From: Ruminococcus sp.
GTDB taxonomy: Bacteria > Bacillota > Clostridia > Oscillospirales > Ruminococcaceae
Assembly (NCBI GenBank): GCA_017516465.1
Contig: JAFXCR010000025.1
Location: forward strand, 1 to 52,321
DNA: 52,321 nt
Direction of reading: 5' to 3'
The stretch's first letter is position 1. Each line of letters starts with the position of its first letter. The position numbers were made by a program, and so were the translations under genes. Positions 1-52,321 of this stretch are shown in pieces. A model generated the notes under the pieces. The model had not been told where the DNA came from. It saw nothing but the letters and a program-made list of their open reading frames with translations, and made no database searches.

Positions 1-112
1 AATTTCTTTGATTTTTTCTTCGCTCCGTCTCCGGCTCTGTAAAACGTCTTTGCCTTGCGTTCAGATCTTCCTTTAACTTCACTCGCCTGACTCCCTGTCC
101 GACAGCTTCTCT

Positions 113-141
113 ATTATATCACCTTTTTTCGGGGTTGTCAA
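113..141 (-). promoter_or_regulatory. Sigma-A promoter firing leftward out of the window
   Basis: On the minus strand TTGACA (141-136) and TATAAT (118-113) are separated by exactly 17 bp, both perfect consensus. The transcript would start near 105 and leave through the left edge. The first 100 nt contain a short hairpin (CTGTC/GACAG around 92-104) and no start codon with a ribosome site that I can see. It therefore drives an RNA gene or a long-leader gene lying outside the window. It is not the promoter of any gene shown here. Confidence 0.8.
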
Positions 142-202
142 CTCGTAATCTTAAACAATCTTCATGTTCATCCTCTTTGATTGTTTTGTCAAATTCTTAC
201 AA

Positions 203-1312
203 TCACCCCCAGACAACTGTAATACAACACTCTTTTTCATTCTCCTCAATAGAAATAGACATAAAGTCTCCCGCACCGTCACTATACATATACAGAATGC
301 CAAAGATCGCCTGTTCTTCGATATATTTCTGCTTAAACCAACTGTACAGTTTTTCATCAGAAAACATAATTTCTGCCTGTGTTTTTCCACTTGCAACCTC
401 TCGCCGGAGTATTTCTTCTACTGCCTGTTCCGAATCCGCATACAAACCATTTTTTATATAATAATTCTTCCCCGCATCCTCGCAGTCATACGCCCCGACA
501 TATTCTTCATCAGGAAAATGCGTTTTTCCGAAAAAATTATCATCGCACAGAAAATAAATCCGCCTGATATCGTTCTCAACATCAGTATCATCCCATGTCA
601 CGTCAAGATTATACCATTCTCCGTCTATTTTCACCTGATTCCATGCGTGATTTTCACCTTCATCAGTTTTGCCTGTGACAAGAACACTCTCCAACCCCAT
701 TCTGGCAGCAAGAAGATTAAACGCTTTGGCATATCCCTCGCAATTCGCCTCCTTCTGGACAAGACATCCATACGCAGTTGAACAGTATCCGCTGTCGTTT
801 TCCTCTATATACTGGCAATTCCTGATAATATAATCATGAATCCTTATTGCCATGCCGTATTCATCAAATGCCAGCTCTGCATCACTGAGAGCTTCCTTTG
901 CCGCAACCTCAAACTTACGCTGCATATCCTTGATCTCTTTTTTGTCCGATCTGTATATTATTTTCGCTTTTCGCAGTTTTTTTGCTGTATAATAGTTCGA
1001 ATCAATATAAAACAGCCCGCCTTCCTGCTTTTCCAGAATGCAGTATATCTTTGAATATGTATCTCCCGAAATCTCATACGGCAGAGCAATCTGCTCTCTG
1101 TAATTATTAACTCCTCTGTAAAGAGCGGTATATATTGCTTTTTCCTTTTTCGATAATTGTCTGTATACCGTCCTGAATTCTTCTTCTTCTGCAGAAAGAT
1201 ACGTCGGCTCCGGATATCGTTCAAATATTCCAGACTGTATAATATATGTGACACCAAACACCGACAATGCACTGCATACCGCCATCAGCAATCCGAATTG
1301 TTTTTTATTCAT
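203..1312 (-). CDS. Membrane-anchored transglutaminase-like protein
   Basis: Encodes 369 residues. An N-terminal hydrophobic segment (about residues 6-26) suggests a signal anchor with the rest outside the cell. The middle carries the transglutaminase/cysteine-protease triad: Cys191 in the ANCEGYAKAFN block, His222 in ENHAWNQV and Asp237 in LDVTWDD. The order and spacing fit the transglut_core family. In Firmicutes such proteins are thought to act as peptidases or crosslinkers of envelope proteins; the substrate here is unknown. A longer reading from GTG at 1336 is possible, but GGAGG sits 5 nt before the ATG at 1312, so I chose that start. It lies 23 nt downstream of the NYN gene and is probably co-transcribed. 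The function beyond the fold is inference. Confidence 0.75.
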   Translation of the reverse strand: MNKKQFGLLMAVCSALSVFGVTYIIQSGIFERYPEPTYLSAEEEEFRTVYRQLSKKEKAIYTALYRGVNNYREQIALPYEISGDTYSKIYCILEKQEGGLFYIDSNYYTAKKLRKAKIIYRSDKKEIKDMQRKFEVAAKEALSDAELAFDEYGMAIRIHDYIIRNCQYIEENDSGYCSTAYGCLVQKEANCEGYAKAFNLLAARMGLESVLVTGKTDEGENHAWNQVKIDGEWYNLDVTWDDTDVENDIRRIYFLCDDNFFGKTHFPDEEYVGAYDCEDAGKNYYIKNGLYADSEQAVEEILRREVASGKTQAEIMFSDEKLYSWFKQKYIEEQAIFGILYMYSDGAGDFMSISIEENEKECCITVVWG

Positions 1313-1335
1313 AGTGCCTCCACACCTGTAATACA

Positions 1336-2250
1336 CTATTTATCAGCGATCATTACAGTATTGTTTTTTATCTTGAACGCCGGCAGATTCTGCACAAATC
1401 TGCTGAATTTTGAGTAACCATAAGTCTTTACGCTGAACTCTGGTATCTTTGCACAAAGCTGCTTTTTAAGCTCGCCAAGATTATAACCCTTGTTTCCGTT
1501 GCTTCTGACGATCGCCGCAAGAGTACTCTCAATCCTCTGTAAATCAGTCTTATCTGATTTCTGCGATACAAGAATACTGCTTCCAACTTGTCGGAAACTC
1601 AGGCAGTCGAAGTCTTTAAGAAACTGCGAAAACTTTGAATAACCGTAATTTCTCACGTCAAAATCGGGATAACGTCCCTGAAGACGGCTTCCAAGCTCGC
1701 CGATATTGATTTCCTCCTGAAGATTGGCGTTCTCCGAAATTATGCGAATTATAGCCGATTCAAGAAGTTTCATTTCAAGCGGTTCATTGTCGCCGGCAGA
1801 CTGCACAACATCCTCCTCAGCAAGCACTTCAAGATACTTGAAAGCATTGCAGGCTGTACTAAACGGCTTTGGAGTTTTACGCTCACCCATGCCGATAACG
1901 TGCATTCCCGACTCTCTCAGACGAATCGCAAGACGTGTGAAATCGCTGTCACTCGACACGATACAGAAGCCGTCAACGTTCTGCGAATAAAGAATATCCA
2001 TTGCGTCAATAATCATTGCGGAATCCGTTGCATTCTTTCCCGTCGTGTAGCTGTACTGCTGTACCGGAGTTATGGCATTATCAAGAGCCATATTCCTCCA
2101 CGCAGCAAGATTCGACCTCGTCCAGTCGCCGTATACTCTTTTATATGTAACTATTCCGTAGTTTGAAAGTTCGTCAAGTATGTATTTGGTATATTTCGCC
2201 GCTACATTGTCGGCGTCTATCAGCACGGCGTAGTGCTTTTCCATTTCCAT
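1336..2250 (-). CDS. NYN-domain RNase-like protein with two LOTUS (OST-HTH) domains
   Basis: Encodes 304 residues. Residues 5-150 form a NYN (PIN-like) domain with the expected acidic set: Asp12 and Asp14 in LIDADN, Asp76 and Asp82 in TDSAMIID, Asp101 and Asp103 in SSDSDF. Two C-terminal repeats (about 160-232 and 240-304) each contain the YGYSKFS core typical of OST-HTH/LOTUS RNA-binding modules. The architecture matches the bacterial LabA/limkain-like family, predicted metal-dependent ribonucleases steered by LOTUS domains. Target RNA is unknown. GAGGTG lies 5 nt before the ATG. The stop of the upstream membrane protein is 22 nt away, so the two genes are likely one operon. Domain assignment is firm; activity is inferred from intact acidic residues. 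Confidence 0.85.
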   Translation of the reverse strand: MEMEKHYAVLIDADNVAAKYTKYILDELSNYGIVTYKRVYGDWTRSNLAAWRNMALDNAITPVQQYSYTTGKNATDSAMIIDAMDILYSQNVDGFCIVSSDSDFTRLAIRLRESGMHVIGMGERKTPKPFSTACNAFKYLEVLAEEDVVQSAGDNEPLEMKLLESAIIRIISENANLQEEINIGELGSRLQGRYPDFDVRNYGYSKFSQFLKDFDCLSFRQVGSSILVSQKSDKTDLQRIESTLAAIVRSNGNKGYNLGELKKQLCAKIPEFSVKTYGYSKFSRFVQNLPAFKIKNNTVMIADK

Positions 2251-2272
2251 AAGTCACCTCATTATATATAAC

Positions 2273-2821
2273 TCAATCCCCGTAAGTCGAATAATCAAGA
2301 ATCCATAACTTATACCACGCATGATCAGAAGTCCATTCGATGTCGTCCTCGTCAAAATCAGGAATCAGTGCAGCTTCTTCGTATTCAAAAAATCCCGTTC
2401 TCTTAAGAACAGCAGCACCATCCGTCCTTTTGTCGGTATACTTGTTGACAAGGATAGTATCATAATAATATATAGTATTCTCGCCGTCAGGACTTTCAAC
2501 TTTATTAACCAGATGATAAGCATCATAGTCGTCAAGAAAATTTTTTCCAAAGAATACAAGCGGAATGCTGAAAAGCATAACTCCAACCACAAAGAGCGAC
2601 TTTCTCGGTTCATGCTCCTTAATACGGCGTATCAGCTCGATAATGCAGGATACAACCAGAAGCAGCGGCGCCAGAAGGAGTGAGAAATCGGAAATAGTTT
2701 TTTCCGGAATTCTGCATATAACGATGATTGTACTGTCATCTTTAATGCACAAAAGTATTCCGACGACAGCAAGCACCAGTGCAAGTATAACAAGAATCGT
2801 GTTAATAGTTTTGATTTTCAT
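2273..2821 (-). CDS. Hypothetical membrane protein, three predicted TM segments
   Basis: Encodes 182 residues that I do not recognise. Three hydrophobic stretches are visible (about residues 5-25, 45-65 and 75-92), followed by a roughly 90-residue acidic, tyrosine-rich tail with no Cys and no obvious motif. The protein is likely a small membrane protein with a soluble C-terminal domain. GGGGAATTATC precedes the ATG. The start lies only about 27 nt beyond the terminator of the tRNA cluster, leaving little room for a separate promoter, so it may be expressed by read-through. It heads the three-gene set with the NYN and transglutaminase-like genes. Confidence 0.6.
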   Translation of the reverse strand: MKIKTINTILVILALVLAVVGILLCIKDDSTIIVICRIPEKTISDFSLLLAPLLLVVSCIIELIRRIKEHEPRKSLFVVGVMLFSIPLVFFGKNFLDDYDAYHLVNKVESPDGENTIYYYDTILVNKYTDKRTDGAAVLKRTGFFEYEEAALIPDFDEDDIEWTSDHAWYKLWILDYSTYGD

Positions 2822-2847
2822 GATAATTCCCCTTTTTTCGTATATAA

Positions 2848-2880
2848 GAAAAAAATCCCGAAACTATTGCTTCGGGATTT
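2848..2880 (-). terminator. Intrinsic terminator of the tRNA cluster
   Basis: A 10-bp perfect stem (AAATCCCGAA / TTCGGGATTT, 2853-2862 with 2871-2880) is followed on the minus strand by a run of seven T. It lies 30 nt past the tRNA-Gly 3' end. Confidence 0.85.
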
Positions 2881-2911
2881 GTTTAATACCAAGGATATTT
2901 CCCCAGTACTC

Positions 2912-2987
2912 TGGAGCGGATTACGAGGCTCGAACTCGCTACCTCCACCTTGGCAAGGTGGCGCTCTACCAGATGAGCTAAATCCGC
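2912..2987 (-). tRNA. tRNA-Gly (anticodon GCC)
   Basis: A 76-nt cloverleaf with encoded CCA. The acceptor GCGGATT pairs with AATCCGC, the anticodon stem CCACC/GGTGG encloses TTGCCAA, and the T-arm has GTTCGAG. It is the last gene of a four-tRNA leftward transcript, just before the terminator. Confidence 0.95.
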
Positions 2988-3055
2988 ATTGATAAAGAAC
3001 TACATCACGACCGGAACACTACTGCGTTCACAATACTGACAGTGCCAGTTCTTTA

Positions 3056-3131
3056 TGGTGCCTCCGGTCGGAATCGAACCAACGACACGGGGATTTTCAG
3101 TCCCCTGCTCTACCAACTGAGCTACAGAGGC
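3056..3131 (-). tRNA. tRNA-Phe (anticodon GAA)
   Basis: A 76-nt cloverleaf with encoded CCA. The acceptor GCCTCTG pairs with CGGAGGC (one wobble), and the anticodon stem GGGGA/TCCCC encloses CTGAAAA. It is the third gene of the cluster. The 68-nt gap to tRNA-Gly is longer than the other gaps and holds no recognisable feature. Confidence 0.95.
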
Positions 3132-3135
3132 AAAA

Positions 3136-3212
3136 TGGCGACCCGGATGAGGCTCGAACTCACGACCTCTAGCGTGACAGGCTAGCGTTCTAACCAACTG
3201 AACTACCGGGCC
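3136..3212 (-). tRNA. tRNA-Asp (anticodon GTC)
   Basis: A 77-nt cloverleaf with encoded CCA. The anticodon stem CTAGC/GCTAG encloses CTGTCAC, and the acceptor GGCCCGG pairs with CCGGGTC with one wobble. It is separated from tRNA-Phe by 4 nt, so the precursor must be processed. Confidence 0.95.
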
Positions 3213-3214
3213 AT

Positions 3215-3290
3215 TGGTGGGGACTACAGGGCTCGAACCTGTGACCCTCTGCTTGTAAGGCAGATGCTCTCCCAGCTGAGCTAAACCCCC
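3215..3290 (-). tRNA. tRNA-Val (anticodon TAC)
   Basis: A 76-nt cloverleaf with encoded CCA. The anticodon stem TCTGC/GCAGA encloses CTTACAA, and the acceptor GGGGGTT pairs with AGTCCCC with two wobbles. It is the first gene of the cluster, 2 nt from tRNA-Asp. Confidence 0.95.
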
Positions 3291-3337
3291 ACTGTATTCC
3301 TCAGAGCTTTTTGTGTTCCGCCCTGACGACGATATTA

Positions 3338-3366
3338 ATTATATCACAACTTTTTTTATTTGTCAA
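3338..3366 (-). promoter_or_regulatory. Perfect sigma-A promoter of the tRNA cluster
   Basis: TTGACA (3366-3361), 17-bp spacer, TATAAT (3343-3338) on the minus strand, about 40 nt upstream of tRNA-Val. The perfect consensus fits a strong stable-RNA promoter. Confidence 0.9.
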
Positions 3367-3605
3367 GCGTTTTTTGAAAAAAATTTCAGATTTTTTCAAT
3401 TTTCTTGTTTTTACCTGTATTCCGTCAGAAATCATGCCTTGAACTGCATCTCATTCCATTTTTTTCAAAAATTTCTAAAAATTTTTTTGAAGGCAATAAA
3501 AATGACCGGATGTATGGACGCCCATTGGGCGTCCGAATTTTTTATAAAAAAGTCGCCAGAGCAGAATCCTTCATTTGGAATCCCAGTGTCAGCTCACGTC
3601 CTCGC
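3367..3605. other. AT-rich intergenic stretch with one strong hairpin
   Basis: No gene is seen. An 8-bp GC-rich hairpin (GGACGCCC/GGGCGTCC, 3516-3534) is followed on the plus strand by a T run (3538-3543). It could end leftward recG transcripts only weakly, since the T tract is on the other side. It resembles the other GGAC...GTCC hairpins of the window (5668-5688, 35263-35284). Confidence 0.5.
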
Positions 3606-5642
3606 TCACCCGGTAATATCCTTCTCAAACAGCCTGAGAATATCCATTTTCAGTGCCCTGTGTTCCGGCTTTGAAAGCGTCGGATCAGCCGAAAGAAGCT
3701 CCCGTGCACAGTTCTGTGCCATATTCATAAGTTCCATATTGCACGCAATATCGGCAATTTTCAGCGGTGGAAGTCCATGCTGTGCACTGCCGAAGAAATC
3801 TCCCGGCCCTCTCATTTTTAAATCTTCCTCCGAAATCTTAAAGCCGTCCGTCGTTGAGGACATTATCTTCATTCGCTTCACACACTCGTCCGAAGTGTTG
3901 TCCGTGATGAGAATACACGAGCTTTCAAAATTCCCTCGTCCCACTCGCCCGCGAAGCTGATGAAGCTGGGAAAGTCCGAATCTTTCGGCATTTTCAATGA
4001 CCATCACAGCCGCATTCGGAACATCCACGCCGACCTCTACAACCGTCGTACAGATAAGCACCTGAATTTCCCCCTCACGGAATCTCTTCATCGTGCGGTC
4101 TTTTTCGGCGGCACTCATCCTTCCGTGAAGCAGAGCCGTTGAATATCCCTTCAGATTGCCGTTTGCAGCGTCTTCCGCATACGATTTCACGGCAAAAAGA
4201 TCGCTTTCGCTGTCCTCTATCATCGGGCAGACCACATAAGCCTGACGTCCCTCGTCAAGCTTTTTACGGACAAATCCAAATGCACGGCTGCGGAGTTTTC
4301 CCGTAACAGCATATGTCTCCACAGGACTTCTGCCCTTGGGAAGCTGTGTTATTGCCGATATATCGAGGTCTCCGTAAATAATAAGTGCAAGTGTTCTCGG
4401 AATCGGCGTTGCGGACATTACAAGCTTGTGCGGAAAATTCCCCTTTTCCGCCAGTGCCGCACGCTGAGCAACTCCGAAACGGTGCTGTTCGTCGGTGATG
4501 ACAAGTGCCAGCGATTTGTAATTCACATCCTTCTGAATTATCGCATGAGTTCCCACGATAACGTCAATTTCGCCCTGTTCTATCTGCTCACGGACAGCGG
4601 CTTTTTTCTTTGCGGTCAGCGAACCCGTCAACAGACACACTCTCACACCGAAAGGCTCAAGAAATCCGCTGAGCGTGCGGAAATGCTGTGTTGCAAGAAT
4701 CTCGGTGGGTGCCATAAGTGCCGCCTGAGCTTCATTTTTTGCCGCAAAATAGCATGCTGCCGCCGCAACAGCTGTCTTTCCGCTTCCGACATCTCCCTGC
4801 AATAGACGATTCATCGGGACTTCACGGCACATATCTGAAATTATCTCACGGACAGCCTTCTGCTGATCTCCCGTCATTTCAAAAGGAAGATTTCTTTCAA
4901 ATTCGTGATAATCGACGTTCACGTTCATTTTATATGCTGAATTCCGGCGGCTCCGGCTTTTCATCATGGACATTCCGAGCTGTAATTTCAGCAGTTCGTC
5001 AAACGCAAGACGTCTCCTTGCCGTTTCAGAAGCCTCCTCGCTTTCGGGGAAATGTATATTTTCCAATGCCCATTCAAGCGGACTCAATCCATACTGGCTA
5101 AGAATTTCTTCCGGCAGGGTTTCAATCGACTCATCATGAAGAAGATTCAGTGCCTGCCACATATTCGTTCTCACCATATTCACGGAAAGTCCCTGTGTAA
5201 GGCGATATACCGGCTGTATCAGCATAGTTTCTCCTGCATCAATATACAAGGGGGCAGTAATCTCCTTACGAAGCAGATTGCCGGTAACCTTGCCGTACAT
5301 ATAGTACGTTCCGCCCTCTTTAAGTGCCTGAAATCCATAGACGTTGTTGTAAATCACGATGAGGATATCATCTCTGCCGTCGCTTGCAGCCGCCTTGCAT
5401 ATCACAAGACCGCCCCTTATCCTCTGCGGCGGAAGCTTTCTGAAAATCGTGAGTTTCAGCACGCTGTATTCATTCAGCGGTGCCTGACAAACCGGCACAT
5501 GAGTGCGGAAATCAAGATACGCCCTCGGGATATGATAAATCAGCTCATACGGCGAGTTTATGCCGAGTTTACGGTATTTTTCGCCCCTTGCACTGCCTAC
5601 GCCTTTAAGATATTCTATCTGACCGAAAAGCTTTGACGGCAT
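3606..5642 (-). CDS. recG: ATP-dependent DNA helicase RecG
   Basis: Encodes 678 residues, the usual length. RecG remodels stalled forks and Holliday junctions. The N-terminal wedge/OB region (about 60-150) precedes the helicase core. Visible motifs are Walker A GDVGSGKT (283-290), a DEQH box in ITDEQHRFG, motif III SATPIPRT and motif VI QLRGRVGRG. The C-terminal RecG-specific domain is present. A longer reading begins at 5666, but GGAGGTGAGAAT immediately before the ATG at 5642 decides the start. It is downstream of spoVS across a GC hairpin with a poor T tract, so some read-through is likely. Confidence 0.96.
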   Translation of the reverse strand: MPSKLFGQIEYLKGVGSARGEKYRKLGINSPYELIYHIPRAYLDFRTHVPVCQAPLNEYSVLKLTIFRKLPPQRIRGGLVICKAAASDGRDDILIVIYNNVYGFQALKEGGTYYMYGKVTGNLLRKEITAPLYIDAGETMLIQPVYRLTQGLSVNMVRTNMWQALNLLHDESIETLPEEILSQYGLSPLEWALENIHFPESEEASETARRRLAFDELLKLQLGMSMMKSRSRRNSAYKMNVNVDYHEFERNLPFEMTGDQQKAVREIISDMCREVPMNRLLQGDVGSGKTAVAAAACYFAAKNEAQAALMAPTEILATQHFRTLSGFLEPFGVRVCLLTGSLTAKKKAAVREQIEQGEIDVIVGTHAIIQKDVNYKSLALVITDEQHRFGVAQRAALAEKGNFPHKLVMSATPIPRTLALIIYGDLDISAITQLPKGRSPVETYAVTGKLRSRAFGFVRKKLDEGRQAYVVCPMIEDSESDLFAVKSYAEDAANGNLKGYSTALLHGRMSAAEKDRTMKRFREGEIQVLICTTVVEVGVDVPNAAVMVIENAERFGLSQLHQLRGRVGRGNFESSCILITDNTSDECVKRMKIMSSTTDGFKISEEDLKMRGPGDFFGSAQHGLPPLKIADIACNMELMNMAQNCARELLSADPTLSKPEHRALKMDILRLFEKDITG

Positions 5643-5659
5643 ATTCTCACCTCCATTCA

Positions 5660-5688
5660 AAATCAAAGGACGGACAATGTGTCCGTCC
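5660..5688 (-). terminator. GC hairpin between spoVS and recG, weak terminator
   Basis: A 9-bp stem GGACGGACA/TGTCCGTCC (5668-5688) with a 3-nt loop. On the minus strand it is followed by TTTGATTTTG, a broken T tract. It sits about 26 nt before the recG start codon, so it could act as a partial terminator that lowers recG expression. Confidence 0.55.
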
Positions 5689-5704
5689 CTGAAAAATCAA
5701 ATTT

Positions 5705-5965
5705 TTATCTCTGTTCACAAATCAGCTTGATAGCTGTTCTTTCCTCGCCGTCGATCTGGATATTAGCGAAAGCGGGAATGCAGATGAGGTCTATTCCGAT
5801 AGGAGCGAGATATCCTCTTGCAATAGCGATAGCCTTGATAGCCTGGTTTGCAGCGCCTGCGCCGACTGCCTGAACTTCAACAGCCTTGTTCTCTCTGATA
5901 ACGCCTGCAACAGCACCGGCAACTTTGTTTGGTGATGAATTTGATTTTACTTTTAAAACTTCCAT
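5705..5965 (-). CDS. spoVS: Stage V sporulation protein S
   Basis: Encodes 86 residues and is near-identical in pattern to the SpoVS family (MEVLKVKSNSSPNKVAGAVA start, AGAANQAIKAIAIARG core). SpoVS is an Alba-like small protein. In Bacillus subtilis it affects spore coat assembly and septation. GGAGGG precedes the start. It follows ymdB, as in many Bacillota. Its leader (5966-6118) contains an imperfect inverted repeat (AAGAAAATCC ... GGATTCTT, about 6022-6062). I see no clear sigma-H or sigma-A promoter. Confidence 0.95.
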   Translation of the reverse strand: MEVLKVKSNSSPNKVAGAVAGVIRENKAVEVQAVGAGAANQAIKAIAIARGYLAPIGIDLICIPAFANIQIDGEERTAIKLICEQR

Positions 5966-6118
5966 GGTAATGACCCTCCTGTGAGTAAATTTTTTTGTGC
6001 GACTTTTAGTGCGCTGGTTAAGAATCCATAAAAACGAAGTTAGTTTCCACGGATTTTCTTACTATTAATATACCATATCTCCAGTCAAATTGCAAGTGTT
6101 TTTCGAGAAGTTTGTGAA

Positions 6119-6889
6119 TTATCTTATATTTATCCTCTCAATTTTGTGCGATTTGCCGCTTTTTTCATCAAAGGTTACTACAATTCCGCATAAAAAGCAT
6201 TTTTCCTCGGACTCTCTGAACTTAACCGGCATACGGAAACGCAGTCTGTCGAGTGCCGGCTTTATCTCTACGCCGAGACAGGAATACTCCGGACCTGTCA
6301 TTCCGGCATCCGTTATATATGCAGTTCCGCTGCGGAGAATACACTCGTCAGCGGTCTGAACGTGCGTATGAGTTCCGAAAACACCCGTAACTCTGCCGTC
6401 AAGGAAGAATCCCATTGCCTTCTTTTCAGAAGTGGCTTCAGCATGAAAATCCACAAAAATATTTTTTGTACCTGTATTTTCAAGTATTTCGTCTATCTTC
6501 GTGAACGGATTATCAAGCGGATCAAGACCGACAGTGCCCATGAGATTCACAACAGCAACGGAATATGCTCCCATATCGAGAACGCATACACCCTTGCCGA
6601 TACAGCCGCTCTCCGGATAATTCGCCGGACGGATAATATAATCCTCATCGTAAATTTCAAGAGCCTCTCGGCGGCGGAAAGCATGATTTCCGGTAGTGAT
6701 AACATCCGCACCGGCACGGATTATCATATCAGCAGACTGCTGTGTGATTCCGTTCCCCTGAGCGGAATTCTCGCCGTTCACGACGGTTACATCAACGCCG
6801 TACTCACGCTTTATCTGCGGAAGCTTTGACCGCAGAAAATCACAGCCTGCCTTTCCGACAACATCCCCTATAAACAGAAGTTTTTTCAT
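6119..6889 (-). CDS. ymdB: YmdB-family metallophosphoesterase
   Basis: Encodes 256 residues of the TIGR00282 family, a dinuclear metal phosphodiesterase active on 2',3'-cyclic nucleotides and linked to biofilm and sporulation decisions in Bacillus. Metal ligands are in place: Asp9 (GDVVG), Glu40-Asn41 (NGENS), Asn68-His69 (TGNHAF), DFHAE near 147 and GTHTH near 172. It starts 5 nt after the amidohydrolase gene and precedes spoVS, a conserved neighbourhood. The usual partner rny (ymdA) is not adjacent. Confidence 0.93.
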   Translation of the reverse strand: MKKLLFIGDVVGKAGCDFLRSKLPQIKREYGVDVTVVNGENSAQGNGITQQSADMIIRAGADVITTGNHAFRRREALEIYDEDYIIRPANYPESGCIGKGVCVLDMGAYSVAVVNLMGTVGLDPLDNPFTKIDEILENTGTKNIFVDFHAEATSEKKAMGFFLDGRVTGVFGTHTHVQTADECILRSGTAYITDAGMTGPEYSCLGVEIKPALDRLRFRMPVKFRESEEKCFLCGIVVTFDEKSGKSHKIERINIR

Positions 6890-6894
6890 ATACC

Positions 6895-7698
6895 CTACTC
6901 CTTTATCCCTATAAGCATTTCCGCATTTTTATAAAAAATACGCTCTCGTTCTTCTTCCGACAGCGGCAGACAATTTATAAGTGAAATTTCCTCCGCCGGA
7001 TTATCCCACGGACAATCGCTTCCGAAAAGAACTCTGTCTGCTCCGTGAAGCCTGATAAGTCTGAGAATCTGCTCCTCGCTGATATAATTTGCAACTACGC
7101 CTGTATCAAACCATATATTTTCATATTTTCCGGCGATATACCGTTCAACATCGTCCCACAGATCCATTCCGCCCATGTGTGCCGAAACCATCCTGAGATT
7201 CGGAAATTCCTCCGCAACCGTGGCGAAGCTTCGTGGAACTGCCCGTACCTCATCCTGTCCGTAAGGATCCCAGCCGCCGTGAAAAACAGCGATAAGTCCG
7301 AGTTTTTCCATTTCCTCGTAAAGCGGGAACATCCTCTCCTCGTCCGGACAGAAATACTGATACTCCGAGTGAAGCTTCACACCGTACAGTCCCAGCGACT
7401 TTATACGGCGAAGCTCCTGTACTGCGTCCTCAGCGTCGGGATGAACCGAGCCGCAGCAGAAAATCCCGTCCCCCATTATCTCAGCCGCCCAGTTGTTAAT
7501 TGTCATCTGCTGAGTGGGTTTTGTCGCAACGGGAAGTATCATTGCTCCGCTTATGCCGTTTTTACCCATGATTTTTCTCAGACCGCCAAGAGTTCCGTCC
7601 GTTGCCGGCTCGATTCCACTTGTTGCACTCAATCCGGAAACTGCACGTTCCGCAAGCTGATCTGTAAACGCATGCGTGTGGAAATCAAAATATTTCAT
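6895..7698 (-). CDS. Amidohydrolase-related TIM-barrel metal hydrolase
   Basis: Encodes 267 residues of the amidohydrolase_2 (PF04909) type. The N-terminal metal motif is FDFHTHAF (His7, His9). A Lys in VKLHSEY, a His in FHGGWD, a His in VSAHMGG and an Asp in GSDCPWD complete the active site. Substrates in this family include decarboxylated aromatic acids and lactones; none can be assigned here. AGGACAGGCAC precedes the ATG. It lies between a small membrane protein and ymdB, and its role with ymdB is unclear. Confidence 0.8.
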   Translation of the reverse strand: MKYFDFHTHAFTDQLAERAVSGLSATSGIEPATDGTLGGLRKIMGKNGISGAMILPVATKPTQQMTINNWAAEIMGDGIFCCGSVHPDAEDAVQELRRIKSLGLYGVKLHSEYQYFCPDEERMFPLYEEMEKLGLIAVFHGGWDPYGQDEVRAVPRSFATVAEEFPNLRMVSAHMGGMDLWDDVERYIAGKYENIWFDTGVVANYISEEQILRLIRLHGADRVLFGSDCPWDNPAEEISLINCLPLSEEERERIFYKNAEMLIGIKE

Positions 7699-7717
7699 GT
7701 GCCTGTCCTTTCAAATT

Positions 7718-8149
7718 CTATATTATCCACAGAACCAGCATAACTGCACCGGTAATGGCAGCCATGCTGAATAAAAATCCGCAGATGCACGTCGTAATCG
7801 CAAAACCATCGAAAACACGTCCCAGCCGGCGATTAAGCATCACACGGTATGTCTTGTCTTTTTTGTATACAAATTCCGGTTCTGCCGGAAAAAAACACTG
7901 ATATTCTCTGCCCTCTATAATGTAGACGGCTGTTTTGAATTTTCTGTCGTCCTTTTTTTCTACGCCGCCGAAAACAGCTTTTTTCTTCTTTGAAAAAAGA
8001 AGAATCCCCATGAATACGATGAAAAATAACGCCGTCGCCAAAACTATCAGACCAAGAATTCCCAAAGCACCGATTATCATAAAATCCGCCCGAACTCCCA
8101 GTATTATGCAAAGAACTACTATAACAACTATACCAAGAATAAATTCCAT
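7718..8149 (-). CDS. Small membrane protein of unknown function
   Basis: Encodes 143 residues. Two closely spaced hydrophobic segments fill residues 1-55, then a Lys-rich loop, a tyrosine-containing soluble stretch, and a C-terminal hydrophobic segment (about 115-140). I do not recognise a family. The frame stays open upstream to 8338, but that part runs through repeat hairpins. GGAGG 8 nt before the ATG at 8149 decides the start. It precedes the amidohydrolase gene by 19 nt, so co-transcription is likely. Confidence 0.6.
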   Translation of the reverse strand: MEFILGIVVIVVLCIILGVRADFMIIGALGILGLIVLATALFFIVFMGILLFSKKKKAVFGGVEKKDDRKFKTAVYIIEGREYQCFFPAEPEFVYKKDKTYRVMLNRRLGRVFDGFAITTCICGFLFSMAAITGAVMLVLWII

Positions 8150-8219
8150 AGCTTTATCCTCCAAAAAACCTGTCTGGAATAACTGTGATTTTCTTATTAA
8201 AGGTTTATATGCATTTATT

Positions 8220-8475
8220 GGGGGAAACCTTTCTGAGGAAAGGTTTCCCCCAAGCCCCCTTCCAAAGACTTTTAATACTAATTTCAGCCGGATAGGGTGT
8301 GCATAAACAATAAGAAAATAATGTTTTTCTTCAAGCACACTCTATCCGGCTGAAATTTAATACTGAAAGTTTTAGGAAAGGAGTTTGAGGATTACTCCCC
8401 ACTGAGTGGGGAGATGGCAGCTATGCTGCCAGAGGGGACAGGCTCCCGTTGGGAGAACCCTTTTTCAAAAGGGTT
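8220..8475. repeat. Hairpin-rich intergenic repeat (six inverted repeats in a row)
   Basis: The 421-nt gap between the ATPase and the small membrane protein holds six inverted repeats: 8220-8251 (GGGGGAAACCTTT and its complement), 8281-8302 with 8335-8356 (22-nt arms, one mismatch), 8395-8413 (CTCCCC/GGGGAG), 8416-8430 (GGCAG/CTGCC), 8442-8454 (CTCCC/GGGAG) and 8456-8475 (AACCCTTTT/AAAAGGGTT). Short frames across it are produced by the palindromes. It looks like a REP/MITE-type element rather than one terminator. The stretch 8476-8570 shows nothing else. Confidence 0.75.
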
Positions 8476-8570
8476 TTCCTCAATCAAAACATATATAAAT
8501 CTCTGATAAGATGATAACTGCTATTATACCGGACAGGTTAATTATAGCATATATGAAATTTTTCGTCAAT

Positions 8571-11147
8571 TTATTTCTTTGAAACAGCCTCTCTGACCAT
8601 TCTGAGAATCTGTGTAACGGCAAAAGGAATTACAGCAAATCCGACTACCTGAAGCAAATTTACGGCAGTAAATTCATTGCTTACATTCATGAAGCCATGT
8701 ACAGGAGTTATCATAAGAGCGCACACAAGGAAAAGTGCTCCGGCAAGGAATGCACCGATTGAGAACATATTCTTTGTGAAGCCAAGCTTGGCAAGTGAGT
8801 ACTTTCCACGGCTGTCGAAGCCCTCAAAAAGACGTGCAAGACAGAGTGTCCCGAATGCCATTGTGCTTGCCATAGCAGGTGAAACGCCGTTTCCGATCAT
8901 GAATGCAGCCATTACGCATGAAGCTATCATGATACTGTGAACGAGGATATATACGCTTGTTTCCTTGTTGAGGATAGATTCCTTGGATGAACGTGGCTTT
9001 TCCTTCATAACTCCGGGCTGCATAGGCTCCATACAGAGAGCAAGTGCCGGAAGTGAGTCTGTAAGAAGGTTGATGAACAGAAGGTGTACCGGACTGAAAG
9101 GCAGCGGCAGATCGAAAATTGTAGTCAGAAGAACTACAAGGATAGCAGCGGCATTTCCGGCAAGAAGGAACTTGATAGCGTTCTTGATATTGCCGTAGAT
9201 GCAGCGTCCGTTTGCAACAGCCTTGACGATAGTAGCAAAGTTATCGTCCGCAAGGATCATTGAAGCGGCATCCTTTGAAACCTCTGTTCCGGTGATTCCC
9301 ATTGCAACGCCGACGTCAGCCTTTTTAAGTGCGGGAGCGTCATTTACACCGTCGCCTGTCATGGCAACTACCATTCCCTTAGCCTGCCACAGACCAACGA
9401 TTCTGATTTTGTGAACAGGTGAAACTCGTGCATATACAGAAATCTTCTCCAGTTTTGCAGAAAGCTCCTCGTCAGAAATATTATCAAGCTCGGTACCGTC
9501 CATAGCGATATCGCCGTCCTTGTAGATACCGATTTCCTTAGCGATAGCAACAGCAGTAAGCTTGTGGTCGCCGGTTATCATGATAGGCTTGATTCCAGCA
9601 GAGATACATTCTGCAACGGCAGCCTTGCTTTCCTCACGAGGAGGATCAGTCATAGCCGCAAGTCCGACGAAGATGTAATCACACTCGTCATCGAGAGTAA
9701 CTGCGGCATCTGTTTTGAGAATCTTCTTTGCAAAGCAGAGAACTCTCATGCCGTTTTCGGAATATCCGAGATTTGCTTTTTTTATTTCCTCTAAATCCTC
9801 CGGATTTATGGGGCGGATATCCTCATCTGTAAGGACAAATCTCATTCTCGGAAGAAGAACATCAACAGCACCCTTTGTGAAGGCTGTACGATCACCGTTG
9901 AAGTTGTGTACAGTCGTCATAAGTTTTCTGTCACTGTCGAAAGGAATTTCGTCAATACGGGGATTTTCTGTACGAATTCTGCTGTATTCCTCATCGCCGA
10001 GATAAGCAGACAGGGCTGTTTCAGTGGGATCACCAAGCCATGTATCGCCTGATTTTGCGGCATCGTTACAGAGTGCCATAGCAAACTTGAGTTCCTGAGT
10101 TGCACGGAAGCTGGGAGCTGTTGTATCACGGACTGTCATTTTATTCTGTGTAAGTGTACCTGTCTTGTCGGAGCAGATGATAGATACGCAGCCAAGCCCC
10201 TCAACAGCCTTGAGATCCTTGATAATAGCCTTCTGCTTTGACATTTTCTGTGTACCGATAGCAAGCGAGATAGTGATAATTGAACTGAGAGCCTCAGGAA
10301 TTGCGGCAACCGCAAGAGCTACTGCAAACATCATAGCGTCAACAACAGCCTTGCCGTTTATGAAATATGTCATGAGGAATACGCCGATACAGATAGCAAT
10401 AACGGCAATGGAAAGAATCTTGCTGAACTTATCGAGACTTACCTGAAGCGGAGTCTTTTTCTTCTTTGCGTTCTGCATGAGGGAAGCTATTTTTCCGATT
10501 TCCGTTTCCATTCCGACAGCTGTAACAACTGCCACACCACGTCCGTTGGAGATATTTGAGCCACTGTAAATCATATTAACTCGGTCACCAAGAGGGAGTT
10601 CATCCTTCTCAATAGTGTCAACAGACTTTGTAACGTTGAGTGATTCTCCGGTGAGAGCACTTTCGTTTATCTGAAGTGAAGCCGCTTCAAGAAGACGTCC
10701 GTCAGCTGCGGCAACGTTACCGGCTTCAATGAGGAGGATATCGCCGACTACGACCTCTGATGCCGGAATTTCCGTCTGAACACCGTTTCTGATAACTCTT
10801 GCATTGGGCGAACTCATAGCCTTGAGGCTGTTGAGCGATTTCTGAGCCTTGACGTGCTGTGCAGTACCAAGAATAGCATTCATGATAAGAACAACAAGGA
10901 TAACGATAGTACTTCCGATCTCACCGCTTATCATCGAAACAATCGATGCAATTATGAGGATCGCAACAAGAAGATCAGCGAACTGCTCCAGAAAAACCAT
11001 AAAGATGCTTTTCTGTTTTTCTTCGGTAATGGCATTTTCACCGTATTTCTGACGGCTTTCAGTAACCTGAGCGTCTGTCAGACCTTTTGATCTGTCAGAG
11101 CCAAGCTGACTGATTACTTTTTCTCCATCCTGATTGAAGTAATTCAT
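8571..11147 (-). CDS. P-type cation-transporting ATPase (P2A-like), probable Mn2+/Ca2+ exporter
   Basis: Encodes 858 residues. It has an actuator TGES (166-169), M4 motif AAIPEAL (Pro284-Glu285) as in SERCA-type pumps, phosphorylated Asp327 in CSDKTGTLT, the hinge TGDGVNDAPAL, and about ten membrane segments. The family (PMR1/YoaB/CaxP-like) moves Ca2+ or Mn2+ out of the cytoplasm. The leader carries a yybP-ykoY riboswitch, which senses Mn2+ and turns such pumps on, so Mn2+ efflux is the likely job; this is inference. A longer reading to 11225 exists, but GGAGAAAGAGAAT before the ATG at 11147 decides the start. It is a single-gene transcript. Confidence 0.92.
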   Translation of the reverse strand: MNYFNQDGEKVISQLGSDRSKGLTDAQVTESRQKYGENAITEEKQKSIFMVFLEQFADLLVAILIIASIVSMISGEIGSTIVILVVLIMNAILGTAQHVKAQKSLNSLKAMSSPNARVIRNGVQTEIPASEVVVGDILLIEAGNVAAADGRLLEAASLQINESALTGESLNVTKSVDTIEKDELPLGDRVNMIYSGSNISNGRGVAVVTAVGMETEIGKIASLMQNAKKKKTPLQVSLDKFSKILSIAVIAICIGVFLMTYFINGKAVVDAMMFAVALAVAAIPEALSSIITISLAIGTQKMSKQKAIIKDLKAVEGLGCVSIICSDKTGTLTQNKMTVRDTTAPSFRATQELKFAMALCNDAAKSGDTWLGDPTETALSAYLGDEEYSRIRTENPRIDEIPFDSDRKLMTTVHNFNGDRTAFTKGAVDVLLPRMRFVLTDEDIRPINPEDLEEIKKANLGYSENGMRVLCFAKKILKTDAAVTLDDECDYIFVGLAAMTDPPREESKAAVAECISAGIKPIMITGDHKLTAVAIAKEIGIYKDGDIAMDGTELDNISDEELSAKLEKISVYARVSPVHKIRIVGLWQAKGMVVAMTGDGVNDAPALKKADVGVAMGITGTEVSKDAASMILADDNFATIVKAVANGRCIYGNIKNAIKFLLAGNAAAILVVLLTTIFDLPLPFSPVHLLFINLLTDSLPALALCMEPMQPGVMKEKPRSSKESILNKETSVYILVHSIMIASCVMAAFMIGNGVSPAMASTMAFGTLCLARLFEGFDSRGKYSLAKLGFTKNMFSIGAFLAGALFLVCALMITPVHGFMNVSNEFTAVNLLQVVGFAVIPFAVTQILRMVREAVSKK

Positions 11148-11194
11148 ATTCTCTTTCTCCGTTTCTATAAATATGAGAGAGTGCATACCCGCAG

Positions 11195-11257
11195 ACAAAA
11201 AAAGACTTTTATTGCAGCCTGACACGAAAATTCATATCAAGGTGCAATAAAAGTCTT
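11195..11257 (-). terminator. Riboswitch-controlled terminator
   Basis: A perfect 15-bp stem (arms 11257-11243 and 11216-11202, AAGACTTTTATTGCA with its complement) is followed by seven T on the minus strand. The 5' arm reuses the last part of the upstream aptamer stem P1, so the two structures exclude each other. Confidence 0.9.
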
Positions 11258-11350
11258 GCTAAAGCATAAGCCCTGCCCGCCCGACAGCATAAGCCGTGGT
11301 TATGGCGATGCGGACACCCGACTATCTGTCGGGAAGCTACTCCCTTTTAC
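11248..11350 (-). ncRNA. yybP-ykoY (Mn2+) riboswitch aptamer
   Basis: On the minus strand the leader opens with AAAAGGGAGTAGC (11348-11336), then a CCCGAC/GTCGGG hairpin, and ends with TTAGCAAGACTTTT. Both blocks match the conserved ends of the yybP-ykoY class as known from Lactococcus yoaB. P1 is AAAAG with CTTTT. It sits between a strong promoter and a P-type ATPase, the classic context. With the overlapping terminator this reads as an ON switch: ligand stabilises P1, frees the transcript from termination and allows pump synthesis. Confidence 0.9.
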
Positions 11351-11357
11351 ATTTAAT

Positions 11358-11386
11358 ATAATATCACCATTCACAATAATTGTCAA
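11358..11386 (-). promoter_or_regulatory. Sigma-A promoter of the riboswitch-ATPase transcript
   Basis: TTGACA (11386-11381), 17 bp, TATTAT (11363-11358) on the minus strand. The start would fall at about 11351, directly at the aptamer. Confidence 0.85.
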
Positions 11387-11545
11387 GAAGTATCATTTCC
11401 GGTTTTTGTAGAAATACTGCAAAAAACCACCCCCCTTTTCTGTGCAACTTTTCTCCTGACGCAAAAAACAACCGTCATTATTACCAAATCAGTGCAGTAT
11501 AATTATACCAAAACACCATATTTCAGAAACATTTTGTATTATCAC

Positions 11546-11574
11546 TTGAAAAAAACTGCGACTAATGATATAAT
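11546..11574 (+). promoter_or_regulatory. Sigma-A promoter of the DUF21/CBS gene
   Basis: TTGAAA (11546-11551), 17 bp, TATAAT (11569-11574). It gives a leader of roughly 190 nt before the ATG at 11772. Confidence 0.85.
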
Positions 11575-11580
11575 TATATA

Positions 11581-11770
11581 AATATACTATGAAGGATTGT
11601 GCCGAAAATGCACTGTCCCGTGGAGGTGAAATCCTTAATGGACGCTGGTCCTGACGTCAGTTATAATATTCACTTCATTCGCCCCGTTATATTCAGGAAC
11701 AAGCATTATCAGCTGTGTTAGACGGATAATCACATACTGAAAAATAAAACAAAAGTAACGGAGGATTCAG
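11581..11770 (+). promoter_or_regulatory. Structured leader of the CorC-like gene, unclassified
   Basis: A stem AAGGATT (11592-11598) with AATCCTT (11630-11636) encloses a GTGC/GCAC hairpin (11599-11613). A GGAC/GTCC hairpin (11640-11651) and the palindrome CTGACGTCAG (11651-11660) follow. The remainder is AT-rich up to GGAGGATT at 11760-11767. The AATCC strand could alternatively pair with GGATT of the ribosome site. It could be a metal-responsive riboswitch, given the gene downstream, but I cannot match it to a known class. Confidence 0.45.
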
Positions 11771-11771
11771 A

Positions 11772-13088
11772 ATGGCTGCGGATATTATTCTGCAAATTGT
11801 ATTAATGATAATCTATGCTGTTTTCACTTATGCTGAAACAGCGGTAATAATGGTAAACGACAACAATCTTGAAAAACTGGCGGTAAGCGGAGGAAAAAAA
11901 GCCTCACGTCTCAGACGTATGCTTAAGCATCCTTCAAGATTCATGGCTTCGCTCCATGCGGCAACACTCTTTACAGGACTTCTTGGTGCCGCATTCGCAG
12001 CAATCAGTTTTTCAGGAAGACTTACAAATCTCATATTGAAATTAGGTCTTGATATACCTGCAAAACCTATCAATCTCATATCAGCCACAGTTATAACAAT
12101 TATCGTACTCTTTTTCACAGTAATTATAGGCGAACTCGTTCCCAAAAAGCTGGCGGCTAAAAATCCCGAAAAAACCGCACTTCGTCTCAGCGGATTCACC
12201 GTCTTGATTTCAAAGCTCTTTACACCTTTTGTTCTTCTCAGCAAGCTGATTTCCGGCGGTATATTGCGAATTTTAGGCGTTGATCCCGACAAGAGCGAAA
12301 ATACGGTGACTGAAGAAGAAATACTTATGATGTCCGATGCCGGCGCAGAAAAAGGTACTATCGACGAAGATGAAAACAGGATCATCAAGAACGTATTCGC
12401 TTTCGACGACCTTACTGCCGATCAGATATGCACCCACAGAACTGACGTAAGCGTTCTCTGGAGCAGTGATTCTACCGATGTCTGGGAAGAAACAATCCAC
12501 CGCACACGTCACTCTGTATTCCCGATATGCGGTGAAAGCGTTGACAACGTTATCGGTGTTCTTGACGCTAAGGATTACTTCCGCCTTGAAAACAAAAGCT
12601 ATGACAATATCATGAAAAATGCTGTCCGTGAGCCTTATTTTGTCCATGAGAACATGAAGGCCGACAGACTTTTTGAAGCCATGAAGCAATCCGGTGCAAG
12701 CCGTTTTGCCGTTGTTGTCGATGAATACGGCGGCATGAGTGGGATAATCACTATAACTGATCTCGTTGAACAGCTTGTCGGAGATTTTGCAGAAGATGAA
12801 TCGGATCAGACCGCTGCAAGACTTCAGCAGCTTGAAGATAATATCTGGACTGTTCCCGGCGTATCCTCTCTTAGCGAGGTCTGCGAGGAACTTGATATCA
12901 TTCTTCCTGCTGACAAATATGATACCTTCAGCGGATATGTTATCGCCGTTCTCGGCGAAATCCCAGCCAACGGAACTCAGATGTCAGTCACTTCGGATGG
13001 TCTTGACATTGACGTTCTTGAAGTAAAGCATCATCGCATAGAGCTTTGCAGAGTTAAAAAACTTTCTGCCGTGATACCGGAGGATTAA
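11772..13088 (+). CDS. CNNM/CorC-type membrane protein (DUF21, CBS pair, CorC_HlyC)
   Basis: Encodes 438 residues. The N-terminal DUF21 membrane domain (about 1-190, four hydrophobic segments, GELVPKKLAAKNPEK motif) is followed by a CBS-domain pair (about 210-340, VVVDEYGGMSGIITITDLVEQLVGD split by the usual spacing) and a C-terminal CorC_HlyC domain (about 355-430). Family members export Mg2+, Co2+ or Na+. GGAGG lies 8 nt before the ATG. It has its own promoter with a long structured leader and a strong terminator after the stop. The neighbouring Mn2+-switched ATPase makes a metal-homeostasis pair plausible; this is inference. Confidence 0.9.
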   Translation: MAADIILQIVLMIIYAVFTYAETAVIMVNDNNLEKLAVSGGKKASRLRRMLKHPSRFMASLHAATLFTGLLGAAFAAISFSGRLTNLILKLGLDIPAKPINLISATVITIIVLFFTVIIGELVPKKLAAKNPEKTALRLSGFTVLISKLFTPFVLLSKLISGGILRILGVDPDKSENTVTEEEILMMSDAGAEKGTIDEDENRIIKNVFAFDDLTADQICTHRTDVSVLWSSDSTDVWEETIHRTRHSVFPICGESVDNVIGVLDAKDYFRLENKSYDNIMKNAVREPYFVHENMKADRLFEAMKQSGASRFAVVVDEYGGMSGIITITDLVEQLVGDFAEDESDQTAARLQQLEDNIWTVPGVSSLSEVCEELDIILPADKYDTFSGYVIAVLGEIPANGTQMSVTSDGLDIDVLEVKHHRIELCRVKKLSAVIPED

Positions 13089-13094
13089 AAAACA

Positions 13095-13135
13095 ACGGAG
13101 CATCTCCCTTATCGGGAGATGCTCCGTATTATTTT
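13095..13135. terminator. Bidirectional intrinsic terminator
   Basis: A 14-bp stem ACGGAGCATCTCCC with its complement (13095-13127). T-rich tails occur on both strands (ATTATTTT on plus, TTGTTTTTT on minus). It separates the convergent CorC-like and Ig-like genes. Confidence 0.9.
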
Positions 13136-13161
13136 AGTTGTATTTATCAGTAAACCAACCG

Positions 13162-13749
13162 TCACTGTGCGGCAGTTGTTCCTTCGACCGTACCTGCACC
13201 GTTTCCTGTGCCTGCATTACCGTTATCGGCAACAGTCACCTTGATATTTACCTCCTGCGTCGGATCAGCGGCAGATTTCAGAGTTACATAGCACTCACCA
13301 GGAGCAAGTGCCGTAATATTTCCGATGCCGTCCACTGTTGCAATCGTTGTATCAGTTGAAGACCAGCGTTCATCTGCTTCAGTAGAGCCAGCAGGATACT
13401 TCTGTACATAGGGCATTTCTGACTGCCCAACGTTAAGATATACACTATATCTGTCAAGCTCGAAGCCGCTTGTGTTCACAAGAGGAGCAGTTGTTGCCTC
13501 AGGAGTCACCGTTGTTGTGGTAACGGAAGAATCAACAGGAGCCGTTGTTGTCACTGAAGTTGTCTTAGGCTTTGTATCCTTATCGCTGCTTCCGCCTTTT
13601 TTGGATTTATCGCTTGAACAGCCTTTTGCTATAAGTATAACGAATAACAGAACAAGAAAAGCTATGACGAAAAGTGCAGTAAGCTGTCTTTTTCTTGCTG
13701 TTTCACGTGTAATTCTTTTTCTCGGACGCTGTGAATAGTTGTTGTCCAT
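13162..13749 (-). CDS. Membrane-anchored protein with Thr-rich linker and Ig-like (BIG_2) domain
   Basis: Encodes 195 residues. A basic cytoplasmic N-terminus (QRPRKRITRETARKR) precedes one membrane segment (about 25-42). A Ser/Thr/Lys-rich linker of about 45 residues with repeated TTT runs follows, then a bacterial Ig-like group 2 domain (about 100-180; key pieces WSSTDTTIATVDGIGNITAL and GECYVTLKS). Such proteins sit at the cell surface. The partner is unknown. The frame is open to 13818, but AGGAAA upstream of the ATG at 13749 and the typical basic start favour this choice. It is a monocistronic gene with its own promoter. Confidence 0.75.
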   Translation of the reverse strand: MDNNYSQRPRKRITRETARKRQLTALFVIAFLVLLFVILIAKGCSSDKSKKGGSSDKDTKPKTTSVTTTAPVDSSVTTTTVTPEATTAPLVNTSGFELDRYSVYLNVGQSEMPYVQKYPAGSTEADERWSSTDTTIATVDGIGNITALAPGECYVTLKSAADPTQEVNIKVTVADNGNAGTGNGAGTVEGTTAAQ

Positions 13750-13842
13750 AACTTTAATTTCCTTTCTCTGCTTTCCGGAGCAATACGGTATAAAAGCACA
13801 ATTCCTTACAAATACCAATATACCCCCATAATGTTCATAATA

Positions 13843-13871
13843 ATTATATCACACTTTTCTGAAAATGTCAC
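13843..13871 (-). promoter_or_regulatory. Sigma-A promoter of the Ig-like protein gene
   Basis: GTGACA (13871-13866), 17 bp, TATAAT (13848-13843) on the minus strand, about 95 nt upstream of the ATG. The intergenic stretch 13750-14060 otherwise holds only this and the flippase promoter. Confidence 0.8.
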
Positions 13872-13996
13872 GTCTTTTTATACTGTTTTTTTAAATTTCT
13901 TGCACTTTAACATATATCAAGGTAATTTTTCGTCATTTCCTACAAAAACCACTGAAAGAGCATCCTGTATTTGCCGACCGAATTTCCCAAAAAGTA

Positions 13997-14025
13997 ATGA
14001 CAAATCTTCCGGATTGTGTTATAAT
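13997..14025 (+). promoter_or_regulatory. Promoter of the flippase gene, extended -10
   Basis: ATGACA (13997-14002), 17 bp, TATAAT (14020-14025) with TG one base upstream (TGTTATAAT). It lies about 35 nt before the start codon. Confidence 0.75.
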
Positions 14026-14060
14026 AAGTATATCAAATTCACGGGGTGTGATAATCAGAA

Positions 14061-15491
14061 ATGGACAAATATAAAAAGCTTGCTTTCAATACAATGATCT
14101 TCGCTATCGGAAATTTCGGTTCAAAATTCCTTGTAATCCTCCTGACACGACTTTACACCGGAAACCTCAGTCCGGCAGACAGTTCAACCAAGGAGCTTCT
14201 TGAAATTACAGCGAATTTCCTCCTGCCTATTTTCACATTTTCCATGACCGAAGCCGTTATACGCTACGGTCTTGACAACAAATATCACAAGGGACAGGTC
14301 TTTACAACCGCCACTATCCTGAACGGCTCCGGTCTTGCAATAATGCTGATTCTGTCGCCGCTTCTCAGGCTCGTCAGCTTCCTCGACTTCATAGACGGAT
14401 ACACCATACTTCTGCTGATATACGTCTGTACCTCGGCATTCAGATCGCTCTGCTCACAGTTCGTAAGAGCCAAGGGTATGGTAAAGCTTTTCTCTCTGGA
14501 CGGAATCCTTGCAACGCTTACACTTTTCATCTTCAATATCATTTTCATTTCCGTTCTTCACTGGGGCGTAAGCGGATTCATGCTTGCGGTTATCCTCTCC
14601 GATCTCTGCTCTGCGTTGTTTCTCTTTGTTGTTGCAAAGCTCCATACAGACCTCAACATACAATACTACAACAAAAAGCTTGCGACAAGCATGATGCGTT
14701 TTGCAATCCCCCTGATTCCTACGGTAGTCATGTGGGTTATCACTGGATTCTCAGACCGCCTTTTCATCCGCTATATGCACAGCGACAGGGTTACTCTCGG
14801 CGAAAGTGCCGCAGGTATCTACGGATATGCAACCAAAGTTCCCAACCTCATATCCATGGTATCAACTATCTTCTTTCAGGCATGGAATATGTCGGCTATC
14901 ATGGAAAACAACTCCAAGGACAGAAGCCACTTCTACGAAAAGGTCTACCGTGCGTATGAAGCTCTGCTGTTTATCTCCTCTGCCTGTCTCATAGCCGGAA
15001 TCCAGATCATCACACCGTTATTCGTAACCACCAAGAATTTCGGAGAATACAGCAGTGTTTACATCTACACACCTGTACTTGTAATGGCATCATTGTTCAT
15101 GTGCCTTGATCAGTTCCTCAGCAGTATCTACACAGCGACTAAGCATACGAAGAATTCCTTCTGGACAAGCTTCGCTGCAAGTATGGCGAATATCGTTCTC
15201 AATTTCTTCCTCATTCCTGAATGGGGAATTCAGGGTGCGGCAATCGCAACCTTCCTCAGCTACTACCTCTGCTTCTGGGCAAGAATTATCGACGCAAGAT
15301 ATTATATTCCTTTCCGCTTCAACGGAATTAATTCCATGCTGAATACTATCGCACTTTGCTTCATGTGCTGGTTTATCGTCGCAAAGCCCGTATTCTACGT
15401 TCTCTGGATAATCCTTCTCCTCGGATTCGTTGTCTGGAGCAATTATAAATCGCTTATGGAAACGGCAAAGAAGCTTCTTAACAGAAGATAA
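14061..15491 (+). CDS. Polysaccharide/lipid-II flippase of the MOP superfamily
   Basis: Encodes 476 residues with about 12-14 hydrophobic segments and no soluble domain. The sequence fits the polysaccharide biosynthesis (PST/Wzx) branch of the MVF/MATE superfamily: RLYTGNLSPAD-type first loop, FSMTEAVIRYG in TM2, and a conserved IYGYATKVPNL stretch near the middle. Such proteins flip lipid-linked sugars across the membrane for capsule, teichoic or exopolysaccharide assembly. No glycosyltransferases adjoin it, so the substrate cannot be named. It is monocistronic, with a terminator-like hairpin 18 nt past the stop. Confidence 0.88.
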   Translation: MDKYKKLAFNTMIFAIGNFGSKFLVILLTRLYTGNLSPADSSTKELLEITANFLLPIFTFSMTEAVIRYGLDNKYHKGQVFTTATILNGSGLAIMLILSPLLRLVSFLDFIDGYTILLLIYVCTSAFRSLCSQFVRAKGMVKLFSLDGILATLTLFIFNIIFISVLHWGVSGFMLAVILSDLCSALFLFVVAKLHTDLNIQYYNKKLATSMMRFAIPLIPTVVMWVITGFSDRLFIRYMHSDRVTLGESAAGIYGYATKVPNLISMVSTIFFQAWNMSAIMENNSKDRSHFYEKVYRAYEALLFISSACLIAGIQIITPLFVTTKNFGEYSSVYIYTPVLVMASLFMCLDQFLSSIYTATKHTKNSFWTSFAASMANIVLNFFLIPEWGIQGAAIATFLSYYLCFWARIIDARYYIPFRFNGINSMLNTIALCFMCWFIVAKPVFYVLWIILLLGFVVWSNYKSLMETAKKLLNRR

Positions 15492-15509
15492 TACACTTAT
15501 GTAAATGAA

Positions 15510-15752
15510 AGGCAGTCACGAATGACTGCCTGAGATTGTTGAAAAACATGAATTTCGTTTCGAAATTGCGGGCGTATAATATCCATTCCTACACAGAACA
15601 ACGATATACAGCCAATTCGTAGGGGCTGATGCCTACATCAGCCCGGGACGATGTGGGCATCGTCCCCTACAACATACTTTTTCTACACGCTGAGGCAGTC
15701 ACCAAATGACTGCCTTTTGTTTTTTCAGTAGGGGCGAACTCAGCGCCTCTAC
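15510..15752. repeat. REP-like element bracketed by duplicated terminator hairpins
   Basis: Two near-identical hairpins, AGGCAGTCA/TGACTGCCT, lie at 15510-15531 and 15693-15715. Only the second has a T tract (TTTTGTTTTTT). Between them 15619-15670 is a double hairpin beginning GTAGGGG and ending CCCCTAC (GGGCTGATG/CATCAGCCC and GGGACGATG/CATCGTCCC). A further hairpin (GTAGAGGCG-like, 15729-15751) follows. The layout suggests a REP unit inserted at the flippase terminator with duplication of the hairpin. Confidence 0.7.
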
Positions 15753-15778
15753 AAATGTTCAAATTATATCTTGTAATT

Positions 15779-15808
15779 CAAAAAAAGGGCGGATAATATA
15801 TCCGCCCC
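15779..15808 (-). terminator. Terminator of the ABC/Gld operon
   Basis: Stem GGGCGGATA/TATCCGCCC (15787-15807) followed on the minus strand by seven T. It lies 6 nt past the last stop codon of the operon. Confidence 0.88.
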
Positions 15809-15813
15809 AACTA

Positions 15814-16080
15814 TTACTTAAGTGCCTTTTCAAGCCATACATTGGCTATATCAAGAGCTTCATAAAGTCCGCATTCCTTTTCCATATTCTTTACGAATGC
15901 CTTCATCGGATCAGCTGTTTCTGTGGACATCTGTATAACTCTCACCTTTGAAGCTGTATTATCCTTTGTCTCAAGAATCTGAATCCAGATTACATAAGGA
16001 TCTGCCATATAGCCATAATATATTTCGTTACCCTTTCTCACAAGAGGATAACCCTTATACATCAGAAAATTGTCGTTCAT
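15814..16080 (-). CDS. Small conserved-looking hypothetical protein
   Basis: Encodes 88 residues, soluble, with no signal sequence. Pattern: tyrosine-rich beta-like first half (YKGYPLVRKGNEIYYGYM) and a helical second half ending in LDIANVWLEKALK. I do not recognise the family. GGAGG lies 9 nt before the ATG. The gene begins 23 nt after the DUF4340 gene and ends just before the operon terminator, so it is the fifth and last gene of the ABC operon. A link with the transporter is inferred only from position. Confidence 0.7.
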   Translation of the reverse strand: MNDNFLMYKGYPLVRKGNEIYYGYMADPYVIWIQILETKDNTASKVRVIQMSTETADPMKAFVKNMEKECGLYEALDIANVWLEKALK

Positions 16081-16103
16081 TATATAGTACCTCCGTCAAA
16101 ATA

Positions 16104-17636
16104 TTATTTCCATGTTGTCAGGAATTCTTCGTTTGTTTCAAGCCTTCTGACGTTTTCAATGAGGTTATCAACATAAGCACGGCTTCCAAAAAATCTGCAT
16201 TCTCCGTTTACTGCAACAAGAACTGTCATGGGAGAATATTCATAGAACTCAAACTTATAGTCCCTGCCGACATAGCCGTCAGTATATTCAAGCACCACAA
16301 GAGGCTCTCCCTCCGGAGTCACCTCGCCGATCACAAGATCCTCAGCGTTTGCCGATACAAGATACTTATAGAAGCGTCTGAAGCGTTCATACTGAATCTC
16401 CTTGCCGTTAAGCTCTGCTTTGAAATCCTCAGCGGTATTGTTTGTTTCCTTTGTCGGATCAATCGGTGCAAGCTTGAACACTCCGGATTCTCCGGTACTC
16501 AGGCTGACTGAAAGATCAGTGATGTTCCATACGGTATTGCCGACCATGATTCTTGAAGCAATATCAACAGGCATTACCGTTACCCACGGAGCCTTTTCTG
16601 CTGTAAGTGTATAGATAACCTTTCCGCCCTCGAACATAGCGTAGCAGAACTGTCCCTTGTCCTCATCAGACTGCATTTTGCTGAGAAGCAGAACGTAATC
16701 ATTTTCGTCATCGCACTTCATTTCAGTGCGGCAGAACGGCTTGTCAAGACCTGCATTCTTAAGATCATCCCCTGTGCAGCGGTATGCGTATACCTCGCTT
16801 GCAACAAGCCCGAACATTCCGTGCGTGATCTCTGAGGACTTCTCAACGTTAAGGTATGAGCTGATAGGCTCAATCATTTCATGCGTAGCAGAAGTGCCGC
16901 CGGCATTGCTGTCCGTACTTGTTTCACTTGGCTCAAGAACAATTCTGTAATCAATATCCTCTCTCTCAAGAACAAGGCTTTCAACAATGGGCATATCCTC
17001 GTCTGCCGGAGAAGCAAGCATGGTTTTGCTGATAAAATCCTTGACCGTCTTATAGTAATTGGCAAAACGGCTGTTCTCAACGACATATACATCATTGCTT
17101 CCTTCCACCATAAAGTAGGAGGTGCCGGTATTCGCAGGATTCTTTATACCAAGGTGATACTTCACCGTCTTTCCGGATTCATACGTCATTTCTCCGGATA
17201 TCTCCGGATTATCAAGACCATACTTTGAGAGATCACTGCAGTTTTCGGCTATGAGACCAGCTGACGCAATTCCATTGACATTATTGACAAGCGTAGAAAC
17301 CACACCCGTATCAATGTCAATATCCTCACAGCCCTCGATATTGTATTTGGCTGCTATCTGATCTGTCGGTCTGTCCGTCATAATTACATTAAACTCGTCC
17401 TCGCTGTTCTTTACATGAACCTTCACGACAAGTCCTTCGCTGTCGGAATTGCCATCACTGACAAGAATTATTCCACTTCCCTCCGGAGCAGTAGTAGTCT
17501 CGACTGCCGTAATGTCCTTACTGTCAGAGGATTCGCTGCCGGATTTATCCGTAAGCTTCATAACAGCCAGTCCTCCGCCAAGAACAGCAAGCACTCCGCT
17601 GAGAGCGATTATTCCCTTGACCTCTTTTTTCATCAT
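16104..17636 (-). CDS. DUF4340 domain-containing exported protein
   Basis: Encodes 510 residues. An N-terminal membrane segment (about 7-26) is followed by a Ser/Thr/Asp linker and repeated DUF4340-type beta domains; clear pieces are LSKYGLDNPEISGEM and the 'GLDKPFCRTEMK' copy further on. DUF4340 proteins accompany GldG-type ABC systems in many phyla and are presumed periplasmic or extracellular partners. Its ATG overlaps the stop of the GldG-like gene (ATGA, 17636-17633), indicating translational coupling. The exact role is unknown. Confidence 0.82.
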   Translation of the reverse strand: MMKKEVKGIIALSGVLAVLGGGLAVMKLTDKSGSESSDSKDITAVETTTAPEGSGIILVSDGNSDSEGLVVKVHVKNSEDEFNVIMTDRPTDQIAAKYNIEGCEDIDIDTGVVSTLVNNVNGIASAGLIAENCSDLSKYGLDNPEISGEMTYESGKTVKYHLGIKNPANTGTSYFMVEGSNDVYVVENSRFANYYKTVKDFISKTMLASPADEDMPIVESLVLEREDIDYRIVLEPSETSTDSNAGGTSATHEMIEPISSYLNVEKSSEITHGMFGLVASEVYAYRCTGDDLKNAGLDKPFCRTEMKCDDENDYVLLLSKMQSDEDKGQFCYAMFEGGKVIYTLTAEKAPWVTVMPVDIASRIMVGNTVWNITDLSVSLSTGESGVFKLAPIDPTKETNNTAEDFKAELNGKEIQYERFRRFYKYLVSANAEDLVIGEVTPEGEPLVVLEYTDGYVGRDYKFEFYEYSPMTVLVAVNGECRFFGSRAYVDNLIENVRRLETNEEFLTTWK

Positions 17637-19279
17637 CTGTTCTTTCTCCTTAAGAGTACGACAAGACCTGTAATTGCAATGCCTGCCGCAATAACTACGA
17701 TTATAATCTTGATAGCTCTTGATTCACCTGACGTAGGTGCAATATAGTTCTGCTGGAGTGCCTTTTCAGGAATAACTGCACTTACCTCCTTGCCATTTGC
17801 TATATTCAGCATATTGAGTATAACATTGGCATTGTTGTAGGTACCTGTCTGAACCATATACTCGTTATAAAACATCATGCTGCTTCCGAACGCCATTACA
17901 CGGCTTGTGTATATATCAAGCTGCTCAGCTCTTTCTCTCTTTGAGATAACTGCAACATTTCTTGCACCTGCAAGTGTATCGGTATTTTCTTCCTCGTCAA
18001 GTCTCTGAAGAATTCCCGATGTCTGTGAGGATTTGAGTACTTCTGTCACTACATTCTGGTTATTCTTTCCGAGAACGCTGATTTCTCTTGAGAACGGAGC
18101 AATAATCGGCAGGGATTTATTCGGAAGCTCGCCTACTGACTCATCATCGCTTACTGACAGCAGGATGCCCGGATAATCGCCCATATAGTTCTTTGGATCA
18201 CCGATAAGAGCGTTTTCTATTTTAATACTCCAATCGGCAAGGAACTCATCAAGGTTCGGGGAGTTGATGTTTGTATAGCACGGAATGAATACCATATTCT
18301 TGCCGTACATTTCATCGTTGTAGAGGAAGTCCTGAAGCTTTTTGATGCCATCCTCTGTAAAGTCATTCTGAGGCATGGGAATCAGCACCATATCATACTT
18401 TTCAGTATCAAGCTCATCCTTTATGATATCAACAGAAGTACAGCTGTATCCGTTTTTGCTTAGAAGCTCGTTTTCAATTGCAGTAACGATATCTGCGTCA
18501 TCAGTTCTGTAAATATCCTGCCCATTGGCTGTCTTTATGATAGCTACGTCGATGATATTTGTATCAACCACGTTCATGATATCGGAAGTAATCCTGCTTT
18601 CTCCAGCAAAAACAAGGGAGAAGGTATTGTTCTGCATTGCAGCCTCGTCAACGGCAAGCATTGAAACTATATCTGCCGTAGGAATTACTCTTACGTTATC
18701 GCCGGACGCAATAACAATGCTGTTTGAGGCAATTTCTCCGCCGTCGTAATTTGACTGATATTTTGTAACAGCGTCAGGATCAATGCTGAGATCCACGTAT
18801 TTTACGTTTACATTACCCTTTCCGTCGCCCTTTCTTGAATACATCTCGTACTTTTCAAGGATAACGGGAATCATATCATACGGAACCTCAATTGTTTCAT
18901 TGTAGTTTGTACCGTAGTACTGATTCATCATCTGAAGCTGATAGCTCATATAAGCTGACTGATTTTCGGCAAGTACTTCAAAATCGCTTTTGGGCATGGT
19001 AACAAGGATATCAACATCCCTTTCAAGCTTTCCAAGCACTTCGATAGTTTCTTCGCTTATGTCGTATCGCTTATCCTTTGTGAGGTCTATCTTCATGGGA
19101 TTACGCTTTTCCATTTCGATAGCCATGATATTTACTACAACAACGATTGCAACAACGATTGCAATAATAATTGCAGACATGGAGCCATATTTTAACGACT
19201 TCATTCCGGTTTTCTTCTTTTCAGTAGCTTCCGGAGCAGTCTCAACCTTCTTTTTTGTTTCTTTTTCATTATTACTCAT
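17633..19279 (-). CDS. GldG-like ABC transporter auxiliary protein
   Basis: Encodes 548 residues. A charged cytoplasmic N-terminus, one membrane segment (about 32-52), a large extracellular ABC_transp_aux region (key phrases RYDISEETIEVLGKLERDVDILV and MVLIPMPQNDFTEDGIKKL) and a C-terminal membrane segment (about 522-542) ending in RRKNR. This matches the GldG/Mucin-2-like auxiliary component of ABC-2 systems. It lies 29 nt downstream of the permease gene and overlaps the DUF4340 gene. In Bacteroidetes Gld proteins serve gliding; in Firmicutes the role is open. Confidence 0.85.
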   Translation of the reverse strand: MSNNEKETKKKVETAPEATEKKKTGMKSLKYGSMSAIIIAIVVAIVVVVNIMAIEMEKRNPMKIDLTKDKRYDISEETIEVLGKLERDVDILVTMPKSDFEVLAENQSAYMSYQLQMMNQYYGTNYNETIEVPYDMIPVILEKYEMYSRKGDGKGNVNVKYVDLSIDPDAVTKYQSNYDGGEIASNSIVIASGDNVRVIPTADIVSMLAVDEAAMQNNTFSLVFAGESRITSDIMNVVDTNIIDVAIIKTANGQDIYRTDDADIVTAIENELLSKNGYSCTSVDIIKDELDTEKYDMVLIPMPQNDFTEDGIKKLQDFLYNDEMYGKNMVFIPCYTNINSPNLDEFLADWSIKIENALIGDPKNYMGDYPGILLSVSDDESVGELPNKSLPIIAPFSREISVLGKNNQNVVTEVLKSSQTSGILQRLDEEENTDTLAGARNVAVISKRERAEQLDIYTSRVMAFGSSMMFYNEYMVQTGTYNNANVILNMLNIANGKEVSAVIPEKALQQNYIAPTSGESRAIKIIIVVIAAGIAITGLVVLLRRKNR

Positions 19280-19308
19280 AATATATCACACCTTCCTTTC
19301 ATTTACCA

Positions 19309-20016
19309 TCAGCTCCAGCGTCTCTTCTCAAGAACCTTCACTGTGAAGAAGTTAAAGAGAAATGCTGTACTCAGGAAGAAAATGATACTTGACAAGCTGA
19401 ATACTCCCTTTGTGAATTCGTAATATCTTGTACGGAAAGAAAGTGCTGAAAGAATCTCACGGATTCTGTCATTTGAAACTCTGAGAAGAAGAGTTTCATC
19501 GAAGAGATAGAACACAATCATTACAACGAAGCTTACAACAGCTGCGGACATCTGATTCTCAGTAAGAGAAGAAACAAAGAGTCCGATTGCGATAAAGGCA
19601 GCTCCGAGGAAGAGCATAGCAGCAAAGTTTCCGATAAGAGACGTCCACACTACGCTGCCAAGATATCTGAGTAAAAGTGCGTATACGAAAACGATACATT
19701 CAGCAATTAAGAAAAGTGTGAATGCGGCAAGGTATTTGCCCATTACGATTTCCCACAGATTTACCGGAGCCGTAAGAAGTCCCTGATCTGTTCTGTTCTT
19801 CTTTTCCTCACTGAGCAGTCTCATGGTGAGAACAGGAATGAGGAATATGAACATTATGAACATACTGGCAAACATGGGCGATGTATCTGAAATTCCGGAC
19901 TCAATTACCTTTGTATAAAAGAAGTAGCCCGAAAAAGCATAAAATACTGTAAGAAAAACATATCCGAGACCTGATGTAAAGAACGATCCCATTTCACGTC
20001 TGTATATAGCACCCAT
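19309..20016 (-). CDS. ABC-2 type permease (GldF-like)
   Basis: Encodes 235 residues with six membrane segments. The start MGAIYRREMGSFFTSGLGYVF and the TMRLLSEEKKNRTDQGLLTAPV block are typical of GldF/NosY-like permeases, which have the ABC2_membrane_3 fold. It starts inside the stop codon of the ATPase gene (TAATG overlap at 20016), so coupling is tight. It pairs with the ATPase and the GldG-like protein to form one complex. Cargo is unknown. Confidence 0.88.
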   Translation of the reverse strand: MGAIYRREMGSFFTSGLGYVFLTVFYAFSGYFFYTKVIESGISDTSPMFASMFIMFIFLIPVLTMRLLSEEKKNRTDQGLLTAPVNLWEIVMGKYLAAFTLFLIAECIVFVYALLLRYLGSVVWTSLIGNFAAMLFLGAAFIAIGLFVSSLTENQMSAAVVSFVVMIVFYLFDETLLLRVSNDRIREILSALSFRTRYYEFTKGVFSLSSIIFFLSTAFLFNFFTVKVLEKRRWS

Positions 20017-21128
20017 TATTTGTCACCTCCTGCATTTTCTGACTTTTCTTCGTTTTCGTCAGTTTCCTTTTCCTCTGTGTTTTCTTCATCTGACGCTGCG
20101 GCTTCCTCACTGCCCTCAGTCACAAGATTGATTTTTACACGGGGCTTCTTTTCTTCCTTTTTCCTCTGGAGTTCAAGCTGCTCGCCCATTGTAATCTTAA
20201 GGAAGATATCCTCAAGTGTGAGGTCTGAAAGCTGGAGCATCATGATATTCCAGCCGTTTTCACCGCATATTTTGTTGATCTCACGGCGGACATCAGTCTT
20301 GCCGTCAGTCTCGATATCATAGTCGTAGATACCCTTTTCACGCTCCATATCGGCACGGACGTACTTTACGCCCTCTATGGCTCTGATTGCGGCAGTAATC
20401 TTTTCCTTATCGGAAGCAGTATGTGTTTCACCCTCGATACGCATAGTCATCTTGTGTTCGTTGGTGATGTTCTTTGCAATTTCGTCGGCTGTTCCGTCAG
20501 CGGCAACTGTTCCCTTGTTGATGATGATGATTCTGTCGCAGACTGCCTGAATTTCCGGCAGAATGTGGGATGAAAGGATAACCGTATGCTTCTTTCCGAG
20601 CTTCTTGATAAGCGTTCTTATCTCAATGATCTGGTTCGGGTCAAGACCTACGGTAGGCTCGTCAAGAATAAGCACCGGCGGATTATTTATAAGTGCCTGT
20701 GCAAGACCTACTCTCTGCTTGTAGCCCTTTGAAAGATTCTTTATAACTCTTTTTCTTACGTCGCTGATCTTGCAGAGATCGCATACATCCTGAAGATGGG
20801 CTCTTCTCGGAAGCTTGCATTTCTTGAGATCGAACATGAAGTTGAGGTATGCGTCAACAGTCATATCCATATAAAGCGGTGGGATTTCAGGCAGATATCC
20901 GATATTTGCCTTTGCCTCCTTCGGCTGTGTGAAAATATCCTTGCCGTTTATAAGAATCTGTCCGGATGTGGACGAAATATATCCGGTAAGCATATTCATT
21001 GTTGTGGATTTTCCGGCACCGTTAGGTCCGAGAAAGCCCAGGATCTCGCCCTTTTCGACTGTAAAGCTTATATCATTTACAGCCAGCTTTTCGCCGTATC
21101 TTTTCGTAAGGTTTTTAACCTCTATCAT
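20016..21128 (-). CDS. ABC transporter ATP-binding protein (GldA-like)
   Basis: Encodes 370 residues. Walker A GPNGAGKST (about 34-42), signature LSKGYKQRVG (about 134), Walker B VLILDEPTVGLDP and H-loop SSHILPE are all intact. After the ATPase domain (to about 225) there is a DUF4162-like tail, then an unusual Lys/Glu-rich acidic C-terminus of about 50 residues. GGAGG precedes the ATG. It is the first gene of the five-gene operon. The 108-nt gap to ribF has a hairpin (CAGAGT.../...ACTCTG, 21203-21220) but no convincing promoter, so transcription may partly come from the rimP-ribF operon. Confidence 0.9.
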   Translation of the reverse strand: MIEVKNLTKRYGEKLAVNDISFTVEKGEILGFLGPNGAGKSTTMNMLTGYISSTSGQILINGKDIFTQPKEAKANIGYLPEIPPLYMDMTVDAYLNFMFDLKKCKLPRRAHLQDVCDLCKISDVRKRVIKNLSKGYKQRVGLAQALINNPPVLILDEPTVGLDPNQIIEIRTLIKKLGKKHTVILSSHILPEIQAVCDRIIIINKGTVAADGTADEIAKNITNEHKMTMRIEGETHTASDKEKITAAIRAIEGVKYVRADMEREKGIYDYDIETDGKTDVRREINKICGENGWNIMMLQLSDLTLEDIFLKITMGEQLELQRKKEEKKPRVKINLVTEGSEEAAASDEENTEEKETDENEEKSENAGGDK

Positions 21129-21236
21129 CAGGTTTCCTCCTTGATTTTTTCTGACAGAAAATTCTGCCGTATCTCTATTATGTTATATCTGTATTGTGAA
21201 AGCAGAGTGAAAATACTCTGAATTTTTCTTAATATT

Positions 21237-22118
21237 TTATACGCTCTCGCTGATATCTCTTGCTATCTGAATTTTCAGTTCCTCAACGGACGAAAATTTC
21301 ATCTCAGGTCGGATAAATTTACAGAACTCAACTTCTATATACTGGTCATACAGGTCACCGGCAAAATCAAGTATATGCGTTTCAGCAAGCGGTTTTCTTT
21401 CGCCCCCGATAGTCGGCTTTACCCCGACGTTGGTTACTGAACTGTATTTCACGCCGTCTACGACCGTAACCGTCTGATATACACCGAATTCAGGAACAAG
21501 CTGACCGTCAGTATATTCCTGATTTATTGTCGGAAAATCTATCGTTCTGCCTATTTCGTTGCCGTGAACAACCTTTCCTGAGATTCTGTACGGCATACCC
21601 AGAAGTCTCTCTGCCTTTTCAATTCCGCCGCCCAGAAGCAGCTGACGTATTTCACTGGAAGATACAGTTATTCCGTCAATTTTTACATCATCTGCCGTAT
21701 GCACCTCAAAGCCGCAGTTTTTACCGAAACGTCTCAAATCCTCAATACCGCAGGACGCATCCCTGCCGAATCTGAAATCATTTCCGCAACAGACTGCTTC
21801 CGCATTAAGGAAGCGATTCTTTAAAATCTTTTCACAGAATTCTTCACCGGTAAGTCCGCAGACATCTTCGAGGTCAACGAAATGAATATTTTCTCCTGAA
21901 AATCCGAGCCTCTGAAGTATATGAAATTTCTGAGACCAGTTGTATATATAACCGTCCTGACCGCTTGTCTTGCGGAGTACAGCCGACGGACTGAACGTAA
22001 AGACAGCCGGCGTAAGACCGTTTTTTTCCTGTTCAAGTGCAAGGTCAAGCACGGCACGGTGTCCGAGATGAACTCCGTCGAATATTCCGAGAGCAACAGC
22101 ACATTTTTTTATGCTCAT
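21237..22118 (-). CDS. ribF: Bifunctional riboflavin kinase / FAD synthetase
   Basis: Encodes 293 residues, slightly short of the usual 310. It converts riboflavin to FMN and then FAD. The N-terminal nucleotidyltransferase half has GIFDGVHLGH (11-20) and ISSSEIRQ-like SSSEIRQLL. The C-terminal kinase half has GNEIGRTIDFPT and NVGVKPT. GAGGTG lies 6 nt before the ATG. It is the last gene of the rimP-nusA-infB operon, 9 nt after truB, the normal order in Bacillota. Confidence 0.95.
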   Translation of the reverse strand: MSIKKCAVALGIFDGVHLGHRAVLDLALEQEKNGLTPAVFTFSPSAVLRKTSGQDGYIYNWSQKFHILQRLGFSGENIHFVDLEDVCGLTGEEFCEKILKNRFLNAEAVCCGNDFRFGRDASCGIEDLRRFGKNCGFEVHTADDVKIDGITVSSSEIRQLLLGGGIEKAERLLGMPYRISGKVVHGNEIGRTIDFPTINQEYTDGQLVPEFGVYQTVTVVDGVKYSSVTNVGVKPTIGGERKPLAETHILDFAGDLYDQYIEVEFCKFIRPEMKFSSVEELKIQIARDISESV

Positions 22119-22127
22119 AGCTTCACC

Positions 22128-23021
22128 TCAGATAAAATTCTTTCCGACACGAAGAACTCCGGCTTCACGGTCGGTCACTGCCGTACCGATAAAGCTCCTG
22201 TCGCTGCCGTATACGCTGTATCTGTCAGCATTCTTCATTATTCCATGTACTCTTTCAATATCAAGTTTCACGCCGTTTCTGTACATTCTCGTCTGAACAG
22301 GACTCAGATAAAGCTTCGGCAGTGAATCGAAAACTCTCTCAATCGGAATGATAAGCTCCTCTGTTCTGCCCTCATTCGCTGCCTTCTGTATTTCCTCCAG
22401 AGTGTAGCATTCATCCAGCATGAAGCCGCCGGAGGATGTCCTCACAAGCGAAGTCATTATTCCGCCGCAGCCAAGCTTTTCGCCAATATCATTTATAATG
22501 GTACGGACATAGGTACCCTTTCCGCATGATATTCTGAGTACGCCCTCACAGGTATCAGGATCATATCCGGATACGCTGAGAGAATACACCTCTATCTCTC
22601 TCGGAGTACGCTCAACCTCTATGCCCTGTCGTGCAAGGTCATAAAGACGCTTTCCGTCCACCTGAACAGCAGAATACATCGGTGGAAGCTGCATTATATT
22701 TCCGGTAAATTCCGGAAGGATCGCCATTAGCTCATCCACACCGGCAGCCTTTCCGGAGCATTTACTGACATTTCCCCATACATCCTGTGTATCGGAGGTG
22801 TATCCCAGTCTGAATCCGGCAAGATAGCTTTTCGTGTTGTCCGGTATTATGTCACAGGCTTTTGTAGCTGCACCCACAAAAACGGGAAGAACTCCCGTTG
22901 CCATGGGATCGAGAGTTCCCCCGTGACCTAATCGCTTTATCTTAAGGATTCCACGAAGCTTTGCAATAACGTCAAAGGATGTGAAATCCTCCGGTTTGTT
23001 TACGCAAAGTATTCCGTTCAT
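22128..23021 (-). CDS. truB: tRNA pseudouridine-55 synthase
   Basis: Encodes 297 residues. It makes the T-loop pseudouridine of tRNA. The catalytic Asp is Asp38 in GHGGTLDPMATG. The KPEDFTSFDVI start, AYIAG-like SYLAGFRLGY and the YxxR-type RLYDLARQG motifs are all present, with a C-terminal PUA-like part. Its start overlaps the nrnA stop by 4 nt (ATGA), showing coupling. Confidence 0.96.
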   Translation of the reverse strand: MNGILCVNKPEDFTSFDVIAKLRGILKIKRLGHGGTLDPMATGVLPVFVGAATKACDIIPDNTKSYLAGFRLGYTSDTQDVWGNVSKCSGKAAGVDELMAILPEFTGNIMQLPPMYSAVQVDGKRLYDLARQGIEVERTPREIEVYSLSVSGYDPDTCEGVLRISCGKGTYVRTIINDIGEKLGCGGIMTSLVRTSSGGFMLDECYTLEEIQKAANEGRTEELIIPIERVFDSLPKLYLSPVQTRMYRNGVKLDIERVHGIMKNADRYSVYGSDRSFIGTAVTDREAGVLRVGKNFI

Positions 23022-23971
23022 GGCAGTGCCTTTCTTACAGCTTCAATAAGAATTTTCTTTGCGTCCTCAAGAGTTCCCTCAAGAGTACATCCGGCAGCCT
23101 TTGCGTGACCGCCGCCGCCGATAGTCTGGCATATCTCCGAAACGTTGACATCATTAGCTGAACGGAACGAGCATTTGAAAACTCCGTCCTCACGCTCACG
23201 CATAAGGATTCCGACCTCTGTATTTTCAAGCTGGATTGTCAGCGGAGCAAAGCCCTCAAGCTCCTCCATAGATACGCCCATTTTGTTCATCATATCCTGT
23301 GTTACGGCAACTATAACAAGTCTGCCGTCAAGATTTTCCTCCATAAGCTCGCTCAGCCTGCTTTCCAGCATGAGTCTGCCTCTGGATTTGACATCAAACA
23401 TATAACGGTTTATCCGTGCGAAATTGATATCGTAGTTTCTCATCATTTCCGCCGCAATCTCGTGGGCACGAGGAGTTGTGCAGTCATACTTAAAGCATCC
23501 CGAATCGGTTGCGATACCTGTATAAAGGCAGGTCGCACAGTGTTTGGTTATCTCTACACCCATGAACTTCGCAAGGGCATAGATAATCTCGCAGGCAGCC
23601 GCTGCTTCAGCCTGAAGCAGCGTTTTCTCTGCATAATTTTTGTTTGAGATATGGTGGTCGATGCAGAACTGCACCTTATCGCCATAGATACGCTCATAGT
23701 CGCCCATGAGCTTTACATCAGCTATATCAACAGCAATGATAGTCTTAGGCTCAAAATCGACGTACTGATTGCCTCTGCTGGTCATGAAGGCATATCGTTG
23801 CGGAAAATCATCGCTGCAGACAACCTTGCTGCGAATACCCAGCTGTGAGAGAATATCCTGCAAACCGAAGCCTGCTCCGATACAGTCGCCGTCAGGATTG
23901 CGGTGAGTTATGATAACCGCGTCCTCGCAGTTTCTCAGGAATTCTTCTGCTTCACTGAATCCTATATACAT
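23018..23971 (-). CDS. nrnA: DHH-family nanoRNase / pAp phosphatase
   Basis: Encodes 317 residues. It degrades oligoribonucleotides of 2-5 nt and dephosphorylates pAp. DHH motifs are intact: THRNPDGD (22-29), AVDIAD near 83, IDHHISN near 107 and TGIATDSG near 152. The DHHA1 domain ends with the GGGGHAKAAG box. It sits between rbfA and truB, the standard position. Confidence 0.94.
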   Translation of the reverse strand: MYIGFSEAEEFLRNCEDAVIITHRNPDGDCIGAGFGLQDILSQLGIRSKVVCSDDFPQRYAFMTSRGNQYVDFEPKTIIAVDIADVKLMGDYERIYGDKVQFCIDHHISNKNYAEKTLLQAEAAAACEIIYALAKFMGVEITKHCATCLYTGIATDSGCFKYDCTTPRAHEIAAEMMRNYDINFARINRYMFDVKSRGRLMLESRLSELMEENLDGRLVIVAVTQDMMNKMGVSMEELEGFAPLTIQLENTEVGILMREREDGVFKCSFRSANDVNVSEICQTIGGGGHAKAAGCTLEGTLEDAKKILIEAVRKALP

Positions 23972-23983
23972 AGCTTTCCTCCC

Positions 23984-24322
23984 TTAAATAAGATCATTCA
24001 GCTTTTTGCTGATTTCAGCACTTCTTTCGATAGAGTTGTCGGCTATGAAGGTCAGTTCAGGAGATTTCCGCATTTTAAGTCTGTGGAAAAGCTCCCTGCG
24101 GATGAATCCTGAAGCACTTTTAAGTCCTTTGACGGATTCCCTTGCCTTTTCTATTCCCGCAAAGCTTGAAACATAGACCTTGCAGTTTGACATATCTCCG
24201 GACAGATCTGCCCTCACGATAGTCAGCATACTGTCGATCCTCGGATCTTTAAGCTCACGCAGGATCGCCGTCATTTCTCTTTTTATATCCTCAGCCATAC
24301 GGCTTCCTTTAAAATTCGGCAT
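23984..24322 (-). CDS. rbfA: 30S ribosome-binding factor A
   Basis: Encodes 112 residues of the KH-like RbfA family, needed for 16S 5' end maturation. Recognisable blocks are RMAEDIKREMTAIL, LKDPRI and a C-terminal MRKSPELTFIADNSIERS. It lies 25 nt after the acidic hypothetical gene and 12 nt before nrnA. Confidence 0.95.
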   Translation of the reverse strand: MPNFKGSRMAEDIKREMTAILRELKDPRIDSMLTIVRADLSGDMSNCKVYVSSFAGIEKARESVKGLKSASGFIRRELFHRLKMRKSPELTFIADNSIERSAEISKKLNDLI

Positions 24323-24347
24323 AATTTCCTTTCTATATACAACGGGA

Positions 24348-24782
24348 TCAGATATTTACAGTAAAGATCTGGTCAGCGTCAGACACTTCATCAGTCTCTG
24401 CACTGTCGTCAAGCGTAGTATCTTCCTGCTCCTCAGCTGCGGAGACAGTCTCAAAGAAGCCATCTCTGAAAATATCGTCAGAGAAAGCCTCTTCCTCCTC
24501 GCTCATACTGTAATCGGGGATTTCATCGTCCCCTTCTTCGTTATAGTAAATATCTGCATATTTGTGATACTCTGGCTCAAGCTCCTTGTCACTGACAGGA
24601 CGCTCAACACCCATAAGGTCACCGATCATATCCTCCTGATCTTCGACCGGACTGCACTGTCCGAGAAGAATTCTTCTGACTGATTCAAAAAAGTATATAT
24701 CAATCGGTCCGAAGTCCTTCCATGCCAATGCTTCCTTACAGTACTGAAGCATATCGGCGTTGCTCATTCTGTTATATTTCAT
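24348..24782 (-). CDS. Acidic hypothetical protein within the infB operon
   Basis: Encodes 144 residues, strongly acidic after about residue 50 (runs of Glu/Asp), no Cys beyond two, no membrane segment. The N-terminal 45 residues (SNADMLQYCKEALAWKDFGP) look folded and helical. I do not recognise the family. AGGGGG precedes the ATG by about 7 nt. It is an extra gene between infB and rbfA, where most Bacillota have nothing, so it may be lineage-specific and linked to translation; this is inference from position only. Confidence 0.6.
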   Translation of the reverse strand: MKYNRMSNADMLQYCKEALAWKDFGPIDIYFFESVRRILLGQCSPVEDQEDMIGDLMGVERPVSDKELEPEYHKYADIYYNEEGDDEIPDYSMSEEEEAFSDDIFRDGFFETVSAAEEQEDTTLDDSAETDEVSDADQIFTVNI

Positions 24783-24863
24783 GAGTATGCCCCCTTTACA
24801 TCATTAATTTTAATCTGTTCCGCACAGAATCCGCAGACGGACTCTGTACGGCAATTACTTTCA

Positions 24864-24920
24864 GGCAACACAGCCTAAAGCTTGTGCAAAGCCGCAAAGC
24901 GTGCTTTGTGCAGTGTTTCC
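24864..24920. repeat. Palindromic intergenic repeat, copy A
   Basis: A 57-nt unit running from GGCAACACAGCC to CAGTGTTTCC. Its reverse complement matches copy B at 42553-42633 over the GCACAAAGCACGC-TTGCGGCTTTGCACAA core. It abuts the infB stop codon (one base apart) on the minus strand, so it becomes the 3' flank of the infB cistron within the operon mRNA. Confidence 0.75.
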
Positions 24921-24921
24921 T

Positions 24922-27660
24922 TTAGTCTTCCCTGTATTCCTCAACATAGTATGTTTCAAAGATATCGCCTTCCTTGACATCGCTGAACTTTTCAAGGCTG
25001 ATACCACATTCATAGCCCTCTGCAACTTCCTTTACATCATCCTTGAAGCGCTTGAGACCTGAAATCTTATCGTCTGCGATAATGATTCCGTCACGGACAA
25101 CTCGAACCTGACAGCCTCTCTGTACCTTACCGCTGAGAATGTAGCTTCCTGCAACCATTCCGACGTTAGAAATCTTGTATACCTGACGAACCTCTACACG
25201 TCCGAGTTCTACGTCTCTGTACTTCGGTGCAAGCATACCCTTCATAGCAGTTGTAATTTCCTCGATAGCATCATAGATGATTCTGTAAAGACGGATATCA
25301 ACGCCGTCTCTTGCAGCACTTTCAGAAGCAACGGGATCCGGTCTTACGTTGAAGCCGACGATAATCGCATTTGAAGCGTTTGCAAGCATTACGTCACTTT
25401 CCTTGACAGCACCTACTGCTCCGTGAATTACTCTTACTCTTACCTCGTTGTTGGAGAGCTTTTCAAGCGACTGCTTTACAGCTTCAACAGAGCCCTGAAC
25501 GTCAGCCTTGACGATAACAGGAAGTTCCTTGATTTCGCCCTCTGCAATCTGGCTGAAGAGGTTGTCAAGTGTAACCTTGCGGTAAGCGTTGAACTGCTCC
25601 TGCTTTGCCTCATGCTTTCTCTTTTCAACGAGTTCTCTTGCAAGTCTTTCATCCTCAACCGCATTGAAGATATCGCCTGCACTCGGAACGTCAGCAAGAC
25701 CGGTGATTTCTACCGGCACAGAAGGTCCGGCAGATTTTACTGTTCTGCCCTTGTCATTTGTCATTACACGGACTCTTCCGACAGCAGTTCCTGCGATAAG
25801 AACATCGCCCTGCTTGAGAGTACCGTTCTGTACGAGAAGTGTTGCGATAGGACCTCTGCCCTTGTCAAGACGTGCTTCGATAACTGTTCCCTTTGCAAGA
25901 CGGTCAGGATTAGCCTTAAGCTCCTTGACCTCGGCAACGAGAAGAACGTTTTCAAGAAGATCATCAAAACCCATGCCTGTCTTGGCTGACACAGGTACAC
26001 AGATTACATCGCCGCCCCATTCTTCGCATACGATGTCGTACTTTGTAAGCTCTTCCTTGATTCTGTCAGGATTTGCACCTTCCTTATCCATCTTGTTGAT
26101 AGCAACGATAATAGAAATTCCAGCTGCCTTTGCGTGGTTGATGGATTCAACAGTCTGCGGCATGATACCGTCGTCTGCGGCTACTACGAGGATAGCGATA
26201 TCAGTTGTATTCGCACCTCTTGCACGCATTGAAGTAAACGCTTCGTGTCCGGGAGTATCAAGGAATGTGATATCCTGTCCGTTTACATTCACCTGATAAG
26301 CACCAATGTGCTGTGTAATTCCGCCGGCTTCTCCAGCGGCAACGTGAGCACCTCTGATACGGTCAAGAATAGAAGTCTTACCGTGGTCAACGTGTCCCAT
26401 AACGCATACAACAGGACATCTTGGTTCAAGATTTGTATCGTCATCGTCGCTGTCGTCGATAAGACGCTCCTCAATGGTAACGATAACTTCCTTTTCTACC
26501 TTTGCACCAAGCTCCTCAGCAACGAGAGACGCTGTATCGAAGTCTATCTCCTGATTGATAGAAGCCATTATACCGAGTCCCATGAGCTTCTTGATAACAT
26601 CAGTTGCTGTCACTTTAAGACGTGTAGCAAGCTCGCCTACTGTAATAGAATCGGGAATAAGAACCTTGAGCTGCTGCTTTCTTGCACGCTCCAGTTCCAG
26701 TCTCTTGAGCTTTTCAGTTTCAGTTTCCTTTCTGGAGAACTGCTGACGGTTTCTCTGGCTGGACTTCTGGTTGATCTTCTGCTTCTTGGAGGAGTAATTC
26801 TCTCCGCCGTGCTTTTTATTGTTACCGGAAGCCATCTGGTCATAACGTTCGTTGTATTTGTCAAGATCAATGTAGCTTCCTCTTGTATCAACAGTTCTTC
26901 TCTGAGTAGAAGTCTGAGCTGTCTCTGAGCTGAAGGATACGTTAAGCTTTGTTCTTTCGCCTCTGTCCTGAGCCTTAGCCTGAGGCTTATCCTTCTTGTC
27001 GTTCTTCTTTTTGGAATTCTGCTTGACTTCGGTCTTCTTTTCTTCTGTCTTGACTGGAACAGCCTTTACTTCCGGCTTCTTTTCTTCTGTCTTGACTGGA
27101 GCCGCCTTTACTTCCGGCTTCTTTTCCTCAGTCTTGACTGGAGCAGCCTTTACTTCCGGCTTCTTTTCCTCCGTCTTGACTGGAGCTGTCTTTACTTCCG
27201 GCTTCTTTTCCTCTGTCTTGACTGGAGCTGTCTTTACTTCCGGCTTCTTTTCCTCTGTCTTGACTGGAGCTGCCTTTACTTCCGGCTTCTTTTCCTCTGT
27301 CTTGACTGGAGCTGTCTTTGCTTCCGGTTTCTTTTCCTCCGTCTTGACTGGAGCTGTCTTTGCTTCCGGCTTCTTTTCCTCGGTATTCTTCTTCAGCTTC
27401 TTTGCAGGCTTCTTTTCTGCGGCTTCCGGCTCTGCCTTCTGTACAGGCTTAGGCTTATCCTTTGAAGCAAAATATCCGTCAAAAGAGCTTACCTCGTTAG
27501 CCTTTGTATAATGCTCCAAAAGGAGATTCATCTCGTCCTCGGTGAGAGATGAACCCGACTTCTTCTTATTGTCTCCCTTTTCTAAAAAATAACTGATGAT
27601 CTCCTGTGAAGAAACATTGAGATCCTTTGCAGCGTCGTTTAACTTTATCTTTTTTGCCAT
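24922..27660 (-). CDS. infB: Translation initiation factor IF-2
   Basis: Encodes 912 residues. An N-terminal IF2_N helix region (1-50) is followed by a long charged linker, a second IF2_N-like region (about 330-385) and the GTPase core: [17 protein letters not shown] and [10 protein letters not shown]. Domains II-IV reach the C-terminus. The linker contains eight tandem 14-residue units of the form [14 protein letters not shown] (about residues 90-210), encoded by 42-bp DNA repeats. GGAGG precedes the ATG. It is the fifth gene of the rimP-nusA operon. Confidence 0.97.
27024..27387 (-). repeat. 42-bp tandem repeats coding the IF-2 linker
   Basis: About eight near-identical 42-bp units, each encoding PE(A/V)K(T/A)(A/V)PVKTEEKK. 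Differences are mostly at the Ala/Val and Thr/Ala positions. Repeat number is likely variable between strains by slippage or recombination. Confidence 0.9.
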
Positions 27661-27756
27661 AGGCTATACTACCTCCATTAGTCTCTCCGCATTATCTGCG
27701 GAATTAAGGTTATTCAATTGTATATGTCAATGCAGAAGGAATATCCTTTTCTGCGA

Positions 27757-28068
27757 TTATCTGAGAAGCTTTGCAAAACCGTCGGCGAATCCCTTATCGC
27801 AGACAGCTATTACAGCTGCCGTCTTTCCTGAAAGACGTCCTATTTCATCCTTGGAAAGTCCCGACGGAAGATGTACTGCCTCGTATCTGCCGCAATGGAA
27901 TTCAATTTCCTTGACTGTCTTTGCAGATGCGTCAGAGGCGGTGATGATACAATATACCTGCCCCTTTTTCAGAGCCTCAACAGCCGGATCAAAACCCTTT
28001 ACCGCTTTTCCTGCCTTGAAGCAGACGGTAAGCAGATCAGCTGTTTTCCTGTTCTTTTCCGAGTTCAT
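27757..28068 (-). CDS. ylxQ: YlxQ-like L7Ae-family RNA-binding protein
   Basis: Encodes 103 residues with the L7Ae/L30e fold: KAGKAVKGFDPAVEALKKG at the start and a SDASAKT strand-turn. Such proteins bind kink-turn RNAs. It starts inside the ylxR gene (32-nt overlap) with its own GAGGTG 7 nt before the ATG. It lies between ylxR and infB as in most Bacillota. Confidence 0.9.
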   Translation of the reverse strand: MNSEKNRKTADLLTVCFKAGKAVKGFDPAVEALKKGQVYCIITASDASAKTVKEIEFHCGRYEAVHLPSGLSKDEIGRLSGKTAAVIAVCDKGFADGFAKLLR

Positions 28069-28315
28069 TAAGCATCACCTCATAAACAGCTTCATCTATT
28101 CTGCACGAGAATGATTTTTCAAATCTTCTGCCCTTTCTGGCTTTTTCAAAGCATTCTGTACTGCGGCATATATATGCTCCTCTGCCGGATTTTTTTCCAG
28201 TAAAGTCAAGACTTATTTCACCCTCCGGCGACTTCACGGCACGGATAAGCTCTTTTTTCTGTTTCATTTCTCCGCAGCCGAGGCACATTCTCATGGGAAT
28301 TTTTTTCGGCTTCAT
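28037..28315 (-). CDS. ylxR: YlxR-family RNA-binding protein
   Basis: Encodes 92 residues (DUF448). The signature is MRMCLGCGEMKQKKELIR and the later GRGAYICR. YlxR is a small nucleic-acid-binding protein; in Clostridium-type bacteria it has been linked to RNase P binding. It starts 3 nt after nusA ends and overlaps ylxQ. Confidence 0.93.
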   Translation of the reverse strand: MKPKKIPMRMCLGCGEMKQKKELIRAVKSPEGEISLDFTGKKSGRGAYICRSTECFEKARKGRRFEKSFSCRIDEAVYEVMLNELGKEQENS

Positions 28316-28318
28316 ATA

Positions 28319-29554
28319 TTATTCCCCGCTGTTTTCAGCTGCTTCGTCTCCGGCTGTGATTTCTGCTGCTTCTTCGTTTTCAGAAATCTCCTCAGCAGGA
28401 GCAGTCTCATCCATTTCAAAGTATTCCTCCAGAGCCTCATTTACCGGCTCCTCCTTCACGGGAACAACGAAATCAGGTGAAAGCTCCTCTGCTTCCTTAT
28501 TCGTAGCATTGTCGAACTGCGGCTTGATGTCAATCTTGAAGCCTGTAAGCTTAGCGGCAAGCTTTGCATTCTGTCCCTTGTTTCCGATTGCAAGTGAAAG
28601 CTGGTTGTTCGGAACTATAACTGTGCAGGTCTTTTCCTCTGCGGATGTAACAACGGTCTTGAGAACTTCTGCCGGTGCAAGAGCTTTCGCAATGAATTCC
28701 TCAGTAACCTCGCTCCATGGGATGATATCAATCTTTTCACCGTTGAGTTCATTCACAACAGCTGTAATTCTTGAACGCTTCGCACCGATGCAGGCTCCTA
28801 CTGCGTCAACATTGGGATCCTTTGACCATACAGCAATCTTTGTTCTTGAGCCTGCCTCACGGGAAATAGATTTCACTTCAACAGTTCCGTCGTAAATTTC
28901 AGGAACCTCAAGCTCGAAAATACGCTTTACAAGATCCTTATGTGTACGGGAAATCTTTACGATAGGCTTCTTTGTCTTGCCCACGATACCAGTGATATAT
29001 ACCTTTATTGATTTTCCTTCTTCAAGTGTTTCACCAGGAATCTGCTCGTTTCTGAAAAGATAAAGCTCTGTTCCCTGATAATCAACGGTAACAGTTCCTC
29101 TGCCGGGATCAATCTGTGATACCTTAACGGTAATGCACTCATGCTCCTTAGATTCAAAGCGGTTAAGCATCTGCTCACGGTTGATTTCTCTGAGATCGCC
29201 CTTGATGGACTGCTTTGCTGAAAGTGCCGCCATTCTTCCGAGCTTTGATATATCAATTTCCTTAAGGATTGTTCCTCCGACATAAGCGTTGGGATCAATA
29301 GTTCTTGCAACGTCGATATTAACCTCGTTTTCATCGATCGGGTAATCATCGATTACTTCCTGAACGATGTACATTTCAAACTTCTTTGCGGCAGGATCTA
29401 TATCAACCCTGATATTTTCCTCGCTGTGGGGATAAGCCTTTCTTGCAGCTTTGAGCATTGCTGACTTCACCTTTTCAATGAGAAGTGCTGTCTCAACGCT
29501 GTTTTCCTCTCCAAGGGATTCAAGTGCCTTGAAAAAGTCGGTATTCTTGTTCAT
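28319..29554 (-). CDS. nusA: Transcription termination/antitermination factor NusA
   Basis: Encodes 411 residues: N-terminal RNA-polymerase-binding domain (1-125), S1 domain (about 130-200), KH1 and KH2 (about 205-345; VGACIGAKRSRI and LAIGNKGQNAKLA are the GxxG loops), then an acidic tail. It lacks the C-terminal AR repeats of proteobacterial NusA, as expected for Firmicutes. A TTG codon at 29563 would extend it by three residues, but that lies only 2 nt after GGAGG, so the ATG at 29554 is preferred. Confidence 0.96.
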   Translation of the reverse strand: MNKNTDFFKALESLGEENSVETALLIEKVKSAMLKAARKAYPHSEENIRVDIDPAAKKFEMYIVQEVIDDYPIDENEVNIDVARTIDPNAYVGGTILKEIDISKLGRMAALSAKQSIKGDLREINREQMLNRFESKEHECITVKVSQIDPGRGTVTVDYQGTELYLFRNEQIPGETLEEGKSIKVYITGIVGKTKKPIVKISRTHKDLVKRIFELEVPEIYDGTVEVKSISREAGSRTKIAVWSKDPNVDAVGACIGAKRSRITAVVNELNGEKIDIIPWSEVTEEFIAKALAPAEVLKTVVTSAEEKTCTVIVPNNQLSLAIGNKGQNAKLAAKLTGFKIDIKPQFDNATNKEAEELSPDFVVPVKEEPVNEALEEYFEMDETAPAEEISENEEAAEITAGDEAAENSGE

Positions 29555-29583
29555 TTCTGTCAATTCCTCCAGTGTATATATTA

Positions 29584-30060
29584 TTATTCAAAATCCATAT
29601 AAAGCTTTACAAATGCGATATCCGGAAGGGGATATTTCTTTTCTTCGCCGCTTTCCATTTCAACGGTAACGCCCTCCTTGTCGGCGTCCTTAAGAACGGC
29701 ATTAATTTCCTTTTCACCGCCCTCGCCCCTGATGAAGCGGATTCTTACGGTATCGCCCCTGCACACCTCAAAATGTTCCTCCTTAAGAAGCTCACGTTCA
29801 AGACCAGCAGATCCGACCTCGAGCATATAGCTCTGGGAAATAGGATCTGTTTCATCGAGGATCTTGTTTATCGGAGCAGTTGCTCTTTCGCAATCCTCAA
29901 TAGAAATCCCCTCGTCCTGATCAATAAAGATACGCAGATACCACAATGCGCCTTCCTTTTCATAGCATACATCCCAGAGGTAATAACCAAGCTCATCTGT
30001 TATGGGCTTTATGAGGTCGTATACCTTCTGTTCAGTGCCGCCGAATTTTTTAAATTTCAT
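29584..30060 (-). CDS. rimP: Ribosome maturation factor RimP
   Basis: Encodes 158 residues. It is required for 30S maturation. The N-terminal alpha/beta domain has YYLWDVCYEKEGALWYLRIFID, and the VGSAGLERELL motif marks the domain junction; the SH3-like C-terminus follows. A start at 30084 is open but has no ribosome site. AAGGAG sits 13 nt before the ATG at 30060, which also fits homologue length. First gene of the operon. Confidence 0.94.
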   Translation of the reverse strand: MKFKKFGGTEQKVYDLIKPITDELGYYLWDVCYEKEGALWYLRIFIDQDEGISIEDCERATAPINKILDETDPISQSYMLEVGSAGLERELLKEEHFEVCRGDTVRIRFIRGEGGEKEINAVLKDADKEGVTVEMESGEEKKYPLPDIAFVKLYMDFE

Positions 30061-30093
30061 AGGCTCAGAATATCTCCTTTCCATATATAAACG

Positions 30094-30117
30094 AAAGACC
30101 GGAAGGTTCCGGTCTTT
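30094..30117 (-). promoter_or_regulatory. Leader hairpin of the rimP-nusA operon, possible attenuator
   Basis: A strong stem AAAGACCGG/CCGGTCTTT lies between the promoter and rimP, about 18-41 nt into the transcript. It is followed on the minus strand by CGTTTATAT. It resembles an intrinsic terminator with an imperfect U tract. A NusA-dependent terminator in the homologous B. subtilis leader is known to autoregulate nusA; the same mechanism here is inference. Confidence 0.6.
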
Positions 30118-30141
30118 TGCTAAGTAGTATCATCTTTATGT

Positions 30142-30170
30142 ATTATATCACAGTTTTCTGGAAAAATCAA
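30142..30170 (-). promoter_or_regulatory. Sigma-A promoter of the rimP-nusA-infB operon
   Basis: TTGATT (30170-30165), 17 bp, TATAAT (30147-30142) on the minus strand. Confidence 0.85.
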
Positions 30171-30214
30171 GTGTTTTTGAAAATTTCTTCGCTTCTATAT
30201 GTAAAATTCAGCTC

Positions 30215-30243
30215 TTGAAATCGCTGTAAATTTGTGATATAAT
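30215..30243 (+). promoter_or_regulatory. Sigma-A promoter of pth-mfd
   Basis: TTGAAA (30215-30220), 17 bp, TATAAT (30238-30243). It is 32 nt before the pth start codon and divergent from the rimP promoter. Confidence 0.85.
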
Positions 30244-30275
30244 TTTAAATGTAACTTTACAGGAGGAATGTAATT

Positions 30276-30902
30276 ATGAGTATTTTTGATATCTTCGACA
30301 GAATTTCACAAAATTCTCCCGCCGCAGGAGGTAAAATAGAATTTATAATAGCCGGTCTTGGAAATCCCGGAATGGAATATGAAAATACACGTCACAACGC
30401 AGGCTTTGCCGTTCTCGACAAGCTTGCGGAAAAAGCCGGAACAAATATCAATCGTCTGAAGTTCAAGGGAAAAACTGCTGAAACCGTTATAGGCGGCAAA
30501 CGCTGTCTGCTTCTCAAGCCGACAACCTACATGAACAACAGCGGCGAAAGTATCGTTCAGGCGATGGAATTCTACAAGTTGGATATTTCGCAGCTTATCG
30601 TTGTCTGCGACGACATTTCCCTTGATCCGGGCAAGCTCAGAATCCGCAGAAAGGGCAGTCACGGCGGTCATAACGGTCTCAGAAGTATCTGCGAGCTTAC
30701 AGGCAGCGACGAATTCCTCCGCATAAAAATGGGCGTGGGAAAAAAACCTCACCCCGACTACGACCTTGCAAAATGGGTTCTTGGGAAATTCGATAAGGAC
30801 GACGCAGCAGAAATGGAAAAATCCGCTGAAAATGCCTGTCTCTGTGCAGAGCTTATGATTCAGGGAAAAACAGACGAGGCTATGAACAAATTCAATTCAT
30901 AA
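30276..30902 (+). CDS. pth: Peptidyl-tRNA hydrolase
   Basis: Encodes 208 residues. It recycles peptidyl-tRNA. Catalytic His40 is in NTRHNAGF, Asp112 in VCDDIS, and KPTTYMNNSG and GSHGGHNGLRS are intact. It has about 20 extra residues before the usual start (MSIFDIFDRISQ...), but AGGAGGAATG before the ATG at 30276 supports this reading. It is followed 11 nt later by mfd. Confidence 0.96.
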   Translation: MSIFDIFDRISQNSPAAGGKIEFIIAGLGNPGMEYENTRHNAGFAVLDKLAEKAGTNINRLKFKGKTAETVIGGKRCLLLKPTTYMNNSGESIVQAMEFYKLDISQLIVVCDDISLDPGKLRIRRKGSHGGHNGLRSICELTGSDEFLRIKMGVGKKPHPDYDLAKWVLGKFDKDDAAEMEKSAENACLCAELMIQGKTDEAMNKFNS

Positions 30903-30913
30903 TGGAGTAGGAA

Positions 30914-33900
30914 ATGAATATTTTCAAGCAGCTGTTCAGTGAGCTTTCCGGCTTTAAAAGCGTACGGGAAGCTATTGATAAAAACATCTCACCCGTCTCT
31001 CTGACGGGTCTTTCGCATATACACAGGGCTCAGCTTATAACGGCTCTTGACGGCGACAAGGTAAATCTTGTAATAACCGGCTCGGAAGCAGAAGCCAGAA
31101 AGCTCTGTGATGATATCAACATGATGACCGGCTCTGAAAGAGCTGTGCTTTTCCCCTCAAAAGAACTTGTTCTCACTCCCGTTGATACCTCCAACCACGA
31201 ATACGAATATATGCGTATCTCCGCACTCGACCGTTCTCTTCACGGTAACTGCGGAGTTCTCTGTGCTTCCGTTGAAGCGGTCATGCAGCCGGTAATTCCT
31301 CCGGAAACGCTTATTGCGTCTGCCGCTGAGCTGTCTGTCGGACAGGAGATTGATCTGCCGGAGCTTTGTGCTGGTCTCTCACGCTCCGGATATATGCGAT
31401 GTGAAAAGGTCGAGGGAGCTTCGCAGTTCTCCGTCCGTGGAGCTATTATAGACATCTTTCCGGTACAGTGCGACAAGCCGGTGAGAATTGAGCTTTTCGG
31501 CGATGAAATAGATACAATCTCCGAATTTGAAACAGATACACAACGACGCACTGAATCTCTTGAAAAGATAAGTATTTCTCCCGCCGGAGAAGTTCTCTAT
31601 GACAGCGGAGAACTCGCAGATAAAATTGAGGCTCTCTGCAAAAAGGCAAGAGGAAAGCGTGTCGAGCTTATCCGTGAACATCTCGGTGCTGATGTGAACA
31701 GGCTTCGTGCCGGAGAAATTCTCACGCACAGCGTAAAATACTATCCTCTCGTGTACAGCGAGCCGAAAACTATCTTCGATTACATTGACGGTTCCGTTCT
31801 TTTCAGCGATTTTTCGGCTGTTATGGACAGTGCCGCCGGTGTATCCTCACGTTATAACGAGGATATAAAAATTCTTATCGAGGACGGTCAGCTCTGCCGC
31901 GGTCTTGACGGATATATCATTGATCTGCCGGAAATCCAGCACCTTGCGGAAAAACACATATGCTTCTACATGAGCAGCTTCATGCAGGGCGGCGAACGCA
32001 TTGATTTCCGCCGTCTTGTCAGCTTCGAGGCTATGCAGACTGCTCCGTGGAGCGGTGAAATGAAACAGCTTGTCGATGATCTTTCGGACTACCGCAGAAG
32101 AGGATGCCGCATAATTCTTGCCGCCGGAAGTGAAAAAACGCTTCCCATAATCAGGCAGGATCTTGAAGAAAACGGTATTCCGTGCGATATCCTGAGAAAC
32201 GATACCATTCCCCTTGCCGGAAGAGTCTGTCTCATGGCAGGAAGCTTCGGCGGCGGCTTTGAATATCCCGAAAACAAAACTGTCCTCATAACTCAGGGAA
32301 TGGCTATGAATTCGTCTCGCCGGAAAAGCCGGAAAAAGAAAAACAAGGCTGAGGAAATACGCAGTCTCTCCGATATTGCAGTCGGCGATCTTGTAGTTCA
32401 TTCTGGTCATGGAATAGGCAGATTCATGGGAATAAACAAGCTTGATTTCGACGGCGTGACAAAGGATTACATCACCATTCAGTACGCCGGAACAGATAAG
32501 CTTTACATCCCCGTAACCCAGCTTGATCTTGTGTCAAAATACATCGGACCAAGAGACAATTCCGGTGTAAAGCTCCACAAGCTTTCCTCCGGTGAATGGC
32601 AGAAAACAAGAAACAACGTCCGCCGTGCCGTAAAGGATATGGCTCACGAGCTTATCGCTCTCTACGCAAAGCGTGAGAAAAGTACCGGCTTTGCCTTTTA
32701 TCCCGACGATGAAATACAGCGTGATTTCGAGGATCGCTTCCCTTACGCAGAAACAGACGACCAGCTCCAGTCCATTGCGGAAATCAAAGCCGACATGGAA
32801 CGTCCCCGTCCTATGGAAAGGCTTCTCTGCGGCGATGTAGGCTTCGGAAAAACAGAAGTTGCTCTCCGTGCCGCAATGAAATGCGTCCTCGCAGGAAAGC
32901 AGTGTGCTATACTTGCACCGACGACGGTTCTTGCATATCAGCACTACCAGACCGCCCTGCGAAGATTCGAGCATTTTCCAGTAAATATAGAGCTTCTTTC
33001 ACGATACAGAAGTCCCAAACAGCAGGAAGAAATCATAAAAAAGCTTAAGCAGGGACGCATTGATATTCTTATCGGAACTCACAAGATAATCCAGAAAAGC
33101 GTGGTGTTCAAGGATCTCGGACTTGCGATAATCGACGAGGAGCAGCGTTTCGGTGTAGCTCACAAGGAACGCTTCAAAGAGGCTTTCACTGAGGTTGACG
33201 TGCTTATGCTTTCCGCAACCCCTATCCCCAGAACCCTCAACATGGCTATGAGCGGTATCAGGGATATGTCAGTTATTGAGGAGCCTCCGCAGGACAGATA
33301 CCCCGTCCAGACCTACGTTATAGAATACAATATCGGAACTATCATTCAGGCTATCGTGCGTGAATTCCGCCGTGGAGGTCAGGTATACTACATCCACAAC
33401 CGTGTGGAAACTATTCAGAGCTGTGCCGCTAAGCTTCAGGAATATCTCCCCGAAGCAAGAATTGCTGTTGCTCACGGAAAAATGAACGAGGATGAAATGT
33501 CCGATATCTGGGAACAGCTCGTGGAACACGAAATTGATATCCTTATCTGCACGACTATCATTGAAACCGGCGTTGATGTTCCCAATGTAAACACTCTTAT
33601 TATCGAGGATTCTGACCGCTTCGGACTCTCTCAGCTCTATCAGCTCCGTGGACGTGTGGGACGTTCAAACCGCCGTGGATATGCGTATTTCACATACAAG
33701 CGTGACAAGGTTCTCACCGAAATTGCTTCAAAGCGTCTCAGTGCCATGAGGGAATTCACTCAGTTCGGCAGCGGTTTCCGCATTGCTCTGCGTGACCTCG
33801 AAATACGAGGTGCCGGAAGCATTCTCGGTGGAAAACAGCACGGCCACATGGAGGCAGTCGGATATGATATGTATCTGCGGCTGCTTTCCGAAGCTATCTG

Positions 33901-34372
33901 CGAAGAAAAGGGCGAACAGCCGGAGAAGATTCCGGAATGTCTTGTTGATATCCAGATTGACGCACATATACCCGAAAAGTACATTTCAAGCCTTAATCAG
34001 CGTATAGATATCTACCGCAGAATTATGACCGTCACCGAGGACGCTGACAAATCCGATCTCATAGACGAGCTTATAGACCGCTACGGAGATCCCCCGAAAT
34101 CAGTTGTCGGACTTATTGATGTTTCTCTCCTCAGAAACAAGGCAGCTCATCTCGGAATTACCGAAATATCGCAGAAAAACGGTGCTATGTATTTCTACAC
34201 GAACTACGTTTCAACAGAACAGATAGCCGCACTTTCTGCCGCATACAAGGGCAGAATCACCTTCAACGGAATGGGGAAATCCTATGTTTCTGTAAAGATA
34301 TCCCCGAAAATCCGTCCCTTTGATATGATGCGTGAAACGGTGGAAATTTTCTGCAAAAACCGCAATTCATGA
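30914..34372 (+). CDS. mfd: Transcription-repair coupling factor Mfd
   Basis: Encodes 1152 residues, the normal length. Mfd removes stalled RNA polymerase and recruits UvrA. The N-terminal UvrB-like module (1-330) precedes the CarD-like RNA polymerase interaction domain (about 480-560; VGDLVVHSGHGIGRF). The RecG-like translocase follows, with CGDVGFGKTEVALR, IIDEEQRFG, SATPIPRTLNM and QLRGRVGRS, then a TRCF C-terminal domain. Classical pth-mfd pair of Firmicutes. It shares helicase motifs with recG in this window but is a separate family. Confidence 0.97.
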   Translation: MNIFKQLFSELSGFKSVREAIDKNISPVSLTGLSHIHRAQLITALDGDKVNLVITGSEAEARKLCDDINMMTGSERAVLFPSKELVLTPVDTSNHEYEYMRISALDRSLHGNCGVLCASVEAVMQPVIPPETLIASAAELSVGQEIDLPELCAGLSRSGYMRCEKVEGASQFSVRGAIIDIFPVQCDKPVRIELFGDEIDTISEFETDTQRRTESLEKISISPAGEVLYDSGELADKIEALCKKARGKRVELIREHLGADVNRLRAGEILTHSVKYYPLVYSEPKTIFDYIDGSVLFSDFSAVMDSAAGVSSRYNEDIKILIEDGQLCRGLDGYIIDLPEIQHLAEKHICFYMSSFMQGGERIDFRRLVSFEAMQTAPWSGEMKQLVDDLSDYRRRGCRIILAAGSEKTLPIIRQDLEENGIPCDILRNDTIPLAGRVCLMAGSFGGGFEYPENKTVLITQGMAMNSSRRKSRKKKNKAEEIRSLSDIAVGDLVVHSGHGIGRFMGINKLDFDGVTKDYITIQYAGTDKLYIPVTQLDLVSKYIGPRDNSGVKLHKLSSGEWQKTRNNVRRAVKDMAHELIALYAKREKSTGFAFYPDDEIQRDFEDRFPYAETDDQLQSIAEIKADMERPRPMERLLCGDVGFGKTEVALRAAMKCVLAGKQCAILAPTTVLAYQHYQTALRRFEHFPVNIELLSRYRSPKQQEEIIKKLKQGRIDILIGTHKIIQKSVVFKDLGLAIIDEEQRFGVAHKERFKEAFTEVDVLMLSATPIPRTLNMAMSGIRDMSVIEEPPQDRYPVQTYVIEYNIGTIIQAIVREFRRGGQVYYIHNRVETIQSCAAKLQEYLPEARIAVAHGKMNEDEMSDIWEQLVEHEIDILICTTIIETGVDVPNVNTLIIEDSDRFGLSQLYQLRGRVGRSNRRGYAYFTYKRDKVLTEIASKRLSAMREFTQFGSGFRIALRDLEIRGAGSILGGKQHGHMEAVGYDMYLRLLSEAICEEKGEQPEKIPECLVDIQIDAHIPEKYISSLNQRIDIYRRIMTVTEDADKSDLIDELIDRYGDPPKSVVGLIDVSLLRNKAAHLGITEISQKNGAMYFYTNYVSTEQIAALSAAYKGRITFNGMGKSYVSVKISPKIRPFDMMRETVEIFCKNRNS

Positions 34373-34390
34373 TTTTTTTACATTTTTGTC

Positions 34391-34419
34391 TTTACATTGA
34401 AAAAAAAATATGGTAAAAT
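34391..34419 (+). promoter_or_regulatory. Sigma-A promoter of the lipoprotein at 34472
   Basis: TTTACA (34391-34396), 17 bp, TAAAAT (34414-34419), starting 19 nt past the mfd stop. Confidence 0.7.
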
Positions 34420-34471
34420 ACTTTTGACACAATAACGTACTGCTCCACTCAAAGATATAAGGAGACTGAAA

Positions 34472-35191
34472 ATGATAAAAAAAATAACAGCAATCCTTTC
34501 GGCAGCCTGTATCACGGTATGTTCAGCTTCCTGCGGAAAGGATAAGGATTCTGAAAAAAATAAAAAGCTTGCCCCCCCTCCTCCGGTAGAATGTGACGAT
34601 CCCAATGCAGTCACCTTTGACAATGACGATTTTTCTTTCGTCAGCGTTATCAATGACGACAGTCAGTCTGCAAATGGCAATCTTTCTATAACGGACCTTG
34701 AAGGAAATAAGATGCTGATGTTTACCGATGATCTCTCTGTTCCACTTGAAAGTAAGGTTCAGAAACTCAGCGTGAATGCGGCTCAGCTCCTTGCTCCGGC
34801 AGATCTTGCGAGAGTTCGTTCCATTGAATTCGATATGTATGCCGACGCTGTATCGGAAAATTACACCAATCAGGATGGCGAAAAGGTCAAGGTTCCCGGA
34901 ACTATCTCTGCCGGCGGCGGTACCGTGACCGCAAAGGAAGGCTCTGACGGAAAGGGCGAATGGTACGATTTCGCTGAATTCGAGGGCGGCGAATATAACT
35001 GCGAACGCTCCGGAGCTGTCCATGCAAGATTTAAATTCCTGCTTGCTGAAAGCGGTGTATGCTGGGCTGAGGATATGGACGATGCGAATTTCCTTGTGAT
35101 GCGCTGGGGATCGGAAAATGATTCCAATCTTTATATTGATAATATCGTTTTCTACGACGAAAACGGTAACTCTATACCTTTGAAGAAATAA
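34472..35191 (+). CDS. Lipoprotein of unknown function, jelly-roll-like
   Basis: Encodes 239 residues. A signal peptide ends in the lipobox CSASC (Cys near residue 22), then a charged linker with a PPPP run. The mature part is beta-rich, with FSFVSVINDDSQSANGNLSI early, RSIEFDMYADAVSENY in the middle and a C-terminal LYIDNIVFYDENG strand pair. This pattern resembles a carbohydrate-binding-type beta-sandwich, but I cannot assign a family. It is monocistronic between its promoter and the terminator at 35202. Confidence 0.75.
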   Translation: MIKKITAILSAACITVCSASCGKDKDSEKNKKLAPPPPVECDDPNAVTFDNDDFSFVSVINDDSQSANGNLSITDLEGNKMLMFTDDLSVPLESKVQKLSVNAAQLLAPADLARVRSIEFDMYADAVSENYTNQDGEKVKVPGTISAGGGTVTAKEGSDGKGEWYDFAEFEGGEYNCERSGAVHARFKFLLAESGVCWAEDMDDANFLVMRWGSENDSNLYIDNIVFYDENGNSIPLKK

Positions 35192-35201
35192 CTATAACAA
35201 G

Positions 35202-35236
35202 AAATCCCGAAGCACCGCAATGCTTCGGGATTTTTC
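35202..35236 (+). terminator. Terminator of the lipoprotein gene
   Basis: Stem AAATCCCGAAGCA/TGCTTCGGGATTT with loop CCGCAA, followed by T5. Its core recurs in the terminator at 35545-35579. Confidence 0.88.
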
Positions 35237-35544
35237 ACGGACACCAATGCTGGGATTCTGACGGACGGCATATAAATGCCGTCCATATGTTTTTTGTTGT
35301 CAGGGAACGCCTTCACTTGCAAGGCGTTCCCTCTTGAAAAACAGTCCAGTGGACTGTTTTTTCAATTCACCCTTTGCGAAGCACTTCTGAGGCAAAAGCG
35401 GGACTCCGAATCTCACCTGTCGGTTCGGTCGGTGCTTCTGCTTCGCAGAGGTGTCCACTGGACACCCGCACCCCACACCCTGCCAGAGGCTCTGCCTCTG
35501 GACTCCGCCAAAGGGAGAATCCTCCCTTTGGAATCCCATTATTA
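35237..35544. repeat. Array of seven palindromes between duplicated terminators
   Basis: Consecutive inverted repeats: 35263-35284 (GGACGGCAT), 35302-35332 (12-bp AGGGAACGCCTT arms), 35337-35361 (AAAAACAGTCC), 35435-35451 (CTTCTGC, one wobble), 35451-35465 (GTGTCC), 35483-35501 (CCAGAGGC) and 35510-35529 (AAAGGGAG). No gene: small frames through it are by-products of the palindromes. The array is flanked by two terminator hairpins sharing a 20-nt core. It looks like a mobile or REP-cluster element. Confidence 0.8.
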
Positions 35545-35579
35545 AAAAAACCGAAGCACCGCAATGCTTCGGTTTTTTC
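35545..35579 (-). terminator. Terminator of the GH94 gene (bidirectional)
   Basis: Stem AAACCGAAGCA/TGCTTCGGTTT with loop CCGCAA. T runs on both sides. It lies 14 nt past the GH94 stop. Confidence 0.88.
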
Positions 35580-35592
35580 TTTATCTGTAATC

Positions 35593-38007
35593 TCAGCCTA
35601 AAACAACCTTGATCTCGTTTACATCAGCAAGCTTCTCAGCTGGAATGTAATTTCCGTCAAGCTTCTCGCCGTTAAGAACAATCTCTTTTACGCCGCTTTC
35701 AACGTGTGCGGAGTTATCAACGTCAATATTGAGCTGCTTTCCACGGAAGTTCTTTCTGATCTTGAAGCCGTCCCACTCAGCAGGAATAGAAGGCGAAACT
35801 GTAAGTCCGCCAGCGTCAGGACGCATTCCGCAGATACCCTCAACACATCCTACCATAACTGTGGACGCTGTTCCTGTGAGCCAGTGAACGTGTGAACGTC
35901 CTTCATAAGGTGAAGCCTTTGATTCAGTGAACTGACCATGTACATAAGGCTCCATTACACGGATTTCAGCCTTGTCATTCATTGCAGCAGGCGAGCTTTC
36001 AAGGAAGTACTCGAATGCACGTCCGCCGTGTCCCATAAGAGCTTCTGCAAGAATCAGCCAGCCCTGTGACTGTGAGAAGATACCGCCGTTTTCCTTTGTA
36101 TCAAGGTTAAACACCTGCATCAGAGCACCCTCGAAGTGGTGGTACTTGTAAGGCGGATCAAGAAGCTTTGCACCATAAGGAGTATTAAGGATATTGTAAA
36201 CGCTGTCCATAGCCTTTTCAGCCTGTTCTGCGGAAGCAAATCCTGAAATAACGCTCCATGACTGAGGATTGAGCCACATATTTGCTTCGGGATCCTTCTT
36301 TGCTCCCACGATAACTCCGTCCTCACGGATTCCACGGATAAATCTGTCCTCGTCCCAGCAATTTTCAAGAGCTGCACCAAGCTTTGCCTGAACGTCATCG
36401 ATATATGCGATGTAGTCGGCATCGTTCTTCTGAACTGCCATATCCTTGATTGCACTCATCGCATAATAGAGCTGGAATGCAACGAATGTGGATTCTCCCT
36501 GTGCACCGAGTCTGAGACAATCGTTCCAGTCTGCATGGAGACCTGCGGGCATATTATGACTTCCGAGACGTTCCATAGAGAAGCGGACAGCATTCTTGAG
36601 ATGCTCATAAACAGTAGCTTCACCGCCGCCCTCCTCAGCGTAAGTGATAACCTCATCGAGGAAGCCTGTGTTTCCGCTTTCGCCGATATACTTGACAATT
36701 GTCGGGAAGAGCCAGAGAGCATCGTCTGCACGGTATGAGGGATGACCTGTTTCCTTTGCGTAAACGCTGTGCTCATCGTTTTCATCGGGGCAGGTTTCAT
36801 GACCTGCATTGTGGCTGAATTTAACAAGAGGAAGTCCGCCGCCGTTACTTACCTGAGCAGAGAGCATGAAGCGGATCTTATCTGCCGCCATTTCGGGGTC
36901 AAGGTGGATGATACCCTGAATATCCTGAACTGTATCACGGTAGCCGTAGCCGTTTCTGAGTCCGCAGTAAACGAATGAAGCTGCTCTTGACCAGATAAAT
37001 GTGATGAAGCACTGATATGCGTTCCATACGTTTATCATGTTGTTGAATTCAGATGAAGGAGTCTCAACTCTGAAGTTTGAGAGCTGTCCGTGCCAGTAAT
37101 CCTTAAGCTCTGCGATATCAGCGTCAGCTCTGCCGGCAGCCTTGTATTCCTCAAGGATAGCGGAAGCCTGTGCATTGTCCTTCTGTCCCATGATATAGAT
37201 AAGCTCTGCTGTCTCACCGGGCTTGAGAGTAATCTCAGACTGGAGAGCTCCGCATGAGTTGCTGTTGAAGTTGAGTGTATTGTCGCACTTGCCTGTCTCA
37301 ACGGCAATAGGATTGGAAAATGTTCTGTATGGACCTATAAAATGGCTGAGAGAGCCGTTATATGCTGTAATAGGAGCACCTACCATACCGAAGAATCTTT
37401 CCTTGCCGTTATAGCCGTTCTCGTCGAATCCTGTATTCTCGTTCATGTGCTGGATTATTTTATTTTCCTCAAAGCTTGTGCGTGTAATGAACAGCGTGTA
37501 CTGGAGGTTGATCTGATCCTGCTCATAGTTAGGCTCGTTTGTGAATTCAACAAATCCGAAAACCGAGAGCTTTCTTTCTGTCTCGCTGTTGTTTGTGATC
37601 TTTGCACGCCATACTTCGTATGTCTTTCCGTACGGAACATAGTATGTCGTCTCGGAAGCAATTCCTGCATATTCAGCGGAAATAACAGTATATGCTGTAC
37701 CGTGACGGCACTCGGACTTATACTTGTCGAGGGGCTTGCCTACGGGCTGCCATGAAGCTGACCAGTAATCGCTTGTTTCGTTGTCACGGATGTAAATATA
37801 GCGTCCGGGAAGTGCCATATCGGAATTGAAGCGGAAACGTGAAATTCTTCCGTTTGCACCGGATTTTACAAAGCTGTAACCTGCTGCGTTATTTGAAATC
37901 ATTGCACCGTATTCAGGATCTCCGAGATAGTTCGCCCATGGTGCAGGAGTTGCGGGATCGGTGATAACATATTCCATGTTTTCAAGATCAAAATGTCCGT
38001 ACTGCAT
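35593..38007 (-). CDS. GH94 disaccharide phosphorylase (cellobiose / chitobiose / cellobionate type)
   Basis: Encodes 804 residues, a normal length for cytoplasmic GH94 enzymes, which split beta-linked disaccharides with phosphate into a sugar 1-phosphate. No signal peptide. The N-terminal beta-sandwich starts with EYVITDP and WANYLG; the alpha-barrel holds GYGYRDTVQD and the catalytic Asp in HADWNDCL; the phosphate site WLTGTAS and a C-terminal VSPSIPAEWDG block are present. Clade detail: GYRDTVQD and SWQPVGK resemble chitobiose or cellobionate phosphorylases more than the GFRDSNQD of Clostridium cellobiose phosphorylase, so the substrate is open. AAGGAG lies 8 nt before the ATG. Single-gene transcript. 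Confidence 0.9.
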   Translation of the reverse strand: MQYGHFDLENMEYVITDPATPAPWANYLGDPEYGAMISNNAAGYSFVKSGANGRISRFRFNSDMALPGRYIYIRDNETSDYWSASWQPVGKPLDKYKSECRHGTAYTVISAEYAGIASETTYYVPYGKTYEVWRAKITNNSETERKLSVFGFVEFTNEPNYEQDQINLQYTLFITRTSFEENKIIQHMNENTGFDENGYNGKERFFGMVGAPITAYNGSLSHFIGPYRTFSNPIAVETGKCDNTLNFNSNSCGALQSEITLKPGETAELIYIMGQKDNAQASAILEEYKAAGRADADIAELKDYWHGQLSNFRVETPSSEFNNMINVWNAYQCFITFIWSRAASFVYCGLRNGYGYRDTVQDIQGIIHLDPEMAADKIRFMLSAQVSNGGGLPLVKFSHNAGHETCPDENDEHSVYAKETGHPSYRADDALWLFPTIVKYIGESGNTGFLDEVITYAEEGGGEATVYEHLKNAVRFSMERLGSHNMPAGLHADWNDCLRLGAQGESTFVAFQLYYAMSAIKDMAVQKNDADYIAYIDDVQAKLGAALENCWDEDRFIRGIREDGVIVGAKKDPEANMWLNPQSWSVISGFASAEQAEKAMDSVYNILNTPYGAKLLDPPYKYHHFEGALMQVFNLDTKENGGIFSQSQGWLILAEALMGHGGRAFEYFLESSPAAMNDKAEIRVMEPYVHGQFTESKASPYEGRSHVHWLTGTASTVMVGCVEGICGMRPDAGGLTVSPSIPAEWDGFKIRKNFRGKQLNIDVDNSAHVESGVKEIVLNGEKLDGNYIPAEKLADVNEIKVVLG

Positions 38008-38080
38008 AATTTTTTCTCCTTTTTCTTACTGAGAGTATATTCTCATGATGATTGATAATAATTTATTGTATAAGAGCCTT

Positions 38081-38110
38081 TGCTGCCGCACAGTGCTAAT
38101 TGCCGCAGCA
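38081..38110. promoter_or_regulatory. Inverted repeat in the GH94 leader
   Basis: Arms TGCTGCCGCA and TGCCGCAGCA (10 bp, one central mismatch) lie between the GH94 promoter and start. It could be a repressor site or a leader hairpin. Confidence 0.4.
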
Positions 38111-38129
38111 CCGTATAACATACTATATA

Positions 38130-38158
38130 ATTGTACCATTTTACGCCGGTGATGTCAA
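38130..38158 (-). promoter_or_regulatory. Sigma-A promoter of the GH94 gene
   Basis: TTGACA (38158-38153), 17 bp, TACAAT (38135-38130) on the minus strand. It gives a leader of about 115 nt. The rest of the 38008-38442 gap (38159-38344) shows nothing else. Confidence 0.85.
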
Positions 38159-38344
38159 TATCTGTCGGAGATTTAAATGTATTATTTCAGTGTTTTGTAA
38201 ATACTAAACAAATTGCATCAGCGGTTTTTTTGCAGTTTTTCGGACTGTTTATGATAATTTCCAACTGATTGCTTTTTCCAAAGTATTTGTACAATCTCAC
38301 CAAATAAAAGCCGAAAATATTTTACGCTTTTTCTTTCATTCCTC

Positions 38345-38373
38345 TTGAAATAACTGAAAAAGTATGATATAAT
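38345..38373 (+). promoter_or_regulatory. Sigma-A promoter of secG
   Basis: TTGAAA (38345-38350), 17 bp, TATAAT (38368-38373), about 65 nt upstream of the ATG. Confidence 0.85.
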
Positions 38374-38442
38374 ATATAAGCTAATAGAAACGTACAGGCT
38401 TGCCCTGTTAATTTACTTAATTTATAACGGAGGTTTATCATT

Positions 38443-38700
38443 ATGTCAACTCTTGAAATGGTTGGAGGAATTATTCTCCTCATCGTATGTGCACTTACTA
38501 TTATTCTCTGTCTTTCACAGGAACAGAAATCTCAGGACAGTATGTCTGCTGCTCTTACAGGTGCAAGTGCAGATTCCTTCTATGGAAAAAATGAGGGCAG
38601 AACAAGAGAAGCTATCCTCAACAAGATCACAAGAACATTCGGAATCATTATGTTCGTCGTTGTTCTCGCAATCAACATAATCCCGATTGTATCCAAGTAA
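38443..38700 (+). CDS. secG: Preprotein translocase subunit SecG
   Basis: Encodes 85 residues with two membrane segments (about 6-25 and 63-82) and a Gly/Ser/Ala-rich loop between them. The LSQEQKSQDSMSAALTGA stretch is the usual SecG loop. SecG assists SecYE. CGGAGG precedes the start. It sits upstream of rnr, the standard secG-rnr arrangement; smpB and ssrA, which often follow, are absent here. Confidence 0.92.
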   Translation: MSTLEMVGGIILLIVCALTIILCLSQEQKSQDSMSAALTGASADSFYGKNEGRTREAILNKITRTFGIIMFVVVLAINIIPIVSK

Positions 38701-38706
38701 TCACCT

Positions 38707-38740
38707 GCCCCGTGGCTCTCTGTCATGGGGCTTGTTTTTT
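38707..38740 (+). terminator. Terminator after secG
   Basis: Stem GCCCCGTG/CATGGGGC (one wobble) followed by TTGTTTTTT. A second inverted repeat, TTGCTCCCC/GGGGAGCAA (38745-38793), directly follows in the rnr leader and may regulate rnr. Confidence 0.8.
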
Positions 38741-38813
38741 ATTATTGCTCCCCCAATTAACGCTTGAATAATTATATGCAGCTTGGGGAGCAAAAGTCAA
38801 AGGAGACCTTTAT

Positions 38814-40967
38814 ATGGCTAAAAAGAAAACGGCTGCAAAAAAGAATTCCGCTTTATGCTCCGCTGAAAGCTATAAAAATAAAATCGTGACCTTCCTTTCC
38901 GCATACGACAAGAAGCTTATGCCCCTCAGCGAGCTTGAAGCTAAATGCCGTACAAAAAAACTCGGCAGAGACAACTTTATTACCGCCTTCGATGAACTCC
39001 GCACAGAAGGAGTTATCATGATGAAAAAAGGTATGAAAACTGGTCTTTGCTCCCGTCTCGGTGTTGTCTGCGGAACAGTTTCACGTCTCAGCCGCACCTT
39101 CGGCTTTGCAGAAGCCGACAACGGTACTGAATATTTCATCCCCGGAAAATTCATGCTCGGAGCTATGCCCGGCGATAAAGTCCTTATCGTTAGCATACCT
39201 TCACGCTCCGGCGAGCCTGAAGGGGAAATTATTGATATAATCAGCTTCGGAAGCTCCCAGCTTACCGGAGTTATAGAAATCATCGACGGCAAGCCCTATC
39301 TTGTTCCCGATTCCGCCGCAAGAAATCATATTACCATCGTCTCAGGTCAGAGCGTTCCATTCAGCTCAGGTGACAAGGTTCTTGCTGAAATCGTTTCCAG
39401 AGGTCGCCGCCATGCAGATCATACCGTAAAAATCACCGGTGTGTTCGGCTCCTCGGATTCAGCCGCCGCCTGTGCCGCCTCTATCCTCATTACTCACGGC
39501 GCACCTTCGGAATTTCCGTCGGAAGTCCTCAGAGAAGCAAGAAAAATATCCGAGGGCGGTATTCAGGATTACTCCTTCAACAACCGTGAGGATCTCCGTG
39601 ATATGACAATCTTCACTATCGACAGTGCGGAATCAAAGGATCTTGACGATGCCGTTTCAGTTTCAAAGCACGAAAACGGCTGGACTCTCGGTGTGCATAT
39701 CGCTGATGTCTCACATTATGTCAAGGGCAACAGCGACATCGACAAGGAGGCTATGCGTCGCGGAACAAGCATCTATTACGCAGATCAGGTAATACCTATG
39801 CTCCCAAAGGAACTCTCCAACGGTATATGCTCCCTTAATCCCGATGAGGACAGGCTTACCCTTTCCGCATTCATAGAGCTTGACAGTCACGGCGAGCTTG
39901 TTTCCTACCGCTTCTGCAAGAGTGCAATCCGTTCCAGAGTAAAAGGAATATACATCGAGATAAACACTATCCTTGACGGCACTGAAACTGATGATATCCG
40001 CCGAAAATACGGACACGTCAGAGAGGATATCTTCCTCATGAATGAGCTTGCCGATCTCCTTATCGCAAAAAAGGAACGCAGAAGGGCTCCGGAAATCTTC
40101 ACCGCTGAAAGCAAGCTTGTTATCGGGGAAAACGGTATCTGCTGCGATGTTCTTCCCCGTGAGCGTGGGAAATCCGAACGCATTATAGAGGAATTCATGC
40201 TGACCGCAAACGAAGCCGCCGCAAAGCTTGCTGCTGAAAAGAAGATTCCCTTCGTTTACCGTATCCATGAAGCTCCTCCGGAAGAAAAAACTGATATGCT
40301 CAGGGAAACTCTCATCAAAATGAATGTTAAGTATCCGCATTTTACGGAATTCAAGCCGTGCCATGCAGCTGAAATCCTTGAAAATTCACGCAATACCGAC
40401 AAGTACGAGGCAGTAAATATGCTCGTTCTCCGGTCTATGGCAAAGGCAAAATATTCCGATGAGCCGCTTGGTCATTTCGGACTTGTACTCAAGGATTACG
40501 CTCACTTCACTTCGCCTATCAGGAGATATCCTGACCTTGCCATCCACAGAATCATTACGGATATAATCGCCGGCTACAAAAAGGAATGGCTCGACAAACG
40601 CTATTCCGGATTTGCCGCAAACTCCGCAGAACGTTCCTCAGCGGCAGAAATTAGAGCCGTCACAATCGAACGTGAATGCGAGGACTGCTACAAAGCGGAA
40701 TTCATGCGCAGTCACATCGGAGAGGTCTTTGACGCAAGAATCTCAGGTGTTACAGAATTCGGCTTCTACGCTCAGCTTCCCAATACAATAGAGGGACTCG
40801 TCCACATCAGAACTCTGCCGGAGGGCGAATACGACTACTCCGAGCCTGCCGTTCTCACTGAAAAATTCAGCGGTGTTTCGTATACTCTCGGACAGCCTGT
40901 ACAGGTAATCTGTGCCGCTGTAAATGTCAGCGAAGGTCTTATAGATTTCGTTCTCAACGAAGAATAG
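38814..40967 (+). CDS. rnr: Ribonuclease R
   Basis: Encodes 717 residues. It is a 3'-5' processive exoribonuclease. Lys-rich start, N-terminal winged helix and cold-shock OB domains (to about 230), RNB catalytic domain (about 250-590; DSAESKDLDDAVSV holds the Mg-binding Asp cluster, HFTSPIRRYPDL the substrate channel) and a C-terminal S1 domain (about 625-715). No basic C-terminal tail. AGGAGA is 8 nt before the ATG. It is followed 12 nt later by a lipoprotein gene, so the two may be co-transcribed. Confidence 0.96.
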   Translation: MAKKKTAAKKNSALCSAESYKNKIVTFLSAYDKKLMPLSELEAKCRTKKLGRDNFITAFDELRTEGVIMMKKGMKTGLCSRLGVVCGTVSRLSRTFGFAEADNGTEYFIPGKFMLGAMPGDKVLIVSIPSRSGEPEGEIIDIISFGSSQLTGVIEIIDGKPYLVPDSAARNHITIVSGQSVPFSSGDKVLAEIVSRGRRHADHTVKITGVFGSSDSAAACAASILITHGAPSEFPSEVLREARKISEGGIQDYSFNNREDLRDMTIFTIDSAESKDLDDAVSVSKHENGWTLGVHIADVSHYVKGNSDIDKEAMRRGTSIYYADQVIPMLPKELSNGICSLNPDEDRLTLSAFIELDSHGELVSYRFCKSAIRSRVKGIYIEINTILDGTETDDIRRKYGHVREDIFLMNELADLLIAKKERRRAPEIFTAESKLVIGENGICCDVLPRERGKSERIIEEFMLTANEAAAKLAAEKKIPFVYRIHEAPPEEKTDMLRETLIKMNVKYPHFTEFKPCHAAEILENSRNTDKYEAVNMLVLRSMAKAKYSDEPLGHFGLVLKDYAHFTSPIRRYPDLAIHRIITDIIAGYKKEWLDKRYSGFAANSAERSSAAEIRAVTIERECEDCYKAEFMRSHIGEVFDARISGVTEFGFYAQLPNTIEGLVHIRTLPEGEYDYSEPAVLTEKFSGVSYTLGQPVQVICAAVNVSEGLIDFVLNEE

Positions 40968-40979
40968 AGGTACTTTATC

Positions 40980-41786
40980 ATGAAAAGAATTATTTCTGCA
41001 ATTATCGCATTTTCAGCTGTTCTTACGATTGCCAGCTGCAACAACAAAAAATCCTCCGAAAAAGAATCAAAGAATTCTTCCATTTCAGAAACTACTGCCG
41101 AAACAGTTCAGGCTTCAACTCAGCCAGATCCTCTTGATCCTGCTGGAAAAACCACAGCTCCTGCCACAGAGACTTCATCTGCCCCCGAAGAAACGACTGT
41201 TCCTACCAGTGAAGCTCCTGCCAAACCGACAGAGGCTCCGGATGTTTCAGCCTTTGAATACAACGATGACGGTGCTGTAATCTTTGAAAACAGCTACGAA
41301 AAGGAAAGCGACGCCACTCTCATTGCAGCGGCACAGTCTCTTTTTGAATCAGCCTGCCGCACTGAATGGAAATTCACTATCGGATGCCCGTACAATACGG
41401 ATGTAGAGGACTACATCGAAAACGAATTTGAGTGGCAGTTCTACCGTATCACGGACAGTGGCATAACAACACTTGCCGATGTGGAAAAGGATTACTACAA
41501 GGTTTTCAGCCGGAAATATCCCAATCTGCTCAACCAGCTGTTCATCGCCGGCAACGGTGCGGTTTATGCTCTGAACGCTTCAAGAGGAGCTGATATTTTC
41601 TATGAAAAGTCAACGATTACGGAAATAACATCAAGAACTGACGAAGAAATCTTCTTTACCGTCGAAAACCATTACAGCGGAACTGACAGAGATCCGGATA
41701 TGCCGGAAATCAGAACTGATACATTTTCCGTTGTTATCGAAAACGATGGTGCATGGCGTGCCGGTAAATTCAATCTTCCCTACTAA
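40980..41786 (+). CDS. Lipoprotein with Thr/Pro-rich linker
   Basis: Encodes 268 residues. The lipobox is TIASC (Cys near 20). A linker of about 70 residues rich in Ser, Thr, Pro and Glu (TTAPATETSS) holds the domain away from the membrane. The C-terminal domain of about 170 residues (AAQSLFESACRTEWKF, then DYYKVFSRKYPN) looks like the IseA/YoeB hydrolase-inhibitor fold or an NTF2-like fold; I cannot decide. It starts 12 nt after rnr. Confidence 0.72.
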   Translation: MKRIISAIIAFSAVLTIASCNNKKSSEKESKNSSISETTAETVQASTQPDPLDPAGKTTAPATETSSAPEETTVPTSEAPAKPTEAPDVSAFEYNDDGAVIFENSYEKESDATLIAAAQSLFESACRTEWKFTIGCPYNTDVEDYIENEFEWQFYRITDSGITTLADVEKDYYKVFSRKYPNLLNQLFIAGNGAVYALNASRGADIFYEKSTITEITSRTDEEIFFTVENHYSGTDRDPDMPEIRTDTFSVVIENDGAWRAGKFNLPY

Positions 41787-41795
41787 TGATTAAAA

Positions 41796-41819
41796 GGGCG
41801 ACCGAAAAGGCTCGCCCCT
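41796..41819. repeat. Short REP-like hairpin
   Basis: GGGCGA/TCGCCC hairpin followed by CCTACTT. It resembles the GTAGGGGC units near 15.6-15.75 kb. It lies 10 nt past the lipoprotein stop and may serve as its 3' end. Confidence 0.5.
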
Positions 41820-41931
41820 ACTTATGTCTGACAGCTAACGACTATTTGTTAATATCGCAGTGATTTTCACCGCGATTGTTGTGCAAAATGACAAAAACTT
41901 CTGCTAAAAGCAAAAAAGTCATTGTTTTCCC

Positions 41932-41960
41932 TTGACGAAATACACGAAATAGGGTATAAT
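41932..41960 (+). promoter_or_regulatory. Sigma-A promoter of a small RNA
   Basis: TTGACG (41932-41937), 17 bp, TATAAT (41955-41960). No coding sequence follows on this strand. Confidence 0.8.
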
Positions 41961-41966
41961 ATGTAT

Positions 41967-42081
41967 AGTGTTAAATAATCTTTAATTATTAACACTCGTT
42001 TTGTTGTCTCCTTTCTTTTGTTCTACACATATTTTTTAGTTTATTTGTATCAGCAGGGTTTTCACCCTGCTTATTTTTTTA
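41967..42081 (+). ncRNA. Candidate small noncoding RNA, about 113 nt
   Basis: Starting about 7 nt past the -10 box, the transcript opens with a hairpin (AGTGTTAA at 41967-41974 with TTAACACT at 41989-41996, extended by TAAT/ATTA around one bulge). A single-stranded pyrimidine-rich stretch follows, holding TCTCCTTTC (42007-42015), which is complementary to Shine-Dalgarno GAAAGGAGA. It ends in a 7-bp AGCAGGG/CCCTGCT hairpin plus a T run. The only small frame is five codons. This is the layout of a trans-acting regulatory RNA; function is inference. Confidence 0.6.
42052..42081. terminator. Terminator shared by the small RNA and spoVAC
   Basis: Stem AGCAGGG/CCCTGCT (42052-42071) followed on plus by TTATTTTTTTA. 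On minus it lies 8 nt past the spoVAC stop and is followed by an A/T-rich tail. Confidence 0.85.
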
Positions 42082-42519
42082 TCTTGAAAACAGATAGTAA
42101 ATTACTCCGTACATGACAGAAGCCGTACATCCGTAGAGAATAACCGGTCCGGCTATCGTGAATATCTTTGTTCCCACTCCGAGAACATATCCCTCGGATT
42201 TTGCCTCAACCGCAGCAGAGCTTACAGCGTTGGAAAAGCCTGTTATCGGCACAAGAGTTCCTGCACCGGCTTTATTTGCCAGCTTTTCATACCAGCCTAT
42301 TCCCGTGAGAAGTGCACTGAATCCCACAAGCACAATGGATGTCCACGCTCCGGCGGACACCTTATCCATGCCGTAGCTCTGAAATGCCGCTAAAAGAAGC
42401 TGTCCAATAACGCAGATACTTCCTCCCACGCAGAACGCAGTGACAGAATTGGAAACAGCCTTTGATTTCGGAGATGCCTTCTCGCTCATTTCGCTGTACA
42501 TCTGTGGTGTTATATTCAT
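42079..42519 (-). CDS. spoVAC: Stage V sporulation protein AC
   Basis: Encodes 146 residues with four membrane segments. SpoVAC forms a mechanosensitive channel used in dipicolinate movement in spores. Family hallmarks: FCVGGSICVIGQ, LLTGIGWYEKLANKAGAGTLVPITGFSN (split by the membrane helices), and KIFTIAGPVILYG near the end. AAGGAG is 9 nt before the ATG. It stands alone: no spoVAD or spoVAE lies next to it, which is unusual. Confidence 0.93.
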   Translation of the reverse strand: MNITPQMYSEMSEKASPKSKAVSNSVTAFCVGGSICVIGQLLLAAFQSYGMDKVSAGAWTSIVLVGFSALLTGIGWYEKLANKAGAGTLVPITGFSNAVSSAAVEAKSEGYVLGVGTKIFTIAGPVILYGCTASVMYGVIYYLFSR

Positions 42520-42552
42520 AAATCAGTTCTCCTTATATAATAGTATAATATA

Positions 42553-42633
42553 GGCAACACCGCACAAAGCACGCCTTGCGGCTTTGCACAAAATCTGCTG
42601 GCATCTTTTGTGCAAGCTTTGTGCGGTATTTCC
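42553..42633. repeat. Palindromic intergenic repeat, copy B
   Basis: An 81-nt unit from GGCAACACCGCAC to GTGCGGTATTTCC. The arms CCGCACAAAGC and GCTTTGTGCGG are perfect inverted repeats, with TTTGCACAAAA / TTTTGTGCAA further inside. Copy A at 24864-24920 is a shorter relative in the opposite orientation. It lies 34 nt upstream of spoVAC. The remaining gap to 42778 holds another small hairpin (AACCGCAC/GTGCGGTT-like around 42672-42697) that is the likely xylanase terminator. Confidence 0.75.
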
Positions 42634-42670
42634 TATATTCTTCCCGCAAAATACGAGAATATACAAAAAA

Positions 42671-42700
42671 ACAACCGCACCTGAAGTGCGGCTGTTTTTT
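42671..42700 (-). terminator. Probable terminator downstream of the xylanase gene
   Basis: Stem AACAGCCGCAC / ...GCGGTTGTTTTTTTG on the minus strand (plus arms AACCGCAC and GTGCGGCTG) followed by a T7 run. It lies about 80 nt past the stop. Confidence 0.7.
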
Positions 42701-42778
42701 TCTGATTTGTCCCTTACAACAAATTTTAAAATTTATATATACCCTGTCACCGTTGTGCAGATGATGACCAAGTATAAA

Positions 42779-45700
42779 TCATGAGAACTGCCACCAATCG
42801 AATTCTGTATCTCCGCTGAATACGAAGTACACATCCTTGGTACCTGATACGTCAGCTATTGCCGGAACTGAGATTTCATCCATAGATGAACCGAATTCCG
42901 CATAGCCGATAACATCGCCCTTGGGGCTTCCTGTACAGATCTTTACAGATCCTCCCTTGCCTCTTAATGTGATATCTGTTACACCCTTATTGAAGTTTAC
43001 ACCACTTACCTTGATCCATTCGCCCTTCTTGCCGACAACAGTTGTGTCGCAGAGACCGTTGGTTGTTATACCCTTGGACTGGCTGGACATTGTTTCAGCC
43101 TGAACCTTATTATAAGGACTGAGTGTTTCAATCTGTGAAACGCCCTTCATTGTACCTGTTGCTGTAAACATACCGTTTGAGAATGTTGCCTCGTCAATGT
43201 GAGGTGAACGGTAGTTTCCGCCGAGGTCGATTGAGCCGTCTGTATTGAGAGCCTGAATATTCATTGCTCTTGAAAGATTACGGCTGTGGTAAAGCATGTA
43301 GTACTTGCCCTTGAATTCAACTATTGAATGGTGGTTATTTCCACCGCCGTCAAGCTTGAATGAAGCAGGATTCTTGAATGCAATACCCTTATATGTGAAA
43401 GGTCCGAGGGGATTTGTGGAAGTCATAACAGCAATTTCAGCGTTTCCGAAGCCATAAGGATTTCCTCCTGTACTCCAGTTTGTACAGTATGAATAGTAGT
43501 ATGTGTTGCCTACCTTGAGTATGCTTGAATCCTCAAAGAGATAAGGAGGATTCATTCTTACTGCACTGCCTGAAAGTGAAGTCATATCAGCACCGAGCTT
43601 GATAGCTCTTGCTGTGCCAGGGTCAGCAGCCTTTCCGGAAGGAACGCCGCCGCCTACATAGAGGTAACCTGAACCGTCATCGTCAACGAGAACAGCAGGG
43701 TCAAAGAGCCATTCAACATCGCCGAAGCCTGATGTACTCTTGTTGATAAGTGCCTTGCCAATAGGATCTGTATAAGGTCCTTCAGGACTGTCAGCTGTGA
43801 GTACGCCGATACCGCCTGCACTGTCTGCAAAGTAAAGGAAGAACTTATCCTTACCGTTGATTGTTTTCCATGCTGCGTCAGGAGCCCATGCGTATGTTGC
43901 CCACTTTGCAGCACCGTTCTGAGTTCTGCCGTTTCTGCCGGCAACCGGAATAGCACCGTGATCTGTCCAGTTTACAAGGTCAGCGGATGAGAAGCAGTTG
44001 ATTGTACCTGAATTATATGTGTTTACCTGAATTTTTCCGTCTGATCTGTACTCAGGAGCGTCGTTTGTTGTGTATACATAGAGTCTGTCCTTGTATACCA
44101 TAAATCCGGGGTCTGCACCGAAACGATGCGTCCAGAGAACGTTGTTTTCGCCTTCCTTCTTCCAGCTGTCAGCGATAGTTATTGTGCTGAACTGAGCCTC
44201 AAACTTTGCTGTATCAACAGGAGGAGCGTTGTTGGGGAATTCCTTGATTTCTCTGAGGATATACTGCTGGAGAAGAACGAGGTCGTTTGTTTCAGCCTTG
44301 CCGCTTTTGTCAACGTCGGCTGCCTTCATGATATTTGAATCTGTGATTTTTCCGATAACTACTCTGCGTGCAAGAACCATATCGAAAGCGTCGATAACGC
44401 TGTCCATTGTTGTATCGCCGCGGATAACGCCGCCTGTCGGAGGTGCTGCGGGAGGTTCGGGATGTCCCTCACCCTGAATTCCTGTACCTGCAACAGCACC
44501 GATAACCTCATCAACGTAGAAGTTTGTGAGAGATTCTGCTGTTTCAATGTAGATCTTTACATTTGAAGCGTCCTCAGGAATCTTGTAGTTTGTATTGTAG
44601 AGCTGTGCCCATGTATCGCTGGGAACTGTCCAGCTGTCGATTTCATCATATGCAGTTTCGCCGGATGCGTCAGTGTACTCGATCTTCATCATCATAGTAA
44701 CTGTTTCGCCGGAATTCTGCTTAACGTGTGCACTGAAGCTGTATTCCTCGCCAGCATTGAAGATATTGCTGGGAAGTGAGTATGCTGCACCCTGCCATGC
44801 GCTTGTTCTGTCTGTTACATAGAGGGACTTGCTTCCCCACTCTGTATAATGTTCATCGCTGCTCTGAGAAACTGCATTTCCGCCTCTGTCAGTCCAACTC
44901 TGAACGCCGTCCTCAAATCCGCACTGGAACCACCAGCCGTATTCGTTAGGCTCCGGAGGTGCCGGAGGAGTAACTTCGCCGTTGACAACGTCGTACTGAT
45001 AATTCTTACCATCGCCCCACTCGCTTGTCGGAATCATCTGTGAAAGTGTTGTATAAGCTGTCTTGGGCTGATTGTTCTTGTCAAAGAGAAGCGCATCTGA
45101 ACCGGATTTCAGCCATGAGTTAGCGTCGTTAGGACCCCAGATACAAACAGCTGTTACACGGTTGGATGAGTTAAGGCGTGATTTATTCCACTCCTTGGCA
45201 TAATCAAAGATTGCCTTGTACTTTGCTGCCTGATCCTGCTGAGAATACTTTCCGTTTTCAAGAGAGATATCAAGCTCTGTTACCTGAACCTGAATTCCGA
45301 GGTCGAGGTACATTTTCATTGCCTGTAAATAGGAATCTGTGCCGGCAAAACCTGTTGCGTTAGCCGGAACGTGAGACTGCATTCCCATACCGTCAATAAG
45401 TCCCTTTGAAATGAGAGGCTTGAGGATTGTTCTTATAATACAGTCACGCTTGTGATCCCAGTATTCGTTATAGTCGTTGTAGAAAAGGCTGCATCCGGCA
45501 GGAGCATATTTTCTTGCGTATGTGAATGCCTTTTCGATGAAGGAGTTGTTTCCGTAAACTGCAACCCATGCAGATTTACCGCCCTCCTGATTGTTGTCTC
45601 CGGGGAGACGGCTGCCGTCCTGATTTCCGCTTGTTCTGCTTGCGTCATCAGAAACAGCCTCATTTACTACGTCATAAGCGTAGAGGTTAAGGTTCGGGTA

Positions 45701-46663
45701 CTGAGTTTTGATAGCCTCGAACATATTCTTGATGTAGCTTTCAAGACGCTGATCCATTACGCTGGATGACACCCAGTTTCCGTTTCCGTTGAAGTTTTCC
45801 TTAAGGAACCACGCCGGAGTCTGGCTGTGCCATACGAAGGCATGACCTCTTACTGCGATATTGTTCTTCTGACAGAAGTCGAAAATAGCTGCCGCACTGT
45901 CAAGCTTTACACCGATATTAGTGCCGCTGCACTTTGACTGATTGAGAGTAGCGTCCGGCTTTGTCTCGTTTTCACACTCAACAGAGTTGTAGTTCTGGAG
46001 TGTTGTAGCGAGGATAGCGTCGTTTCTTACGGTACCGCCGTTGAGGATGTTTCCTACACGGAAGCCGTAGTTTGCAAACTCATCCTTGAGTCCCTTGCTT
46101 CCGGAAGAAGCAGAAACACTGTTTCTTCTTGCTGTTGTTGTGATCTTGAGATCGTCGAATACGAAGTCGTTTTCAGAATCAGAGGTGATAACGAGTTCAA
46201 ATTCATAATTGTTTTCAGGAGCAGAATAATGTGCCGAAAGCTCAGCCCACTCGCCTGCCTTAACCTTTACGGAGTCAAGCTCAACGATAGTTTCCTCTCC
46301 TGTTGAACGGTCGATAGTCTTGAGTGAAAGACGGAAGATTTCGTTCTTTTCGCTGTAAACCTTAACGCTGTAATCGTAGCCTGTTCCGCCGTAGAGGTAG
46401 AAGCCCTTTGATGAGCTTGCACCGTGTGAGGAATCTGTACGTCCTGTAACAGCCATTCCTCGTGAGCCGTCAAAGCCGATTCCATCTTCTGCGGTAAGTG
46501 TAACTACATCGTTGTTCGGATGCCAGCCTTCGTAGCTTTCCTCAAAGTTGTTGGATACGATTTCCGCGGCATACACATTATCGGTCAGTGCCGGCAGAAA
46601 TGTGAACATTCCTGCTCCGACAACAGCCGAAGTCAGTCCTGACACAAATCTTTTCAGTTTCAT
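42779..46663 (-). CDS. Secreted multimodular xylanase: CBM-GH10-CBM-dockerin-GH43-CBM
   Basis: Encodes 1294 residues. Signal peptide (1-32). A CBM22/CBM4_9-type module (33-177). GH10 endoxylanase (about 185-550) with acid/base Glu335 (VVNEAV) and nucleophile Glu463 (VTELDI). A second CBM22-like module (about 573-725). A Pro-rich linker, then a type I dockerin (about 748-805; GDTTMDSVIDAFD and ADVDKSGKAETND calcium loops). GH43 (about 820-1180) with Asp851, Asp988 and Glu1044 as base, modulator and acid. A C-terminal CBM6-like module (about 1185-1294). It cuts xylan and trims its side chains or oligomers while docked on a cellulosome scaffold. GAGGGTG precedes the ATG. Internal dockerins of this type are known in R. 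flavefaciens. Confidence 0.95.
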   Translation of the reverse strand: MKLKRFVSGLTSAVVGAGMFTFLPALTDNVYAAEIVSNNFEESYEGWHPNNDVVTLTAEDGIGFDGSRGMAVTGRTDSSHGASSSKGFYLYGGTGYDYSVKVYSEKNEIFRLSLKTIDRSTGEETIVELDSVKVKAGEWAELSAHYSAPENNYEFELVITSDSENDFVFDDLKITTTARRNSVSASSGSKGLKDEFANYGFRVGNILNGGTVRNDAILATTLQNYNSVECENETKPDATLNQSKCSGTNIGVKLDSAAAIFDFCQKNNIAVRGHAFVWHSQTPAWFLKENFNGNGNWVSSSVMDQRLESYIKNMFEAIKTQYPNLNLYAYDVVNEAVSDDASRTSGNQDGSRLPGDNNQEGGKSAWVAVYGNNSFIEKAFTYARKYAPAGCSLFYNDYNEYWDHKRDCIIRTILKPLISKGLIDGMGMQSHVPANATGFAGTDSYLQAMKMYLDLGIQVQVTELDISLENGKYSQQDQAAKYKAIFDYAKEWNKSRLNSSNRVTAVCIWGPNDANSWLKSGSDALLFDKNNQPKTAYTTLSQMIPTSEWGDGKNYQYDVVNGEVTPPAPPEPNEYGWWFQCGFEDGVQSWTDRGGNAVSQSSDEHYTEWGSKSLYVTDRTSAWQGAAYSLPSNIFNAGEEYSFSAHVKQNSGETVTMMMKIEYTDASGETAYDEIDSWTVPSDTWAQLYNTNYKIPEDASNVKIYIETAESLTNFYVDEVIGAVAGTGIQGEGHPEPPAAPPTGGVIRGDTTMDSVIDAFDMVLARRVVIGKITDSNIMKAADVDKSGKAETNDLVLLQQYILREIKEFPNNAPPVDTAKFEAQFSTITIADSWKKEGENNVLWTHRFGADPGFMVYKDRLYVYTTNDAPEYRSDGKIQVNTYNSGTINCFSSADLVNWTDHGAIPVAGRNGRTQNGAAKWATYAWAPDAAWKTINGKDKFFLYFADSAGGIGVLTADSPEGPYTDPIGKALINKSTSGFGDVEWLFDPAVLVDDDGSGYLYVGGGVPSGKAADPGTARAIKLGADMTSLSGSAVRMNPPYLFEDSSILKVGNTYYYSYCTNWSTGGNPYGFGNAEIAVMTSTNPLGPFTYKGIAFKNPASFKLDGGGNNHHSIVEFKGKYYMLYHSRNLSRAMNIQALNTDGSIDLGGNYRSPHIDEATFSNGMFTATGTMKGVSQIETLSPYNKVQAETMSSQSKGITTNGLCDTTVVGKKGEWIKVSGVNFNKGVTDITLRGKGGSVKICTGSPKGDVIGYAEFGSSMDEISVPAIADVSGTKDVYFVFSGDTEFDWWQFS

Positions 46664-46721
46664 TTTAATTCACCCTCATTAAATTGTTGTTTTTTGTTTT
46701 CCGATTTTGTTTTCTGTATTT

Positions 46722-46750
46722 ATTATATCTTTATTTTCTTCACAATTCAA
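46722..46750 (-). promoter_or_regulatory. Sigma-A promoter of the xylanase gene
   Basis: TTGAAT (46750-46745), 17 bp, TATAAT (46727-46722) on the minus strand. Confidence 0.85.
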
Positions 46751-46770
46751 CCCATTTTTTGCAGATTAGG

Positions 46771-46794
46771 TGTACAAAATGAATGAGTTGTACA
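46771..46794. promoter_or_regulatory. Inverted repeat upstream of the xylanase promoter, operator-like
   Basis: TGTACAA (46771-46777) and TTGTACA (46788-46794), perfect 7-bp arms 10 nt apart, 20 bp upstream of the -35 box. The 17-bp centre spacing suits a dimeric regulator, perhaps an activator given the position. Confidence 0.5.
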
Positions 46795-46847
46795 TCTTCG
46801 ATGAAAAAAATGCCGTTACAAGAATGTTTTCGGACAAAGTGCTTTCC

Positions 46848-47060
46848 TTATTTATAAGGGGACTTCTCGTCTGTGAGACCGAGAATATAGTCCGTACTCG
46901 TGCCATAAAGCTGTGCAAGCTTGATAATTATTTCAACCGGAACAGCTCTTGCTCCCCGTTCATATTTGGAATAGAGAGACTGGTCGCAGAAAAGGTAATC
47001 TGACACTTCCTTCTGCGTTTTATCGCTGTCTTCCCTGAGATTTCTGATTCTGACAAACAT
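46848..47060 (-). CDS. XRE-family (Cro/CI-type) HTH transcriptional regulator
   Basis: Encodes 70 residues, almost entirely one HTH_3 domain: LREDSDKTQKEVSDYL (helix 2), QSLYSKYERGARAVP (recognition helix) and the LAQLYGTSTDYILGL end. GAGGTGATAG precedes the ATG. It is divergent from the zinc-ribbon gene. Two palindromes GGACA-N3-TGTCC lie in the shared region, fitting sites for this regulator. It could also act on the xylanase gene downstream, but no copy of that palindrome is present there. Confidence 0.88.
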   Translation of the reverse strand: MFVRIRNLREDSDKTQKEVSDYLFCDQSLYSKYERGARAVPVEIIIKLAQLYGTSTDYILGLTDEKSPYK

Positions 47061-47103
47061 TCTATCACCTCATAAAATATTATAAAACAGGTGAAAAAAA
47101 AGC

Positions 47104-47132
47104 TCGACAAATAGGACAATATGTCCTATAAT
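47104..47132 (+). promoter_or_regulatory. Promoter of the zinc-ribbon gene
   Basis: TCGACA (47104-47109), 17 bp, TATAAT (47127-47132). The spacer is occupied by an operator palindrome. Confidence 0.75.
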
Positions 47133-47153
47133 TTGATTATGGACATATTGTCC
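47114..47153. promoter_or_regulatory. Twin operator palindromes GGACA-N3-TGTCC
   Basis: Two perfect 13-bp palindromes, GGACAATATGTCC (47114-47126) and GGACATATTGTCC (47141-47153), centred 27 bp apart. The first fills the -35/-10 spacer and the second covers about +3 to +15 of the zinc-ribbon promoter. Binding would block RNA polymerase. Confidence 0.75.
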
Positions 47154-47181
47154 TAATATTATTCACAATGGAGGTTTTACT

Positions 47182-47832
47182 ACGCCATATTGTAAAAACT
47201 GCGGAACTCAGATATCTGATGATGCAAAATTTTGCACAAAATGTGGAACTCAGCGGTCAGCCTTTGCTCCTGCCGTTCAACCCACACCTCAACCCATCGT
47301 TCCGGAGCCTTCCAGACCAATTTTTTCTGGAGAAAACGAAAAGGTTCTTTTCTGTGGAAAATACAGCAATCGGGCTTTTTCAAAACAGCTTTTTTTCATC
47401 GCACTTGATATTATTATAACATTCGCCATATGTATTTCCACAAATAGTTTCTTATCTGATTGGGCGGATGAATACTCCCGATACTCTGAACAATACGAAG
47501 TTATACAAGACACAATATCAGAACTTGAAGAATGGAATTCTTTCATCATATTAATAACAATCATAACAAGTGCACTTATGCTTATAAAATGTTTCCAGAT
47601 TACTAAAAATTATATATATATCACAGATAAACGTGTTTATGGAGACGCTTGCCCAAGATTCGGACTCGGATTAGTCAGCTTCAACCTTGAATTCAGGCTA
47701 ATCCATTCAGCAACAATCAAAGGAGATCGCCTCATCATTACCACAACAGGCTCTCAGACAAAATATTATTGCTTCGTTGATAACCCCGACTCTGCACGAC
47801 GAATAATTAATGATATGCTATACGGTAAATAA
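47182..47832 (+). CDS. Zinc-ribbon membrane protein with PH-like tail, apparent ACG start
   Basis: Encodes 216 residues if read from ACG at 47182. The N-terminus is a zinc ribbon (PYCKNCGTQ ... KFCTKCGTQ, Cys4, 7, 18 and 21), then a Pro-rich linker, two membrane segments (about residues 73-90 and 122-140) and a C-terminal beta-rich domain (YIYITDKRVYG...IKGDRLIITTTG) resembling bacterial PH domains. GGAGG lies 7 nt before the ACG. An in-frame stop at 47134 excludes an earlier start, and the next ATG (47578) would remove the ribbon and both helices. Usual members begin Met-Pro-Tyr-Cys, so an ATG-to-ACG change or a read error is likely. Function unknown. Confidence 0.7.
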   Translation, partial: TPYCKNCGTQISDDAKFCTKCGTQRSAFAPAVQPTPQPIVPEPSRPIFSGENEKVLFCGKYSNRAFSKQLFFIALDIIITFAICISTNSFLSDWADEYSRYSEQYEVIQDTISELEEWNSFIILITIITSALMLIKCFQITKNYIYITDKRVYGDACPRFGLGLVSFNLEFRLIHSATIKGDRLIITTTGSQTKYYCFVDNPDSARRIINDMLYGK

Positions 47833-47837
47833 CCCTA

Positions 47838-47880
47838 TCCCCTCTGCTGCACGTTCTATGCACACAGAGGGGAAAATATT
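47838..47880 (+). terminator. Terminator of the zinc-ribbon gene
   Basis: Stem TCCCCTCTG/CAGAGGGGA with inner TGCAC/GTGCA-type pairing (47838-47873), tail AAAATATTTTAG. Confidence 0.7.
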
Positions 47881-47973
47881 TTAGTTTAAGATAGTTAATT
47901 TTATTAATTAGGAAAAAATCCAGACTGTTTTTTGTGCAAATCAACAATTTTAAATAAATCCGACTATCTATTA

Positions 47974-48002
47974 TTGACTAACAATTGAATTTGTGTTAGA
48001 AT
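47974..48002 (+). promoter_or_regulatory. Promoter of the gene at 48046
   Basis: TTGACT (47974-47979), 17 bp, TAGAAT (47997-48002). Confidence 0.75.
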
Positions 48003-48045
48003 TGAATTAAAACAGACCATGTTAATTATGGGAGGGACAATTCTT

Positions 48046-48753
48046 ATGATATCGCCATCAGAGCGTAAGAAAAACAGCTTTGCAAAATCATTCCGTCCGT
48101 CTTTCGGAGCTGAAATGAAGAAATATGAAGAACTTTACGTTATGTACACCGTTAAAGGCTACACAAAGGAACTCTGTGAAGAATACGCAGACGCTTTTGT
48201 AAACAACGTAAAAAAACCGGCTGCTGATGATATCATTCAGCTTGCCAGTCTCTACGATAAAATCTATGATAACAAAAGTGCCGCTTTCTATCTCGAAATG
48301 CTCGCAGAAAAAAAGCTCAGCGGTGATGATAAGTTCAACTACTGCATCGAAATGCTCAAAACACAGAGCAAGCTCGGCAGATGGCGTGACGCAGAGGATT
48401 TCCGCACCGAAAACATCAATTTCATGCAGAATGCCTCCCAGAAAAAAAGTCTTTCCGAACAGGCTGATATGTATATCGCTCTCGCTCTTGCAGACTGTGC
48501 CGCAAAACGCTACCGTGAAGCCTTCAAGCTCATGAAGTTCGGCTACAAGCCACAGGGCAAAAACGACACAAAGCTTCTGGAAATCATGATTACCGGTGTT
48601 TATCTTATTGCTTGCTCCGGCGAAACCGAAGGTCTTACTTCCGCTGTCGAAAGTGCTCACGCCTGCCTCAGACTTTTCACTGAATTTGAATACAACTGGA
48701 GCAGAAACGATTATCTCAGCCGTATTGATAAGGCAGCAAAAGGTATAATATAA
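48046..48753 (+). CDS. Helical (TPR-like) cytoplasmic protein, function unknown
   Basis: Encodes 235 residues, no signal or membrane segment, almost all predicted helix. Paired-helix spacing (ADDIIQLASLYDKIYDNKSAAFYLEMLAEKKL, in two halves) suggests tetratricopeptide-like repeats. I do not recognise a family. The frame opens at 48019, but GGGAGGG 9 nt before the ATG at 48046 makes this the start. Own promoter and terminator, so monocistronic. Confidence 0.7.
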   Translation: MISPSERKKNSFAKSFRPSFGAEMKKYEELYVMYTVKGYTKELCEEYADAFVNNVKKPAADDIIQLASLYDKIYDNKSAAFYLEMLAEKKLSGDDKFNYCIEMLKTQSKLGRWRDAEDFRTENINFMQNASQKKSLSEQADMYIALALADCAAKRYREAFKLMKFGYKPQGKNDTKLLEIMITGVYLIACSGETEGLTSAVESAHACLRLFTEFEYNWSRNDYLSRIDKAAKGII

Positions 48754-48761
48754 TATATTAT

Positions 48762-48793
48762 AATGGGGATCATCTGATCCCCATTATTGTTAT
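48762..48793 (+). terminator. Terminator after the helical protein
   Basis: Stem AATGGGGATCA/TGATCCCCATT (48762-48785) followed by ATTGTTAT. Confidence 0.75.
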
Positions 48794-49118
48794 AATTCAA
48801 AAATCGAAAAAATATTTCATAACAAATTATTCATATAACAATGTGTTTTTATTTTAATTATTATACAACTTATTAAATTTCCCTGTTGTCAAAATTCCTT
48901 TTTCTTCCGAAAGTCACTCCTGTATCCGAAAAAATACTGCCGGAATTATCGGATATCACCGTATTTTCTAACTTTTTCAGTCAGAATAATTCTTGCAGCA
49001 ATATACTTTATGTACAAAACCGAAATAGAAATATCTTTGTATTATATTTACAATTTCGTAATATATTTATAATTTAACCTAATAGCAATATTGTACCAAA
49101 TTCAAGCAATATTATCAA
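48794..49118. other. AT-rich noncoding stretch
   Basis: No gene, repeat or clear promoter. A 63-codon frame from a TTG at 48886 has no ribosome site and odd composition. It may be a decayed remnant. Confidence 0.5.
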
Positions 49119-49147
49119 TTGATTATCCTAACTCTATCGCTTATAAT
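49119..49147 (+). promoter_or_regulatory. Sigma-A promoter of the structured RNA
   Basis: TTGATT (49119-49124), 17 bp, TATAAT (49142-49147). Confidence 0.8.
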
Positions 49148-49152
49148 ACAAG

Positions 49153-49537
49153 TAACGGATCATGTGAATGTTCCGACATCACATTAAGATTTATAAAGAT
49201 TTTTTAATGTGTCCTGTAAAATCCGGCAAATATGAACCATTCAGCTATCCGGTTTCAACTCCACCGGAAATCCTTCTATAATTCGTTCTGTCAGTCTGTG
49301 CCTGAAAGCTGCTGTTAAACATTAATGCCTATAATATGTTTAATTGCCTAAAAGCAGCTGTTTATCGCTTGATCTGATCCTGCATTATTATTACTACCGC
49401 TGAAATTCATATTAAGGCACTGCGAAATTTGTGCCTGCCGTAATGCTTAGCGTATAGAGGGTGCGCTCTGCATTGTAAGAATAACGGACTTCATCGACTT
49501 TTTGAGAGGGGGTCAATGAAGTCTGTTGTTTTTTTAA
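49153..49537 (+). ncRNA. Candidate structured noncoding RNA, about 385 nt
   Basis: Between a good promoter and a strong terminator there is no credible gene but a series of hairpins: H1 49156-49175 (CGGA-CAT/ATG-TCCG), H2 49180-49211 (CACATTAA/TTAATGTG), H3 49248-49268 (TCCGGT/ACCGGA), H4 49307-49359 (AGCTGCT/AGCAGCT outside, TTAAACAT/ATGTTTAA inside), H5 49415-49436 (AGGCAC/GTGCCT) and H6 49441-49475 (TAATGC/GCATTG enclosing AGAG/CTCT). It does not show the tRNA-like ends of tmRNA, the conserved cores of RNase P RNA, or the SRP tetraloop region. A 37-codon frame at 49168-49281 lacks a ribosome site. Class and function unknown. Confidence 0.6.
49483..49537 (+). terminator. Terminator of the structured RNA
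   Basis: A 12-bp stem AACGGACTTCAT/ATGAAGTCTGTT (49483-49494 with 49516-49527), extended inside by GACTTTTT/GGGGGTC wobble pairs, then a T7 run. Confidence 0.88.
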
Positions 49538-49555
49538 TGTTTTCTTACATACAAA

Positions 49556-49582
49556 AAGCGTCCGGAAATCCGGACGCTTATT
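49556..49582 (-). terminator. Terminator of glmU
   Basis: An 11-bp stem AAGCGTCCGGA/TCCGGACGCTT (49556-49579), followed on minus by TTTTTGTATG, 4 nt past the glmU stop. Confidence 0.88.
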
Positions 49583-50956
49583 TTATTTCTTATCAGTTTT
49601 CAGTTTCCGGAGTGTATAACCCTCATTGACCTTCATCACACCACGGTCAATCGCAAGTGCGTAGTCCGGAACATCCCTCGTAACAGTAGTTCCCGCCGCC
49701 GTATACACAGCTTTTCCAAGTTTTACAGGAGCTATCAGATTAGTATTACAACCAATAAAGCAGTTATCTCCAATAACACAGCGGCTCTTGGAGATTCCGT
49801 CATAATTTACAGTAACCGTTCCGCAGCCAATATTCACCTTTCTGCCAACATCACTGTCACCGACGTACACAAGATGCGAAACCGCTGTCTTTTCGCCGAT
49901 ATCGGAGTTCTTGATCTCCACGAAATCGCCGATTCTTGCTCCGCTTCTTATATGACTGTCCGGACGGATATGAACGAAAGGTCCGATAATTACTCCGCTT
50001 TCAATCACGGAATTATAGGTATGGGATGTATCAATTTCTACATTGTCTCCGACCCTGCATTCAACAATAACAGCATTGGGGCCAAGAATACAGCCACTTC
50101 CGATTGTGGTTTTTCCTCTTATGATAGTTCCCGGCTGAATCTGAGTTCCTATGCCGATTTCTACGTTTCTTTCGATAATTACGCCATCAGTGCTGACGAA
50201 TTCCACACCATTTTCAAGATGCTTGTCGATAACTGCTCTTTTTGCGTAGTCGTTGAGTGCAAGAAGATCCCTTCTGTCGTTGGCACCCTTGATGATCTCC
50301 GCATTCTCCGACTTGAAAGCTCCTGCCTTCTTACCCTCGGAAAGTGCAATCGCAATGGTATCAGTAAGATAATATTCATTCTGCGCGTTATTGCAGTCAA
50401 GCTTGCCGAGAAGCTCAATCAGGTCGGCAGTTCTGAACCAGTACGCACCGGAGTTCACCTCACGGATCTGCTTCTGTTCCTCTGCGGCGTCCTTCTGCTC
50501 GACAATTCCGCTGATTCCCGACTCTGTACGGATAACTCTGCCGTAGCCATGAGGATTTTCAAGCTCTGCCGTAATAACTGTAACTGAATTCCCCTGTTCT
50601 GTGTGCATTTTAAGGGATTCCCCGATAGTTACCGCATCAATGAACGGTGCGTCGCCGTTGAGGATAAGTGTATTTCCGGATATATCCTTCTCAAGGAACG
50701 GAATTCCCTGCATTACCGCATGACCAGTGCCGAGTCTTTCAGCCTGAAGTGCAGTTTCGCAGCGTCCGCCGAGATATTCGTCTATCATTTCGCCTCTGAA
50801 TCCCTTGATTACACAGATATCGGAAACTCCTGATTCCTCACACGCTGAAATCACCCATTCCAGCATGGGTTCTCCGAGAACTCTCAGAAGCGGCTTAGGC
50901 ATATCTGCCTTCATACGTTTTCCCTGACCACCAGCCAGAATTATTGCTTTGTTCAT
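49583..50956 (-). CDS. glmU: Bifunctional UDP-GlcNAc pyrophosphorylase / GlcN-1-P acetyltransferase
   Basis: Encodes 457 residues, the usual length. It makes UDP-GlcNAc for peptidoglycan and wall polymers. The N-terminal pyrophosphorylase has LAGGQGKRMKADMPKPLL and LNGDAPF. The C-terminal left-handed beta helix has the IG..V.I...S hexapeptides, with VSHLVYVGDSDVG and the catalytic-loop NYDGISKSRCVIG. AGGAGG precedes the ATG. It lies downstream of a lipoprotein gene with a 62-nt gap. Confidence 0.97.
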   Translation of the reverse strand: MNKAIILAGGQGKRMKADMPKPLLRVLGEPMLEWVISACEESGVSDICVIKGFRGEMIDEYLGGRCETALQAERLGTGHAVMQGIPFLEKDISGNTLILNGDAPFIDAVTIGESLKMHTEQGNSVTVITAELENPHGYGRVIRTESGISGIVEQKDAAEEQKQIREVNSGAYWFRTADLIELLGKLDCNNAQNEYYLTDTIAIALSEGKKAGAFKSENAEIIKGANDRRDLLALNDYAKRAVIDKHLENGVEFVSTDGVIIERNVEIGIGTQIQPGTIIRGKTTIGSGCILGPNAVIVECRVGDNVEIDTSHTYNSVIESGVIIGPFVHIRPDSHIRSGARIGDFVEIKNSDIGEKTAVSHLVYVGDSDVGRKVNIGCGTVTVNYDGISKSRCVIGDNCFIGCNTNLIAPVKLGKAVYTAAGTTVTRDVPDYALAIDRGVMKVNEGYTLRKLKTDKK

Positions 50957-51018
50957 TTTATTTCCTCCTGTCAGACTATTCTTTTTATATAGTTTTTCAC
51001 TTTTTATCTCTGCATATA

Positions 51019-51714
51019 TTACAGCATTGAGGCAAGCTGTTGGCTGCTGTATGGTATAATCTTCCAGCCCTCGCCTGCAATTTGTACAGCAACAACTGAT
51101 ATATTTACTTCTTCCTCTGTACCGGCTGATGCAATCGTGTAAGAAACATCCGCCAGACAGGATGCCGTCACCATTACCGGTACATCATGCTCTATTCCGC
51201 AATTTCTTGCAGTCGATACAAAGTACTGTTCCAGCATATCCAGCCACGGTTCTTCATTGAGCATATTACAGCTGTTTATATTTATATCTGATATTTCAAT
51301 TTCTTCACTGCCGCCTTCTCCGAAATTTTTTTCTGCGTCAGTTCCGATAAGCTCAGTATAAATAGCTTCCGGATACAAATATTTCAGCGTATTTTCTACA
51401 TCTGAATCTGTATACATTACTTCAATAAAGTCACGGACAGCTTTTTCAGCTTCCGGATCACATTCTGCATCTTCCTTAATCTTCTTCGGAGGAGCTGTCG
51501 TGCTTTCCAGAGCTTCTGCCGACTTTTTTCTGACGCTTTCCCCTGCCCTTTTCTCAGCTTCCTCAAAAGTATATTTTCCGGATGAAGCTTTATTTGAAGA
51601 AGTGTCGCTTGAAGAAGTATCGCCTTCCGATGAACTTCCACTGTTTTTTCCGCATGAAACCGCTGTTCCCGCAAAAATCATCAGCGAAGCCGCCAGAATT
51701 ATCATTTTTTTCAT
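51019..51714 (-). CDS. Lipoprotein of unknown function
   Basis: Encodes 231 residues. Signal peptide with lipobox AVSC (Cys near 21), a Ser/Asp/Thr-rich linker, then a mixed alpha/beta domain. FIEVMYTDSDVENTLKYLYP and the closing VVAVQIAGEGWKIIP resemble NTF2-like DUF domains found in clostridial lipoproteins. I cannot name a role. GAGGTGAAG precedes the ATG. It may be co-transcribed with glmU. Confidence 0.72.
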   Translation of the reverse strand: MKKMIILAASLMIFAGTAVSCGKNSGSSSEGDTSSSDTSSNKASSGKYTFEEAEKRAGESVRKKSAEALESTTAPPKKIKEDAECDPEAEKAVRDFIEVMYTDSDVENTLKYLYPEAIYTELIGTDAEKNFGEGGSEEIEISDININSCNMLNEEPWLDMLEQYFVSTARNCGIEHDVPVMVTASCLADVSYTIASAGTEEEVNISVVAVQIAGEGWKIIPYSSQQLASML

Positions 51715-51884
51715 AAAAATACTTCACCTCTGAATTATACATCTATTTCTAATTATTACAAACTTTAACAAAAAATTCAAGTCTTTTTTGAAAAATTATT
51801 TTGCCCCCGACTTTTTTGTATAAAGTGCAAAAAAACTAACTAATAATTTTTATCAAATTCTATATGGTAATTCTTCCCGAAATG

Positions 51885-51893
51885 TGTTATAAT
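51885..51893 (+). promoter_or_regulatory. Extended -10 promoter of ppdK
   Basis: TGTTATAAT (51885-51893 includes TG at 51885-51886). There is no good -35 box at 17 bp (TGGTAA). A hairpin CGAATC/GATTCG (51904-51933) opens the leader and may stabilise the mRNA. Confidence 0.6.
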
Positions 51894-51961
51894 AATAATA
51901 ACTCGAATCAGGACATTTCTATGCCCCGATTCGGTAATGTAAAAAATGGAGGTATATACCA

Positions 51962-52321
51962 ATGGCACATCAGTATTGTTATTTATTCTCCGAGGGTAAT
52001 GCAGATATGCGTGAGATCCTCGGCGGTAAGGGTGCAAATCTTGCAGAAATGACCAACATGGGTCTTCCTGTTCCTCAGGGCTTCACAATCTCCACAGAAG
52101 CTTGCACAGCTTACTACGACGATGGTCGCAAGATCAACGACGAAATCATGGCTCAGATTAACGAGTATATCGTTAAGATGGAAGAAGTTACAGGCAAGAA
52201 GTTCGGCGATAAGGAGAATCCGCTCCTCGTTTCCGTTCGTTCAGGTGCTCGTGCTTCAATGCCCGGTATGATGGACACAATCCTCAACCTCGGTCTTAAC
52301 GAGGACGTTGTAAATTACATG
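51962..52321 (+). CDS. ppdK: Pyruvate, phosphate dikinase, N-terminal part
   Basis: The first 120 residues of a protein that runs off the right edge (usual length about 870-880). The start [30 protein letters not shown] is the family N-terminus (here joined from short adjoining motifs [43 protein letters not shown]). It interconverts pyruvate, ATP and Pi with PEP, AMP and PPi, a glycolytic step typical of Ruminococcus. GGAGG is about 10 nt before the ATG. The missing part would hold the phospho-His and PEP sites. Confidence 0.96.

Follow-up and report, generated by a model that had tools for sequence, protein, structure and literature searches.

We found that positions 49154-49535 on the forward strand of a Ruminococcus contig very probably form an independent gene for a structured noncoding RNA, whose family has no match in Rfam 15. 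The window, that is, the whole stretch of 52,321 nt that was analyzed, lies on contig C49 of a 1.99-Mb draft genome of 55 contigs. The RNA gene is flanked by its own sigma-A type promoter with a conserved upstream control region and by its own terminator, and it sits in a gene-free gap (48754-49582) whose length had been given, exactly, as 829 nt. A sequence-only reading of this DNA had proposed an independent RNA gene of about 385 nt, perhaps of an undescribed class, and the proposal is supported by relatives, by covariation, by the lack of a conserved frame and by the lack of an Rfam match. The region 49150-49537 folded with a minimum free energy (MFE) of -118 kcal/mol, and because this corresponds to a z score of -5.65 against shuffled sequences, none of 100 being equally good, the fold goes beyond chance. 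Judged from sequence comparison, the conserved shape together with the control region indicates that the folded RNA is real, whereas its role we infer. The features are collected in Table 1.

Table 1. Features of the RNA gene and its surroundings (window coordinates)
Feature	Position	Strand	Basis or remark
c0, gene for a 235-aa TPR-like protein	48046..48753	+	Possible partner, outside the RNA itself; syntenic in 56/75 loci
Conserved upstream control region	49040..49118	+	TTAATATAAAT-like A/T-rich block, two GCAATAT, TCAATTG
Sigma-70/sigma-A type promoter, TTGATT-17-TATAAT	49119..49147	+	Sequence; conserved in relatives
Predicted RNA gene, ~380 nt	49154..49535	+	Start inferred from promoter, end from T run
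P1, 5' hairpin	49156..49175	+	MFE; swap test, moderate
P2, A/T-rich hairpin	49180..49211	+	MFE; swap test without real support
Linker UCCUGURA	49212..49219	+	Unpaired in model; UCCUG conserved
P3a, 5' strand (long-range)	49224..49227	+	Pairs with 49437-49440
P3b, 5' strand	49231..49245	+	Pairs with 49399-49411
P4 hairpin, CCGG-loop-CCGG	49249..49267	+	AACUCC in loop; two-sided changes in 4/6 pairs
P5	49307..49359	+	Outer stem, inner stem AAACAU/AUGUUU, 13-nt loop UAAUGCCUAUAAU, 3' bulge with GCCUAAA
P3b, 3' strand	49399..49411	+	Swap test
P6 hairpin, GGCAC/GUGCC	49416..49435	+	Two-sided changes in 5/5 pairs
P3a, 3' strand	49437..49440	+	Pair covariation
P7 hairpin, loop UAUAGAGGGUG	49447..49469	+	Two-sided changes in 6/6 pairs; swap test
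P8, intrinsic terminator hairpin, then T7	49477..49535	+	GAGAGGG in loop; MFE and swap test

A search with cmscan against Rfam gave no match on the RNA, either in the window or in homologous loci. At gathering thresholds, Rfam 15 returned only four tRNAs from the whole window and nothing from five homologous loci. With relaxed limits, 15 weak matches were obtained in 48700-49700 (E ≤10), the best of which (E 0.045) lay outside the RNA, and eight homologous loci (E ≤1) gave three matches to three different families, none of them at the RNA. In length the RNA is comparable to tmRNA and RNase P RNA, and a divergent form of one of these or of 6S RNA might be considered. However, the genome encodes all three elsewhere: the only match of 6S RNA (RF00013) was on contig C4, the only match of type A RNase P RNA (RF00010) on C40, and the single tmRNA match (RF00023) over the cut-off on C35. 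Furthermore, ARAGORN found no tmRNA in the window, and no sub-threshold Rfam match on the RNA came near a gathering score. The chance that the RNA is a divergent member of these classes is thus practically negligible, and the earlier reading, which set it apart from tmRNA and RNase P RNA in spite of its length, is supported.

Relatives of the RNA were found in most Ruminococcus genomes and in named strains, including strains of R. flavefaciens, besides Ruminococcus metagenome-assembled genomes (MAGs). A motif scan of a genome contig collection yielded 80 stretches. From 81 extracted loci we retained 75 complete relatives after dropping five without a complete promoter or 3' end and one duplicate, and a covariance model (R2; 271 positions, 35 pairs) was built from 41 of them. 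This model detected relatives in 57 of 71 same-genus genomes that were at least 90% complete. BLASTN against 60 related genomes matched 30, namely 30 of 36 from the same genus (own genome included) and none of 24 others; the match in genome G013 (L037) was due to chance, its true copy being found on contig C7 by the covariance model. The remaining 14 of the 71 genomes had no convincing copy even with laxer filters (matches up to 20.8 bits), and therefore the RNA is not needed throughout the genus; five of ten loci from the lax search, when scanned for the promoter and loop motifs, showed no coherent set. Nearly all carrier genomes have a single copy. A second match occurred in 4 of 57, three times as a weak chance match (weak extra same-genus matches in G061, G096 and G084 were judged so by eye) and once, in G082, as two equal matches with identical RNA sequence (L047, L084). 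In this last genome, a single MAG, two contigs carry the RNA together with the TPR-like gene, and the duplication may be real or made by the assembly.

With strict filters, the covariance model matched 4 of 394 genomes in a sample of the order, two of them from the same genus, and 3 of 398 in a sample of the phylum, one being the host genome itself; none outside the genus was credible. The outside-genus matches (G453, L123, L172, L173) were weak or short and, by eye, lacked the promoter and the set of hairpins typical of the family, and were taken as chance. No match came from viral contigs scanned for the exact motif or from plasmids and phages searched with BLASTN. Within the genomes searched, the family thus appears to be confined to part of the genus Ruminococcus. 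Three loci under other titles, L080 (Alistipes), L090 (Clostridiales) and L041 (Oscillospiraceae), carry the RNA beside its usual upstream gene and probably come from mislabelled or loosely named assemblies.

In our structure model, two 5' hairpins (P1 and P2) are followed by a domain that the long-range helix P3 closes off, and this in turn by two 3' hairpins (P7 and P8). The P3 domain contains two three-way junctions, P3a/P6/P3b and P3b/P4/P5. The hairpins previously read as six separate ones are present, but they number seven (P1, P2 and P4-P8), and P4, P5 and P6 are enclosed within P3 rather than separate. The terminator had been described as a 12-bp stem with T7; the T run (49529-49535) was as described, but the stem is longer, about 18 bp in the MFE structure (49477-49494 with 49516-49533).

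We regard the covariation of this model as decisive for a structured RNA. Compensatory base changes were abundant and above chance in both alignments and in a tree-based count. One alignment, of 79 sequences (A3), was made to fit the structure; in it, 93.2% of the 2733 cells form a pair, two-sided changes occur in 28 of the 35 pairs, and the score is 0.410 versus 0.163 for shuffled and at most 0.082 for slid controls. An unfitted MAFFT alignment (A1) of 41 of the 75 relatives, selected to lie below 82% identity, with L097 left out by hand and the sequences cut at the UCCUG motif, gave two-sided changes in 26 of 35 pairs and a score of 0.343 (0.170 shuffled, at most 0.101 slid). Because the sequences are related, compensatory events were also counted on a neighbor-joining tree made from 198 unpaired columns, an event being a branch on which both sides change from one standard pair to another. 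There were 112 such events, versus 2.9 ± 1.7 (maximum 12) when partners were dealt out among the pairs in 300 rounds.

The single helices were examined by a swap test, in which the strands of each sequence were compared with partners taken from other sequences (56 sequences; L090 was lost from the original 57). P7 and P8 were strongly supported, with 53 and 97 of 1400 swaps, respectively, as good as the native pairing; for P8, the native energy was -28.95 kcal/mol versus -17.16 kcal/mol for swapped strands, which makes it a covarying terminator. Support was moderate for P1, P4 and outer P5 (200, 292 and 329 of 1400). It was also moderate for P3b, where native strands gave -12.58 kcal/mol versus -8.87 kcal/mol and 681 of 3080 swaps were as good; this signal was obtained with wider windows and was absent from narrower ones. 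P2 (582), P6 (633), P3a (617) and inner P5 (957), of 1400 each, were unsupported; for comparison, the controls gave 715 of 1400 for an unpaired segment pair and 1720 of 3080 for a wrong 3' segment. For P6 and P3a the test was uninformative, and P6 rests on pair covariation, as tabulated. All five modelled pairs of P3a have two-sided changes, and its outermost pairs form in only 40 of the 79 sequences. P5 is divided: all five pairs of the outer stem show two-sided changes, and five of the eight inner pairs are invariant. The sequence of P3b is variable and its pairing is good in most of the 56 sequences; it is weak (-9.2 kcal/mol or weaker) in 11 of them, mainly in one sub-clade with L047, L057, L101, L102 and L108. 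In the sub-clade of these five loci and L058, P7 has UAUUGAGGGUG instead of UAUAGAGGGUG, and the P3b/P6 region is remodelled.

The loops are conserved as well. The motif of the P7 loop was found in all 79 sequences, GAGAGGG of the P8 loop in 78, AACUCC of the P4 loop in 77, UCCUG of the linker in 75, and GCCUA of the P5 bulge in 72. Although GCCUAUAA of the P5 loop also occurs in 79 of 79, 74 of these had been retrieved with a pattern that includes it, leaving the window and four loci found by the covariance model alone as independent cases. The four most diverged members, which lack UCCUG, retain AACUCC as well as the loop motifs of P5, P7 and P8. The P7 and P8 loops both contain GAGGG.

The absence of a credible coding frame, already noted from the sequence, was borne out: a frame of 37 codons (49168-49281) exists in the window, but no frame is conserved among 75 relatives. 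This ORF, together with an NTG that often lies 3' of the GAGAGGG loop of P8 and a mean longest closed ORF of 50 aa, a small excess over the 43 aa in mononucleotide shuffles, could be taken to mean a small protein gene or a dual-function RNA. Such a gene is very unlikely, since neither start nor frame nor length of the ORFs is constant among the 75 relatives, substitutions track base pairs, and the NTG after the P8 loop is not universal.

The promoter reported in the sequence-only reading is present and is kept with fixed spacing in the relatives. Promoter-like sites are common in this AT-rich stretch (10 found versus 5.8 expected), and such a site alone is unremarkable; the remarkable part is its conservation. 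We aligned the upstream regions of 71 of the 75 loci without gaps, anchored on the -10 box, and found that conservation extends upstream for about 110 nt. Mean information per base was 0.2-0.3 bit upstream of -140, 1.25 bit at -60 and 1.4 bit at -40. The A/T-rich TTAATATAAAT-like block is followed by GCAATAT (49085), a second GCAATAT (49106) and TCAATTG (49115). The two GCAATAT copies, at -63 and -42, are 21 bp, or two helical turns, apart; a TTAATAT block lies near -90 and TCAATTG at the -35. GCAA is found at -63 and -42 and at no other position in 59 of the 71 regions, and both copies are present in at least 66. This arrangement suggests that a dedicated activator or repressor acts at the control region. 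A genome search with CAATATNNTCAATTG (up to two mismatches) hit 144 places versus 46 for its reversed control, from which the pattern differs in dinucleotides. Thirteen places had one mismatch, and the sole exact match is the RNA's own site. A promoter regulon is not claimed.

The gap containing the RNA had been placed between unrelated genes, but the upstream gene (c0) is not simply unrelated. In 56 of the 75 loci it precedes the RNA and has its orientation, the distance being 383-478 nt in 55 of them and 86 nt in one (L091). In 24 loci inspected, the interval between them was rich in A/T and, as far as the control region, poorly conserved; the distance is near-constant (55 of 56 loci) in spite of this poorly conserved interval (48754-49075 in the window, and its equivalents). 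Beyond the TPR-like gene, L099, L061, L052 and many other relatives have, by eye, a divergent response regulator gene and a histidine-kinase-like gene, which are absent from the window. Its position on the strand of c0 at a near-constant distance might make the RNA the 3' UTR of c0, or else it could be a long 5' leader or attenuator of the downstream gene. However, c0 is followed in the window by a terminator-like hairpin of its own (48760-48787), and the RNA is equipped with a conserved promoter and a terminator of its own. Moreover, the genes 3' of the RNA differ and stand in either orientation, often convergent (glmU and genes for pyruvate phosphate dikinase, peptidyl-tRNA hydrolase and others, named by eye); no fixed downstream gene on the same transcript, as a cis-regulatory leader would have, was found. 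With such different genes behind it, in either orientation, the RNA is not a leader, and a leader or UTR origin is highly improbable.

The RNA and c0 also occur together. Among the 71 genomes of the genus, 55 have both, 12 have neither, two have the RNA only (G030, G080) and two have a diverged c0 with no RNA nearby (G016, G098), giving a Fisher p value of 6e-10 that is uncorrected for phylogeny. The pair lies side by side in 48 of the 55 genomes and on separate contigs in seven. In the order sample, c0 was found in 2 of 394 genomes, both of the same genus. The c0 protein matched no Pfam family over the cut-off (the best, RPN7, scored 19.7 bits against a cut-off of 29.6) and had no NCBIfam match and no sequence relative in the PDB; "TPR-like" is a candidate label that refers to below-cut-off Pfam similarities. 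Pairing of the RNA with the ribosome-binding site of c0 was considered and rejected, as it is not conserved (30 loci, by eye). The RNA could be the scaffold of a ribonucleoprotein in which it acts together with the c0 protein. The same-strand synteny, the co-occurrence, the retention of both in the seven genomes where they lie on separate contigs and the restriction of c0 to the genus in the order sample point in this direction. On the other hand, the association may reflect shared descent, the four genomes with only one of the two are exceptions to it, and c0 belongs to no family over the cut-off and has no PDB relative. We consider such a scaffold rather unlikely, and infer that c0 is the best candidate for a partner.

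We tentatively favor, as one possibility, that the RNA is a trans-acting regulator, free or in a ribonucleoprotein, with a promoter under a dedicated regulator and conserved loops for base-pairing. Its own promoter and terminator and the absence of a conserved ORF fit a trans-acting regulatory RNA. In this scheme, the regulator at the promoter would control the RNA, whose conserved loops would be exposed to pair with other RNAs: the GAGGGUG loops could bind the 16S anti-Shine-Dalgarno sequence or C-rich RNAs, and the pyrimidine-rich AACUCC, with UCCUG where present, could pair with the Shine-Dalgarno regions of mRNAs. The putative base-pairing role comes from motif likeness. GAGGGUG in two hairpin loops resembles the genome's Shine-Dalgarno sequences; in front of 31 mechanically called ORFs of at least 200 aa in the window, some surely spurious, GGAGG (10), GAGGT (7) and AGGTG (7) are among the commonest 5-mers. 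One ORF of 1294 aa (42779-46663, reverse strand), xylanase-like with dockerin-like repeats by eye, has GAGGGTG before its start. The loss of UCCUG from the four most diverged members counts against base-pairing. A more elaborate and doubtful version is a lineage-specific Ruminococcus RNA machine, whose compact domain, with two G-rich Shine-Dalgarno-like hairpin loops and one invariant 13-nt loop, would dock on either the ribosome or C-rich RNAs, which would work with the lineage-specific TPR-like protein, and which a dedicated regulator would switch via the GCAATAT repeats. If true, it would be a regulatory system without a known counterpart.

In titles and abstracts of the literature, we found no description of the RNA or its surroundings and no paper on regulatory RNAs of these mostly rumen bacteria; term searches for "Ruminococcus" in PMC8040213, PMC11109978 and PMC6429828, covering the main text of each, gave no match. 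The RNA may already be listed as an unnamed candidate in a supplementary catalogue. We call the RNA class new because it has neither a match in Rfam 15 nor a description in the literature so covered; the newness concerns the RNA class, and the mechanism is not claimed to be new. The present work adds an RNA family that has no Rfam 15 relative and is supported by covariation in 79 sequences from mostly rumen bacteria. The conserved loops and the linked protein offer starting points for specific tests.

OLE, ROOL and GOLLD are large structured bacterial noncoding RNAs whose functions are poorly understood (PMC12286853); the latter two belong to phages and prophages. Like these, the Ruminococcus RNA is highly structured, has no known protein product and is poorly understood in function, but it is shorter (~380 nt) and has no Rfam match and, unlike ROOL and GOLLD, has no match in phage, plasmid or viral collections. 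6S RNA is a single long hairpin opened by a central bubble. The Ruminococcus RNA is likewise a stand-alone structured RNA, but it does not have this shape, and the genome has a separate 6S gene. RsaI and RsaE of Staphylococcus are trans-acting small RNAs of a Gram-positive bacterium with unpaired C-rich and G-rich motifs. The Ruminococcus RNA is larger and has a long-range enclosed domain, but it resembles RsaI and RsaE, without a shown relation, in its unpaired pyrimidine-rich and G-rich motifs and in having its own promoter and terminator.
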